Source: Nodosilinea sp. P-1105 (GTDB taxonomy: Bacteria > Cyanobacteriota > Cyanobacteriia > Phormidesmidales > Phormidesmidaceae). Taken from it: DNA of 64,000 nt. Each line of letters starts with the position of its first letter. Position 1 is the stretch's first letter. A model generated the notes under the pieces. That model made no database searches and was not told the origin of the DNA. It saw nothing but the letters and a program-made list of their open reading frames with translations. Position numbers and translations under genes: made by a program. The stretch lies in assembly GCF_012911975.1 (NCBI RefSeq), contig NZ_SMDQ01000020.1:1-64000 (forward strand), read 5' to 3'. Positions 1 through 64,000 of the stretch are shown in pieces.

Positions 1-4331
<4,331 letters not shown>

Positions 4332-4385
4332 CTAAGATAGCCGACCTTTTTCCGCCACTGCTGCTAAAAGAGATGAGCCGCAACC

Positions 4386-4964
4386 CTAGGGCAGTAAATC
4401 CTCAACGGCCACCCGCCCATTGACAGCGGCTAACGGTGCAACCGCCTGTCCAGGCAGATAGGTTACCACCTCCCCGTAGCGCCAGCCGTAGGTCACTTCA
4501 TCATCCGCCACGGGCTGGCGATACACCTCCAACTGGCGCTGGACCAGGTTTACAATCCAATAGTCAGCAATCCCTGCCTTGGCGTACAGGCTGCCCTTCA
4601 CGCTGCGATCGTAGCTGACTGAGGTATCGGCCACCTCCACCAGTAACGCCGCTGTGGTGGGGTGGGCCGTGGCATAGTCGCGAATGGTGCCGGGCACCAC
4701 GGCCACATCTGGCTCTGGCTCAGAAATGTCGCTGATCACAAAAGGCTTTTGCTGGCGAACATAATAGCCAGCGTCAAACACCGCTTTCAGGGCTGCATCC
4801 ACCAGGTCAACGGCCGTGGCATGGGGGCTTCTCATGGCGGCCATATCCATCACCTGACCTTCGATTAACTCTACCCGTCGCCCCTCAAAAAAGCCGAGAT
4901 CGGCCAGGCGTTGATACTCATCGCGAGTCCACACATGCACCTGAGGTTGCGTAACAGATACCAT
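4386..4964 (-). CDS. Uma2 family (DUF820) protein
   Basis: This 192-residue protein has the Uma2 layout: a conserved N-terminal helix (EYQRLADLGFFEGRRVELIEG), EPDVAVVPG, LLVEVADTS, and the C-terminal YWIVNLVQRQLEVYR strand. Uma2 proteins adopt a PD-(D/E)XK nuclease-like fold, and the Asp of EPDVAVV and the Glu of LLVEVA are the expected metal ligands. The family is strongly expanded in cyanobacteria and no cellular role is firmly established. The gene lies 123 bp upstream of the TIR-CHAT gene on the same strand and 109 bp from a second Uma2 gene, so the three could be co-transcribed. The family call is secure; activity is unknown. Confidence 0.9.
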   Translation of the reverse strand: MVSVTQPQVHVWTRDEYQRLADLGFFEGRRVELIEGQVMDMAAMRSPHATAVDLVDAALKAVFDAGYYVRQQKPFVISDISEPEPDVAVVPGTIRDYATAHPTTAALLVEVADTSVSYDRSVKGSLYAKAGIADYWIVNLVQRQLEVYRQPVADDEVTYGWRYGEVVTYLPGQAVAPLAAVNGRVAVEDLLP

Positions 4965-5073
4965 GCCCAGCGGCCTCCTTGGCAGTTTGGCGGTGGAGGG
5001 CTAACCAAAAGGCCCTTCCCAAGAAAATCCTGATCAAATTTTACCTTCGGGGCATAACCGTCTATGGGAGAGG

Positions 5074-5706
5074 CTAAATTTGGGTGCGCACCCATTGGCG
5101 AAAGTCCAGTTCTGCGGTGACTTCATCGGCGATCGCGGTCTGCAAAAAACCGTAAAGATCGGCCTTTGCCACCAGAGGAAAGGTGGGTGAGCGCTGCCGC
5201 TCCTCATACTGCCCGGCCACCAGCTGTAAGATTGTCCACTCCCGCCCGTTAAACCGCCAAAATTCAGGCACCCCCAGGCTGGCATAGAGGTCATTTTTCT
5301 GAATATCCGTATGGGTGATATCCACCTCAACCACCAAATCTGGCGGAGGATCAACGGCTAAATCTACCTCATGATCGGCCACCGAACCATAGTTTTGAAT
5401 GTAATAGCCGTTATCCGGTTCTGCACTTTTCAGCAGGTCTGCTCTAGCCAGGGTGGTTGACCCCATCGATTTCATTTTCAGGCCCAGTTCCACCACCAAA
5501 ATGCGGATAAACAGTTCAATTAACCGAGCCAGGCGCTCGTGGCCCTCCAACGGCATGGTAATTTCTAACGTCCCATTGTCATAGGTAAAGCGGGCATGGG
5601 TGCGTTCTCCTAGCAGTTGATGAATTTGCTGAAAGGCTGACCAATCCAGGGAACGAAATGCCAGCCGATTTTCCCCCGTTGGGGTGGATGGCGCCTCTAG
5701 GTACAT
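5074..5706 (-). CDS. Uma2 family (DUF820) protein
   Basis: A second Uma2 protein, 210 residues. It shows YDNGTLEITMPLEGHE, then PPPDLVVEVDITHTD with the family's Asp...Glu-x-Asp metal site, and GVPEFWRFNGREWTI. It is clearly diverged from its neighbour at 4386-4964 and is not a recent duplicate. The start ATG is at 5706. Function is unknown beyond the PD-(D/E)XK-like fold expected for the family. It is on the same strand as the neighbouring Uma2 and TIR-CHAT genes. Confidence 0.9.
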   Translation of the reverse strand: MYLEAPSTPTGENRLAFRSLDWSAFQQIHQLLGERTHARFTYDNGTLEITMPLEGHERLARLIELFIRILVVELGLKMKSMGSTTLARADLLKSAEPDNGYYIQNYGSVADHEVDLAVDPPPDLVVEVDITHTDIQKNDLYASLGVPEFWRFNGREWTILQLVAGQYEERQRSPTFPLVAKADLYGFLQTAIADEVTAELDFRQWVRTQI

Positions 5707-5769
5707 GGGTTTTGCCTCCCGCCGGGCTGGCTGATCGGGTAATTCTAATTCTAAGGCTCAAGATAGGAT

Positions 5770-5801
5770 AGACCTCCGAGTTCTTTAGAACTCGGAGGTC
5801 T
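5770..5801. repeat. Perfect 15-bp palindrome 3' of pgm
   Basis: Two 15-base arms, AGACCTCCGAGTTCT and its exact reverse complement, are separated by only two bases. The hairpin starts about 12 nt beyond the pgm stop (minus strand) and lies in the gap before the upstream end of the Uma2 gene. It has no T-run. It may be a transcript-end hairpin or one copy of a dispersed palindrome; only one copy was seen in this window. Confidence 0.8.
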
Positions 5802-5812
5802 GGACCAGGGTT

Positions 5813-7450
<1,638 letters not shown>

Positions 7451-7663
7451 CTAAAACATACTCCTAGGTAAGCCGGACGCAACCTTAGGATAAATCCCCC
7501 ATGGCTAAATCCCCTACTAACTTAGGGGATGTTTTTAAAGGGAAGGTTAACGGGAAGAGGTAGGGTTAGCGCTCAGGGGCAGGGACTGACTGATCTTCTA
7601 TGCTGGTCCACAGGCTAATCCATAAATAGAGCAAAATAGAAAGGACGTTGCTATCCCGGCGCC

Positions 7664-8239
7664 ATGACCTCCCTAACCCTGACCCTCGACCCGGTGATGC
7701 GGCTCAGCCGTGAACAGTTTTATGAGCTTTGCAAGGTTAATCAGGATCTGCGCCTAGAGCGCAGCAGCACAGGAGACTTAATTCTTATGCCCCCCACCGG
7801 ATGGGAATCTGGTCGTCAAAATTCTCAGCTCAATCTACAGGTAGGCCTATGGGCAAGGCAGGATGGTACAGGCATCGTCTTTGATTCCTCTACGGGCTTT
7901 TCCCTACCCAACGGGGCCGATCGCTCGCCAGATGTGGCCTGGGTAGCAACCGCTCGCATTCAGGCCATTGCCCCAGACCCCGGCCAGTTTTTACCCCTGG
8001 CTCCTGATTTTCTGATCGAACTGCGTTCTGCCACCGATAAGCTCACAACCCTAGAGCGCAAGATGGCGGAGTATCGGGATTGTGGGGTGCGGCTGGGCTG
8101 GCTGATTGACCCCCAGGAAAAGCGGGTGGAAATTTACCGGCTGGGTCGCCCCACGGAGTACCTAGCTCAGCCGGAACAGCTATCTGGGGAAGACGTCCTA
8201 CCTGGGTTTATCCTTACTCTGGCGGAGATCTGGGGGTAA
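7664..8239 (+). CDS. Uma2 family (DUF820) protein
   Basis: The third Uma2 gene within 4 kb, 191 residues and on the plus strand. It has LMPPTGWESGRQNSQL, RSPDVAWVA and DFLIELRSATD (candidate metal-site Asp and Glu) and the typical C-terminal GWLIDPQEKRVEIYR strand. It lies divergent from pgm, with 216 bp between them, and converges on mnmH with a 12-bp gap. The N-terminal region is more like the common single-gene cyanobacterial Uma2 subtype than are the two copies at 4.4-5.7 kb. Role unknown. Confidence 0.9.
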   Translation: MTSLTLTLDPVMRLSREQFYELCKVNQDLRLERSSTGDLILMPPTGWESGRQNSQLNLQVGLWARQDGTGIVFDSSTGFSLPNGADRSPDVAWVATARIQAIAPDPGQFLPLAPDFLIELRSATDKLTTLERKMAEYRDCGVRLGWLIDPQEKRVEIYRLGRPTEYLAQPEQLSGEDVLPGFILTLAEIWG

Positions 8240-8251
8240 GGGCGATCGCAA

Positions 8252-9277
8252 CTATCGCTGAATCACACTGGGCCAGTGGTTTTGCAGGTAGCGGGCGATC
8301 GCGGCGGGGCTTTTTCCCTGCCCATCCACCTGGGGGATCACGGTACCTCGCCGTTCCAGGTCGTAGCGATAGGTGCGATCGTAGTAGTCCAAAATGATCG
8401 CACAGGCCGATCGCAGGTCCCCGGCCTGGATGTGGGCCACCGCCGCCTGGGTGCGCTGCCCCCCCAGGCGTTTACGGATGCGTTCTGTGGCGATGATTAA
8501 ATCCTGGGGATCGGCCTGGCCATAGATATCCACCAGCAGGTCTAGCCGCTCCTCCAGGGAGCGAATAATTTCCAGGGTGGGGGCGGTATCCATTTGCCGA
8601 AACAGTTCGTCAGGGATCCGGCAGGTGCCCACCCGGCGGCTTTCGGCTTCCACCCAAATCGGCCGATCGCCTGTAAAGACCCCCCAGCGATCGGCCAGCA
8701 GGTTCTCGAACTGCTCCGTCGAGGGCTGGGGCGGTAGCAACAAGGCCCCAAAGCTGCTGCCCCGATTGTTAGCTAAGGCTTCCAAATCCAGCACTGGCTC
8801 CCCCAGGGCGGCCAGCTCCTGCAGAATCAGGGTCTTGGCGGTGCCGGTCATGCCCCCTAGCACCAGTAGCGGTTTGGGGGTGGCCAGGCTCTGACGCACC
8901 CAGCGGCGATAGGCCTTGTACCCCCCCTCCAGGGTCACTACCCGGAAGCCAGCGGTGGCTAAAATCCAGCCCAGGCCACCACTGCGCATGCCCCCCCGCC
9001 AGCAGTGCAGCCGCAGGGTGCGATCGGGGGCCAGGGCCTTGGCCTGGCGAATGAAGTCGCCACATTTGGGGCCAGCCAGGTCGAACCCCAGCTCCACGGC
9101 CTGATCGCGACCCACCTGTTTGTAGCAGGTGCCCACCTGGGCTCGTTCGTCGTCGCTAAACAGAGGAAAGCTAATCGCCCCTGGGATATGACCCTGGGCG
9201 TACTCGCTGGGGCTGCGCACATCTAAGATCGGCCCAGGGGACTGCCAGAATTGATCCAGGGGAATGGCAGGCGGCAT
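8252..9277 (-). CDS. mnmH: tRNA 2-selenouridine synthase (rhodanese + P-loop)
   Basis: A 341-residue protein of the MnmH/SelU family, which converts 2-thiouridine to 2-selenouridine (through geranylated thiouridine) at the tRNA wobble base. The N-terminal rhodanese domain has LHCWRGGMRSGG with catalytic Cys92. The P-loop domain follows with GGMTGTAKT (residues 141-149). Its ATG shares the A of the stop codon of the upstream ABC ATPase gene (TGATG), so translation is probably coupled. Without a selenophosphate synthase in view, actual use of selenium cannot be judged. Confidence 0.93.
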   Translation of the reverse strand: MPPAIPLDQFWQSPGPILDVRSPSEYAQGHIPGAISFPLFSDDERAQVGTCYKQVGRDQAVELGFDLAGPKCGDFIRQAKALAPDRTLRLHCWRGGMRSGGLGWILATAGFRVVTLEGGYKAYRRWVRQSLATPKPLLVLGGMTGTAKTLILQELAALGEPVLDLEALANNRGSSFGALLLPPQPSTEQFENLLADRWGVFTGDRPIWVEAESRRVGTCRIPDELFRQMDTAPTLEIIRSLEERLDLLVDIYGQADPQDLIIATERIRKRLGGQRTQAAVAHIQAGDLRSACAIILDYYDRTYRYDLERRGTVIPQVDGQGKSPAAIARYLQNHWPSVIQR

Positions 9278-10599
9278 CAGGGCTCCATCAGCGATCGCTC
9301 GCTCACCGGGTCAAACAGATGGACTTGCTCAGAAGCGATCGCCAGCCACACCTGATCGCCAATCCGCACCGCTGGATCTGGGGGAATTTTGGCCTGCAGG
9401 CAGAGACTCTCGCTGGTCACCGTCAGATAGGTTTCGCTGCCCAGGGCTTCTAAATGGGTGACGCGGCCACAAATATTTTTAGGGGCGGGCAGGGCCAGAC
9501 TTAAATGTTCAGGCCGAATGCCTAACAGCACCGTCTGGCCATCGTAGGGCTGCAACCGGTCGGCCCAGTCGCTGAGCAGGGCCAGCCGAAATTCGGCATG
9601 GGTTACCAGGTAGGGGGCCTGCACCTGCACCGAAATAAAGTTCATGGCGGGGGAGCCAATGAATTCCGCCACAAACAAGTTGGCCGGGCGATGGTACAGC
9701 TCCAGCGGGGGGGCCACCTGCTGAATTTGGCCCTGGTGCATCACCGCGATCCGGTGGCCCATGGTCATGGCTTCCACCTGGTCGTGGGTGACATAGATGG
9801 TAGTAATGCCTAGTTGTCGCTGGAGGTTGACAATCTGGGCTCGGGTTTCCAGCCGTAGCTTGGCATCCAGGTTAGAGAGGGGTTCATCCATCAAAAACAC
9901 CTGGGGGTTGCGGGCCATGGCTCGCCCCAGGGCCACCCGCTGCTTTTGCCCCCCCGACAACTGACGCGGGTAGCGGTTCAGCAATGGATCGATTTGCAGC
10001 ATTTTGGCCACCGCCCTGACGCGCTCGTCGATCAAGCGCTCGGCTTCAGACATGTAGCGCAGGCCCGGGGGCAATCGCCGGGTGATCGACACCAGGGGTT
10101 TTTCCCACCAGTGGCTTTGGGCCAGCAGTCGTTCCAGTTCCTGGTTGGCGGCAGAGTCACTGATGGGCAACGGCTTTTCCCCAGACTGAAGCTGGGGCAT
10201 CGTTTGGCCCAGGTCGGCCCCCATGCGGCGCAGGCCAAAGGCCAGGTTGTCGTACACCGTCAGGTGCGGGTATAGGGCGTAGCTCTGGAACACCATGGCC
10301 GTGTCCCGTTGCTTCGGGGGCAGATGATTGACTTTGCGATCGCCCACCCAGATACTGCCGCCAGTAATGCTTTCTAGCCCAGAAATTAATCGCAACAACG
10401 TACTCTTACCACACCCCGACGGCCCCACCAGCACCATAAACTCGCCGTCATTGACCGTCAGGTTAATCCGCTTCAGCACCGCCGTCCCGTCGTGGTCCCC
10501 TGGGGAAGCTGGGGTTTCCGTCAACAGCTGATCAGCCTCACGGGATGCGTGAGACCTCGGGAAGGTTTTGTAGACATTTTCAATCGCAACGTGGGCCAC
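9277..10599 (-). CDS. ABC transporter ATP-binding protein, MalK/UgpC type with internal insertion
   Basis: A 440-residue ATPase for a carbohydrate-type importer. Walker A is GPSGCGKST (59-67), the Q-loop is at Gln105, the signature is LSGGQ (214-218), Walker B is VFLMDEP (234-240) and the H-loop is YVTHDQ. The C-terminal half has the TOBE/MalK regulatory fold (LLGIRPEHL). It is longer than the usual ~370 residues because of about 65 extra residues (126-190) between the Q-loop and the signature helix, plus about 20 extra near residues 15-38. No permease or binding protein is adjacent; the lone permease at 16240 is a possible partner. It overlaps mnmH by one base. Confidence 0.93.
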   Translation of the reverse strand: MAHVAIENVYKTFPRSHASREADQLLTETPASPGDHDGTAVLKRINLTVNDGEFMVLVGPSGCGKSTLLRLISGLESITGGSIWVGDRKVNHLPPKQRDTAMVFQSYALYPHLTVYDNLAFGLRRMGADLGQTMPQLQSGEKPLPISDSAANQELERLLAQSHWWEKPLVSITRRLPPGLRYMSEAERLIDERVRAVAKMLQIDPLLNRYPRQLSGGQKQRVALGRAMARNPQVFLMDEPLSNLDAKLRLETRAQIVNLQRQLGITTIYVTHDQVEAMTMGHRIAVMHQGQIQQVAPPLELYHRPANLFVAEFIGSPAMNFISVQVQAPYLVTHAEFRLALLSDWADRLQPYDGQTVLLGIRPEHLSLALPAPKNICGRVTHLEALGSETYLTVTSESLCLQAKIPPDPAVRIGDQVWLAIASEQVHLFDPVSERSLMEP

Positions 10600-10670
10600 G
10601 GCAACCTGGCAAAGGAGTAGTAACGATCTTAGAGCCTACAGCAGATTCAGCAGGCTTGCCGCTAGACGAC

Positions 10671-13223
10671 TTAGCTCAGCTTACAGGTGAGTTGGTTTTC
10701 TGGGCTGTCCTCACCGCCGTCGTAGCCCTGCAGGTTGACCTCAAAGGGGGTGACTTTCCAGATCTGATCGCAGTATTCACGGATCGATCGATCCGACGAG
10801 AATTGGCCCATCCGCACCGAGTTGAGAATAGCCATGTGGGTCCAGTGGTCTGGATCGCTGTAGGCCTGGCCCACCTGCCTTTGGCAGTCGATGTAAGCCT
10901 GGTAGTCGGCCAGCAGCATGAATGGATCGTGGTACAGCAGCTTATCCAGCAGGGGCTTAAACAATGCCCCATCCCCCTGGGAAAAATGGCCCGAGGCAAT
11001 CAAATCAATGGCGTCCTTGAGCAGGGGGTTGGTGCAGTAGTAGTGGTAGGGGTCGTAGCCTTTGGCCTTCAGGTCCACCACCTGGTCAGCCGTCAGGCCA
11101 AACAGAAAGAAGTTGTCGGCCCCGACAGCATCTCGGATTTCAATGTTGGCCCCATCCAGGGTGCCAATGGTCAGGGCGCCGTTCATGGCAAACTTCATGT
11201 TGCCAGTGCCCGAGGCTTCGAACCCGGCGGTGGAAATTTGCTCTGACAGGTCAGAGGCAGGGTAGATACGCTGGCTGTTGGTGACGTTGTAATTGGGCAG
11301 AAAGATCACCTTCAGGCGGTTGCGCAGGTCAGGGTCTTTGTTGACCATGTCCCCCACGGCGGTGATCAGCTTGATCATCAGCTTGGCCATGGCGTAACCA
11401 GGGGCTGCCTTGCCGCCAAAGATAAAGGTGCGGGGGGTCACGTCCAAGTTGGGATTTTGCTTCAACTGGCTGTACAGGGTGACGATGTGCAACACGTTCA
11501 GGTGCTGGCGCTTGTACTCGTGGATGCGTTTTATCTGCACGTCAAAGATCGAGGCAGGGTCCACCAGCAGGCCAAATTGCTGATGAATGCGACTGGCCAT
11601 ATCGCGTTTAATCGCCTGCTTAATGCCCCGCCACTCCTCTCGAAAGCCGCTGTCGTTGGCCAGGGGTTCCAGCTGCTGCAGTTCGTCCAGGTGCTTGATC
11701 CAGCGATCGCCAATGCGGCTACTGACCATGGTGCTGAGGCGAGGATTACTCAGCACCATCCAGCGGCGGGGGGTGACACCGTTGGTCTTGTTACAGAACT
11801 TTTCGGGGAAGAGCTCGTAAAAATCGCGCAACACCGTTTGCTTCAACAGGTCAGTGTGGAGAGCCGCCACCCCGTTAATCGTGTGGCTGCTGACACAGGC
11901 CAAGTTGGCCATGCGCACATAGCGCTCCCCGCTTTCGTCAATCAGCGACATCCGGGCCAGTCGATCGGCATCCTTAGGAAACTTCATCCGCACCAGGTCC
12001 AGGAAGCGGCTGTTGATTTCAAAAATGATCTCCAGGTGGCGGGGCAGCAGCTTACCAAACAGGCTGATGGGCCACTTTTCCAGGGCTTCTGGCAGCAGGG
12101 TATGGTTGGTATAGGCCAGGGTTTTTTGGGTAATTTCCCAGGCGATCGCCCAGTCCAGGCCATACTCATCCAGCAAGAGGCGCATCAGCTCTGCCGCCGC
12201 GATCGCCGGGTGGGTATCATTCAGCTGAATGGCAAACTTTTCATGGAATCGCTCCACGGCCAGGCCCTGGCCATGCAGAATGCGAAACATATCTTGCAAA
12301 GAGCAAGACACAAAGAAAAATTGTTGCTCCAGGCGCAGTTGCTTGCCCTCGATTTTTTCGTCGTTGGGGTAAAGCACCTTGGAGATGTTTTCCGAGGCCA
12401 CCTTTTGTTCCACTGCCCCGTAGTAGTTGCCCTGGTTAAACACCTCAAAGTCAAAGGATTCGATCGCCTCCGCCTTCCACAGGCGCAGGGTGTTAGCGGT
12501 ATTCACCCGGTAACCCAGGATCGGCGTGTCGTAGGGAACCCCCAAGACTTCGCGATCGGGCACCCAGCGCACCCGGTAGCGATCGCTAGCGTCCGTGTAG
12601 GTTTCGGTATAGCCGCCGAACTTCACCTCCACAGACCATTCCGGGCGAGAAATTTCCCAGGGATTGCCATGGCGTAGCCACTTATCGGTGCGCTCCACCT
12701 GCCAGCCATCCCGCAACCCCTGTTCAAAAATGCCGAACTCATAGCGAATGCCGTAGCCCACCGATGGCACTTCCAGAGAAGCCAGAGAATCCAGGTAGCA
12801 GGCGGCCAGTCGCCCCAGGCCCCCATTGCCCAGGCCCGGCTCTTCCTCCTGGGCCAACAGTTCGTCAAAGTCGAGCCCCAGTTCTGCCATCGCCTGCTTC
12901 ACCTGCTCCAAAATACCCATGTTGATCAAGTTGTTGCCCAGGTGTGGGCCCATCAAAAACTCGGCAGACAGATAGCAGACGGTACGGGCCTTGTGCTGAG
13001 TATAGGCTTCGGCGGTGCCATTCCAGCGGTGCAACATGCGATCGCGCACCAGATAGGCCAGGGCCATGTAATAGTCGTGTTGGGTGGCCAGGGAAACGGG
13101 CTTGCCCTGTACATAGAATAGATTGTTCAAAAACGCTCGCTTGATGCTGTCAACATCAGTGGCGGTACGGGCCTTGGCCAGAGCGGTGGCCACAGCAACA
13201 TCGGTGGGCGAAGCACTATCCAT
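10671..13223 (-). CDS. glgP: Glycogen phosphorylase
   Basis: An 850-residue enzyme that releases glucose-1-phosphate from glycogen, important for dark and stress carbon supply. The N-terminal region contains GNGGLGRLAACYLDS. The pyridoxal-phosphate site is EASGTGNMKFAMNG, with the Schiff-base lysine at Lys677, followed by GTLDGANIE. Length is typical of bacterial GlgP. The start ATG is at 13223. The upstream 45 bp contain an AT-rich dyad (13258-13303) that could be an operator. The gene is transcribed away from infC. Confidence 0.97.
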   Translation of the reverse strand: MDSASPTDVAVATALAKARTATDVDSIKRAFLNNLFYVQGKPVSLATQHDYYMALAYLVRDRMLHRWNGTAEAYTQHKARTVCYLSAEFLMGPHLGNNLINMGILEQVKQAMAELGLDFDELLAQEEEPGLGNGGLGRLAACYLDSLASLEVPSVGYGIRYEFGIFEQGLRDGWQVERTDKWLRHGNPWEISRPEWSVEVKFGGYTETYTDASDRYRVRWVPDREVLGVPYDTPILGYRVNTANTLRLWKAEAIESFDFEVFNQGNYYGAVEQKVASENISKVLYPNDEKIEGKQLRLEQQFFFVSCSLQDMFRILHGQGLAVERFHEKFAIQLNDTHPAIAAAELMRLLLDEYGLDWAIAWEITQKTLAYTNHTLLPEALEKWPISLFGKLLPRHLEIIFEINSRFLDLVRMKFPKDADRLARMSLIDESGERYVRMANLACVSSHTINGVAALHTDLLKQTVLRDFYELFPEKFCNKTNGVTPRRWMVLSNPRLSTMVSSRIGDRWIKHLDELQQLEPLANDSGFREEWRGIKQAIKRDMASRIHQQFGLLVDPASIFDVQIKRIHEYKRQHLNVLHIVTLYSQLKQNPNLDVTPRTFIFGGKAAPGYAMAKLMIKLITAVGDMVNKDPDLRNRLKVIFLPNYNVTNSQRIYPASDLSEQISTAGFEASGTGNMKFAMNGALTIGTLDGANIEIRDAVGADNFFLFGLTADQVVDLKAKGYDPYHYYCTNPLLKDAIDLIASGHFSQGDGALFKPLLDKLLYHDPFMLLADYQAYIDCQRQVGQAYSDPDHWTHMAILNSVRMGQFSSDRSIREYCDQIWKVTPFEVNLQGYDGGEDSPENQLTCKLS

Positions 13224-13257
13224 AAGCCAGAAAACCTTGCATGCAACTGGAGGTGGT

Positions 13258-13303
13258 CTTTTGATTGATCAAGTCAATTTAATCAGATTAATCAGATCAA
13301 AAG
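13258..13303. promoter_or_regulatory. AT-rich dyad upstream of glgP
   Basis: CTTTTGAT at 13258-13265 is the inverse of ATCAAAAG at 13296-13303. Between them the 9-mer TTAATCAGA is repeated twice in tandem (13279-13296). The element starts 35 bp upstream of the glgP start codon, in the glgP-infC divergent region. It looks like an operator or promoter element. The regulator is unknown. Confidence 0.45.
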
Positions 13304-13571
13304 GAGGGAGCGTAGTTTGTGACTTAGGATACGGTTTAATCTAAGTTAAAGATTCAGGGCTCAATCCCGATTTGATCGGTTATTTTTCCGGAACCCTATC
13401 CAAAGGGGGGTGTGCTGAGGGGAGTATCGACATATACTAGAGGAACATGTTACAGGGCTCTGGTCATGTCTTTGAGGCCTCCTACGCCATTCTTCTGGTG
13501 AAAGCGTGGTTGATAGGTAGTCAACCAGAGATTGAACCGTAGCATGATTGTAGAATTGAGAGTTTTGTCCT
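13304..13571. other. glgP-infC intergenic remainder
   Basis: This, with the dyad at 13258-13303, makes up the 348-bp divergent space. No gene, tRNA or clear hairpin was seen. It should hold the infC promoter; GAGAG at 13558-13562 is the only plausible ribosome-binding site before the non-ATG infC start. Confidence 0.4.
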
Positions 13572-14066
13572 ATCGCTAAGAAACAGAAGCCTTTAGTTAA
13601 CCGCCATATCGCTGATCCTGAAGTGGTATTAATCGACCAGACTGGCGAAAACTGTGGTCTGATCGATACTCAAGAGGCGCTGAAAAGAGCCAAGGCCCAA
13701 AAGTTAGACCTTGTGGTGGTCTCCCAGCGTGAAGGGGAGGCATCCATTGCCAAAATCATGGATTATGGCAAGCTGCAATATCAGCAGAGTAAGCGGCAAA
13801 AGCAGGCTGCTCGTCCTTCGGTCAAGGAAGTTAAGTTTCGCCCCAACATTGGCGAGTCAGACTACGAGCGACGTATTAAGCGGGCGATGGGGTGGTTAAG
13901 CAAGGGTGACTCTGTGAAGTTCTTAGTGCGGCTACGGGGCCGGGAACACCAGCACCGCGATCGCGCTACGGAATTACTGAAGCGCGTTGTTGATGATCTA
14001 GACAGTGCGGGGAAGGTTCAGTCTTTTGACCGCCGAGGCTTAACCGTGTTTTTAACCCCGTCTTAG
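13572..14066 (+). CDS. infC: Translation initiation factor IF-3, divergent, non-ATG start
   Basis: IF-3 binds the 30S subunit and checks initiator tRNA and start codon. The frame has IF-3 hallmarks: PLVNRHIADPEVVLIDQTG, LDLVVVSQ, AKIMDYGKL, VKEVKFRPNI, GDSVKF and RLRGREHQH. No ATG fits the N-terminus. An in-frame TGA at 13557 bounds the frame, and the family start (AKKQKPLVNR) follows an ATC at 13572, preceded by GAGAG. A rare AUC or AUU start would match the self-regulated infC of other bacteria. A GTG at 13623 would delete conserved N-terminal sequence. From memory, the usual cyanobacterial IF-3 has VKMRYKIEEHDY where this has VKFRPNIGESDY, so this may be a second paralogue. Confidence 0.85.
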   Translation: MAKKQKPLVNRHIADPEVVLIDQTGENCGLIDTQEALKRAKAQKLDLVVVSQREGEASIAKIMDYGKLQYQQSKRQKQAARPSVKEVKFRPNIGESDYERRIKRAMGWLSKGDSVKFLVRLRGREHQHRDRATELLKRVVDDLDSAGKVQSFDRRGLTVFLTPS

Positions 14067-14123
14067 TCCAGCCTTGATTCGTAAGTTCCTATAGCTAGGG
14101 GACTTACCTTCGATATCTTGTTT

Positions 14124-14161
14124 ATCCCCCCGGCGACGCTCATTCGCGACACCGGGGGGAT
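14124..14161 (+). terminator. Hairpin 3' of infC
   Basis: ATCCCCCCGG at 14124-14133 pairs perfectly with CCGGGGGGAT at 14152-14161 across an 18-nt loop, about 58 nt past the infC stop. No T-run follows, so termination is likely but not proven. Confidence 0.5.
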
Positions 14162-14201
14162 GCCTTTCAGCGTAGGCACTAATGTTCAGTCACAAAACAA
14201 T

Positions 14202-14265
14202 GACGGGAGATGTGACCTAGGGCTTACGGTCTGCGGTCTGCGGCTCGCCCTAAACCGTGAACCCT
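14202..14265. repeat. Dispersed repeat copy 1 (GTGACCT...CCGTGAACCCT family)
   Basis: Contains TGTGACCT (14211-14218), two tandem TCTGCGG units and ACCGTGAACCCT (14254-14265). The same words recur in the same order at 17922-18019. It lies in the 347-bp infC-HIT gap, which otherwise holds only the hairpin at 14124-14161 and no gene. Confidence 0.45.
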
Positions 14266-14413
14266 AGACCTTGCGCCGCAGCCCCTGTTGACCCAGCACT
14301 TCTGGCTTGACAGACCATTAGGTTAGGAGAGCCACTCTCAGCACTCCTGCGCTAACCCATGGCACAATAGCGGCGTTTCTTAGTCCAATCCAACCTATAG
14401 TCCAATCCAACCT

Positions 14414-14761
14414 ATGAGTGGCGACACTATCTTTGGCAAAATCATTCGGAAAGAAATTCCAGCCAATATCCTTTACGAAGATGACCTTTGCTTGGCCTTC
14501 TCCGACATCGATCCCAAGGCACCGACCCACATTCTGGTGATTCCCAAAAAACCGATACCCAAGCTGTCCGATGTAACCACTGACGACAAAGACCTTTTAG
14601 GGCATTTGTTGCTAACGGTTAAGTCTGTTGCGGATCAGTTAGGGTTGACCGAGTCGGGCTATCGAGTGGTAATCAACACAGGGAACGATGGTGGGCAAAC
14701 GGTTTTCCACTTGCATCTGCACCTGCTCGGGGGGCGTGCTCTAGGGTGGCCCCCAGGCTAA
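14414..14761 (+). CDS. HIT family protein (HINT-type nucleotide hydrolase)
   Basis: A 115-residue protein, full length for the HINT branch. It opens [20 protein letters not shown] and ends with the histidine triad [10 protein letters not shown] (His99, His101, His103). Members hydrolyse nucleotide phosphoramidates such as AMP-lysine. Directly before the ATG the sequence AGTCCAATCCAACCT occurs twice in tandem. It ends 147 bp before psbA on the same strand. Confidence 0.95.
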
Positions 14762-14908
14762 CTGTTTTATTTACTTTCGTACAACGAAATAAAGATTGTT
14801 ATAGAGCGATTGGCCAGTGGCTTCGAAAACTTTACGCTAACAGGATGAATGGGACTTATACGTAATACCTTCCCATTCGGTTGGTTGTTATTTATTGGCC
14901 TTTTATTT

Positions 14909-15994
14909 ATGACTACTTCTCTACGTACACGCGACAGCGTGGGAGCGTGGGAGCAGTTTTGCCAGTGGATTACCAGCACCGAGAACCGCCTATATGTGGG
15001 CTGGTTCGGTGTGCTGATGATTCCCACCCTGCTAACTGCCACCACTTGTTTCGTGATTGCCTTTATCGCCGCCCCTGCGGTTGATATCGACGGTATCCGT
15101 GAGCCCGTTGCTGGTTCTCTGATGTACGGCAACAACATCATCTCCGGTGCGGTTGTGCCGTCGTCCAATGCCATCGGCCTGCACTTCTACCCCATCTGGG
15201 ATGCCGCTTCCTTGGATGAGTGGCTATACAACGGTGGTCCTTACCAGTTGATCGTTTTCCACTTCCTGATCGGTGTTTTTGCCTACATGGGTCGGCAGTG
15301 GGAACTGAGCTACCGCCTGGGCATGCGCCCTTGGATCTGCGTGGCTTACAGCGCTCCTCTAGCCTCAGCTACCGCTGTGTTCTTGATCTATCCGTTGGGT
15401 CAAGGCTCCTTCTCGGACGGTATGCCCCTGGGGATCTCCGGTACCTTCAACTTCATGATTGTGTTCCAGGCTGAGCACAACATTCTGATGCACCCCTTCC
15501 ACATGTTGGGTGTGGCTGGTGTGTTCGGTGGTTCTCTGTTCTCCGCCATGCACGGTTCTCTGGTGACGTCTTCTCTGGTGCGTGAAACCACCGAGACCGA
15601 GTCTCAGAACTACGGCTACAAGTTCGGCCAAGAGGAAGAGACCTACAACATCGTGGCGGCCCACGGTTACTTCGGTCGCTTGATCTTCCAATATGCCAGC
15701 TTCAACAACAGCCGCAGCCTGCACTTCTTCTTGGGTGCCTGGCCTGTAATCGGCATCTGGTTCACCGCCCTGGGCATCAGCACCATGGCGTTCAACCTGA
15801 ACGGGTTCAACTTCAACCAGTCCGTCCTGGATTCCCAGGGTCGGGTGATTGGCACCTGGGCTGACGTGATCAACCGCGCCAACCTGGGGATGGAAGTGAT
15901 GCACGAGCGCAACGCTCACAACTTCCCGCTGGACTTGGCTTCTGCTGGTGAAGCCACCCCGGTTGCCCTGCAAGCTCCGGTAATCAACGGTTAA
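14909..15994 (+). CDS. psbA: Photosystem II D1 protein
   Basis: The photosystem II reaction-centre protein, a five-helix thylakoid protein that binds P680, pheophytin, QB and most Mn4CaO5 ligands. From [10 protein letters not shown] the numbering matches standard D1: Gln130 (GRQWELS, the D1:1-type residue), Tyr161, Asp170, Glu189, His190, His332, Glu333, Asp342 and Ala344. CtpA would cleave after Ala344, releasing 17 residues (16 is usual), so the precursor is 361 aa. An in-frame ATG at 14849 is ignored because D1 begins at 14909. The 147-bp upstream space should hold the promoter. Two strong hairpins follow the stop. Confidence 0.98.
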
Positions 15995-16004
15995 TCCTTG
16001 CCCG

Positions 16005-16033
16005 GGCAGGCCATGACCTGGTTATGGCCTGCC
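16005..16033 (+). terminator. Hairpin immediately 3' of psbA
   Basis: GGCAGGCCAT (16005-16014) pairs perfectly with ATGGCCTGCC (16024-16033) over a 9-nt loop, 10 nt after the psbA stop. No T-run. It may protect the mRNA 3' end or help terminate. Confidence 0.55.
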
Positions 16034-16125
16034 TCACAGGGGGCAACTCGGGCCAGAGATGATTCAATCACCTCTGGCCTGAATCGCTCTGACGCAAGGA
16101 TTAATCTAAGGGTTGATCTAACCCC

Positions 16126-16153
16126 AAAGCGCTCCAGACCCTGGGGCGCTTTT
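16126..16153 (+). terminator. Rho-independent terminator downstream of psbA
   Basis: AAAGCGCTCC (16126-16135) pairs with GGGGCGCTTT (16143-16152), with one G-T wobble and a 7-nt loop, and ends in TTTT. This is the best canonical terminator in the window and should separate psbA from the permease gene. Confidence 0.8.
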
Positions 16154-16239
16154 GTCATGGGTGCCGTTAGTCAGGGTTGAAGCGATATGATGGGGCGGTG
16201 CCCCCTCTGAAAAGAACTGAAAAGAAAGTCTGGCGTTTT

Positions 16240-17160
16240 ATGGCTGTCTCTCAACGCCCTACCCCTGGTCTGGCTGGGTTAACCATTCCCCCAGCGGCGA
16301 TCCCCTACTTATTTTTGTTGCCAGCCCTGGTGGCCCTAGGAATTTCTGTATTTTGGCCCGCTTTGCAGGCGTTTTACCTTAGCTTTACCACCTTTGGGGT
16401 AGACCTGACTGCCGCCCCTACCTGGGTGGGGTGGGCTAATGTTCAGCGGCTGATGGGGGATGCGGTGTTTTGGCAAACCGTGGGAAATACCCTGCTGTAT
16501 TTGGTCGGGGTGGTGCCGGTGCTAACCATGGCGCCGCTGTTGCTGGCGATTTTAGTCAACCGTTCCCTGCCGGGGATGCATTGGCTGCGGGTGGCTTACT
16601 ATTCGCCCGTAGTGGTGTCGATGGTGGTGGCTGGATTAGCTTGGCGGTGGCTTTATGCTGAAAATGGTCTATTTAATCAAATTTTGCAAGATTTAGGGTT
16701 GATTCAGCAGGGTGTTCCCTGGTTAACCAGTCCTCAGTTGGCCTTGGCTAGCGTTATGATCGTGACCATTTGGAAGGGCCTGGGCTACTACATGGTGATT
16801 TATTTGGCTGGGCTACAGGGGATCCCCCAGGATTTGTATGAGGCGGCAGCTCTAGATGGCTCCGATGGTTGGCGACGCCATTGGGATATCACGATTCCCT
16901 TGATGCGCCCCTACCTGTTGTTGGTGAGTGTTATTTCGGCGATCGCGGCGACTAAGGTATTTGAGGAGGTTTTTATCATGACCCAAGGGGGACCTCGCAA
17001 TAGCTCGAAAACCGTGGTCTATTACATTTATGAACAAGCGTTTGAAAAGCTGGAAATCAGCTATGCCTGTACGATTGGGCTGGCGCTGTTCTTGGTGATT
17101 TTGCTGTTGTCAGTCGTGCGCCTGGCCGCTGGGGGCCGAGGCACCTCACCCCTGGCGTAG
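16240..17160 (+). CDS. Sugar ABC transporter permease (MalF/UgpA-like)
   Basis: A 306-residue inner-membrane permease from ATG 16240 (MAVSQRPTPGL). An in-frame ATG at 16177 would add 21 charged residues. It has about six hydrophobic segments, beginning IPYLFLLPALVALGISVFWP, and the EAA loop EAAALDGSDGWRRHWDITIP that docks on a MalK-type ATPase. Such importers normally need a second permease and a binding protein; neither is adjacent. The UgpC-like ATPase at 9277-10599 is the only other part seen. It ends 119 bp before a convergent gene. Substrate unknown. Confidence 0.93.
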   Translation: MAVSQRPTPGLAGLTIPPAAIPYLFLLPALVALGISVFWPALQAFYLSFTTFGVDLTAAPTWVGWANVQRLMGDAVFWQTVGNTLLYLVGVVPVLTMAPLLLAILVNRSLPGMHWLRVAYYSPVVVSMVVAGLAWRWLYAENGLFNQILQDLGLIQQGVPWLTSPQLALASVMIVTIWKGLGYYMVIYLAGLQGIPQDLYEAAALDGSDGWRRHWDITIPLMRPYLLLVSVISAIAATKVFEEVFIMTQGGPRNSSKTVVYYIYEQAFEKLEISYACTIGLALFLVILLLSVVRLAAGGRGTSPLA

Positions 17161-17279
17161 CCCTGTCTGAGTAGACTGGCTCCAATGTCCTGCGGCATAA
17201 GTCGGCCAAACATGCCTGGTACCTGATACCCAGAACCTGACACCCTCAGCAACAGTAGACATCTTTCTGCCAGATAGTA

Positions 17280-17741
17280 TTAGGCCACCCGCACAGCAGC
17301 TGCCTCGGGATTGATAGCGGGCCCAACGCCAGTGTCCCCCGCCTGGCTGTCATTAACCAGAAGATTACGCACCTCCACATGGGTGGCCCCGTCGATGGAC
17401 ACCGCCAGCTCCACCATCGGTTCCACCAGGGCCTGGCTGTCAACCTGACCACTGAGGATGATCGTCGATCCCCGTTGTTTCAGGACTAATCGAGCCATGT
17501 TGGGACGCCCAAATCGGCTGTAGAAAGCGGCCTGGACCCGCTTAGTTAATCCATAGTAGTCATATTCCCCAGTCAATCCCACCCGTTCCGGGGGAATCGC
17601 ACCCAACCCGGCTATAGGGGTTGGGTAGCGCTCGGCGGTAGCGTAGTAAGCTCCATTCACGACTTGCCCTGCTCTGGTCAACACGTTCACACCTTGAGCC
17701 ATTTGTGGCCTACCTTCGATACATGTAACATCCGACACCAT
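17280..17741 (-). CDS. BON-domain-like protein
   Basis: Up to 153 residues. The core LVLKQRGSTIILSGQVDS...HVEVRNLLVN resembles a BON domain, a small alpha/beta fold found in osmotic-shock and envelope proteins. Two starts are possible: ATG 17741 or ATG 17702 (MAQGVNVLTR, preceded by AAGG). No signal peptide is clear. The 5' region contains several interleaved inverted repeats (17721-17813). The domain call is by eye and moderately certain; no specific role is proposed. Confidence 0.65.
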   Translation of the reverse strand: MVSDVTCIEGRPQMAQGVNVLTRAGQVVNGAYYATAERYPTPIAGLGAIPPERVGLTGEYDYYGLTKRVQAAFYSRFGRPNMARLVLKQRGSTIILSGQVDSQALVEPMVELAVSIDGATHVEVRNLLVNDSQAGDTGVGPAINPEAAAVRVA

Positions 17742-17813
17742 TGGCCCGACCCCTGATATACCTTGTCAGCCTATTCTCTCGGTATATCTACTTACATGTC
17801 GGGTCAGGTGTCC
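17721..17813. promoter_or_regulatory. Nested inverted repeats upstream of the BON-like gene
   Basis: ACATGTAA (17721-17728) is the inverse of TTACATGT (17792-17799). GACACC (17734-17739) is the inverse of GGTGTC (17808-17813). GATATACC (17755-17762) is the inverse of GGTATATC (17781-17788). The block spans the BON-like gene's start region and could be a regulatory palindrome or folded leader. Confidence 0.35.
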
Positions 17814-17921
17814 CTCATCTATATAAAGGGACTGTAAAGCTCTCCGAAAGTTCCCTCGATTGGCTCAGGTTCAGGTGATTTTTTTGACGCCATCTTACCT
17901 GGTGCTCAGTCAATCTAATTC

Positions 17922-18019
17922 TGACGGAATCTGTGACCTGGGGTTCACAACCTATGACCTGCGGTCAAGGCCAGCCGTAGACCGTGAACCCTGTGAGCCC
18001 ATCATCTTTAACGGGATAG
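17922..18019. repeat. Dispersed repeat copy 2 (GTGACCT...CCGTGAACCCT family)
   Basis: Shares TGTGACCT (17932-17939), GACCTGCGGTC, ACCGTGAACCCT (17981-17992) and CATCATCTTTAA with the copies near 14.2 and 20.6 kb. It ends about 20 bp from the stop of ispF. Confidence 0.45.
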
Positions 18020-18040
18020 CCAGGCAAGCACTGCTGACGC

Positions 18041-18520
18041 TTAAGCCTGGGTCAGTAAGGCGATCGCATACACGGCAATTCCCTCCTGGCGGCCCGTGGG
18101 GCCTAAGGTTTCATTGGTGGTCGCTTTTACCCCCACCTGATCGGGCTCCACAGCCAGAACTTCGGCTAAGCGCGATCGCATCGCTTGAATATGGGGCTTC
18201 ATTTTCGGCTGTTCCGCCACAATCACCGAGTCAATGTTGCTCACCTGCCAGCCCCGCTGTTGAATCAATTCATTCACCTGAGCTAGTAGCTTCAGACTGT
18301 CAGCCCCCGCCCACTGCGGATCCCCAGGGGGAAAATATAAGCCAATGTCTCCCAAGCTCAAGGCCCCCAACAGGGCATCCATAATCGCGTGGGTAAGCAC
18401 GTCAGCATCGCTGTGGCCATCCAGGCCCAGGTGGTGAGGAATCGTCACACCACCGAGAATCAGGGGGCGATCGGGGACAAGGCGGTGAATGTCGTAGCCG
18501 TTACCAATGCGAAGGGTCAT
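18041..18520 (-). CDS. ispF: 2-C-methyl-D-erythritol 2,4-cyclodiphosphate synthase
   Basis: A 159-residue enzyme of the MEP isoprenoid pathway, forming MEcPP from CDP-ME-2-phosphate and feeding carotenoid, phytol and quinone synthesis. Metal ligands lie in GYDIHRL near the N-terminus and the conserved [15 protein letters not shown] follows; [10 protein letters not shown] and KATTNETLG are also typical. Full length. It shares strand and a repeat-filled 200-bp gap with trmD upstream. Confidence 0.97.
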
Positions 18521-18530
18521 AGGGAGAAAA

Positions 18531-18621
18531 AACGAAGAACGAAGAACGAAGAACGAAGAACGAAGAACGAAGAACGAAGAACGAAGAACGAAGAGGGAAG
18601 AACGAAGAGGGAAGAGGGAAA
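18531..18621. repeat. Heptamer tandem repeat (AACGAAG)n
   Basis: Nine perfect AACGAAG units run from 18531 to 18593, then AGGGAAG, AACGAAG, AGGGAAG and AGGGAAA: 13 units in all, with a period of 7. It starts 11 bp upstream of the ispF start codon, so it forms part of the ispF leader. Confidence 0.95.
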
Positions 18622-18653
18622 ATCCAAAATCTAAAATCTAAAATCTAAAATCC
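18619..18653. repeat. Heptamer tandem repeat (AAAATCY)5
   Basis: Five units: AAAATCC, three AAAATCT, then AAAATCC. It directly abuts the AACGAAG array, again with a 7-bp period but an unrelated sequence. Confidence 0.92.
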
Positions 18654-18671
18654 ATCACCCCCACCTTCCCC

Positions 18672-18735
18672 ATCCCCCCATCCCCCCATCCCCCCATCCC
18701 CCCATCCCCCCATCACCCCATCACCCCATCACCCC
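18672..18735. repeat. Octamer tandem repeat (ATCCCCCC/ATCACCCC)8
   Basis: Five ATCCCCCC units then three ATCACCCC units. The last ones overlap the trmD stop codon and final codons, so the repeat forms the C-terminal residues of TrmD. Confidence 0.92.
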
Positions 18736-19452
18736 ATCCCCACCATCCTGCTTCTGCCATTGCTCATACAAATCCGGCCGCCGGGTTTTGGTACGCTCAA
18801 TTTGTTGCTGCCGTCGCCATTGGGCAATAGCCTGATGATTGCCTGACAGTAACACCTCAGGCACTGCCCAGCCCCGAAACATGGCCGGGCGGGTGTACTG
18901 GGGGTAGTCGAGTAGGGGGGTTTCAAAGCTTTCGTATTTGAGTGAGTCAGGTTTACCGACCGTGCCGGGGCGCAGGCGAACCACGCCATTCATCAGCGCT
19001 AAAGCAGGGATCTCACCACAGGTGAGCACAAAGTCGCCCAGGGAAACTTCTCGGGTGAGCAAATGGCTAACGCGGTCGTCTACGCCTTCATAGTGGCCAC
19101 AAATCAGCACTAGCTGGTCATAGGTGGCTAACTGACGAAACAGGGCCTGGGTCATGGGTTCCCCCTGGGGGGTCAGCAAAATGACGTCCCGCCGGGGCAA
19201 TATGGGTAATGATTCTACGGCCGCAAAAATTGGGTCAGGTTTCATCAGCATGCCGACCCCACCGCCATAGGGTTCATCATCAACCCGGTGGTGTTTATCC
19301 GTTGTAAAGTCCCGAGGGTTGGTAAGATGAACTTCTGCAATGCGGCGCGTGACAGCTTTACCCATCAGCCCTGACTGTAGGGGTGATGCGAAAAAGTCTG
19401 GAAATAGGCTGACCACATCAAATCTGATTGGATCGGTCTCGTCAGTGCACAT
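18721..19452 (-). CDS. trmD: tRNA (guanine-N1)-methyltransferase
   Basis: A 243-residue enzyme making m1G37 next to the anticodon, which prevents frameshifting. Family signatures: RFDVVSLFPDFF, RRIAEVHLTNPRDFTTDKHHRVDDEPYGGG (split by loops), LLTPQGEPMTQ, ICGHYEGVDDRV, and EVSLGDFVLTCGE in the trefoil-knot SAM site. The final residues (DGGDGVMG) come from the octamer repeat and are probably dispensable. Confidence 0.97.
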   Translation of the reverse strand: MCTDETDPIRFDVVSLFPDFFASPLQSGLMGKAVTRRIAEVHLTNPRDFTTDKHHRVDDEPYGGGVGMLMKPDPIFAAVESLPILPRRDVILLTPQGEPMTQALFRQLATYDQLVLICGHYEGVDDRVSHLLTREVSLGDFVLTCGEIPALALMNGVVRLRPGTVGKPDSLKYESFETPLLDYPQYTRPAMFRGWAVPEVLLSGNHQAIAQWRRQQQIERTKTRRPDLYEQWQKQDGGDGVMG

Positions 19453-19563
19453 TGTTATCCCCTAGACTGTCATGGCCCCAGGCCTGACCTTAAACCAACA
19501 GCGCTCTCTATCATGCAGGATTAGAGCCTAGGTAGCAATTCAAGTCCCTTGGTTGAGCGACCC

Positions 19564-20379
19564 ATGTCTCTTGTAACGCAACACGCCATTATGGCTATCG
19601 GTGGCGCCGAAGATAAAATCCACGGCAAAGAAATTCTACAGACCTTTTTTCACCGATGTGGTGGGCCAGATGCCTGCATTGGGGTGATTCCCTGCGCTTC
19701 TCGGGATCCGGTCGCCATTGCTGGGCGCTACCAACAGATTTTTGGCGACATGGGTGCCAGAGCTATTAAGGTGATGGATATTCGCGATCGCAGCCAGGGG
19801 GAAGATCCCAGCTGGAAGACCGTGTTGGAGCAATGCTCCGGAGTATTTATTACCGGCGGTGACCAGGTGCGTCTGTGTGGCCTATTGGCTGACACCCCCC
19901 TGATCGACATGATTCGCCAGCGGGCCCAGTTGGGAGAAATCGCCCTGGCGGGCACCAGTGCTGGGGCGGCGGTCATGGGTCATCACATGATTGCTGGTGG
20001 TGGCAGTGGTGAGTCTCCCAATCGCTCCCTGGTAGATATGGCAATTGGCCTGGGGTTTGTGCCCGAGGTGATTGTCGATCAGCACTTCCATAACCGCAAT
20101 CGCATGGCTCGGCTGATCAGCGCCATTGCCATGCAGCCTGACCGCTTGGGGTTGGGCATTGACGAAGACACCTGTGCCCTGTTCGAGCGGGATGGCAGCT
20201 TTCGGGTGATCGGTAAGGGGGTGATTACTGTGGTGGATCCTAGCGCTGTTACCCATACCAATGAGCCAGATGTGGCGGCCTCCGATCCCCTCAGCATCCA
20301 TGGGCTACAGGTTCATCTGCTGGCCCATGGCGATCGCTTTGACTGGCGCCATGGCAAGGTGGTTACCGTCGCTCGATAG
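19564..20379 (+). CDS. cphB: Cyanophycinase
   Basis: A serine peptidase that degrades cyanophycin (multi-L-arginyl-poly-L-aspartate) to beta-Asp-Arg, mobilising stored nitrogen. From ATG 19564 it has 271 residues, with the family N-terminus IMAIGGAEDK, ITGGDQ, and the nucleophile motif AGTSAGAAVMG, whose serine is residue 132, the numbering of the characterised enzyme. VDQHFHNRNRMARL and GLGIDEDTC are also conserved. Cyanophycin synthetase (cphA), often adjacent, is not in this window. A TTG at 19549 is a less likely start. Confidence 0.96.
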   Translation: MSLVTQHAIMAIGGAEDKIHGKEILQTFFHRCGGPDACIGVIPCASRDPVAIAGRYQQIFGDMGARAIKVMDIRDRSQGEDPSWKTVLEQCSGVFITGGDQVRLCGLLADTPLIDMIRQRAQLGEIALAGTSAGAAVMGHHMIAGGGSGESPNRSLVDMAIGLGFVPEVIVDQHFHNRNRMARLISAIAMQPDRLGLGIDEDTCALFERDGSFRVIGKGVITVVDPSAVTHTNEPDVAASDPLSIHGLQVHLLAHGDRFDWRHGKVVTVAR

Positions 20380-20467
20380 GCTCAAGGGAGGGGGCTACCT
20401 GGGGCCTCTAGTGCTCTGTCAATCTGATAAGTAAGTGGACAAAAATAAAAGGCTCAACGTTGCTGGT

Positions 20468-20510
20468 TTCGACTCCGCTCAACCAGCGACGAGGCCTGAG
20501 CGGAGTCGAA
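20468..20510. repeat. REP-like palindrome
   Basis: TTCGACTCCGCTCA (20468-20481) and its exact inverse (20497-20510) flank a 15-nt loop. It lies in the 239-bp gap between convergent cphB and the kinase gene. The arm resembles widely dispersed extragenic palindromes; only one copy was seen here. Confidence 0.75.
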
Positions 20511-20565
20511 GGCCGGATCACGGATCAGGCAGTAATTGTGTCCATGTACTTAATGACGGGTGCTG

Positions 20566-20610
20566 CGAACCATAAACCCTCTTGTCAGCCCGTCATCTTT
20601 AATTTGATAG
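20566..20610. repeat. Dispersed repeat copy 3 (partial)
   Basis: GAACCATAAACCCTC...CAGCCCGTCATCTTTAA...GATAG aligns with 17981-18019 (GACCGTGAACCCTG...GAGCCCATCATCTTTAA...GATAG). Like copy 2 it ends within 25 bp of a minus-strand stop codon. Confidence 0.4.
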
Positions 20611-20618
20611 ACCACTCG

Positions 20619-22721
20619 TTAAGGAACTGCAGATTGGGCCGCGTCAGTGGACCAAATTTTGATCAAATGCTCAGTACCGCCAATGGTCACAATGTCACCA
20701 TTAGGCCGTACCGCAAATCGCCAAATATCGGTGTCAAATCCCTGGAGTTGTTCAACCGGGGTGGCTCGATTCAGATCCCACACGAAGACAGTTTTGTTTT
20801 CATCAGCGCTCCACAGCTTAGGCCCATCCACCCTGACATCGTTAACGTAGCTTTCGTGGCCGGTCAACATTCCCTTCAGGCGGTGGTCGGCCAAATGCCA
20901 AATACCAACGGTTTTATCACTGGACGCACTGATCAACAGCTGATTGTCAGCACTGACTTCTAAGCGGTTAATGAAGGTCAGAGGGGCATGGCCTTCTAGG
21001 GTAGTGGGTTGATCGGGGTCCGCCATCTCCCACACATGTAGATCTTGACCGCCACTAATGAGCAACTGGTTGTCACGGCTAAAGCGGAGGTCATTAATGG
21101 ACCCGTCAGCCTGGAGGGTGTGGACAGGCTGCGGCACCTGGTCTACTAAAGCCGAGATATTGATGTAGCCCGCTGCATCCATCAAGTCCCAGATTTTAAT
21201 TATGCCGAGACCATCAGCGGTGGCCAGAAAGCGACTATTGTGGCTGACCGTGATGGCATTAATGGGTACCCCATGGGCCGCTTGGATTTCCCCTTGAAAC
21301 TCGCCGCTGGGTAAGGCCCAAAAGCGGATTGAGCGATCATCTCCAGCGCTGATCAAGATGTCTTGATCAGGGGTGGTGGCCAAGGTTTTTACCACGTTGG
21401 TATGGCCGCTAAGGGTTCCCAAAGAGGATTTTGTCTGCAAGTCCCATAGGCGGATGGTGGCATCGGCACTGGCGGTGATTAGCGTGTGACCGTCTTTGAG
21501 CAAAATGGCATCGTAAATATCGCCGGTGTGCCCGGACAGGGCAGTGTCGAAGGTGACGGTTTCTGTGGCCAGGTCAGCGGTCTGCTCCAGCCCAGTCGGC
21601 GGGGGGCTAGCCCGACGACTGATGCCATACCAGGCCAGGGGAATGGCCAAAGCAAGGCCAGTCAACCCAGCGAGTACCCAGGGGCGTTGATCCAGCCAGG
21701 GGGGTAAAAATCGGCGGGATGGCTCAGCTAGGGTCTTGGCTTTATGGGGGTCGACGCTGGTTTCTGCCCACGGTTGAGGTGCTTTAGCCGGAGGTAGGGT
21801 GACGTTTTGACCTGAGCGAATGTGGGCCAGCCGGGCCAAGATTTCCCCCGTCGATTGGGGCCGCTGGGCGGCGGCTGGGGCAATTAGGTCGTCGATCAGG
21901 TCAGCTAGGGGTGGGGATATTTGCGGGGCCAGGGGCCGCCAGCGAAAGCCGTTAGTGCGGGGATCATAGATGGTTGGGTCGCTCGGTAACTTAGCGGTAA
22001 TCAGGTAAATCAGCGATCGCCCCATGGCATAGAAGTCAGACTGGGGCACCGCTTGCCCCTGCTCTTGCTCCGGGGGCGTGTAGCCCGCCGAGCTGACAGC
22101 GGTAATATCACTATCCCCGAGTTGAGCCATATAGGTCTGGGTCATCTCACGGGCCGCGCCAAAGTCCACCAGTACCAGCTGCCCTGATGACCGCAGCATA
22201 ATATTATCGGGTTTGATATCCCGGTGAAAATAGTTGTGCTGGTGGATCAAGTGCAGCACATCCGTCAGTTGGGTCATCCACAGCAGAGCCTGTTTTTCGC
22301 TGATAGGGTGATTGCCCTGCTGAATCATCCACTGCTTTAGGTTAGGGCCGTCAATTTTTTCCATCACCAAGCAGTGGCAAGGTTCGGCGCTATCTTGGGG
22401 CCAATAGCGAAAGTAGCCTTCGGCCTCCACTTTAGGTACACCGGGATGGTTGAGTTGGCTCAGCACTTGGGCTTCCCGGCGAAACAGCTCCAGTACTTTG
22501 GGATCACTGTTGTAGCTTTGCTTGAGCACCTTCAAAATTTTGGGCTGGTTGCGCTCATAGGCTTCATAAATCCAGCCGAAACCGCTTTGGCTGCTGATCA
22601 GCCGCATCACCCGATATCGTCCCTGCAACAAGAGTTCGGAACCACAGGCGCAGCAGGTGGCGCTGACACCATTGTCAGGATGGTTGGGTTGGCTGCAGAG
22701 CGGATTAATACAAAGACTCAT
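20619..22721 (-). CDS. Serine/threonine protein kinase with C-terminal WD40 propeller
   Basis: A 700-residue protein. The N-terminus has a cysteine-rich zinc-ribbon-like motif (Cys4, Cys9, Cys23, Cys24, Cys26) typical of cyanobacterial kinases. The kinase domain spans about 33-300, with Lys64 as the VAIK lysine, HRD at 166-168 (FHRDIKPDN), DFG at 186-188, and a PPEQ motif. One transmembrane helix (WVLAGLTGLALAIPLAWYG) lies at about 348-368. Seven WD40-like blades follow (GHTGDIYDA... to ...LIKIWSTD), probably outside the cytoplasm, with the kinase inside. The signal and targets are unknown. Flanking genes give no clue. Confidence 0.95.
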   Translation of the reverse strand: MSLCINPLCSQPNHPDNGVSATCCACGSELLLQGRYRVMRLISSQSGFGWIYEAYERNQPKILKVLKQSYNSDPKVLELFRREAQVLSQLNHPGVPKVEAEGYFRYWPQDSAEPCHCLVMEKIDGPNLKQWMIQQGNHPISEKQALLWMTQLTDVLHLIHQHNYFHRDIKPDNIMLRSSGQLVLVDFGAAREMTQTYMAQLGDSDITAVSSAGYTPPEQEQGQAVPQSDFYAMGRSLIYLITAKLPSDPTIYDPRTNGFRWRPLAPQISPPLADLIDDLIAPAAAQRPQSTGEILARLAHIRSGQNVTLPPAKAPQPWAETSVDPHKAKTLAEPSRRFLPPWLDQRPWVLAGLTGLALAIPLAWYGISRRASPPPTGLEQTADLATETVTFDTALSGHTGDIYDAILLKDGHTLITASADATIRLWDLQTKSSLGTLSGHTNVVKTLATTPDQDILISAGDDRSIRFWALPSGEFQGEIQAAHGVPINAITVSHNSRFLATADGLGIIKIWDLMDAAGYINISALVDQVPQPVHTLQADGSINDLRFSRDNQLLISGGQDLHVWEMADPDQPTTLEGHAPLTFINRLEVSADNQLLISASSDKTVGIWHLADHRLKGMLTGHESYVNDVRVDGPKLWSADENKTVFVWDLNRATPVEQLQGFDTDIWRFAVRPNGDIVTIGGTEHLIKIWSTDAAQSAVP

Positions 22722-22904
22722 ACCTGACCGTAGAATGCAATCCCCTGGGGTTAGACCCGCTGTATAGCCATAGCCAGCATCAGCCTGGAGGGCCGTTTGG
22801 GGTCTACTTAGTAGTGTTCCACGGAATCCGGTGGATTTATCTGACGCGGGTGGCTTTCTTTAGAAGATCTTGGCTACCGCTCACTGCCTGCCATCCGCAT
22901 AGAT

Positions 22905-23010
22905 CTAGAACGTCGACACAGAAACCCGGTTTCTGCGACAGGTGACCAATCATGCCGCTAGTGCAGCAACTCAGAAACCGGGTTTTAGCCATACTGTACC
23001 AATGCTCTAG
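22905..23010. repeat. 106-bp dispersed element, copy A
   Basis: Begins CTAGAACG, contains CAGAAACCCGGTTTCTG and AGAAACCGGGTTTT in opposite sense, and ends CTGTACCAATGCTCTAG. It matches 32349-32455 and about 59045-59149 over its full length. It overlaps the last bases of aat. No open frame inside. Confidence 0.85.
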
Positions 23011-23600
23011 AGAAAGTGGCAGTTTTGCTTCAGAGCGACCTTAAGCTGTCCCTTGTAGTCGCGCTCTGAAATTACATAGGCGCCAAAGCGCTCGAGGTGG
23101 GGGTTCATCATTTGGGCGTCAAATAGACTAAATTGGCGCGATCGCAGGTGTTCAACCAACCGCACCATGGCCACCTTCGATCCCTCTGATATCCGAAAAA
23201 ACATCGACTCGCCAATAAAGGCTCCGCCAATCACCAAGCCCAGAATGCCGCCAGCTAGTTCGTCCCCCTGCCAGGTCTCAAAGCTGTAGGCCCACCCGGC
23301 CCGGTATAGCTCCCAGTACATTTGTTTAAGTTCACCAGAGATCCAAGTGGTGTCGCGATCGGCACAACCGTCGACCACCTGCTTAAAGGCTTGGTTAATG
23401 GCGACCCGAAATCGATTTTGGTTGAGCACCCGCCGCAGGGACTTGGGATAGCGAAAGCGATCGTCTAAGGGAATTAACGTGCGCTGACGGCTAGAGTACC
23501 AACCCAAATCACTGCCATCGCCATCGGCCATGAGGAAATAACCCTGGGAATACCCACGAATAATGGCGTCAAGGTCGTAATTGTATTTATAGATGGTCAC
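23007..23600 (-). CDS. aat: Leucyl/phenylalanyl-tRNA-protein transferase
   Basis: A 197-residue enzyme that adds Leu or Phe to proteins with N-terminal Arg or Lys, creating N-degrons for the ClpS/ClpAP (ClpC) system. Typical blocks: GYSQGYFLMAD, LGWYSSRQRTLIPLDDRFRYPKSL (split), TWISGEL, GWAYSFETW, GGAFIGESMFF and LFDAQMMNPHLERFGA. It is full length for the cyanobacterial type. Its stop codon lies inside the dispersed element copy A. Confidence 0.95.
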   Translation of the reverse strand: MTIYKYNYDLDAIIRGYSQGYFLMADGDGSDLGWYSSRQRTLIPLDDRFRYPKSLRRVLNQNRFRVAINQAFKQVVDGCADRDTTWISGELKQMYWELYRAGWAYSFETWQGDELAGGILGLVIGGAFIGESMFFRISEGSKVAMVRLVEHLRSRQFSLFDAQMMNPHLERFGAYVISERDYKGQLKVALKQNCHFL

Positions 23601-23742
23601 GGCGGTATATGTTCACCCATCAACAGGAATGCAACCCTCAAGCCTTGGTAATGTTGTGATACATTCTGTTTGCCATGGCTGCTAGGATGTCCCTAACATT
23701 GTGTCAAACTTTTGAATATCTCTATCTTTTGCAAAGTGGCCT

Positions 23743-24135
23743 ATGCATGATCCCCTGAGCCCAGTGACATTGCCTGCCCCCGAAAATGCTCAGCAAGAGG
23801 GGCAGTGGTTAGAAGCCGCTCTGCTCAGGTGGCTGAACGCCGAATATTTACCAGAACCAGCCAACCACGACATCGCCCAGCGGGCTTCCCAGGTATATGT
23901 GCGCCACCGCATGGAAGGCGAGAATGATGTGGGCTCTTTAGTAATGGCAATTTTGACCGAACTCCAAGCCTTTGATTTTTCAGATAGTTTTTATGGGGAG
24001 TTTACGGTGGCTAACGCTGTGGGCGATCTCTTGTTCGACAGCCTCGGGATTGATCGCTGCTGTGGGCGATCCACCACATTAGACGCGGCTGACACCCTAG
24101 ATTCTGCCCCTGAGCACTTCGACCCAAAAGATTGA
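23743..24135 (+). CDS. Hypothetical protein, cyanobacterial type
   Basis: A 130-residue acidic protein (DPLSPVTLPAPENAQQEG at the start, EHFDPKD at the end) with no signal peptide, membrane helix or motif I recognise. The central part (LNAEYLPEPANHDIAQRASQVYVRHR) is helical and well formed, and codon use resembles its neighbours, so it is probably real. Start ATG 23743. It is divergent from aat with 142 bp between. Confidence 0.7.
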   Translation: MHDPLSPVTLPAPENAQQEGQWLEAALLRWLNAEYLPEPANHDIAQRASQVYVRHRMEGENDVGSLVMAILTELQAFDFSDSFYGEFTVANAVGDLLFDSLGIDRCCGRSTTLDAADTLDSAPEHFDPKD

Positions 24136-24568
24136 AGCGATAGCCACGACGGCTCCCACCATGACTACTGTTGAGATTACACCTTGTTACCAGGCATCCG
24201 ATGCGTTGTGGAAGCGTGCGGGCTCCAGTCTGAGTCTGCGATCGCGGATCCCCTCGACGTTCATAAATATGACTGGAACCATACCTACCCTGGTGCGGCA
24301 AGTAGTGGACCAGCAGCTCCCCTTGGTCCGGCCCTAATAATGGTGAGAGGGGTAGTTTCCATAGGGCTCTCCCGATACCCGTCACCAGTCCGGTGAAGAC
24401 ACCAGTAACCTCAGGCTTAGAACCCGAGAAGCCTTCCAATCCGGCCTACGCCATAGCCTGTATGGTGCTACGGACTACCAGCTTTTGAGAGAGCATCTGC
24501 CAGTGCTCGCCGGTGTTATCAACATCCTGCCATTGGCCAGCCGGTTCGATAACACCGGTAATGACACC
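24136..24568. other. 433-bp gap with a short doubtful frame
   Basis: A 58-codon frame runs from ATG 24161 to TAA at 24335-24337 (MTTVEITPCYQ...LPLVRP), followed at once by a second TAA. A further fragment in another frame reads NLRLRTREAFQSGLRHSLYG near 24410-24470. I recognise neither. The region could be a decayed gene or non-coding. The 3' part holds the inverted repeat 24510-24558. Confidence 0.3.
24510..24558 (-). terminator. Inverted repeat 3' of glsF
   Basis: CCGGTGTTATC (24510-24520) is the perfect inverse of GATAACACCGG (24548-24558), with a 27-nt loop. It lies 11 nt past the glsF stop on the minus strand. No T-run; a likely transcript-end structure. Confidence 0.45.
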
Positions 24569-27500
24569 CTAGGACTGGGCCGAGCTCAGCACCTTTTCGG
24601 TAGCGGTGGCATCGGGGTTCGCCTGGGGGGCTTCCGCCTCAGAGGGGGGCACCACCTGCCAGAACCTAGGTAAGTACTCCTGCCAGTGGGCCAAAATCCG
24701 CTGGGCTTTGGCGCTGCCAGTGTGGGCGGCGTGGGCTTCGATCAGTCCTTTCAACTGAGCTTCCCCAGCGGGGGTAATCACCCGCTGCACCTTAACGATT
24801 TCGGGATTGACCCGCACCGGGAAGTCGCCAGCTTCGTCTAGAACGTAGGCCAAACCACCGGTCATGCCAGCGCCCACATTGCGGCCCACATGGCCCAGCA
24901 CCACCACCACCCCACCAGTCATGTACTCGCAGCAGTGATCCCCAGCCCCTTCAATTACCGCCTGGCCTTTGGAGTTGCGGACAGCAAACCGCTCTCCGGC
25001 GGTGCCCAGAGCATAGAGGGTGCCGCCAGTGGCCCCATACAGACAGGTGTTGCCGATAATCACATTGGTGGAGGGGTCATAGGCGATGCCCAGTGGGGGC
25101 TTGACCACGATTTCGCCGCCATGCATGCCTTTGCCCACATAGTCGTTGGCTTCTCCCACCAGCGTCAGGGTCATGCCTGGCAGGTTAAAGGCGCCAAAGC
25201 TTTGGCCAGCACTGCCGGTAAAGGTAAGGTTGAGCTGCCCCTCAAAGCCAGCATTACCATACTTTTCAGCAATTACCCCGGCGATTCGAGCGCCAACGGT
25301 GCGATCGGTATTGATCACCTGCACGGACTGGGTGACACTGCCTTGGGTTTGGATTGCCTGCTGAATCACGGCATCCGCCAGGAGCTGGTCATCTAGCACC
25401 GGACCGTTGCTGTGGACCGCTTCGTGGTTTAGCCAAGTGCGATTTTCCTTGACATCGGGTAAGTCAATCAGGGTGGTCAAATCTAGGGCCTTGGTTTTGG
25501 CCAGGGTAACCTCGGTTCGAGGAGCGAGCAGATCAGTCCGGCCGACGATCTCGGTCAGCGAGCGATAGCCCAGGCGAGCCAGCAGCGATCGCACCTCTTG
25601 GGCCACAAAGTAAAAGAAGTTGACCACATGTTCCGGAATGCCGGTAAACCGCTGACGCAGTTCCTCTTTCTGGGTGGCCACACCGACAGGGCAGTTGTTG
25701 GTATGGCAGACCCGGGCCATGATACAACCTTCGGCGATCATAGCAATGGAGCCAAAGCCGAATTCTTCGGCCCCCATCAGCGCTCCCATCACCACATCCC
25801 AGCCGGTTTTGAGGCCGCCATCGACTCGCAGGGTAACGCGATCGCGCAGCTCGTTATCCATTAGCACCTTGTGCACTTCGGTCAGGCCCAATTCCCAAGA
25901 CACCCCGGCATGCTTAATCGAGCTCAGGGGCGACGCGCCAGTCCCCCCATCGTGCCCCGATACTTGAATCACATCGGCGTTGGCTTTGGCCACCCCGGCG
26001 GCAATGGTACCAATGCCCACCTCAGACACCAGTTTCACCGATACGCCCGCCTTGGGGTTGATCTGGTGCAGGTCGAAGATCAACTGGGCCAGATCTTCAA
26101 TGGAGTAGATGTCGTGGTGGGGCGGTGGTGAAATCAGCGGCACCCCAGGCTTAGAGCGGCGTAACATGGCAATGTAAGGGCTCACCTTCTTGCCCGGCAG
26201 CTGGCCCCCCTCCCCAGGCTTAGCCCCCTGGGCTAGCTTAATTTCGATTTGCTTGGCATGCATCAGGTATTCCGGGGTCACCCCAAATCGACCCGAGGCC
26301 ACCTGCTTAATCGCCGAGCTAGCGGTATCGCCATTCTTTAGCCCCTGCAAGTGAGGGAAGGTGGGCGACTGGCCGTCCCCATCCACATCCGAGAGCACCT
26401 TAAACCGAACCGGGTCTTCCCCCCCTTCCCCAGAGTTGGACTTACCGCCAATGCGGTTCATGGCAATGGCCAACACCTCATGGGCCTCCCGAGACAGTGC
26501 CCCCAAGGACATGCCGCCGGTACAGAATCGCTCCATAATTGCTTGTACCGATTCCACTTGGTCCAGGGAAATCGGTTGGCGATCGCTGTTGAAGTCCAGC
26601 AGATCCCGCAGGGCGGTCACCGGGCGATTTTCCAGCTGGTCCTTGTACACCTGGTAATGGTCATACTCACCCTCCTTCAGGGCCTTATGCAGCAGCTTGG
26701 TCATGGCTGGGTTGTTCATGTGGTACTCGCCGCTGGGTCGAGACTGCACAAAGCCCATATTTTGTAGCCGCTTCGAGGTCAGTTCTGGGAAGGCTCGCTG
26801 GTGGAAGCTGACGGTTTCTTGGGCCAGGTCCGCCAGGGACAGTCCCCCCAAGCGGGAGGTGGTGCCCCGGAAGGCCAGCTCCAGCAGGTCAGGGCCAATG
26901 CCAATCGCCTCAAAAATCTGCGCCCCTTGGTAGCTGGTAATCAAGGAGATGCCCATCTTGGAGAGAATCTTCAGCAGCCCCGCTTCCACCGCTTTGCGGA
27001 AATTGTCCTGGGCTCCATTTAGGGTGGTTACGGGCAGTTTGCCGGTCTCCATTAATTTTTGGGTACGGCTGTCAGCCCACCAATGGCGCACCGATTCTAG
27101 GGCCAGGTAGGGACAAATGGCGCTGACCCCATAGCCAATCAGGCAGGCAAAGTGGTGGGTACTCCAGCACTGGGCTGTGTCCACCACCAGGGAGGTGTGC
27201 AGGCGTAGACCATTGCGAATCAAGTGGTGGTGCACCGCGCCGACGGCCAGCAGGGGTGGAATGTAGCTGGTCTCAGCGGATAGGACAGTAGCCTGACCCT
27301 GACGATCCACGCGATCGCTCAGCACCAGAATCGTCTTACCGGCCTTCACCGCCGCATCGGCTTGCTCACACAAGCGGTCCACCGCTTGCTCTAGACCAGC
27401 GGGGCCAGCGGCAATGGAGTAAAGGGTCGAGAGGGTGGCCGTGGCAAAGCCCGACTGGTGAATCTGCTCTAGCTCGACCTCGTTAATCACTGGGCTTTCC

Positions 27501-29266
27501 AGGCGCAGCAGCCGGGCATACTTCGGCTTCTCGTCCAGTAGGTTACCTCGGGCCCCCAATTGGGTGGTCAAGGACATCACCAGCCGCTCCCGCAGGGGGT
27601 CAATGGCCGGATTGGTTACCTGGGCAAACCGTTGCTTAAAGTAGTCGTACAGCAGGTGGGGCTTCTCGGATAGAACCGCCAGAGGGATGTCATCACCCAT
27701 GCAGTAGGTGGGCTCTTTGCCCTGGGCCGCCATATCCTGAATAATCATGTCCACGTCTTCGGCGGTGTAGCCAAAGGCGCTTTGCTGCTGGAGTAACTCA
27801 TGGCCGCTGTAGGCCGTTTTCTCAGTGAATAGCTGGGGTTGAATGCTGACCCGATTATCCTGTAGCCACTGGCCATAGGGGTGCCGGGTGGCCACCCGTT
27901 GCTTGATGGCCCAATTTTTCAGAATTTCATGGGAGTGGAGGTTCACTGCGATCATCTGCCCTGGCCCTAGGCGACCCTTCTCCACAATCCGCTCTGGAGC
28001 CACATCCAGCACTCCCGCTTCCGATGACACCATCAACAGGCCATCGTCAGTGATCACATAGCGGGCCGGGCGCAGGCCGTTGCGGTCTAGGGTGGCTCCC
28101 ACCTGGGTGCCATCGCTGAACACAATCAGGGCGGGGCCATCCCAGGGCTCTTGCAGGCCGCTGTAGTATTCGTAAAAATCGGTGATTTCTGGGTACGGAT
28201 CTAGATCGGGCTGGTTGTTGTAGGCCTCGGGCACCATCATCATCAGGGCCTCTTGGGGCGATCGCCCCGATCGCACCAGCAGTTCCATCACGTTGTCGAG
28301 GTTGGCCGAATCGCTATTTTCAGCATTGACAATCGGTTTTAGGACCTCAAAGCGATCGCCCCACACCCCATGAGACAAATCTTCCTGACGGGCCATCATC
28401 CAGTTGATATTGCCCACCAGGGTATTGATTTCACCGTTGTGGCCCAGCAGCCGCATCGGGTGGGCCAGGGGCCACTTGGGCATGGTATTGGTGCTGAAAC
28501 GGCGGTGGTACACCGCAAAAGAACTAACGTAGTCTGGATCCCGCAGATCAGCATAGAATGCCGCCAGCACCGCCGACCGCACCATACCTTTATAGACAAT
28601 GGTGCGGCAGGAACAGGAGCACACGTAAAACTCCTGCAGGCCAGCCACCACCGCTGGATCGAGGCTGTCCGGCTGCTGAACCGCCTCAGCCACCAGGTGC
28701 AAGACCTGTCGCCGTACCAAGTATAGACGCCGCTCCAGCTCTTCCCCGGTGGCCGTAGCCGAGGCCATAATCAGCTGCTCAATCTGAGGCTGATACTGCT
28801 TGGCTAAGCTGCCCAGCACCTCGGGGTGGACTGGCACCTGCCGCCAGCCCACCACCGTCAGCCCTTCAGCCTGCACCACCTGGTTAAAGGTGTCGCGAAT
28901 AAACGCGGCTGCTCCATCCTGGTTGGGCAGAAAGATCATCGCCACCCCGGTTTGCTCGGTAGCCAGCGGTGCCTGGCCCTGATCGGCTGCCCAGCGGTTG
29001 AGCACGGCCCAGGGAATCGCGGTCATCACCCCAGCCCCGTCCCCAGAATCCTGGTCTGCACAGCACCCGCCTCGATGTTCCATACAATCGAGGGCCACCA
29101 GAGCCTGGGCTACCAAGTCGTGGCTGGCACGATTCTGCTGGTCGGCCAGAAACCCAACCCCGCAGGCGTCCCGCTCTTCAACCAGCCACTTAGGTCCCCA
29201 GTTTGGCCAGGTAGAACGCTCTTGGTGTAAGGGTTGGTGACGGTGATTCACTGGTGTATTTCCCAT
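24569..29266 (-). CDS. glsF: Glutamate synthase, ferredoxin-type large subunit
   Basis: A 1,565-residue enzyme making two glutamates from glutamine and 2-oxoglutarate, the second step of ammonium assimilation (GS-GOGAT). The first 34 residues are a propeptide before the glutaminase nucleophile Cys35 (ACGVGFLAD). The order is glutaminase, central domain, FMN/2-oxoglutarate barrel and C-terminal GXGXG helix. The 3Fe-4S cysteines are Cys1181, Cys1187 and Cys1192 ([12 protein letters not shown]). No small NAD(P)H subunit (gltD) is adjacent, which favours the ferredoxin type, although the NADH type (gltB) is similar in length and cannot be fully excluded. Confidence 0.93.
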
Positions 29267-29766
29267 GGGATAGCAGCGACTTACTTAAACGTGGATGGAC
29301 AGAACGCACCGGTAGAAGCAACCGTGCGTGGAGACAAAATTAGCGCCTCTGAGACCAGGCTCAAGGCCAGACATGAACCGATACGAATCATCCCCGCCGG
29401 GCACAACGGACACAATCGGCAACTTCCCGCAATATTTGATCGTCGATGGAGAGATACCGCGTAGGCCAATCTATTGGCCTGCCTAAGTCCATCACCATAT
29501 TGCGTCTGATGTAGACCGGGCATCTGTGTTACGAGATACTCGATCTGTTATCAATCCTTATTAATTAGTGTACAAACCTTATCACTAATTTACCGGTTCC
29601 CCAGCCCATAGCGGTCATTCTCGCCGTGAAAAAGTGCTGTTGTTCAACATTTCTTGAGCAAATCGATCACGGCGACCATAAGATTGTGGGTTATGTTCCA
29701 GGCCCCGTTAGGTCCAATTTAGGATCTGGTGCTGGCTCGTCAGCAAGATGCTGGTACTGAGATTAT
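29267..29766. other. 500-bp divergent intergenic region
   Basis: Lies between glsF (minus) and the glycosidase-domain gene (plus). No credible frame, tRNA or long hairpin was seen. The stretch from about 29545 to 29600 is AT-rich and likely holds promoters. I looked for a clean GTA-N8-TAC NtcA site and did not find one. Confidence 0.4.
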
Positions 29767-31626
29767 ATGAAGGTTATAGCTACTGTGATGATCATGCCTC
29801 TTGCTGCCCCTCTGACTCGTGTTGTCCTGCCGTTCAGTCTTGCTTTAGTTGCTGTTGGGGGCGTTGGATCTGGGGGGAGCCGATCGGCCCTGGCCCAGGA
29901 GGCTAGCTCAACCCAGACGTTAACGACGCCCCCGGCCACTGAAATTCGGGATGCTCCCACAGCTATGTTGGCAGCGGCCCAAGTGGGTACGACGGTGGCC
30001 ATTAATGGATCTACCTTTTCAATGCCCTGGATGCAGGTAAATGGCCAAGTGGGGCTGGTCGACTACGGGGTGACCGATCGCCTAGGGGCCACACTGCTTA
30101 GCACCAGTAACCCTCAGGTGCAGCCAGTGCAGTGGTTTGCCGTCCCAGGGGCGAGCCCGATCATGCTCTCTGCTTGGCATCACAATGGCTATCGATTCTT
30201 GGATATTAGTCCCCTAGCCCAGGGGGCTGGCTGGACGGTGACCCCCCAGGGGTCTACCCTGGCCATCACCACTACTCCAGCCCAAGTGCAATCAATTCGG
30301 CGAGATCTCCAGCCAGGCCGCGATCGCATCATTTTGGACGTTACCGGTCGCCCTGCCGTACAGCTGAATGAGGGCGTAGAAGAACTCACCCTCACCCTGA
30401 GCGCTACCTCGGCCTCATCCCTGACTGCCCAGGCCAACACCCTTACCCAAAACCGGTCAGGAGGAATTGTCACCCAGGTGCAGGCCAACCCCGCCTCCCA
30501 GCGGACCGAACTGGCTGTGCGATTTACGGGTAACACCCTCCGCCCTCGGGTCCAGACGTTGCCCAACCAAGTGATTCTGGAGTTTCGGCCCGACCACTTG
30601 CAGCCCCACACTATTGCCTGGGCTCCGGGGCTGCGGTGGCGACAGCAATATATTTCGGTGGGTGGCACGGCTTTCCCGGTGTACTGGCTAGAAATTGCCG
30701 CCAACCAAGACCAACTCTCCCTTCGCCCCATCTGGGCCGATCCCAGCACCATGGTAGGTATTGCCCCCCTACAAACCATGGGGCAGCGCTGGCAAGCGAT
30801 CGCCGCCATTAACGCCGGGTTTTTCAACCGCAACAACCAGTACCCCCTTGGGGCCATTCGCCACAATACCAATTGGCTCTCCAGCCCGATTCTCAGCCGT
30901 GGCGTTATCGGCTGGAATGACAGCCGTTCGGTGGCCCTGGAGCGCTTGCACTTGAGGCAGACCCTAACCACTGCCAACGGCCGTTCTTTTCCCATCCAAG
31001 GGACCAACAGCGGGTATGTGGAAGCCGGTATCGGTCTGTACACCCCGGCTTGGGGAACCACCTATCGCCCCATTACCGGCAATGAAATCGTGGTTACCGT
31101 GGTCAACGACCAGGTGGTTAACCAACAAACCGTGACTGATCGCGACGCGGTGTCGATTCCCAGCAATGGTTACATCCTGGCCCACCGCTCCTACGCAACG
31201 GCAGCGGTGGCCCTAACCCCTGGCACCGACCTGGCTATCCAGTCCGAGACCCTACCCGCTAGCCTAGAACCCTTCCGCCATATTGTCGGCGGTGGCCCGC
31301 TGCTGATCCGTAACCAGACGATGGTGCTCAATGCCGAGGCCGAGCAATTTAGCCGCGCCTTTGCCACCCAGGCGGCCCCGCGTAGCGCGATCGCCACCAA
31401 TGCCGCTGGCGATATCCTCCTGGTCGCCGTCCACCACAGCCCTGCGGGGCCTGGCCCCACCCTCAACCAACTGGCTCAGATCATGGCCCAGTTAGGCAGC
31501 ACCAACGCCCTCAACCTGGATGGCGGCGGTTCCGCTAGCCTCTACTTGGGAGGTCGCTTAATCAACCGTAACTCCCGCACCGCTGGTCGAGTTCACAACG
31601 GCATTGGCCTGTTTACAGCCGAGTAA
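29767..31626 (+). CDS. Exported phosphodiester glycosidase (NAGPA/DUF2233) domain protein
   Basis: A 619-residue protein. It begins with a signal peptide ending near ALAQ (about residue 43). Residues 70-280 form an N-terminal part with copper-amine-oxidase-like/AMIN-like strands (GRDRIILDVTGRPAVQL). The C-terminal half is the NAGPA-type domain: AAINAGFFNRNNQYPLGA, IGWNDSR, HIVGGGPLL and the signature LNLDGGGSASLYL, ending VHNGIGLF. Relatives cleave phosphodiester-linked sugars, and bacterial members are linked to cell-wall or exopolysaccharide processing. Location should be periplasm or outside. The substrate is unknown. Confidence 0.9.
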   Translation: MKVIATVMIMPLAAPLTRVVLPFSLALVAVGGVGSGGSRSALAQEASSTQTLTTPPATEIRDAPTAMLAAAQVGTTVAINGSTFSMPWMQVNGQVGLVDYGVTDRLGATLLSTSNPQVQPVQWFAVPGASPIMLSAWHHNGYRFLDISPLAQGAGWTVTPQGSTLAITTTPAQVQSIRRDLQPGRDRIILDVTGRPAVQLNEGVEELTLTLSATSASSLTAQANTLTQNRSGGIVTQVQANPASQRTELAVRFTGNTLRPRVQTLPNQVILEFRPDHLQPHTIAWAPGLRWRQQYISVGGTAFPVYWLEIAANQDQLSLRPIWADPSTMVGIAPLQTMGQRWQAIAAINAGFFNRNNQYPLGAIRHNTNWLSSPILSRGVIGWNDSRSVALERLHLRQTLTTANGRSFPIQGTNSGYVEAGIGLYTPAWGTTYRPITGNEIVVTVVNDQVVNQQTVTDRDAVSIPSNGYILAHRSYATAAVALTPGTDLAIQSETLPASLEPFRHIVGGGPLLIRNQTMVLNAEAEQFSRAFATQAAPRSAIATNAAGDILLVAVHHSPAGPGPTLNQLAQIMAQLGSTNALNLDGGGSASLYLGGRLINRNSRTAGRVHNGIGLFTAE

Positions 31627-31793
31627 CTCCCAACTTTATCAGGACAACTTAAAGCCACCCTGCCCCAGGTAAAGACTCCATGTGGTTCTGCCCCTCAGCC
31701 CGTAGTTTTGCTGAAGTTCGCAGAATTCCCTTGCTAGACTTATGTCTGTCTAGAATTGACCTCTTGGGTGTCTATCCTGCCACGTCAGCAACC

Positions 31794-31816
31794 AACGACG
31801 ACAATTCGTCGTCGTT
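31794..31816. terminator. Hairpin between the glycosidase-domain gene and the cupin gene
   Basis: AACGACGAC (31794-31802) pairs perfectly with GTCGTCGTT (31808-31816) around AATTC. It is 168 nt past the upstream stop and 88 nt before the cupin start, so it could be a terminator, attenuator or operator. Confidence 0.4.
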
Positions 31817-31903
31817 CCAGTCTAGGCCCCTCGTTTGACCTTCAACTCAACCTAACGAACCAACCTAGCGACAGCGTTTATCGGCTTTAGGAGAATCACG
31901 ACC

Positions 31904-32323
31904 ATGCCCAAATTAAATGAAACTATTACACCGACAGCCTTAGCCTTAGCCGCTAACAACGGCCAAGACATTACTGAATCTGGTCTACGTCCTTGGGGTT
32001 GCTATACCGTCCTTGAGGAAGGGCGAGGTTATAAAATTAAGCGAATTGAGGTCAAGCCAGGGCATCGCCTTAGCCTCCAGATGCACCACCACCGTAGCGA
32101 ACACTGGATTGTAGTCTCCGGTACGGCCAAGGTCATCTGTGGGGATAACGAAATTCTGCTCTCCACCAACCAATCCACCTATGTCCCCCCCTGCACCCAG
32201 CATAGACTGGAAAATGTCGGGGTGATTCCCTTAGTCCTGATTGAGGTTCAAAACGGTGAGTATCTGGGGGAAGATGACATTGTCCGCTTCCAAGATGATT
32301 ATTCCCGGGTAGAAACACCATAG
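31904..32323 (+). CDS. Cupin-domain protein, mannose-6-phosphate isomerase type II-like
   Basis: A 139-residue single-cupin protein. RPWGCYTVLEEG, GYKIKRIEVKPGHRLSLQMHHHRSEHWIVVSG and PPCTQHRLEN give the metal-binding His/Glu set of the type II PMI cupin. In bifunctional ManC/AlgA this domain isomerises fructose-6-P and mannose-6-P for GDP-mannose synthesis; here it stands alone with no nucleotidyltransferase half. A short N-terminal extension (about 25 residues) precedes the domain. Isomerase activity is plausible but not certain. Confidence 0.9.
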   Translation: MPKLNETITPTALALAANNGQDITESGLRPWGCYTVLEEGRGYKIKRIEVKPGHRLSLQMHHHRSEHWIVVSGTAKVICGDNEILLSTNQSTYVPPCTQHRLENVGVIPLVLIEVQNGEYLGEDDIVRFQDDYSRVETP

Positions 32324-32348
32324 ACTCACCGCTTACCAGTTGTTTACC

Positions 32349-32455
32349 CTAGAACGCCGGTACAGAAACCCGGTTTCTGGGGCAGAAGGCCAGTCATGTT
32401 GTTAGAGCAGCGACGAAGAAACCGAGTTTTTAGCCATACTGTACCGATGCTCTAG
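32349..32455. repeat. 107-bp dispersed element, copy B
   Basis: Same element as at 22905-23010: CTAGAACGCC at one end, CAGAAACCCGGTTTCTG, then GAAACCGAGTTTTTAGCC, ending CTGTACCGATGCTCTAG. It begins 26 bp after the cupin stop codon. Confidence 0.85.
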
Positions 32456-32471
32456 CGCTCTCCCTAGGCCC

Positions 32472-32510
32472 AGGCCGTTGTTAGTCTTTATAAAAGACTA
32501 ACAACGGCCT
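32472..32510. terminator. Perfect 18-bp hairpin
   Basis: AGGCCGTTGTTAGTCTTT (32472-32489) is followed by a 3-nt loop (ATA) and its exact inverse (32493-32510). It is the longest perfect stem in the window. It sits between the cupin/element copy B and the Fe-S carrier gene. No T-run follows on either strand. Confidence 0.6.
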
Positions 32511-32599
32511 ATTGGTGTTGGTGATGATACACTCAAGGCAGCCTGATAACCTGATAAAACGACCCAAGGGACGACAGTCCCGCCGCTGACCTGAAAACC

Positions 32600-33010
32600 A
32601 TGATTCATCTTAGCCCCAGTGCTATCCAGGAGCTCAATCGCCTGCGGCAGCGCCAGTCCAACTTAACCCAGCCGATCTATCTCACCCTTGATCCAGGTGG
32701 TTGTGCCCAATGGGCCTATCGCATTAATGCCGAACCCCTATCAGATGGGGCCACCACCACCTTTGATTGTGGCAGTGGTCTGACCCTAGTCGTTGACGAC
32801 ACAGCCCTTGATCTGGTTAGAGGGCTCACCATCGACTACTCAGAAGACTTAATGGGAGGAGGGTTTCGCTTCACCAACCCCCAAGCCCATCACACCTGCG
32901 GTTGCGGCCACTCCTTCTCTACCACCCCTGAGCCTACCACTTCAGATTGCACGGCAACGCCCCCCCCAGCAACGTTCGAGTCCCATGACTCTATGGCTCA
33001 ACCAATTTGA
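32600..33010 (+). CDS. A-type iron-sulfur carrier (IscA/SufA/HesB-like)
   Basis: A 136-residue protein of the A-type carrier family that passes Fe-S clusters to apoproteins. It has GGCAQWAY (Cys35) and the C-terminal CGCG (Cys100, Cys102), the three expected ligands, around a beta core (LTLVVDD, GLTIDY). About 30 extra Thr/Pro-rich residues follow the CGCG motif, a non-standard tail. The gene lies 80 bp upstream of rpsL and may share its transcript. Confidence 0.9.
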   Translation: MIHLSPSAIQELNRLRQRQSNLTQPIYLTLDPGGCAQWAYRINAEPLSDGATTTFDCGSGLTLVVDDTALDLVRGLTIDYSEDLMGGGFRFTNPQAHHTCGCGHSFSTTPEPTTSDCTATPPPATFESHDSMAQPI

Positions 33011-33090
33011 CTAAAGAACTTTTTTGATGTTAGTATCAGAGCTTGTGAAAACTTAAATTTTGTCATCAGCCGTAGTGTTTAGAGCGTACT

Positions 33091-33465
33091 ATGCCCACGA
33101 TTCAGCAACTCATCCGGAGTGAGCGTCAGAAAGCCGAGAAGAAAACTAAGTCCCCCGCCCTTAAGAGCTGTCCTCAGCGGCGTGGAGTCTGTACTCGTGT
33201 ATATACCACGACTCCCAAGAAGCCTAACTCAGCTCTACGCAAGGTGGCGCGAGTTCGCTTGACCTCTGGGTTTGAGGTGACAGCCTATATTCCAGGCATC
33301 GGCCATAACCTACAGGAGCACTCCGTCGTCATGATTCGGGGCGGTCGAGTCAAGGACTTGCCTGGGGTTCGCTATCACATTATTCGTGGCACGCTAGATA
33401 CGGCTGGGGTTAAGGATCGTCGCCAAGGTCGTTCTAAATATGGGGCGAAACGTCCTAAGGGTTAA
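33091..33465 (+). CDS. rpsL: 30S ribosomal protein S12
   Basis: A 124-residue decoding-centre protein. [17 protein letters not shown] contains the lysine linked to streptomycin response in its wild-type form, and the loop [14 protein letters not shown] is intact. First gene of the str operon, with rpsG 202 bp downstream. Confidence 0.98.
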
Positions 33466-33667
33466 ATGTCTTGAGAGTTAACACCCTGTAGCATGGGCTG
33501 ATTAGCTCCCTCTGTTGCCTTGCCCTGGTTGCGGGCTGAGGTAGGCTAAATCGGCCAGCCTAGGCTACGTCAGTTTCTAGTTTTATTGCTTTCCAAGCCA
33601 GTTGTCCCTGAGCGAATGGTCTCCTGTGACACGGCTACCCAAGTCTACATCGATTGGAACTTAAACC

Positions 33668-34138
33668 ATGTCCCGCCGTACTACTGCTCAAAAACGCCCG
33701 ATTCCACCAGATTCTGTCTACAACAGTCGCTTGATCACGATGATGAGTCGACGGTTAATGACTAGTGGCAAGAAGTCCTTGGCTGACAGAATTGTCTATG
33801 ACTCTTTTGCCATCATTAAAGAGCGTACTGGTGGCGATCCCCTAGAGGTGTTTGAAACAGCTGTACGTAATGCCACCCCCTTGGTCGAGGTCAAAGCTCG
33901 CCGGGTAGGGGGGGCCACGTACCAGGTGCCGATGGAAGTGCGGTCTGAACGGGGGGTTGCTTTGGCTCTCCGCTGGTTGACGCAGTTTGCCCGGCAACGT
34001 GCTGGTAAGTCTATGGCCATCAAACTGGCTAACGAACTGATGGATGCTGCTAACGAAACTGGTGGGGCAGTACGCAAACGTGAGGAAACTCACCGTATGG
34101 CCGAAGCTAACAAAGCATTCGCCCATTATCGCTATTAA
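33668..34138 (+). CDS. rpsG: 30S ribosomal protein S7
   Basis: A 156-residue head protein of the 30S subunit that nucleates 3'-domain assembly. [20 protein letters not shown] and [17 protein letters not shown] are standard S7 blocks, ending KAFAHYRY. It is followed by a 295-bp leader before fusA, longer than usual for a str operon. Confidence 0.98.
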
Positions 34139-34433
34139 TTGTCAGGGGGTCTGCCTGCGGCATTGGTTTACTTTAGGTTAGACTATCGCAGGTTAACCTC
34201 AAACTGGTTCCCCCGAAAAAACTTGTTCTTGTTGAAAGGCGGATGTGGCCTTTGGGCCAGTTGCATCAAGACTCTGAATAAGTTTCGGTTGGAGCCCTCT
34301 GAGAGTATCTCAGCTAAAGCATCTATTTCCAGGACGATAACTGGGTCCGTTGGACTGTCGCAGTGAGACTTTGGATAAAGATTTAGTTGGAACCCTCTAA
34401 GCCGGTTGGCAATGTGACGCTGAGGAGGTCGCT
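34139..34433 (+). promoter_or_regulatory. Long fusA leader with repeated motif
   Basis: This 295-bp rpsG-fusA space has no gene. It holds two versions of one motif: 34274-34303 (CTGAATAAG...GGTTGGAGCCCTCTGAG) and 34371-34401 (TTGGATAAAG...TAGTTGGAACCCTCTAAG). The second has a close match at 42970-43000 in the rne-rnj gap. It may contain an internal promoter or an RNA leader for fusA-tuf-rpsJ. Confidence 0.4.
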
Positions 34434-36509
34434 ATGGCACGGACAACCCCCCTACAGAAGGTTAGGAATATTGGCATTGCCGCCCACATTGACGCGGGTA
34501 AAACCACGACAACTGAGCGAATTTTGTTTTACTCGGGTATTGTGCACAAAATTGGCGAGGTGCACGATGGCACCGCTGTTACCGACTGGATGGCCCAGGA
34601 ACGGGAGCGAGGGATTACGATTACAGCGGCTGCTATTAGTACTAACTGGCGCGAGCATCAGATCAATATTATTGATACCCCAGGGCACGTTGACTTCACC
34701 ATTGAAGTTGAGCGGTCTATGCGGGTGCTAGATGGTGTGATTGCCGTATTTTGTTCCGTCGGTGGGGTTCAGCCTCAATCTGAGACAGTTTGGCGGCAAG
34801 CTAATCGATATTCTGTGCCGCGAATTGCGTTTGTCAACAAGATGGATCGCACTGGGGCTAACTTTTTTAAAGTGTATGACCAGTTGCGCGATCGCCTAGG
34901 GGCGAATGCGGTTGCTGTGCAAATTCCCATTGGGGCTGAGGCTGATTTTCAAGGGGTGGTTGATCTGGTCTCAATGCGAGCCCGTATTTACCATGATGAC
35001 CTCGGTCAGAACATGGAGGATACTGATATCCCAGCCGACGTTCTAGAGATGGCTCAGGAATATCGCACCAAGCTGGTGGAGGCTGTGGCCGAGACTAGTG
35101 ATGCCTTGATGGAGAAATACCTGGAAGGCGAGGACTTTCTGCCTGAAGAGATTGTGGCTGCCCTACGCCAGGGAACCATTAAAGGCAAGATAGTTCCGAT
35201 GCTGTGTGGTTCTGCCTTTAAGAATCGAGGGGTGCAGTTACTGCTCGATGCAGTGGTTGACTATTTGCCCTCTCCGATAGAAGTGCCCCCCATCCAAGGA
35301 TTGCTGCCCGATGGTGAAACGGCGGCACGGGCGGCCGATGATGATGTTCCTCTGGCAGCCTTAGCTTTTAAGATTATGGCTGATCCCTATGGTCGCTTGA
35401 CATTTCTGCGGGTCTACTCCGGGGTGCTAAAAAAAGGCAGCTATATCTATAACGCCACTAAGGATAAAAAGGAGCGCATTTCCCGCCTGATTGTGCTCAA
35501 AGCAGATGACCGCATTGAGGTAGACGAGCTGCGGGCCGGCGATTTAGGGGCCGCCATTGGGCTGAAGGATACCTTCACTGGGGACACCATTTGCGATCCC
35601 GATGAGCCGATTATTCTGGAGTCCTTGTACATTCCAGAACCGGTGATCTCGGTGGCGGTTGAGCCCAAGACCAAGCAAGATATGGATAAGCTTTCTAAAG
35701 CTCTCCAGTCACTGTCGGAAGAAGATCCTACCTTTCGAGTTAGTACTGATCCTGAAACCAATCAGACGGTAATTGCTGGTATGGGTGAGCTCCATCTGGA
35801 CATTCTGGTAGACAGAATGTTGCGGGAATTTAAGGTGGAAGCCAACATTGGTGCGCCCCAGGTGGCCTACCGGGAAACGGTTCGTAAAGCTATCTCCGCT
35901 GAAGGAAAATTTGTCCGTCAAAGTGGCGGTAAAGGCCAGTACGGCCATGTGGTTGTAGAGGTTGAGCCCACGGAAGAAGGCAGCGGATTTGAGTTTGTGT
36001 CTAAAATTGTAGGGGGCACAATTCCGAAGGAGTATATTCCTTCTGCCGAACAAGGCATGAAAGAAGCCTGCGAATCTGGTATCCTAGCTGGGTACCCTGT
36101 AATCGATCTAAAGGTTACTCTCATAGATGGGTCCTACCATGATGTAGATTCCTCAGAGATGGCTTTTAAGATTGCTGGGTCAATGGCTATGAAAGAGGCC
36201 GTCATGAAGGCGTCTCCCGTCCTTCTAGAGCCCATTATGAAGGTCGAGGTTGAAGTTCCAGAAGACTTTCTGGGTGACGTCATGGGAGATTTAAACTCCC
36301 GCCGTGGCCAGATCGAAGGTATGGGGACAGAGGCTGATATTGCTAAGGTCACAGCCCATGTTCCTTTAGCTGAGATGTTTGGTTATGCTACCGACATCCG
36401 CTCAAAAACGCAGGGTCGGGGCATTTTTTCGATGGAATTTAGCCACTATGGTGAGGTTCCTCGAAATGTGGCTGAAGCCATTATCTCTAAAAACAGTGGG
36501 AACGCTTAG
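34434..36509 (+). CDS. fusA: Elongation factor G
   Basis: A 691-residue translocation GTPase. The G1 motif is [20 protein letters not shown] is G3 and NKMDRTGA is G4; domains II-V follow to ISKNSGNA. Length is standard. ATG at 34434 is preceded by GAGGAGGT, a strong ribosome-binding site. tuf follows after 23 bp. Confidence 0.98.
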
Positions 36510-36532
36510 AAAGGAAAGGACACGTAACGTAA

Positions 36533-37762
36533 ATGGCACGCGAAAAGTTTGAACGGAAAAAACCACACGTCAACATCGGCACCATCGGTCACGTTGACCA
36601 TGGCAAAACCACTCTGACGGCTGCTATCACCATGGCGTTGGCTGCTGCAGGTGGTGCTAAGGCTCGTAAGTATGACGAGATTGACGCTGCCCCCGAGGAA
36701 AAAGCTCGTGGGATTACCATCAACACAGCCCACGTGGAGTATGAGACGGATACCCGTCACTATGCCCACGTAGACTGCCCTGGCCATGCTGACTATGTGA
36801 AGAACATGATCACCGGTGCAGCCCAGATGGATGGTGCCATTCTGGTTTGCTCTGCGGCTGACGGCCCCATGCCCCAGACTCGGGAACACATTCTGCTAGC
36901 TAAGCAGGTTGGCGTACCCAGCATCGTGGTCTTCTTAAATAAGCAAGACCAGGTTGACGACGAAGAGTTGTTAGAGTTGGTGGAGCTAGAAGTACGTGAG
37001 CTACTGAGCTCCTACGACTTCCCTGGTGATGATATTCCCATCACCTCGGGGTCTGCTCTGCTAGCTGTGGAGGCTCTGACCTCCAACACCACCATCAAGC
37101 GTGGCGATGACCAGTGGGTTGATAAAGTGCTTGACCTAATGGATAGTGTTGACGCATATATCCCCACCCCTGAACGGGATGTGGACAAGCCCTTCCTGAT
37201 GGCTGTGGAAGACGTCTTCTCCATCACAGGCCGTGGTACCGTGGCTACTGGCCGGATTGAGCGCGGCAAAGTGAAGGTGGGTGAAACCGTTGAATTGGTG
37301 GGTATCCGTGATACTCGTAATACCACCGTAACCGGTGTGGAAATGTTCCAGAAGACTCTGGATGAAGGTATGGCCGGAGACAACGTCGGTCTACTCCTCC
37401 GGGGTGTGCAGAAGGAAGACATCGAGCGCGGTATGGTGCTGGCCAAGCCAGGCAGCATCACTCCCCACACTCAGTTTGAGTCTGAGGTTTACATTCTGAA
37501 AAAGGAAGAGGGGGGACGTCATACGCCTTTCTTCCCTGGTTATAAGCCTCAGTTCTATGTGCGCACCACTGACGTAACCGGCACTATTAAAGCGTTCACC
37601 GCTGACGATGGCAGTGATGCTGAAATGGTAATGCCTGGCGATCGCATCAAAATGACCGTAGAGCTGATTAACCCTATTGCGATTGAGCAGGGCATGCGCT
37701 TTGCCATTCGTGAAGGCGGCCGTACGGTTGGTGCTGGCGTTGTATCTAAGATCCTATCTTAG
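36533..37762 (+). CDS. tuf: Elongation factor Tu
   Basis: A 409-residue GTPase that delivers aminoacyl-tRNA. [16 protein letters not shown] and NKQD are the nucleotide-binding motifs. It carries the short extra segment after NKQDQVDD typical of cyanobacterial and plastid EF-Tu. AAAGGAAAGGA precedes the ATG. Only one copy in the window. Confidence 0.98.
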
Positions 37763-37929
37763 TCTTGTTAGACTCCTAGACATCAGGGTATTCCAACTAA
37801 AAAGCTATCCAGAAAGGATAAACTTAGGTGGAGTGCTTTCAGGGGCAGGATCAGTTAATGGCCTGCTCCTGAGCTTGTCTAATGTCTTTGCTTGTATTGA
37901 ACCTTGACAATTTATCCGAGCGAGAGCCC

Positions 37930-38247
37930 ATGGCCACTATTCAGCAGCAAAAAATCCGTATTCGTTTGAAAGCATTTGACCGCAGGTTACTGGATACCTC
38001 CTGTGAAAAGATTGTAGATACTGCCAATCGCACTAACGCTACAGCAATTGGCCCTATTCCTTTACCCACTAAGCGTCGGATCTATTGTGTTTTGCGATCG
38101 CCCCACGTGGATAAAGATTCTCGAGAACACTTCGAAAGTCGGACCCATCGCCGCATCATCGACATCTACCAGCCGTCGTCTAAGACGATTGATGCCCTAA
38201 TGAAGTTAGATTTACCCGCTGGGGTTGACATTGAAGTGAAACTCTAG
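37930..38247 (+). CDS. rpsJ: 30S ribosomal protein S10
   Basis: A 105-residue 30S protein (also NusE). The start is ATG 37930 ([19 protein letters not shown]); an in-frame ATG at 37882 would add 16 unrelated residues. Placing rpsJ at the end of the str operon rather than with the S10 operon is normal for cyanobacteria. Confidence 0.97.
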
Positions 38248-38278
38248 CCGTGGTTTAAATTAAAGCGATGGCTAACTT

Positions 38279-38313
38279 AAGCCCGTTGGTCTGGTAAAAA
38301 GATCAGCGGGTTT
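38279..38313 (+). terminator. Hairpin ending the str operon
   Basis: AAGCCCGTTGGTC (38279-38291) pairs with GATCAGCGGGTTT (38301-38313) over 13 positions including three G-T wobbles, with an A-rich loop, 31 nt past the rpsJ stop. No clear T-run. Confidence 0.5.
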
Positions 38314-38454
38314 GGTGATGGTGATTGAATTCATTTACTGATTACCAATGCTACATTTCAAGCATCCGCCCCGGTGTTGGGTTAGAATATTAACAAGTGT
38401 TACGGTTCGCCTTGATCGCGCAAAACGAGGCTGGCAACACTTCAGGCAAGTACA

Positions 38455-39096
38455 ATGGCATTCTCCGAGTCTATATCTGTGCGAGAACTACCGCTTTTCC
38501 CATTACCCGAACTCGTTTTATTTCCTGGTCGGCACTTACCGCTCAATATCTTTGAATTTCGCTACCGGATGATGATGAACACCATCCTGCAGAGCGATCG
38601 CCGTTTCGGAGTGCTGATGCTTGATCCCACCACTGGGGAACCGGCTCAAGTGGGCTGTTGTGCTGAAATTTTGCACTACCAACGGTTACCTGATGATCGA
38701 ATGAAGATTCTAACCCTCGGCCAACAGCGCTTTCGGGTATTGAGTTACGTGCGTCAAAAGCCCTACCGTGTTGGCATGGTGGAGTGGATAGAAGACAAAG
38801 CCCCTAACGCTGACCTGCGTCCCTTAGCGGCCAATGTTGATCGTCTATTGCGAGATGTGGTGCATTTGTCGGCTAAACTGACTAGTCAATCCCTGGAAGT
38901 GCCTGACAATATCCCAGATATTCCGATCGAGTTATCTTATTGGGTGGCCAGTAACCTACATGGGGTCACCATGGAACAGCAGTTATTGCTGGAAATGGAA
39001 GATACGAGTGATCGCCTGGAGCGAGAAGCTGAAATTCTGACGTCGACTCGTAACCATTTGGCAGCTCGCGCCGCCCTTAAAGAAGTTTTGGAGTGA
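38455..39096 (+). CDS. Lon substrate-binding (N-terminal) domain protein
   Basis: A 213-residue protein that is only the Lon N-domain (LAN): LPLFPLPELVLFPGRHLPLNIFEFRYR, then ILTLGQQRFRVL and a C-terminal helical bundle. It lacks the AAA+ and protease parts. Its function is unknown, but it regularly follows rpsJ in cyanobacteria as far as I recall. Its last 20 bp overlap the 3' end of the convergent pheA gene. Confidence 0.92.
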   Translation: MAFSESISVRELPLFPLPELVLFPGRHLPLNIFEFRYRMMMNTILQSDRRFGVLMLDPTTGEPAQVGCCAEILHYQRLPDDRMKILTLGQQRFRVLSYVRQKPYRVGMVEWIEDKAPNADLRPLAANVDRLLRDVVHLSAKLTSQSLEVPDNIPDIPIELSYWVASNLHGVTMEQQLLLEMEDTSDRLEREAEILTSTRNHLAARAALKEVLE

Positions 39097-40000
39097 TGTC
39101 GTGGCTCTGGAGATCCATATATTTCTGCTTAGCGGTCTCCAGCGTATGGTTAACAGCCATCAGGTCATAGCTGCCAAAATTAATCAAGGTTTCCGTACAA
39201 GGTAACAGTTCAGCTAGGGCTTGTTGACCGCGATCGCTGACGGCATCTATCTCTAGGTCCACAAAAAATAGGTAGTCCCCTAAGGATCGTTTGCTAGGGC
39301 GCGACTCAATCCGGCTCAGGTTGATGCCGTAGTGGGCAAAGATCTGGAGAGGTTTCAGCAAGCACCCCGGGGCATTCACTGGTAGGCTAAAGGCTAACGA
39401 TGTATAGTGCCCCTGGTCAGCCAGTTGAGCGGTATCTTCCCGTCGCAGTACCCAAAATTTGGTGCAGTTATCTTGGTGGTCGTTGATGTCATGGGCCAAA
39501 ACGGGCAGATTGTAGAGCTGACCAGCCCATTCGGAAGCGATGGCTGCGATCGTAGTGCTGTCTGACAAGTGGCTCAACGCCTCTGTGGTGGAATTGGTCG
39601 CGGCTAACTTTGCTTGGGGGAGGTGATGGGCTAACCAGTGCTGACACTGGGAAAGGGCCTGAGGATGTGAGTAGATGGCTTGTACATCGCTTAAGGATTG
39701 TGCCTGTGATAAACAAGCATGACGAATGGGCATCACTAGCGCATGATGTATTCTTAGGGTGCCCAAGGCCCAAAGGGTATCGAGGGTAGTCCTCACACTA
39801 CCCTCCGTCGAGTTTTCTACGGGTACTAAAGTCAGTGTGGTAATACCGTCGGTGGTAGCCTCTAATGCTTGGGGAATGCTGGGAAAATCTTGCAACACCA
39901 CCGATTGACTGGTGCGTCGCTCCAGTTCCAGGCTATAGGCCAAGGCGGCCAATTGTGAGTAAGTACCTTCAGGCCCCAAATAGGCAATGGTAACGGTCAT
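39077..40000 (-). CDS. pheA: Prephenate dehydratase
   Basis: A 307-residue enzyme from ATG 40000 (MTVTIAYLGPEGTYSQ); upstream in-frame codons to 40072 add no conserved sequence. It converts prephenate to phenylpyruvate for phenylalanine synthesis. The catalytic domain includes VPVENSTEGSV and the TTIAAIAS-type Thr motif; the C-terminal ACT domain (SLAFSLPVNAPGCLLKPL, NLSRIESRPSK) binds phenylalanine for feedback control. There is no fused chorismate mutase. It lies 58 bp downstream of rnhB. Confidence 0.96.
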   Translation of the reverse strand: MTVTIAYLGPEGTYSQLAALAYSLELERRTSQSVVLQDFPSIPQALEATTDGITTLTLVPVENSTEGSVRTTLDTLWALGTLRIHHALVMPIRHACLSQAQSLSDVQAIYSHPQALSQCQHWLAHHLPQAKLAATNSTTEALSHLSDSTTIAAIASEWAGQLYNLPVLAHDINDHQDNCTKFWVLRREDTAQLADQGHYTSLAFSLPVNAPGCLLKPLQIFAHYGINLSRIESRPSKRSLGDYLFFVDLEIDAVSDRGQQALAELLPCTETLINFGSYDLMAVNHTLETAKQKYMDLQSHDITPKLL

Positions 40001-40058
40001 AGGCGAGGGATAGATGGTTGCCAGATTGTTCCATAGTACGTCTAATCTGTTATGCTCC

Positions 40059-40733
40059 TTACCCTGAACCATCCAGTTGGCTCGAGCCCTCTCCCTGGCA
40101 GCCTTTAAAGGAACGGCGATGTTGGGACGTCGGCCCTAGGGCCTGAATGGCGTGGCGATGCATGGCGCTGCCATAGCCTTTGTGCTGGGCCAATCCGTAG
40201 CCAGGATAGCGGCTATCGAGACGGGTGATCAGGGTATCTCGCCAAACTTTAGCCAGAATGCTGGCGGCCGCGATTTCGATGTGGGTCTGATCGCCTCTAG
40301 TTACCGCTTGCTGAGGGATAGTCAGATTGGGAATGGGGCGATTGCCATCCACCAAGCATAGGCTCGGAGTTGGGCTTAGTTGGGTAATGGCTCGAGTCAT
40401 GGCCAGCCAGGTGGCCCCTAAAATATTCAGCCGCTCAATGTCGTGCACCGACCCTAACCCAATGGCATAGTTTGCAGCTAGGGTCTTAATCGGCGTTACC
40501 AGTTGACGACGACGACGATCGCTCAGACGCTTGCTATCTGTTACCCCTAAGGCCGCCAAAGCTGCCCTAGCCGTGGGAGGCAAGATCACGGCTGCTGCAA
40601 CCACAGGCCCAAACAAAGCCCCACGCCCCACTTCATCGACCCCTGCGATCGCTATGGGCAAGGCAGCGGCAGCCTCCATCTTTAGATTGTCTGGCAAGAC
40701 ACTCACCCCATCACTCGTCAGATCCATCCCCAT
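40059..40733 (-). CDS. rnhB: Ribonuclease HII
   Basis: Cleaves RNA in RNA-DNA hybrids and removes misincorporated ribonucleotides. The conserved core starts IAGVDEVGRGALFGPVVAAAV (split) and has LVDGN and RLDSRYPGYGLAQHKGYG. The start is uncertain: ATG 40733 gives 224 residues and overlaps the rne 3' end by 23 bp; ATG 40676 gives 205 residues and lies just after rne. A 3'-rne/rnhB coupling is conserved in cyanobacteria. Confidence 0.93.
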   Translation of the reverse strand: MGMDLTSDGVSVLPDNLKMEAAAALPIAIAGVDEVGRGALFGPVVAAAVILPPTARAALAALGVTDSKRLSDRRRRQLVTPIKTLAANYAIGLGSVHDIERLNILGATWLAMTRAITQLSPTPSLCLVDGNRPIPNLTIPQQAVTRGDQTHIEIAAASILAKVWRDTLITRLDSRYPGYGLAQHKGYGSAMHRHAIQALGPTSQHRRSFKGCQGEGSSQLDGSG

Positions 40734-42732
40734 TGGCAGAGGAGCGGCGACGGCGACGGCGACGAACCGTGCCTGCATTTTCAGGAGCCCTGTCATCATC
40801 AGAGCCGTTGTCTCCAGAATCGCCACCCACAGTCGCCACAGCTACAGCCTCAGGGGCAGCCTGCTGGGAGGGCTGCTCAGCTGCTGCCACCGAATCAGAT
40901 ATGGATGATGGTGGAGCCTCCGAATGGCTTAGGGCTGGACTGGAAGCCTGGGTGTCATCGCCACCCTCTGCCGCCATGGACTGCTGCCCTGGTAACACCA
41001 CTGAGACGGTTACATCTCTGGTTGCTTTGATCTCTTCGGTAGCGAGCACCGTTGGTGAGATTCCCATCATGGCATAAATCCGCTGCTCATCAGGGGTCAT
41101 TTCTACCGTCACCACCTGAGTGGGGGTAGCCGATTTCTTCTCAGACCTGCCGCCAGAACGACTCCGCCCAGAGCGAGAAGGGGCCTTTTCATCTGCTGTT
41201 GTCGGAGTCGTCCCATCCTTGGCCAAGATAGGCGCTTCAGGGGGGCCATCCTTGGGGGCAGGTGCTTCTTTACCATTGCTCCGTCCTGGCAATGGATCAC
41301 GGCGCCGCCGCCGCCGGTTACCACGACCTGATTTGTCTTGATAACTGGGATGGTTAACCAGATCTAGCTCTTGCAGGTCAGCATGGGTGTCTATGCCATC
41401 CAGTTGCGTCTCCCGTAGTGCGGGAGACAGTTGGGGCTCTGCTGATCCGGATACAACGGCAACCTTAGCCGATACGTCACTGCTATCTCCAGGGGTATCC
41501 CCCGGCAGATGCACCAGATGACCTAACCCGCCACAGGTGGGGCAGCTGCGGCCAAATAATTCGTAAAGATTCTGGCCTTGTCGTTTACGGGTGAGTTCAA
41601 CCAGTCCTAACTCCGACAACTGAGAAATTTGCGGTCTGGCTTTATCTGCTCGCAGCGCTTTGCTAAAGTGCTCCAGGACTTGCAACTTGTCGCGCCGTGA
41701 GTCCATGTCGATAAAGTCGACGATGATCACCCCAGCGATATTGCGCAGTCGCAACTGGCGAGCAATTTCGGTGGCCGCTTCACAGTTGGTCCAAAGCACC
41801 GTCTCACGGGCTGTAGCCGACCGAGTAAACGAACCAGAGTTGACATCAATCACCGTCAGCGCTTCGGTTGGTTCAATGATGATGTACCCCCCGGAAGGTA
41901 GATCAACCCGAGGTTTAAGGGCCTCACGAATAGCCGCATTGACCCGGAAATATTCCAGAATTGGAGTACGTTCTCGATGCTGATCGATCAATACACCGGC
42001 TGGCACCTGACCGTCACTCCAACTGGCAAGATGCTGCTTGACCCGTTTCAGCCCAGTGCTCGAATCAGTTACAATCCGGTTGACATCACCGGTGTAGGCA
42101 TCTCGCAGCACCCGTTGCACAAAGTCATCATCCCGGTTTAACAAGGCCGGTGGGCGGGTAGACAGAGCCTGTTGTTGAATACTTTCCCACTGCTTTTGCA
42201 GGGATTCTAGATCTTCAATAATGGCGTTTTCGCTAATTCCTTCGGCTTCAGTACGGACTAACAAGCCCATGCCTGCAGGCTTAATTAGAATAGCTAGGGC
42301 GCGCAACCGGTTGCGTTCATTTTCATTACGAATTCGCCTTGAGAGGTTGACCCCCCGCCCGGAGGGCATCAACACTAGATAGCGCCCTGGTAAAGAAATG
42401 TTCCCCGTTAACCGGGGGCCTTTATTCCCGGTTGGTTCTTTCATAATTTGAACCAACACTTTTTGCTGGGGAGCCACCAGTTCAGTGATCGACCCAGCCA
42501 TGCGCTTGAGACGTAGGGGACCTAAGTCGGTCACATGCATAAAGCCGTTGCGCTCACTGTCACCAATGTTGACGAAGGCGGCGTCAATACCAGGGAGCAC
42601 ATTTTCTACGGTACCCAAATAAATGTCACTAACTTGATGGCTACCGGTGGCGACAATCAGTTCTTGAATCTGATCTTCTGAAAAAACCGCAGCAATCCGA
42701 TTCTGCTCAGCAATAATAATCTGCTTCGGCAT
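40711..42732 (-). CDS. rne: Ribonuclease E/G
   Basis: A 673-residue endonuclease central to mRNA decay and rRNA processing. The S1 domain is near the N-terminus (SDIYLGTVENVLPGIDAAFV), followed by the 5' sensor/RNase H region, the DNase I-like catalytic core (VDFIDMDSRRDK, IDVNSGSFT) and the Zn-link CPTCGGLG at about 396. The rest is a disordered, charged tail ending VRRRRRRRSSANGDGSDE. Published work on cyanobacterial RNase E shows that such an Arg-rich C-terminal nonapeptide docks PNPase. It is followed directly by rnhB. A 660-bp upstream space may be its autoregulatory leader. Confidence 0.97.
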   Translation of the reverse strand: MPKQIIIAEQNRIAAVFSEDQIQELIVATGSHQVSDIYLGTVENVLPGIDAAFVNIGDSERNGFMHVTDLGPLRLKRMAGSITELVAPQQKVLVQIMKEPTGNKGPRLTGNISLPGRYLVLMPSGRGVNLSRRIRNENERNRLRALAILIKPAGMGLLVRTEAEGISENAIIEDLESLQKQWESIQQQALSTRPPALLNRDDDFVQRVLRDAYTGDVNRIVTDSSTGLKRVKQHLASWSDGQVPAGVLIDQHRERTPILEYFRVNAAIREALKPRVDLPSGGYIIIEPTEALTVIDVNSGSFTRSATARETVLWTNCEAATEIARQLRLRNIAGVIIVDFIDMDSRRDKLQVLEHFSKALRADKARPQISQLSELGLVELTRKRQGQNLYELFGRSCPTCGGLGHLVHLPGDTPGDSSDVSAKVAVVSGSAEPQLSPALRETQLDGIDTHADLQELDLVNHPSYQDKSGRGNRRRRRRDPLPGRSNGKEAPAPKDGPPEAPILAKDGTTPTTADEKAPSRSGRSRSGGRSEKKSATPTQVVTVEMTPDEQRIYAMMGISPTVLATEEIKATRDVTVSVVLPGQQSMAAEGGDDTQASSPALSHSEAPPSSISDSVAAAEQPSQQAAPEAVAVATVGGDSGDNGSDDDRAPENAGTVRRRRRRRSSANGDGSDE

Positions 42733-43392
42733 TCAAATTCCTCATACAACGCTCACTAGGGCGGATAAAATCTGGAGATTCCCGGCCCGACGTGAAGAAC
42801 TTGGTCACATCATTGACCCATTCAACGACCCCACCAGGCACCGGGGAAACTAATTTTGCAAAGGCTGGACGACCAAATGTTTGAGGGCAGCGCCTAAGAG
42901 TCTTCCACCTAAAGACATATCCCTTTCAGGAACGCGAACTCGGCCCCTCGGGCCGGTCTCGGCAAAACCTTGGATAGATATTTAGCTGGAACCCTCTAAC
43001 CTGATGATCCATGCAGACGGGCATGAACCCCTTATCGCTGGTTACCTGTGAATGTTTGTTCGTGCCAAAGCTAGCGTTAGTCAACCGACAAAATCGAACA
43101 AAATTCTATATGAAGGCATTCAGCGCTAAGATCTTGTAGCTGCTTCAAACACGCACCATGTGTCATGCGTAATGCACATTTACGCCTGCCTGATTGCATT
43201 ATAGCCTCAAGCAGAAGCTATAGCATATAGTTGCGTATCTTTGTAGCATACAGCTCAAGAAAATGCACCTTCTTCCAGGGGGAAACCTCAGGAGAGACAG
43301 GGTACTGATCAAGGCTCATACCCAATGGCCACCTCCAGGCTTAACCCCGGAGATGGCCATGATGTCAGATCGGTAACGTTAAGGGAACGTGG
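42733..43392. other. 660-bp rne-rnj intergenic region
   Basis: No frame looks coding and no tRNA is visible. It contains the hairpin CGGCCC-CTC-GGGCCG (42941-42955), then a 31-bp motif (42970-43000) that matches the fusA leader, and near rnj an interrupted 12-bp inverted repeat (43325-43336 with 43349-43360, one mismatch) that is a likely rnj transcript end. The rest probably includes the rne promoter and a long 5' leader. An unannotated small RNA here is possible. Confidence 0.45.
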
Positions 43393-45207
43393 TTAAGAGG
43401 CTGAAACCGCTGTAGCTCGAGGGCGGGTACGCCGCTGTACTTTTACTTCCGGTTCAGGGGCTTCTTCGGTCTTCGTCGGTTTAGCCTTAGAGCTAGCCTT
43501 GGGGGTAATGGCTTCCCCTTGCAGCAGCAAAATTAAGAGAGGATCGCGCTTATTGAGCTCCCGTCGTAGCAGCCGACGCAAATCTTGCTCTAACGCCCCT
43601 TTCAAGTCCTGCCAATCCAGGGCTTTACTCCCATTGGCCTGTAGCTCGGCGCCCCGGGCATCTAGGGTTTGGGTCATCACTTGCTTAACCGACTTTTGCA
43701 GGCGATCGGGGTCGATGGAATGGGCTACTCCCCGTAGTTGTACCACTGGGTCGGCTAGCAGTTTGCCTTTGTCGTTCAGGGTGGCGGCAATGGTGACGAC
43801 ACCGTCTTCGGCCAGTTGTTGACGGTCTTTGAGAATATCACGACCGACCAGGCCAACTCGGGAAGAATCCACTAACTCAATGCCGGAGGGGACTTGGCCC
43901 GCAATGCGAATGCCAGATGGATCGACTTCAACCATGTCACCGTTTTGGATAATCACCATGTGGTCAGCGGGGACCCCCATACTTTGGGCTGTTTGGGCAT
44001 GTTTGACCAACATCCGGTGCTCGCCGTGGACGGGTAGAAAATATTTGGGCCGGGTTAACGCCAGCATCAGCTTTTGATCTTCTTGGGCGCCGTGACCGGA
44101 AACATGGATACCCTTATTTTTACCGTAAACGACGTTGGCCCCACGCATCATCAGCTTGTCGATGGTGTTGACCACGGCGATCGTGTTGCCGGGAATCGGG
44201 TTGGCCGAAAATACCACAGTATCCCCTTTTTTGACCCGAATTTGTCGATGGGAATCATTGGCGATCCGGGTGAGGGCAGCCAGGGGTTCCCCTTGGGAGC
44301 CTGTGGTTAGAATTAAGGCGTTCTCGTCGGCCGTTTGCGAAAGCGATCGCAGCGGTAAGAAAAGACTATCTGGACACTTGATGTAGCCCAAATCGCGAGC
44401 ATGGGCGATCACATTCAGCATCGATCGGCCGACCACAAATACCTTGCGGTTATGCTTTTGGGCCAGTTCCAAAATCATATTGACCCGATGCACCGAGGAC
44501 GAGAACGTGGTCACAATCAAGCGCCCATCTGCCTGGGAAAACTCACGATCGAGATTAGGGAACACCGATCGCTCCGAGGGAGTATGACCAGGAACCTCAG
44601 CATTAGTGGAATCACTGACCAAACAAAGCACTCCCCGTTCACCGGCTTCTGCCAGCTTTTGGATATCAAAGAATTCACCATCCACCGGAGTGTGGTCAAA
44701 CTTAAAGTCGCCAGTATGCACGACGATCCCAACCGGGGTATGAATAATCACCGAACAACTGTCGGCAATGGAGTGGGTATTGCGAATATACTCTACTAAA
44801 AACGAATTACCGACTCGCACCGTCTCACGGGGACGTACCCGACGCAGTTCTGTGCGATCTACTACCCCGGCTTCCTCTAACTTACCCTCTAACAGGGCCA
44901 TGGCTAACCGAGGGCCATAGATCACGGGGATATCAAACTGCTTCAAGTGAAAGGCAATGCCGCCAATATGATCTTCATGACCGTGGGTGACAATCATGCC
45001 CTTAATTTTGTGGCGATTTTCTCGCAAGTAGGTGACGTCGGGCAGCACAATGTTGACGCCGTGCATACCGTCAGTAGGGAAAGCAAGCCCTGCATCTAGC
45101 AGCATGATTTCATCGTTGATCTCAAACACACAGGTGTTCTTACCAATTTCATGCAATCCCCCCAGGGGAACAATTTTCAGAGCATTATTCGGATTTTTGG
45201 AAGTCAT
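43393..45207 (-). CDS. rnj: Ribonuclease J
   Basis: A 604-residue metallo-beta-lactamase RNase with endonuclease and 5'-3' exonuclease activity. The start is ATG 45207 (MTSKNPNNALKIVPLGGLHEIGKN), after an AGAGA site; the frame extends upstream to 45294 without conservation. The metal site HGHEDH is at 75-80, and the beta-CASP motifs SDSTNAEVPGHTPSE and HVSGHGAQED follow. The C-terminal tail is basic and Lys/Arg-rich. It sits between dapA and rne on the same strand. Confidence 0.96.
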   Translation of the reverse strand: MTSKNPNNALKIVPLGGLHEIGKNTCVFEINDEIMLLDAGLAFPTDGMHGVNIVLPDVTYLRENRHKIKGMIVTHGHEDHIGGIAFHLKQFDIPVIYGPRLAMALLEGKLEEAGVVDRTELRRVRPRETVRVGNSFLVEYIRNTHSIADSCSVIIHTPVGIVVHTGDFKFDHTPVDGEFFDIQKLAEAGERGVLCLVSDSTNAEVPGHTPSERSVFPNLDREFSQADGRLIVTTFSSSVHRVNMILELAQKHNRKVFVVGRSMLNVIAHARDLGYIKCPDSLFLPLRSLSQTADENALILTTGSQGEPLAALTRIANDSHRQIRVKKGDTVVFSANPIPGNTIAVVNTIDKLMMRGANVVYGKNKGIHVSGHGAQEDQKLMLALTRPKYFLPVHGEHRMLVKHAQTAQSMGVPADHMVIIQNGDMVEVDPSGIRIAGQVPSGIELVDSSRVGLVGRDILKDRQQLAEDGVVTIAATLNDKGKLLADPVVQLRGVAHSIDPDRLQKSVKQVMTQTLDARGAELQANGSKALDWQDLKGALEQDLRRLLRRELNKRDPLLILLLQGEAITPKASSKAKPTKTEEAPEPEVKVQRRTRPRATAVSAS

Positions 45208-45640
45208 AAACGATCTCTTTAAAGAAAGGATAAGGAAAGAATTTGAAATACTAGAGCTACACAGCAGCCTGCTAGGGATAGTTGGCCAACACAATCAAGA
45301 TGAGGCGAGAGGTCAGCCTATCGCGGTCAAAACAGCCAGATGTCCAACGAGGACAGCATAGCTTTAGCCTTAGCTGCCAGGACCCTAAAAAGGGATCTAG
45401 GTCAGAGACTGGAGCGTCAGAGATTGGAGCAAGTCCCCTTTAGCGTTGATCAGCTCCTTTAGGAACCAAGATCCGTTGGCGGATGCCCAGGGGGACAGGT
45501 TGTGGTCAAAACAGGTCATATAGTGATTATTACTAGGTAAAAGAACAAAATCGAAAATTGAACCGGTTAATGCAGATATTCAGTTGTCAAAAACACTGAT
45601 AACGCAAGCAGGGTAGCCTCTCGACTCTGGCCTCCTGTCG
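45208..45640. other. 433-bp dapA-rnj spacer
   Basis: Contains a tandem 15-mer (GTCAGAGACTGGAGC then GTCAGAGATTGGAGC, 45401-45430) and AT-rich sequence near 45515-45600. No coding frame or tRNA seen. It probably carries a separate rnj promoter. Confidence 0.4.
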
Positions 45641-46543
45641 CTAGGTGGTGGGCTGGGTCACCTCGTTGAAGAGCTGTTCTAAAACGCCCTTAAGCAAAAT
45701 ATGCACAGAATCATCAGCAGGGGAAAGGGGCGATCGCACAGAGCCCACTTGCCAGCCCTGCATGGCCAAGGCCGCTTTCACTGGAATTGGGTTAGCGGTA
45801 ACAAATAGCGCTTTAAACAAAGGTAACAACTTCAGGTGCAAGTTGGTAGCTAGCTTAGGCTGCCCAGACTCGTAAGCTTGTATCATCTGTTGCAGCAAAT
45901 CACCCACTAGATGACTGGCCACACTTACAACCCCAGAGCCTCCAACCGACATTAGGGGAAGAGTCAAGGAATCATCCCCTGAATAGATGCTAAAGCCAGT
46001 GGGAGTACTATGCCGGATTTGGCTTGCTTGGTCTAGGTTACCGCTAGCCTCTTTGATAGCCACAACGTTATCAATCTGAGCTAAACGGGCTACCGTCTCC
46101 ACCGCCATCGCACAGCCCGTCCGTCCAGGAATATTGTAGAGCATGATGGGCAGATCCGGCACCGCTTGGGCGATCTGACTAAAGTGTTGATAGATTCCCT
46201 CCTGGGGCGGCTTATTGTAATAGGGCACAACCTGTAACGACCCATCTAAGCCCAACTGGCTGGCTTTACGAGTCGCCTGAATGGCCTCTCGGGTACAGTT
46301 AGACCCTGTGCCAGCAACCACCTTGGCACGCCCCCCTACCGCCTGCTTAACAGACTTAAACAGTTGATACTCTTCATCCCAGGTCAATGTGGGCGACTCG
46401 CCTGTGGTGCCACACACCACTAAACCATCGCTACCATGGGCCACCAAATGATCCGCCAAACGTTCTGCCACAGCATAATCCACAGAGCCATCTTCAGAAA
46501 ATGGCGTCACCATGGCCGTCAGCACTCTGCCGAAATATATCAC
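45641..46543 (-). CDS. dapA: 4-hydroxy-tetrahydrodipicolinate synthase
   Basis: A 300-residue TIM-barrel aldolase that condenses pyruvate and aspartate semialdehyde, the first step towards lysine and diaminopimelate for peptidoglycan. [10 protein letters not shown], the catalytic Tyr136 (YNIPGRTG) and the Schiff-base Lys164 (AIKEASGN) are present. The enzyme making its substrate, asd, lies 119 bp upstream on the same strand. Confidence 0.97.
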
Positions 46544-46662
46544 CCGACTTTGCTATCCTCTACGTGAGTTCAACCCCCAGGGCAGGGACACAAATTAACT
46601 TAGCGCTTTTGGATTATACCAACTTCGCCTAGAAAGCTAGACTTGAAGTCTTGCCTGACGTC

Positions 46663-47697
46663 CTAAACGGTCAGGGACGGCGCTACCCCAGGCGACGTCA
46701 TCACCAACTCGGCGATCTGTACCGCATTCAAGGCCGCTCCTTTCCGAATCTGATCACCACTGAGCCACAGTTCTAAGCCATTCAGATTAGAGATATCCTG
46801 GCGAATGCGGCCCACCAGTACATTATCTTGGCCACTGGCCTCAATGGGCATCGGGAAGTAGTTGCGCCCCCAATCTTCGACCACCTTCACCCCAGGTGCC
46901 TGAGACAAAACAACTTTAGCCTGCGCCACGGAAAAAGGCTGGTTGAATTCTAAGTTAATCGCCTCAGAATGCGCCCGCAATACGGGAACCCGCACACAGG
47001 TTGGGGAAATGCGAATATTGGGATCCCCAAAAATTTTGCGGGTTTCATTCACCATTTTCATCTCCTCTTGGCAGTAGCCCAGATCATTGAGATCGGAGTT
47101 GTGGGGAAATAAATTAAAGGCCAGGGGATAGGGAAAGGCCTCGGTCACAGGGGGATGGCCGTTCAGCATCGCTTGGGCCTGCTGTTTAACTTCCTCCATA
47201 GCTCGGGCTCCAGCCCCGCTAGCAGACTGATAAGTGGCCACCACAATCCGCTGCACCGGTTGTACCTGATGCAGCGGCCAGACGGCCAAGGCCATTAAGA
47301 TGGTGGTGCAGTTAGGGTTGGCAATGATGCCTTGATGGGCTTTAGTGGCCTCTGGGTTCACTTCAGGTACAATCAGAGGCACGGCAGGATCCATACGGAA
47401 GGCGCTAGAGTTATCCACCGCCAGCGCCCCAGCGGCGACTGCTTTAGGTAACCATTGCTTAGAGACTGATCCACCCGCCGACGCCAGCACTAGGTCAATG
47501 CCCTTAAAGCAGTTGTCATCTAAGACCTGCACGTCAACCGTCTCCCCCTGAAAGGTGAGTTTGGTCCCAGCAGAACGGGGGGAAGCGAGGAGGGTCAGCG
47601 TTTTAACGGGAAACTGCCGCTGCTCTAGCAGCGTTAAAATTTCGGCCCCTACCGCTCCAGTGGCTCCCAACACCGCAATCCGCAACCCGTTCGACAC
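46663..47697 (-). CDS. asd: Aspartate-semialdehyde dehydrogenase
   Basis: A 344-residue NADPH enzyme at the branch point to lysine, threonine and methionine. The nucleotide site GATGAVGAEI (11-20) and catalytic Cys130 (NPNCTTI) are clear, as is the later FPHNSDLNDLGY loop. First gene of the minus-strand run asd-dapA-rnj-rne-rnhB-pheA. It diverges from tig; a small dyad (CCTCAA/TTGAGG, 47785-47805) lies between. Confidence 0.97.
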   Translation of the reverse strand: MSNGLRIAVLGATGAVGAEILTLLEQRQFPVKTLTLLASPRSAGTKLTFQGETVDVQVLDDNCFKGIDLVLASAGGSVSKQWLPKAVAAGALAVDNSSAFRMDPAVPLIVPEVNPEATKAHQGIIANPNCTTILMALAVWPLHQVQPVQRIVVATYQSASGAGARAMEEVKQQAQAMLNGHPPVTEAFPYPLAFNLFPHNSDLNDLGYCQEEMKMVNETRKIFGDPNIRISPTCVRVPVLRAHSEAINLEFNQPFSVAQAKVVLSQAPGVKVVEDWGRNYFPMPIEASGQDNVLVGRIRQDISNLNGLELWLSGDQIRKGAALNAVQIAELVMTSPGVAPSLTV

Positions 47698-47915
47698 AGC
47701 TTTACCTCACAGAAACAATGGCAACAAAATCTATCTGCCGATACTAACATTTGTGCTTCTGGGAAATAGCCAGTTATTGACCGACCTCAACAAGTTTTAT
47801 TGAGGCAACGCCTTACAAGACTGGAGAGATTGGAGTATGCTTATTAATTGCGCCAAAAGTTGCTTAGCCCGGTTTGGGGCTGGCGCAGTAGCCGTCTAGA
47901 TAGCCAACACACCCC

Positions 47916-49346
47916 ATGAAAGTTACCCAGGAAGCACTGCCCGACAGCCAATTGGGCCTAGAAATTGAAATTCCGGCAGAGCTGTCTCAAAAAACCTACG
48001 ACAAAGTGCTCAACAAGTTGATGAAAACCGTCAACGTTCCGGGCTTTCGCAAGGGCAAGGTACCTCGAAAAGTATTCTTGCAGCGGGTTGGGGTGGCTCA
48101 GTTTAAGGCTGCGGTGCTAGAAGAATTGGTGCAAACAGCGGTCGACCAAGCCATTAAACAAGAGTCGATTGAGGCGATTGGCAATTACCAGCTCAAGTCG
48201 TCCTTTGATGATTTGCTCAGCCAATACGAGCCTGGTGCAGCTGTGACGATTACGGCGGCGGTGGATGTGCCCCCACGGGTCACCCTGAAGCAATATAAAC
48301 AGCTCTCGGTGCAGGCGGAAGAAATTCTGCCCGATCCAGACAAGGTTGATACCACCCTCAAGCAATATCAAAACAATCTAGCCACCCTAGTACCGATTGA
48401 AGACCGGCCCGCCCAGATGGGGGATGTCGCTGTCATTGATTTTGTCGGTACAGCCGAAGGGGATGATGGCGAGTACGAAGAATTTGCGGGTGGTTCTGGT
48501 ACCGACTTTCAGGTAGAGCTGGAGGAAGGACGATTTATCCCAGGCTTTGTGGAAGGGATTGTCGGCATGGCCCTAGAGGAGTCCAAGGATGTGGAGGTGA
48601 CCTTCCCCGAGGATTATCCCCAGGCGGAGTTGGCCGGGAAGCCTGCCCGGTTTGCGATCACGCTGAAGGAAATTAAAGAGAAAGAATTGCCGGATCTCGA
48701 CGATGATTTTGCCCAAGAAATTAGCGAATTCGAGACCATCGAAGAGCTGCGCGCCTCCCTAGAGGAGCGCTATCAACAGGAGGCGGAGCAGAGCACCAAG
48801 GCCAATAAGGAAGCGGCTCTGATTGAAGCGTTGGTTGAACAACTAGATGCAGAAATTCCAGACACCCTGGTGCAGCAGGAAGTCAATTTTCTGCTGAGCC
48901 AAACCATCATGCAGCTGAGCCGTCAAGGCCTTGACGTCAACAAAATGCTGACTCGAGATCTGGTGGAAAATATGCGGCAGCGGACCAAGCCCGACGCCAT
49001 AGAGCGGTTACGGCGAACCCTGGCCCTAGGGGAAGTGGCGAAGCAAGAAGGTATCACCATCGAAGCTGAAACCCTGCAAGCCAAGATCGATGAGACGATG
49101 ACAGAGATTGAAGATCCGAGTCAAATCGATCCCGATCGCCTAAAGCAGGTTCTCCATGAAGAACTGTTGCAGGAAAAAATTCTGGCCTGGTTGGAAGAGA
49201 CTAATCCAGTGGAGTTAGTGCCGGAGGGGACCCTGACCCCCATCGAAGAGGATGCTGTCGAAGATGTGGAAGCCGCTAGTGAAGCTACGGTGGATGTCAA
49301 GAGTCAGCCAGTGGCTGATGCCAGGGACGACGGTGAGGAAGAGTAG
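47916..49346 (+). CDS. tig: Trigger factor
   Basis: A 476-residue ribosome-bound chaperone and peptidyl-prolyl isomerase. The N-terminal ribosome-binding signature GFRKGKVPRKVF is at about 46-57. The FKBP domain follows (DVAVIDFVGTAEG...FIPGFVEGIVGM), then a long helical C-domain and a very acidic 40-residue tail (EEDAVEDVEAAS...DDGEEE). It leads the tig-clpP-clpX cluster, a common bacterial order. Confidence 0.97.
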   Translation: MKVTQEALPDSQLGLEIEIPAELSQKTYDKVLNKLMKTVNVPGFRKGKVPRKVFLQRVGVAQFKAAVLEELVQTAVDQAIKQESIEAIGNYQLKSSFDDLLSQYEPGAAVTITAAVDVPPRVTLKQYKQLSVQAEEILPDPDKVDTTLKQYQNNLATLVPIEDRPAQMGDVAVIDFVGTAEGDDGEYEEFAGGSGTDFQVELEEGRFIPGFVEGIVGMALEESKDVEVTFPEDYPQAELAGKPARFAITLKEIKEKELPDLDDDFAQEISEFETIEELRASLEERYQQEAEQSTKANKEAALIEALVEQLDAEIPDTLVQQEVNFLLSQTIMQLSRQGLDVNKMLTRDLVENMRQRTKPDAIERLRRTLALGEVAKQEGITIEAETLQAKIDETMTEIEDPSQIDPDRLKQVLHEELLQEKILAWLEETNPVELVPEGTLTPIEEDAVEDVEAASEATVDVKSQPVADARDDGEEE

Positions 49347-49374
49347 GCCAACTATATCGAGCCGATCTCGGGAT

Positions 49375-49403
49375 CTGGAGTTTTTCCACAGGCAGAACTC
49401 CAG
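49375..49403 (+). terminator. Hairpin 3' of tig
   Basis: CTGGAGTT (49375-49382) pairs perfectly with AACTCCAG (49396-49403), 28 nt after the tig stop. No T-run. It may reduce read-through into clpP. Confidence 0.4.
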
Positions 49404-49539
49404 GTCTGGGCTTAGATTTGGTTTATACTCCAACTGGTGCTGGGTTATCCCCCAGGAAGCCTAAGTTTTTTGGGGCATAATGTCGGATAGGTGGTGATAT
49501 ATATTTCTCCACGCCCTTGAAATCTTGCGCAAAGTGATT

Positions 49540-50229
49540 ATGATTGCATCGAATACACCCATTAACCCCATCCTAAGTTTGAATCCTTCTGCTGTTAGTG
49601 TGAACTCGTTGCGCAACGTACTGCCTGTGGTTGTTGAGCAGTCAGGCCGTGGAGAGCGGGCGTTCGACATTTACTCGCGGCTGCTGCGGGAGCGAATTGT
49701 GTTTTTAGGCACCCCGGTCGATGGCCAGGTGGCTGACTCGATCGTGGCTCAACTGCTTTACCTGGATGCCGAAGAACCGGAGAAAGATGTGCAGTTATAC
49801 ATCAATTCTCCTGGGGGATCGGTGACAGCCGGCATGGCCATTTACGATACCATGCAGCAAATTCGCCCTGATGTGGTCACCATCTGCTTTGGTTTGGCTG
49901 CTAGTATGGGAGCGTTTCTGCTTTGTGCTGGGGCTAAGGGCAAGCGGTTATCTCTACCCAGTTCTCGAATTATGGTTCACCAACCCCTGGGTGGTGCTCA
50001 GGGTCAGGCGGTGGACATTGAAATTCAGGCGAAGGAGATTCTCTATCATAAGAGCCGCTTGAATGAGTTGATTGCCCATCATACCGGCCAACCCATTGAG
50101 CGGATTGAAGTTGATACTGAGCGTGACTTTTATATGTCGGCGGTAGAGGCTAAAGAATACGGGCTAATCGATGACGTTATCGAGCAGCAAGCGCTTTCAG
50201 TTCACCCTACTGCGACTGAACTCAACTAG
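49540..50229 (+). CDS. clpP: ATP-dependent Clp protease proteolytic subunit
   Basis: A 229-residue serine peptidase that forms the degradation chamber used with ClpX or ClpC. From ATG 49540 the catalytic Ser122 (GLAASMGAF) and His147 (MVHQPLGG) are in place. The N-terminus is about 25 residues longer than E. coli ClpP before the [14 protein letters not shown] block. TTG 49525 and GTG 49534 are alternative starts. Nine bases separate it from clpX. Confidence 0.95.
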
Positions 50230-50238
50230 GGGCATTTT

Positions 50239-51576
50239 ATGTCTAAGTATGACTCCCATCTTAAGTGCTCATTTTGTGGAAAGTCCCAGGAGCAAGTCCG
50301 TAAACTAATTGCGGGGCCGGGGGTTTATATTTGTGACGAATGTGTCGACCTCTGCAACGAAATTCTTGACGAAGAGTTGTTCGACTCGGGTACCGCTGTA
50401 GCCCAGCCTGTGCCTCGACGAGAGGCGACTCCAGAGCGGACCCGAACGGCTCCAGCGCTCTCCCTGAGTCAAATTCCTAAGCCGAGGGAAATTAAGAATT
50501 ATTTAGATGACCATGTGATTGGCCAGAACGAAGCCAAAAAAGTGTTGTCGGTGGCGGTGTACAACCACTACAAGCGCCTGAGCTATCTGCAGGAGCTAGA
50601 GGGAGAGGCCCCTGACGACATTATTGAGCTACAAAAGTCGAATATTTTGCTGATTGGCCCTACGGGCTGTGGCAAGACCCTACTGGCTCAAACCTTGGCT
50701 CGTATTCTGGAGGTTCCCTTTGCGGTCGCAGATGCTACCACCCTGACCGAAGCGGGTTACGTGGGCGAGGATGTGGAAAACATTCTGCTACGGCTGCTGC
50801 AGGTGGCTGATCTGGATGTAGAAGAGGCCCAGCGAGGCATTATCTACATTGACGAAATTGATAAGATCGCCCGTAAGAGCGAGAACCCATCCATTACCCG
50901 TGATGTCTCTGGCGAAGGGGTGCAGCAGGCTCTCCTGAAGATGCTAGAGGGTACTGTGGCCAATGTGCCGCCCCAGGGGGGACGTAAGCACCCCTATCAA
51001 GACTGCATTCAGATTGACACCAGCAATATTCTATTTATTTGCGGTGGGGCTTTTGTCGGCTTAGAGAAAATTGTGGAGCAGCGAATTGGCAAGAAGTCGA
51101 TTGGCTTTGTCCAGCCTGGAGAAGGGCAGCTTTCTCGGGAAAAACGGACAGCGGACGTGCTGCGCCATTTAGAGCCAGATGATCTGGTGAAGTTTGGCCT
51201 AATCCCTGAATTTATTGGCCGGATTCCGGCTACTTCGGTGGTGGATCCTCTGGATGAAGAGTCGCTGATGGCGATTTTGACTGAGCCTAAGAATGCGCTG
51301 GTGAAGCAGTTCCAAAAGCTGATGCGGATGGACAATGTGCAGCTGGAGTTTAAGTCGGATGCCCTCAGGGCGATCGCCCGGGAGGCTTACCGTCGCAAGA
51401 CTGGGGCCCGAGCGCTGCGGGGCATTATTGAAGAATTGATGCTCGACATCATGTACGAAGTGCCTTCCCGTAAAGATATGAAGCGCTGCACGATTACCTG
51501 CGAGATGGTCGAGCAGCGGTCTACGGCTGATTTGCTACTACACCCTTCGTCTATGCCTAAGCCTGAGTCGGCCTAA
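50239..51576 (+). CDS. clpX: ATP-dependent Clp protease ATP-binding subunit ClpX
   Basis: A 445-residue AAA+ unfoldase. The N-terminal zinc domain has Cys10, Cys13, Cys32 and Cys35. Walker A is GPTGCGKT, Walker B is [10 protein letters not shown], and the pore and ClpP-docking regions are standard ([21 protein letters not shown] near the IGF loop). Co-located with clpP, and its stop is only two bases from the next gene. Confidence 0.98.
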
Positions 51577-51578
51577 TC

Positions 51579-52436
51579 ATGGCTTACCTGAATGTCAATG
51601 GCATTGACCACTACTATGAGTGGGTTGGTACTGAGACTCCCCGTAATCCGGCTTCCACCAGGCCGGTGATGGTATTCGTCCACGGTTGGGCTGGGTCGGC
51701 CCGCTACTGGCGCAGTACGGCGGTCGCCCTGGCTGATCAGTATGATTGTTTGCTGTATGACATGCGTGGGTTTGGGCGATCGCAGATTCCCCCCAACCAG
51801 CAGGCGGCGATGGAGCAACGGGGCTATGAGCTCGATACCTATGCCCATGACCTAGCTGAGCTGCTGTCTGCTCTGGGGCTAGGGTCGGTGTCGGTCAATG
51901 CTCACTCTATGGGAGCCTCAGTGGCCGTGTACTTTGTGAACCAATTCCCTCATCTGGTGGAGCGGGTGATTCTCACCTGTAATGGAGTGTTTGAGTATGA
52001 CAAGGTCGCCTTTGAAGCCTTCTATAAATTTGGGGGTTACGTGGTCGCCTTTCGGCCCAAATGGCTGGGCCGAATCCCCCTAGCACCACGCTTCTTTATG
52101 GCCCGCTTTCTTAGCCGCCCGATCCCTGCGGCCGAGAAGGTGGCGTTTTTAGAGGACTTTCTCGCCGCCGATTACGCTACAGCCCTGGGCACGATTTTCA
52201 CGTCGGTCAGTAAACGGGCAACGGAGGTGATGCCGGTGGAGTTTGCCAAAATCAGCGTACCCACCCTACTGGTATCGGGGGAGTTGGACAAAATTACCCC
52301 CGCAGAGTTGGGGCGCAAGGCAGCAGCGCTGAACCCTCAGATTGAGTATGCCCTGGTGAAAAACACAGGGCATTTCCCGATGCTGGAGGATCCTGAAACG
52401 TATTTGGGCTATGTCAAAACCTTCCTGCAAGCATGA
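51579..52436 (+). CDS. Alpha/beta hydrolase
   Basis: A 285-residue hydrolase with oxyanion-hole HGWAGSARYW, nucleophile Ser110 (NAHSMGAS) and catalytic His265 (KNTGHFPMLEDPE). The acid is probably Asp in SGELDKIT. The ATG is two bases after the clpX stop, so the two are almost certainly co-transcribed and probably translationally coupled. The substrate is unknown; placement suggests co-expression with Clp protease, not a proven link. Confidence 0.93.
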   Translation: MAYLNVNGIDHYYEWVGTETPRNPASTRPVMVFVHGWAGSARYWRSTAVALADQYDCLLYDMRGFGRSQIPPNQQAAMEQRGYELDTYAHDLAELLSALGLGSVSVNAHSMGASVAVYFVNQFPHLVERVILTCNGVFEYDKVAFEAFYKFGGYVVAFRPKWLGRIPLAPRFFMARFLSRPIPAAEKVAFLEDFLAADYATALGTIFTSVSKRATEVMPVEFAKISVPTLLVSGELDKITPAELGRKAAALNPQIEYALVKNTGHFPMLEDPETYLGYVKTFLQA

Positions 52437-52537
52437 GCGGAGGATTTCTGGTTACGGGGTGGATACGCTTGGTGGTTGGCGATGACCACCTATGATCTAT
52501 CAGCTCACTAGCGCTTTGCTCAGTCTATGCTGTCGGG

Positions 52538-53737
52538 CTATTTGAAATTGGCCGGATCTTGATCGCGGCGGTGACTGAGAGGAATGGGTGGTGGCTGTCC
52601 ATCTCCAGCTAGGGCGGCGGCCGCTTCCAGGCTCTGGCGTAAGTGTTTGGCGGCATAGATCGACATGTCCCGGGGTACATTGATCCGATCGCGCAAGTAC
52701 CGTAGCCCTACCTCTGTCCCCGGGGGCGGGGGACAATCCTCCCCTGTAATCATCTCAGTCAATGCACAGCGCAGGGCTTGGTCAAATAAAGCATCGTCAA
52801 TGGGGTTAACCCGGATGATATTCTGCCGGTGCTTAATGACCCGGTATAGGGCTTCTTCCTTAGCGGTGTCTGGCTCTGGGTAGGTGACATCCGGCAGGCC
52901 AAACCAGGGGCCCTGGTCTACCCGCGCCTTATTCTCCAACATCTGGGGAGTGCCATTTTCATAGCATCCCCCCATTTGCGGCGGCAAATCGTGGGCATGG
53001 GTATGAAAATCGCTCTGGGTGCCGCGATAGGTAGGGCGGCTTTCCATGGCGTCAAACCAGGCGCTCAGACGAGGATTGTCCTGCCGTAGGGAATAGCCTT
53101 TGTAGTAGTACAAACTAGCATTCATCCGCTCCACATAGGGGGTGAACACCACATCGGCAGTGCCAAAGGAGGCTAAGAAATAAGGCCCAGGGGTATGGGC
53201 CAGGGCCTGCTCTACTTTGGCTACCACCCCGACAAATTGCTCTTGGGCCCGGCGATCGGCACGACTAGAACGGCTGGGGTAGCACAGCCATAGGCACCAG
53301 GCCCGAAACAGCGATCGCTCTAATTGGCGCAGGGGCAGCACGGCTGGGTCGGTCATGCCCTGGCCTAAAGGGCCAAAAGCTTGCTCTAGGGCCAGCAAAA
53401 TATCATCGCTTTCAGTGATCGTCATTCCGTCTAGCTCCAGAGCTGGTAGCATGCCCGAGGGCACCCGTTGCTTGTACCAGGCCTCTTTTTGGCCGTAGCA
53501 AAACATGGTCACCTTCTTGACCTGGTAAGGAATCTGTTTCTCCTCTAACCACAGCCATACCTTTTGGCAGTAAGGGCACCAGGCGTGATTATCCCGGTAG
53601 AGGGTAACTCGCAGATCAGCTTCGGGCTGGCCAAACAGGCGCAGGGTGGCCTGGGCATTGGTGGGGCCGTTAACAGTGTCGATACTGAAATCTGTGCGGG
53701 TGTCTAGGTCAGACCAGGTCAGGGGAGCAACGGGCAT
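52538..53737 (-). CDS. Glutathione S-transferase family protein
   Basis: A 399-residue protein. Residues 43-125 are a thioredoxin-fold GST N-domain with the redox motif CPYC (Cys54, Cys57) and [13 protein letters not shown], whose cis-Pro is conserved. An all-helical C-domain follows ([11 protein letters not shown]). An extra 150 C-terminal residues ([13 protein letters not shown]...[14 protein letters not shown]-like) are longer than classical GSTs and fit the cyanobacterial/plant large GST-like branch. Likely thiol transfer; substrate unknown. It lies 7 bp downstream of the HHH gene. Confidence 0.88.
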
Positions 53738-53744
53738 GGGAGGG

Positions 53745-54359
53745 TTAAGTCTGTAGGTAATACATCAATCGCTGAATTGTGTCTGGGGACAACTGCAGCC
53801 GGGTTTGTAGGTCAGCTAAATCTTGGTAGTTTCCCCGTCGTAGGCGTTCCCACACAATGGTTTGGGCCAGATCTGGGGGCATGCCTGGAATCGTACAGAG
53901 TTGCTGAGAGGTGGCCTGGTTCAGACTAAGGGGCTGGGGTGTAATCGGACTATCCCGGTCGTAGTGGCAAAAGGCTAGCACCGGTGCCAGAGGCCGCAGC
54001 TGAGCCGATGCCACCCCTAAAGCGGCTGCCAAATCTGCCAAACAATAAAACTGGACGCCACTCTGACGCAATCGTTCTAGCCGCTGGGCCTGACGAATGG
54101 AAATGCCGGGCAGCCGTAGCCAGTCGTCTACGGTGGCCTGGTTCACGTCAATGATGAATCCCATCTGGGCAGCCAGGGTCACGTCTGCCAAAGACTGGAG
54201 CCGACAGTAGGGATCCTCAGCCAACCGACTGGCCAAGGGATGGAGCTGAGCCTTGAAAGTTTGCCAACGCTTAAGCAGCACGGTACCGTTTGCCTGATGG
54301 TTTACCCCAACATTATCCAATCTGTTCCAACAGTTGACGACGCTTTTGCTCAAACTCAA
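53745..54359 (-). CDS. Helix-hairpin-helix (ComEA-like) protein
   Basis: Up to 204 residues with two HhH modules, [23 protein letters not shown] and [23 protein letters not shown] (each split), as in DNA-binding ComEA proteins, but with no signal peptide or transmembrane anchor. The longest frame overlaps the upstream TM2 gene by 47 bp. GTG 54281 ([19 protein letters not shown]) gives about 178 residues and better matches where the family usually begins. DNA binding is inferred from the HhH motif. Confidence 0.82.
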
Positions 54360-54723
54360 ACTCAGAAATTAAGCCGTCCTGCCGTAGGGTATCTAGCTCA
54401 CGCAGGGCCACGCCCAGGGCGTTGACCCGGGTGGGGTCAATGGTGGGGCTAGCGTCAGCCTGAGAGCCCACCTGCTGTCCCCAGTGGTTGGTAAATGCCT
54501 CCTGGGGTTGGGTTAACATCCAGACCCCCTCGATGGCACAAGCAATGCGGGGAATCTGGGTCCAGCTGAGCAGGAGGTACAGGATCCCCCATCCGGGCTG
54601 CCCCAGATAAAATTTATGTAGTCCTGATAGGGGAATAGGACTCGGGGCTAGGGCCCCAGCCCAAGCTAAAGCAACAGCAATTCGACGGCTACGCAGTTCT
54701 ATGGACATCGCAAGCCGGGACAT
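54313..54723 (-). CDS. TM2-domain membrane protein with SHOCT-like C-terminus
   Basis: A 136-residue protein. A TM2 module (AVALAWAGALAPSPIPLSGLHKFYLGQPGWGILYLLLSW, split) gives two membrane helices with the conserved FYLG turn. The C-terminus ([26 protein letters not shown], split) is SHOCT-like. Role unknown. It may be co-transcribed with the HHH and GST-like genes downstream. Confidence 0.85.
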   Translation of the reverse strand: MSRLAMSIELRSRRIAVALAWAGALAPSPIPLSGLHKFYLGQPGWGILYLLLSWTQIPRIACAIEGVWMLTQPQEAFTNHWGQQVGSQADASPTIDPTRVNALGVALRELDTLRQDGLISEFEFEQKRRQLLEQIG

Positions 54724-54960
54724 CGCAACCCGGAGTTTAAAATTACTAACAAACCTATGAGCCTAGTATAGGCCGACCGTAAAGATATCGACAGGGTATC
54801 GAGGCGATCGCCCTAGCTGACCGAGAATCCGCAACAATAAAAATACGGATGAGTGCCGTTACTATAGCGTCATCAACCCTTGAATTGGGTTAGCAAAGGA
54901 TAAAGGCTTTGCTAGAGTCGATAAGATTACTTTAGTTCTTGCTGTTGTCGCTACCGCTGG

Positions 54961-55890
54961 ATGTCCCAACCTGCTTTTTCCCCCGCCTGGCTAAATCGAT
55001 ATACAGACCCCTATGCCATTTTGGGGGTCTCAGTGGCTGCGGACGAGCGTCGCATCCTGAAGCGCTATCGGGTTGTGGCTAAGCGCCTGCATCCTGATGC
55101 TCATATTGACACTCCGGCGGAGCAGCAGGCGTTTGTCAGTCAGGTATTTTCAAAGTTAGTCAACCCGGCCTATCAGCGGTTGAAGCTAGAAAAGGGACGC
55201 AGCGAAGTGTTGGCCACCCTGCGGTTTAAGGTAAGGCGGTTGACGCGGGATGGGCAGCTGCAGCCGTCAGATCACCTCAGTCGTCAGTTACTCGATATCC
55301 CTGAGGCTGAGGTTGAGTTGTTTTATGAACACGCCTTAGAGCAATTAATCGGCGACCAATATGCCTCCCTAAGCGCGTTTGAAGCCAACACCCCCCCCAT
55401 TGCCGAGCTCAACTTGGTTTACTTGCGCCGCAAAATGGGCGATCCGGTCATCCGAGAAAAGCGCACTGGTTTGATCACCGCCCCTGTTCCTAAGACATCA
55501 GTGGCTAACCCAGAGCTCCCGAAAGATAATGGCATATCTGGGGTAGCCTATGCCGATCGCCATTTCCAGCGAGCCCAAGAGTATCTCAAAGCTAAAGCGA
55601 TTCCCGCCGCCATCCAAGAGCTAAAGGATGCCCTGAGGATTGATCCTAAAAATCACAAATATCATTGCCTAATGGGGCAAGCCTATCTGCTCAGTAACCT
55701 ACCCGGTATGGCTAAAGTTCACTTTAAGCAAGCCTTGCGGCTCAACCCTAAAAATGCCGTGGCGTTGAAGTATGCCCAGCAACTTAAGCTAGATATCGCC
55801 AGCATTATCCAGCCCCAACCGGGGGCCGAGGCTAAATCCAGTCCATCCTCAGCTAAGCGCCCATTGTTTGGCCGGATGTTTTCTAAGTAG
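54961..55890 (+). CDS. J-domain protein with TPR repeats
   Basis: A 309-residue protein. An N-terminal J domain (DPYAILGVSVAADERRILKRYR, HPD at 44-46) should stimulate a DnaK-type Hsp70. A middle helical region is of unknown type, and two to three TPRs follow at about 200-275 (AIQELKDALRIDPKNHKYH, AKVHFKQALRLNPKNAVAL), ending with a basic tail. It is a cyanobacteria-style type III J protein; the client is unknown. Confidence 0.92.
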   Translation: MSQPAFSPAWLNRYTDPYAILGVSVAADERRILKRYRVVAKRLHPDAHIDTPAEQQAFVSQVFSKLVNPAYQRLKLEKGRSEVLATLRFKVRRLTRDGQLQPSDHLSRQLLDIPEAEVELFYEHALEQLIGDQYASLSAFEANTPPIAELNLVYLRRKMGDPVIREKRTGLITAPVPKTSVANPELPKDNGISGVAYADRHFQRAQEYLKAKAIPAAIQELKDALRIDPKNHKYHCLMGQAYLLSNLPGMAKVHFKQALRLNPKNAVALKYAQQLKLDIASIIQPQPGAEAKSSPSSAKRPLFGRMFSK

Positions 55891-56255
55891 CTAAATCGGG
55901 TATCAACGCTACAGCGTGGTCTAGCAAACAAGGTAAAATCTCATCGACATAGCGATCGCCTTCCCAGATTAGGATAAGAGTGTTCCAGTTAATACGTTAT
56001 CCAAAACATGGATGTAGGCCTGCCCATTGCCTGCCCACTGAGTTGAGGTTGATGTCCATGCTGCGGATATTTTTTTAGATGGAATACGCTAAGACGACGC
56101 TACTCTGTGCTGTTGGTTGCGACTTAGACAGCCAACGATCGTTACTTCAGATGCTCATGACGTTTACCCATGACGCGTGAGGCGGTCGGGTTTGCTTCAT
56201 CTGGTTTGCCCCAGCCCCAGCCTTAGGATCCTGTAGACACCGGAGAGTCTTCCCT
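55891..56255. other. 365-bp spacer before acnA
   Basis: No frame, tRNA or strong hairpin seen. A direct repeat CATGACG occurs twice (about 56157 and 56170). CGGAGAG at 56241-56247 is the acnA ribosome-binding site and supports the GTG start at 56256. Confidence 0.45.
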
Positions 56256-58937
56256 GTGAATAGCTTTAACGCCAAAACCACCCTGACTGTAGCCAATACC
56301 CCATATACGGTCTACAGCCTGCCAGAGGCGGCTAAATCGTTGGGTGATATTAGTCGTTTGCCCTTTAGCCTGAAAGTGCTGTTGGAAAATCTGCTGCGCC
56401 ACGAGGATGGTCGTTCGGTGAAAGCGGTGGATGTGCAAGCGGTGGCTGACTGGCTACAAACCCAGACCTCCGATCGCGAGATTGCCTATCGTCCAGCCCG
56501 GGTGCTAATGCAGGATTTCACTGGCGTCCCTGCTGTGGTTGATTTGGCCGCCATGCGGGATGCCATGGCTAAGCTGGGGGGCGACCCCGACAAAATCAAC
56601 CCCCTGTCTCCGGTCGACCTGGTGATCGATCACTCGGTGATGGTGGATGCCTTTGGCAGTGCGGCCGCCTTTAGTGAAAACGTCGAAAAGGAGTTTCAGC
56701 GCAACTTTGAGCGCTACGCCTTTCTCCGCTGGGGCCAAAATGCCTTTGATAACTTTCGGGTGGTGCCCCCCGGTACCGGTATTTGTCACCAGGTAAACCT
56801 CGAATATTTGGCCCAAGTGGTGTGGACCAAAACTGACGCTGGTGAAACGATGGCCTACCCCGATACCCTGGTCGGGACTGATAGCCACACCACCATGATC
56901 AACGGTCTGTCGGTGCTGGGCTGGGGCGTAGGCGGCATTGAAGCGGAAGCGGCCATGCTGGGGCAACCGATTTCAATGCTGATTCCTGAGGTGGTGGGCT
57001 TTAAGCTGACTGGGCAGTTGCCGGACGGGGCCACTGCCACAGACCTGGTGTTGACAGTGGTGCAGATGCTGCGCCAAAAGGGCGTGGTGAATAAGTTTGT
57101 GGAATTTTATGGTGACGGGCTGTCCCACCTGACCCTGGCTGACCGGGCCACCATCGCCAATATGGCCCCTGAGTACGGGGCCACCTGCGGCTTCTTTCCC
57201 ATCGACGCCGAAACCATCCATTATCTAGAGTTTTCCGGTCGTGACCCCGAACGGGTGGCCCTAGTGGAGGCCTATGCCAAGGCCCAGGGGCTGTGGCGCT
57301 CTACCGATACCCCCGATCCGATCTTTACCGATACCCTTTCCCTGGAGCTGGACACGGTTGAGCCTTCCCTGGCGGGGCCAAAGCGGCCCCAGGATCGCGT
57401 GCTGCTGTCTGACCTGGCCCACCAGTTCAAAACTGCGGACTTCCCCAGTTTTAGCGGTAAAGACTACAGCCAAAAACAGTCGGTGCCCGTGACCGGTGCC
57501 GACTATGCCCTCACCGATGGCGACGTGGTCATTGCCGCCATCACTAGCTGCACCAACACCTCTAACCCCTCGGTGATGATTGGCGCTGGCCTGGTGGCCC
57601 GCAAAGCTCGGGAAAAAGGGTTGACGGTCAAATCCTGGGTGAAAACCTCCCTGGCCCCCGGCAGCCAGGTGGTGTCTGATTATTTGGCTAAGGCTGGTTT
57701 GCAGGCTGATCTCGATGCCCTGGGCTTTAACCTGGTGGGTTACGGCTGTACCACTTGCATCGGTAATTCTGGCCCGCTGCCTGCTCCCATCGCCAACGCC
57801 ATTGACGACAACGATCTGGTGGTAGGGGCCGTGCTATCGGGCAACCGTAACTTTGAAGGCCGGGTCAGCCCTCACACCAAAGCTAATTACCTGGCGTCGC
57901 CGCCGTTGGTGGTGGCCTATGCGATCGCCGGTAACCTGGCCATCGACCTCAAAACAGACCCGATTGGCCAGGATGCCGACGGGCGACCGGTCTACCTCAA
58001 AGATATTTGGCCCAGCACCGATGAAATCAAGACGGTGATGGCAGCGGCTTTAACCCCCGAGATGTTTCGCAGCCGCTACAGCAATGTGTTTACCGGTACT
58101 GCTGATTGGCAGAAAATTGCCCCGGCCGACAGCCAAACCTATGATTGGCAGAACGACAGCACCTACGTTCAAAATCCCCCCTACTTTGAGGCCATGGCCC
58201 CCAGGGTCAACGGCCAAGCCTTTGCGGATATCCATGGGGCTCGGCCCCTGGCCCTGCTAGGGGACAGTATTACCACTGATCACATCTCTCCTGCTGGGGC
58301 GATCAAAGCTGACAGCCCCGCTGGCCACTACCTGGTAGACAACGGGGTGAATAGCAGTGAGTTTAACTCCTATGGCTCCCGCCGGGGCAACCACGAGGTG
58401 ATGATGCGAGGCACCTTCGCTAACATTCGCCTGCAGAATGAAATGGTGCCTGGTTCTTCGGGGGGGGTGACCCAACATATGCCCGATGGGACTGAAATGT
58501 CCATCTATGATGCGGCCATGAAGTACCAGGCCGAGGATGTCCCCCTGGTGGTAATTGCTGGCAAAGAGTACGGTACCGGCTCCTCCCGGGACTGGGCCGC
58601 TAAGGGGACCCGGCTGTTGGGGGTAAAGGCGGTGATTGCGGAAAGCTTTGAGCGTATCCATCGCTCTAACCTGGTGGGGATGGGGGTGCTGCCGTTGCAA
58701 TTTCAGGCGGGCTGCGATCGCCACACCTTAGACCTGAATGGCTCTGAGACCTTTGACCTAACGGGGCTCAGCAGTGGCATTCAGCCTGGTATGACGGTCA
58801 CCCTCACCATTCACCGTAGCCATGGAGCAACCACCCAGGTACCTCTGCTATGCCGGATTGACACCCTAGATGAGGTGGAATACTTCCGCCATGGGGGAAT
58901 TTTGCAGTACGTGCTGCGTCAGTTGCTAGCAGCTTAG
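56256..58937 (+). CDS. acnA: Aconitate hydratase, AcnA (IRP1-like) type
   Basis: An 893-residue [4Fe-4S] enzyme that isomerises citrate and isocitrate. It starts at GTG with a good CGGAGAG site. Cluster cysteines are Cys432 ([12 protein letters not shown]), Cys498 and Cys501 ([12 protein letters not shown]), matching AcnA spacing. Active-site AcnA blocks include [13 protein letters not shown] and [17 protein letters not shown]. The domain order is 1-2-3-linker-4, so it is AcnA and not AcnB. To my knowledge many cyanobacteria carry AcnB instead. Confidence 0.97.
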
Positions 58938-58951
58938 GGCGCTCCCCTAAT

Positions 58952-58979
58952 AGGGCGACACTGCCATAGCAGTCGCCCT
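58952..58979 (+). terminator. Hairpin 3' of acnA
   Basis: AGGGCGAC (58952-58959) pairs with GTCGCCCT (58972-58979), with an inner TGC/GCA, 15 nt after the stop. No T-run; probably marks the transcript end. Confidence 0.5.
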
Positions 58980-59044
58980 GGACCTCCCCCAAGGGTGACC
59001 TACAAGAAGTACAGTCTCCGATTGGATGAGGTCATTGCTGGTAC

Positions 59045-59149
59045 TCCGGTACCTGGCACAGAACACCGGTTTCTTGGCCAGACAGCAGTTATCTTGTGAG
59101 AGCAGCGACGAAGAAACCGGGTTTTTACCCTATTGAACCGATGCTCTAG
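59045..59149. repeat. ~105-bp dispersed element, copy C
   Basis: The most diverged copy: ACAGAACACCGGTTTCTTGG, then GAGAGCAGCGACGAAGAAACC and GGGTTTTT, ending GAACCGATGCTCTAG. The right half is nearly identical to copy B. It lies 108 bp past the acnA stop. Confidence 0.75.
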
Positions 59150-59328
59150 TAGCCCTGGCGCTGTCAATGGTACTCAGCCCTAACCAAGTCATTACTTGCC
59201 TGTTAAGAGTCCTTGAAGCTGAGGGATAACTACAGAGAACCCTAGGTGATACCCCCTATAGTTTGGCAAGAGTGGATATCGCCTCTGCACGATCCACCCG
59301 TTGCACTATTCACCTGAGGACTACTGGC

Positions 59329-60354
59329 ATGGTGTCACCCATAGCTCCCGATCAGGACTCCCAAACGTTGTCGACTCAGTCCATGGAGGAACCCTCAGCG
59401 GCTAACTGCGTCGTGCCTGTGCCGTCTACGTTGACCGTTGTAGAAGCGGTGGAATTTGAGCAAGTGGTGCAGCAAAAGTGTCAGGCCCAGCCTGCTCCTG
59501 AGACGTTAATCATTGACCTGAGCCAAACCAACTTCATTGATAGTAGTGGCCTAGGGTCCCTCGTTATTGGCTACCGGGCTTGCCAAAGCCGAGGCATTGC
59601 CATGGTGCTGCGGGGAGTCCAGGAGCAGGTCCGGATGGTATTTGAGCTCACTAGCTTAGATCAGCTGTTTGTCTTTGAGCCTACTCCAGCAGGCTCGCCA
59701 GTAGCCCCGAGTCAGTCCGAGATGCGCTTTGTTGGGTTGACCACCCACCCTTCAGTGACCTCAAAGGGCAAGCGGTGCCTCGATATTGTAGGCGCCCTGG
59801 TGGGTTTAACGATTACCAGCGTTCTATCCATTCCGATTGTTTTGGCGATTAAGCTGGAAGATGGTGGCCCGATCCTATTCAAGCAAGAGCGGTGCTCTTG
59901 GATGGGCAAGCGGTTTTACATCTGGAAATTCCGTTCCATGGTCACCAACGCCGAGATTCTAAAAGCCCAGGTGGAAAATCAAGTGGAAGGGCCATTGTTC
60001 AAAAACGAAAATGACCCCCGCATTACCAAAGTGGGGCGGTTGCTCCGTCGGACGAGTTTGGATGAGCTGCCCCAGTTTTGGAATGTCCTCAAAGGCGAGA
60101 TGAGTTTGGTGGGTACTCGCCCCCCCACTCCCGATGAAATTGAGCAGTACAAGGTGCCCGAGTGGCAACGCTTAGACGTGAAGCCAGGGATGACGGGGGA
60201 GTGGCAGGTGAATGGACGCTCGACGGTGAAAAAGTTTGAGGACGTGATTCGGCTCGATTTGGCTTATCAGAAAAACTGGAGCCTGATGTATGACATGCAG
60301 CTAATTGTTAAAACTGTGCTGGTGCTCTTTTCAAAACAGGCTGGAGCCTCTTAA
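59329..60354 (+). CDS. STAS domain-sugar transferase fusion
   Basis: 341 residues from ATG 59329, which has GAGGA about nine bases upstream. Residues 35-120 are a STAS (anti-sigma-antagonist-like) domain with LIIDLSQTNFIDSSGLGSLV; Ser72 in DSSG is at the phosphorylation position of SpoIIAA. Residues 146-341 are a monotopic phosphoglycosyltransferase: KRCLDIVGA, a hydrophobic membrane hairpin at 153-174, KFRSM, the catalytic Asp245-Glu246 (LDELPQFW), SLVGTRPP and KPGMTGEWQVNGRS. Such enzymes move a sugar-1-phosphate onto undecaprenyl phosphate, the first step of exopolysaccharide or O-antigen units. The fusion suggests partner-switch control. Confidence 0.93.
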   Translation: MVSPIAPDQDSQTLSTQSMEEPSAANCVVPVPSTLTVVEAVEFEQVVQQKCQAQPAPETLIIDLSQTNFIDSSGLGSLVIGYRACQSRGIAMVLRGVQEQVRMVFELTSLDQLFVFEPTPAGSPVAPSQSEMRFVGLTTHPSVTSKGKRCLDIVGALVGLTITSVLSIPIVLAIKLEDGGPILFKQERCSWMGKRFYIWKFRSMVTNAEILKAQVENQVEGPLFKNENDPRITKVGRLLRRTSLDELPQFWNVLKGEMSLVGTRPPTPDEIEQYKVPEWQRLDVKPGMTGEWQVNGRSTVKKFEDVIRLDLAYQKNWSLMYDMQLIVKTVLVLFSKQAGAS

Positions 60355-60427
60355 GCCTCTCTGTCGGCCTCTAGAAACCGACTACCGCGATACAGTAAAG
60401 GTATTGATCTGTAGGTGACTAGAGGCC

Positions 60428-61720
60428 ATGCTGGCTCAAGTTTTGGCGGTGGTGATTGGGTTGGGCAGTGGGGGGCTGTATTTGGCGGCCTTCTTCTTTC
60501 CAGAAATTCATCGGCGGCATGATTTTTTTTGGAGTGGCGTTGGCCTGTTCTACGCTTTAGTACTCTGGGTCTGTGCCGTCCAAATTTCGTTTACAGAATT
60601 TTTGGGTCATCTGGCCAGCGTTGCTCTCCTGAGCTGGCTGGGCTGGCAAACCTTGACCCTACGCCGTAAGCGGACGCCAGTAGCGTTCCAAACTCCTCTG
60701 ACTGAAGAGACCTGGCCTGCTTTTTGGCATCGCAGTCGTCAGGTCCTGCTGGGTTGGTTGCAGGCTACCCCTCTGGGGCGATGGCTGCCTGATCCCAAGT
60801 CTAGGGATCAGCGGTTTCCCCTTCAGCCTGGAGAACTGCGCGCTTCTACCCTGAAAGATATTGGTTACGAGTTCGTAGACGATATAGAGCCAGTGGACCT
60901 GAGGGCACCATCAACCCAGGTAATGGCTGCCGGACAGACCGTAGTTACTCCAGCCAGTCAGCTTAGAAATGGCGATCGCCCCCCTGCCCCCAGTCCTGCT
61001 CGCCCGTCCTCTCCTACCCCGAAGGCTGAGCCGCTATCCCCTCAGCCAGCCAGCAATCCTGTTGGCAAACCCCAAGGCTGGTGGACCAAGGGGCGGGTGA
61101 TTGTCGGTTGGTTGGCAGAGGTGGTGCAGTCAGCTAGATCGCCCAAGCCCAAAAAACCGGTGATCGACATTCCTCCTCGCCCCTCGTCTTTGACTAAGTC
61201 GGGTGGTTCTTCCCAAACAGAGAAAGATGCCCCTGGCTCGGGCTATCGCCAAGAGAAGGGGGATGCGGTTGAGACACCGATGGATGCTGCGATCGCCATT
61301 ATTGATACCGCCGCCGTCGATAGCACCCAGGATGCCGTTAGCTCAACTGATCCACCCGCTGAACAGGTGGATCGGTCTGATCCCCAGGACCTAACCCCCG
61401 AAGATACAGCCCCTGAAGACCTAACTCCTGAAGACCTAACTCCTGAAGATACAACTCCTGAAGACATAACCCCTCAGGAAGTATCCCCAGGCAAAACTGC
61501 CCCAGACAAAACCGGTCCAGAGTCAACTGCTTCTGAAGCAATTGACCCAGTGGAACGTGAGCTCGATCGCCCTGTAGCCTCCCCCGAACCGTCTGAACCG
61601 TCTGAACCGTCTGAACCGTCTGTCCCTGCTTCCCCAGATGAGTCGCCCGATCGCAATCGCCACACATCCCCTGATCCCATCGATTCTGGGGGCGAGGAAG
61701 ACAGCAACTGGCCCGAGTAG
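60428..61720 (+). CDS. Ycf66 family protein with long low-complexity tail
   Basis: 430 residues. The N-terminal 80 form the Ycf66 domain with three hydrophobic segments (LAQVLAVVIGLGSGGLYLAAFFF; FWSGVGLFYALVLWVC; LASVALLSWLGWQTL). The rest is disordered and Pro/Glu/Thr-rich. Within it, 61391-61476 encodes repeated TPED units and 61590-61620 encodes PSE triplets from a 9-bp tandem repeat. Ycf66 is conserved in cyanobacteria and some plastids and its function is unknown. Start ATG 60428. Confidence 0.9.
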   Translation: MLAQVLAVVIGLGSGGLYLAAFFFPEIHRRHDFFWSGVGLFYALVLWVCAVQISFTEFLGHLASVALLSWLGWQTLTLRRKRTPVAFQTPLTEETWPAFWHRSRQVLLGWLQATPLGRWLPDPKSRDQRFPLQPGELRASTLKDIGYEFVDDIEPVDLRAPSTQVMAAGQTVVTPASQLRNGDRPPAPSPARPSSPTPKAEPLSPQPASNPVGKPQGWWTKGRVIVGWLAEVVQSARSPKPKKPVIDIPPRPSSLTKSGGSSQTEKDAPGSGYRQEKGDAVETPMDAAIAIIDTAAVDSTQDAVSSTDPPAEQVDRSDPQDLTPEDTAPEDLTPEDLTPEDTTPEDITPQEVSPGKTAPDKTGPESTASEAIDPVERELDRPVASPEPSEPSEPSEPSVPASPDESPDRNRHTSPDPIDSGGEEDSNWPE

Positions 61721-61838
61721 GAGCGCTGGTCATAACTGCTTGCCGCCGCCTGGCTATCAATGTTGATAGCTTTACTATTTAGTTATATAGTGAATGGGAT
61801 GATTGTTACCCTTGTTACCTCAATAGGAGCCTGGCGCT

Positions 61839-62918
61839 GTGGATAAGCCCTTGATTTTTCGGCAGCTTTTTGATGCTGATTCCTCCACCTACACCTACTT
61901 ATTGGCAGACCCCGTCAGCAAAGAAGCGGTGTTAATTGACCCAGTGTTTGAGCAGCATCAGCGCGATCGCGCTTTGATTGAAGAGTTGGATCTGACCTTA
62001 CTCGCTACTTTGGATACCCACTGTCACGCTGACCATGTCACTGGGGCTTGGCTGATGCAGCAAGCCGTCGGCTCTAAAATCGGTATTTCGGGTCGCTATG
62101 GCGATATGGTCAGCGGGGCTGACTACTTGCTGGATCATGGGGATGTGATCAAATTCGGCGATCGCGCCCTAGAAGTGCGGGCAACTCCAGGCCATACGGA
62201 CGGCTGCATTACCTACGTGCTCGATGATCAAACCATGGCCTTTACCGGCGACTGTCTCCTGATTCGGGGGGCAGGCCGCTGCGACTTTCAGCAGGGTAAT
62301 GCCCACATCATGTATCGCTCGATTACCGAGCAAATCTTTAGCCTGCCCGACGATTGCGTAATCTGGCCAGCCCACGACTACAGCGGCCGGACCGCTTCCA
62401 GCGTGCGAGAAGAGAAGGCCTATAACCCCCGCATTGGTGGTCAGGCCGACGAAAATGACTTTGTCGGCTACATGGAAAACCTGGGGTTGCCCCACCCGAA
62501 AAAAATCGACATTGCGATTCCAGCTAATTGTGTTTGTGGTCGTCCGGAAGATGGCAAGATGCCCGTGATTGCTGATTGGGGCCCGGTACGTCTGACCTAT
62601 GCCGGGGTAAAAGAAATTGATCCCCAGTGGGTGGCTGAACATCTCGATCGGCTGCATGTGGTGGATGTGCGCGGCGTCGATGAATTTAATGGCGACCTAG
62701 GCCACATTGACGATGCCCAATGGCTACCCTTGCCTGAACTGGACGATCGGGTGAGTGAAATTCCTACTGACCAGCCGGTGGTGACCGTGTGCAAGTCGGG
62801 ACGACGATCGGCCCAGGCGACGGTAATTTTGAAAAAGCAGGGGCGCAAAGAAGCGGCTAGCTTGCGCGGGGGCATGTTGAGTTGGCATCAGGCAAAGCTA
62901 CCGGTTGTGCGTCAATAA
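61839..62918 (+). CDS. Persulfide dioxygenase-rhodanese fusion (ETHE1-like)
   Basis: 359 residues from GTG 61839, after AGGAG. The N-terminal metallo-beta-lactamase domain has THCHADH (His61, His63, Asp65, His66), TPGHTDG and FTGDCLLIRGAGRCDFQQG, the signature of ETHE1-type persulfide dioxygenases that oxidise glutathione persulfide to sulfite. The C-terminal rhodanese domain (about 255-355) has VTVCKSGRRSAQ with the active Cys. The two activities fit one sulfide/persulfide detoxification path. The domain pair is known in bacteria; the exact reaction here is inferred. Confidence 0.94.
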   Translation: MDKPLIFRQLFDADSSTYTYLLADPVSKEAVLIDPVFEQHQRDRALIEELDLTLLATLDTHCHADHVTGAWLMQQAVGSKIGISGRYGDMVSGADYLLDHGDVIKFGDRALEVRATPGHTDGCITYVLDDQTMAFTGDCLLIRGAGRCDFQQGNAHIMYRSITEQIFSLPDDCVIWPAHDYSGRTASSVREEKAYNPRIGGQADENDFVGYMENLGLPHPKKIDIAIPANCVCGRPEDGKMPVIADWGPVRLTYAGVKEIDPQWVAEHLDRLHVVDVRGVDEFNGDLGHIDDAQWLPLPELDDRVSEIPTDQPVVTVCKSGRRSAQATVILKKQGRKEAASLRGGMLSWHQAKLPVVRQ

Positions 62919-63061
62919 CCGCTAATGCTGCCAGGGAGACGGCTGTCTTTATGGTGACAGGTGATAGGTGATAGGTGTCGGGCCAGGGTACTGACCAGGG
63001 GTTGCTATTGCTACCGGCCATCTATGGCAGGATAGCAGAGTCGATACGCTGAGAGACCAGG

Positions 63062-63955
63062 ATGGCAGGGGCATATTTTACGGGGTGTGCTGTTTGGGCC
63101 TTTAAGGACTGGGTAGGGGATTTTTATCCCCAGGGCAGTAAAGCGGCGGATTTTTTAAGGTTGTATTGCGATCGCATGACCACGGTCGAAGGCAACACCA
63201 CCTTTTACTCGCTGCCTGACGCCAAAACCATCGATCGCTGGGCCAGCATCATGCCATCGGGGTTTCGGTTTTGCCCCAAATTGCCACGGCTGTTTTCCCA
63301 CCAAGGGAAGCTGGTGCCCCATATCAAGTCGGCCCACCAGTTTATTCACACCCTTGCCCCCCTGGGGGATCGCCTGGGGCCAATGTTTCTACAGCTACCC
63401 CCCACCTATAGCCCTGAAAACTTCACTGACCTGCAAGAGTTCTTGGCCCAGTGGCCCCGACAGCAGCAGCCCATCGCTGTGGAGGTGCGCCACCTGGACT
63501 GGTTTCAGGATCCCTATGGCCTCCGCCTAAACCAAATGCTAGCGGCCATGGGGGTAGGGCGGGTGCTCTTGGATACGCGCCCCATTTATGACGGGATCGA
63601 TACCGCGTGTGAGGATCCCCAGATAGGCTCTGAGCGAAAAAAGCCCCAGGTGCCCCTGCAACCTGTGGTTACGGCCCCCTTTACGATTGTTCGCTACATC
63701 AGCCATCCAACCCCGGCGGTCAATCAACCCTACGTCCAGGACTGGGTGCCCAGGCTGCACCAATGGTTGCACCAGGGAACTGATGTCTATTTCTTCGCCC
63801 ACTGTCCCCAAGAGGCTCAATCCCCCGCGATCGCCCGCGAGGTCTACCACCACTTACAACAGGCTGGCACTGATATCCCTGACCTGCTGTGGGATGGGGT
63901 TGAACAGCAAGGGGCTGAGGACGTATCGTCCTCAGCCCAGCTCAGCTTGTTTTGA
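63062..63955 (+). CDS. DUF72 domain-containing protein
   Basis: A 297-residue protein with the DUF72 TIM-barrel-like pattern: YFTGCAVWAFKDWVGDFYP, TVEGNTTFYSLPDAKTIDRW, GFRFCPKLPR, LGPMFLQLPPTY, IAVEVRHLDWF, and YFFAHCPQEAQSPAIA near the end. The family is widespread with no settled function. Start ATG 63062. It ends 45 bp before the right edge of the window, and no further gene begins there. Confidence 0.92.
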   Translation: MAGAYFTGCAVWAFKDWVGDFYPQGSKAADFLRLYCDRMTTVEGNTTFYSLPDAKTIDRWASIMPSGFRFCPKLPRLFSHQGKLVPHIKSAHQFIHTLAPLGDRLGPMFLQLPPTYSPENFTDLQEFLAQWPRQQQPIAVEVRHLDWFQDPYGLRLNQMLAAMGVGRVLLDTRPIYDGIDTACEDPQIGSERKKPQVPLQPVVTAPFTIVRYISHPTPAVNQPYVQDWVPRLHQWLHQGTDVYFFAHCPQEAQSPAIAREVYHHLQQAGTDIPDLLWDGVEQQGAEDVSSSAQLSLF

Positions 63956-64000
63956 TCCGGCTAGCGTCGGAAGGCAGACGTAAATAGGACGCAGCCCGTG

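Follow-up and report, generated by a model that had tools for sequence, protein, structure and literature searches.

A gene of the cyanobacterium Nodosilinea sp. P-1105 (positions 59,329 to 60,354, + strand, of the window, as we call the whole 64,000-nucleotide stretch that was analysed) encodes a protein of 341 residues in which a STAS domain is joined to a phosphoglycosyl transferase, and in many cyanobacterial relatives the gene for an RsbW-type GHKL kinase lies directly behind this fusion. The domain make-up, an invariant serine in the STAS domain and the kinase linkage suggest that the production of slime or capsules might be switched directly by phosphorylation. On the strength of these comparisons we consider it fairly probable that the fusion is a STAS-switched initiating transferase controlled by an RsbW-type kinase and a PP2C phosphatase.

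The reading frame is open from the ATG at 59,329 through 60,354. Relatives at loci L033-L044 match the protein from its first residue, which supports this ATG as the start, and a possible ribosome binding site (GAGG, 59,316 to 59,319, + strand) can be read 9 bases 5′ of it. The STAS domain occupies residues 25-119 (59,401 to 59,685), where Pfam model PF01740 matches with an E-value of 8.9e-17, and the protein also scores 56.8 bits against the NCBIfam model for the anti-sigma factor antagonist superfamily (TIGR00377; cut-off 53.45). Searches of the PDB with this part likewise returned anti-sigma antagonists. A full-length AlphaFold model built from 14 sequences was of low quality outside the STAS domain (mean pLDDT 44.3 overall, with blocks of 60-89 over residues 21-120) and fold matches were therefore used for the STAS domain only; the best matches of the predicted fold were TM1442, SpoIIAA and RsbV, the last of these taken from the RsbV/RsbW complex. 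Profile, fold and a conserved phosphorylatable serine all place the domain with the RsbV/SpoIIAA type, from whose single-domain organisation it departs in being joined to a transferase. A linker (residues 120-147; 59,686 to 59,769) carries a conserved THPSV.S..KR sequence directly before a predicted membrane helix. The monotopic phosphoglycosyl transferase domain then extends over residues 148-334 (59,770 to 60,330), matching PF02397 (Bac_transf) along positions 1-178 of the 179 in the profile (E 2.9e-66) and, among solved structures, WbaP (3e-42) and the PglC-type transferase 8e37 (1.1e-27). It contains an Asp245-Glu246 dyad (60,061 to 60,066) which, following work on PglC and WbaP, we take to be catalytic. 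The full-length Bac_transf domain and the dyad agree with a small monotopic transferase, whose predicted activity would be the transfer of a sugar phosphate to polyprenyl phosphate. The models for large transferases align to the fusion from residue 132 or later and fall below their NCBIfam cut-offs (TIGR03025, 282.2 bits versus 295.55; TIGR03023, 226.5 versus 410.75), and the fusion is not a whole-protein match to large enzymes such as WbaP, WcaJ or EPS_sugtrans. The original prediction of a STAS domain with a DSSG serine placed before a complete transferase is therefore borne out in its positions and in both Pfam assignments.

The DSSG motif (D71-S72-S73-G74; 59,539 to 59,550) contains the putative phosphosite. 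Ser72 pairs without gaps with residue 58 of SpoIIAA (chain 1th8_B), and Ser58 is the phosphosite of that protein. Across 88 distinct fusion proteins (103 loci minus duplicates, the window's own included) D71, S72, S73, D245 and E246 are each invariant, while G74 is found in 86 and G76 in 84. Seven long STAS proteins of 527-670 residues, presumably SulP transporters, are encoded in the same genome; five could be aligned at the Ser72 site, three of them weakly, where they read DSSA, DGSA, DLAA, DITA and DQGA, so that the site differs in four of the five. The nearest relative of the fusion's STAS domain in its own genome is a stand-alone STAS protein encoded on contig C165 (59 bits). A switch of codon class at S72 was sought among the 88 fusions and none was seen (AGY in all), and the invariance of the serine consequently gains no added support from this source; the DSSG motif may be kept for folding. 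Three fusion genomes with no RsbW-type kinase at E 1e-10 (G014, G076 and G093) have divergent STAS motifs, a pattern consistent with a loss of control, although all three belong to one genus and count as a single event. Divergent STAS motifs are also seen in the fusions at L120, L121, L122 and L123 (family f6, genus g8), and at L120 and L121 a stand-alone STAS gene adjoins the fusion.

The fusion is real and conserved, and is neither a chance juxtaposition nor a frame artefact. A search of 292 cyanobacterial genomes returned full fusions 51-65% identical to that of the window among the matches listed, and our sample comprises at least 74 intact genes for the fusion. They represent 15 families and 66 genomes, not counting the window's own, and the true number could be higher, since matches that cover only the transferase part may hide a STAS domain. 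A scan of named genomes found 16 fusion loci, all cyanobacterial, using patterns that reach close relatives only and so say nothing of absence elsewhere. Two loci hold broken copies: at L124 (G175) the STAS and transferase parts seemingly lie in different frames and are followed by a kinase gene, and at L125 (G215), in the window's own family, the fusion gene has internal stops.

Clustering of neighbouring genes revealed a family of about 140-220 residues encoded directly downstream of many fusions. All four members scanned with Pfam matched HATPase_c_2, the best solved relative of the family profile was RsbW (6m36, 1.2e-11), with SpoIIAB also found, and 21 aligned rows all share the N-box Glu and Asn. 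Of the 74 intact fusion genes, 29 are followed at less than 1 kb by such an RsbW-type GHKL kinase gene in the same orientation; these 29 come from as many of the 66 genomes and from 10 of the 15 families. At L045, in Planktothrix, the fusion likewise has a kinase gene behind it. The open frames of fusion and kinase overlap in 15 of the 29 linked pairs, or in 13 of the 26 pairs listed when counted from the first start codon. As a control, none of 69 STAS-less transferases had such a kinase within 5 kb, judged by the listed coordinates among the matches listed. Linkage is uneven, being seen for 4 of 38 fusion genes in family f7 (the other 34 have no linked kinase downstream), which to judge by its size and variety is probably Nostocaceae, versus 25 of 36 elsewhere; in G213 and G109 a kinase gene lies near the fusion in another orientation. 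A kinase of the linked type is encoded at E 1e-10 in 63 of the 66 fusion genomes, but the 98 genomes of the 292 that have such kinases outnumber those with the fusion, and co-occurrence alone is therefore a weak argument. Profile scores of the linked kinases lie at 164-238 bits for 28 of the 29 and at 130 for one (G135). We rejected score alone as a means of separating linked kinases from others, as unlinked ones reach 202 bits and the profile was built from the linked ones. A comparison of trees gave partial correlations between the kinase and the STAS domain, given the transferase, of 0.49 (30 pairs) and 0.52 (19 pairs), and between the kinase and the transferase, given the STAS domain, of 0.40 and 0.32 respectively; its permutations ignore relatedness and we count the test as weak. 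The linked kinases at L100, L104, L114 and L115 in f7 have a degenerate ATP lid from which the usual GRGL motif has been lost, and they may therefore bind without phosphorylating. These four accompany a second copy of the fusion in that family.

A kinase gene behind the fusion in relatives turns what was a guess into a specific hypothesis about two proteins. The fusion would prime a surface polysaccharide pathway of the Wzx/Wzy type as its initiating phosphoglycosyl transferase and would carry a STAS switch of its own. The STAS domain would be bound by an RsbW-type GHKL kinase, which would phosphorylate Ser72; a receiver-domain PP2C phosphatase would take the phosphate off again, and a stand-alone STAS protein would compete for the kinase. 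Transferase activity would then change as the STAS domain is bound or phosphorylated, most likely through dimerisation of the membrane-bound catalytic domain or access to it, and a signal could in this way control the first committed step with no need for transcription. If SypA and HmpV are a guide, the unphosphorylated fusion should be the active form. This would be likely to amount to partner switching with an enzyme instead of a sigma factor as its output. The idea that an RsbW-like kinase switches the enzyme through the STAS serine, as originally proposed, thus gains comparative support from the linkage, from its absence around the STAS-less transferases listed and from the invariance of Ser72, with phosphorylation itself a step that we infer.

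It is conceivable that the STAS domain is instead a structural arm for dimerisation or scaffolding, which replaces the N-terminal region of the large transferases, and that Ser72 is kept for folding and escapes phosphorylation in the window's lineage. The models of large transferases do extend N-terminally where the STAS domain sits, the codon class of S72 never changes, and in the window's clade (L033-L044) none of the 11 relatives with downstream sequence has a kinase gene there. Linkage to an RsbW-type kinase gene in 10 of 15 families speaks against a purely structural role, as does the divergence of the site in four of the five long STAS proteins that could be aligned there, and we regard this explanation as unlikely. 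Kinase-linked members fall on both deep sides of the fusion tree, which suggests an ancient link between fusion and kinase, with later losses in the window's clade and in the main f7 clade; this reading is tentative because the tree is midpoint rooted and long branches meet.

A tree of 53 kinases resolves three groups, A, B and C. Clade A kinases adjoin the fusion, except for the unlinked L156 and L157; the split has a support of 94/89, just under the tool's star, with the bootstrap not settled. Clade C kinases adjoin genes that we read by eye as petB/petD. At the 12 clade-B loci a receiver-PP2C gene is nearby in nine, and a STAS gene as well in four; the three clade-B kinases of the window's family (G170, G215 and its own) have neither as a neighbour. 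The loci L147, L149, L150, L151 and L152 hold a cyanobacterial module in which a clade-B kinase is paired with a receiver-PP2C, joined in L149-L152 by a stand-alone STAS gene; a relationship of this module to the Hmp system is conceivable. Beside the fusion itself, stand-alone STAS and receiver-PP2C genes are found at L092, L100, L104 and L115 (with Pfam run on those of L104). At some loci these genes and the kinase gene make up a full partner-switching set. Such neighbours would also be expected were the transferase constitutive and its STAS arm a sink, binding the kinase at the membrane so as to control something else (a sigma factor or a stand-alone STAS protein, for example), and clade-B kinases do sit with PP2C and STAS genes away from the transferase. 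That the catalytic domain is intact and that linked kinases follow the fusion, and not the STAS-less transferases listed, both weigh against such a sink, which we think quite improbable.

In the window's own organism the parts of a partner-switching system are present but dispersed. Its genome (6.0 Mb in 195 contigs, 100% complete with 3.7% contamination) has no kinase gene beside the fusion, which is followed by Ycf66_N, metallo-beta-lactamase/rhodanese and DUF72 genes; the search for an RsbW-like partner thus succeeded next to the fusion in relatives and not in the genome for which it was proposed. The linked-kinase profile finds kinases on contigs C119 (137 bits, clade B) and C110 (109 bits, clade C), and both profile search and tree indicate that a clade A kinase is absent. 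Neither the C119 nor the C110 kinase has a STAS, PP2C or phosphoglycosyl transferase gene as a neighbour, and, with the fusion on C109, neither GHKL kinase gene lies beside it. Contig C165 carries a stand-alone STAS gene together with a receiver-PP2C gene, the latter being one of four SpoIIE-type phosphatases in the genome. As PP2C and STAS genes accompany clade-B kinases in other genomes, and one of these kinases (G213) lies 2.6 kb from a fusion, the C119 kinase may serve as a first, weak guess at the partner. The C110 kinase (L019) was considered as an orthologue of the linked kinases and set aside, since the tree puts it in the separate clade C. STAS serines of the RsbV/SpoIIAA type are known to be phosphorylated by GHKL kinases. 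The kinase encoded at 20,619 to 22,721 (- strand), named in the original prediction as a possible regulator, belongs to the Hanks-type Ser/Thr kinases and carries WD40 repeats; its class and its distance of about 37 kb from the fusion make it a most improbable partner, with the shared 64 kb window as the only point in its favour. The N-terminus of this WD40 kinase resembles a 4-Cys prefix, with a score of 23.4 bits that narrowly misses the cut-off of 24.

The joining of a STAS domain to a transferase is already in print. The available text of a 2021 review, citing Wang 2007, describes all4160 of Anabaena PCC 7120 as a glycosyltransferase that bears a STAS domain at its N-terminus (PMC8256260), the same architecture as the window's fusion as far as that description goes. 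A further report, in the part accessible, lists all4160 among the genes needed for heterocyst envelope polysaccharide, with transcripts lowered in sigC and sigE mutants (PMC4390870). No kinase partner of the Anabaena protein is mentioned in the available portions of these two sources, nor a STAS domain in that of the synechan paper (PMC8205485), and among the open-licence papers listed no title or abstract opening dealt with a kinase for a STAS-transferase. The kinase gene partner is thus the new element, as far as that literature shows. The RsbV-RsbW-RsbU and SpoIIAA-SpoIIAB-SpoIIE systems are relatives in fold and sequence and share the DSSG-serine STAS protein, the GHKL kinase and the PP2C phosphatase, but their output is a sigma factor bound by the kinase, whereas here it would be the transferase joined to the STAS domain. 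The nearest published mechanism that we found, on the accessible part of the report, is that of EpsW and EpsZ in M. xanthus, where an initiating phosphoglycosyl transferase is the direct target of a signalling protein in its phosphorylated state (PMC12802240); it involves a separate receiver-domain protein and a large transferase, as opposed to a STAS domain and a small transferase in the same chain. SypA-SypE of Vibrio fischeri (PMC4517449) and HmpV-HmpW-HmpU of Nostoc (PMC8256260; PMC6495340) are described, in the text available, as STAS serine switches tied to polysaccharide or motility and active when unphosphorylated, although SypA and HmpV, unlike the fused domain, are stand-alone proteins with undefined targets.

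How the step that starts Wzx/Wzy polysaccharide synthesis is controlled post-translationally is incompletely understood, according to the accessible part of one of these papers (PMC12802240). If our reading is correct, the covalent STAS-transferase and its adjoining RsbW-type kinase would constitute a direct switch from signal to enzyme for capsules, slime and perhaps heterocyst envelopes, and the fusion may hint at where the targets of stand-alone STAS regulators of polysaccharide should be sought. A bolder version would make the fusion a 'Rosetta stone', in which a cyanobacterial partner-switching circuit, composed of an RsbW-type kinase dedicated to it, a STAS decoy that stands alone and a receiver-PP2C, has the initiating transferase as its output, and the targets of SypA in Vibrio fischeri and HmpV in Nostoc are initiating transferases too; we hold this generalisation to be doubtful.

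The window's enzyme probably starts polysaccharide synthesis, to judge from its domains and from the neighbourhoods of related genes. At L123 flippase, export protein and sulfotransferase genes lie beside the fusion (Pfam), and at L100 flippase and Alg13/Alg14-like genes do so; such polysaccharide-cluster neighbours in some relatives fit a priming step of the Wzx/Wzy pathway. Sulfotransferase and flippase/export genes follow the fusion at both L122 and L123, with Pfam run on L123 only. Finally, locus L097 (8,038 to 9,456, - strand) holds a three-part frame of 473 residues, in which an Alg13-like domain (Glyco_tran_28_C) is joined to the STAS and transferase domains and to which an RsbW-type kinase gene is convergent.
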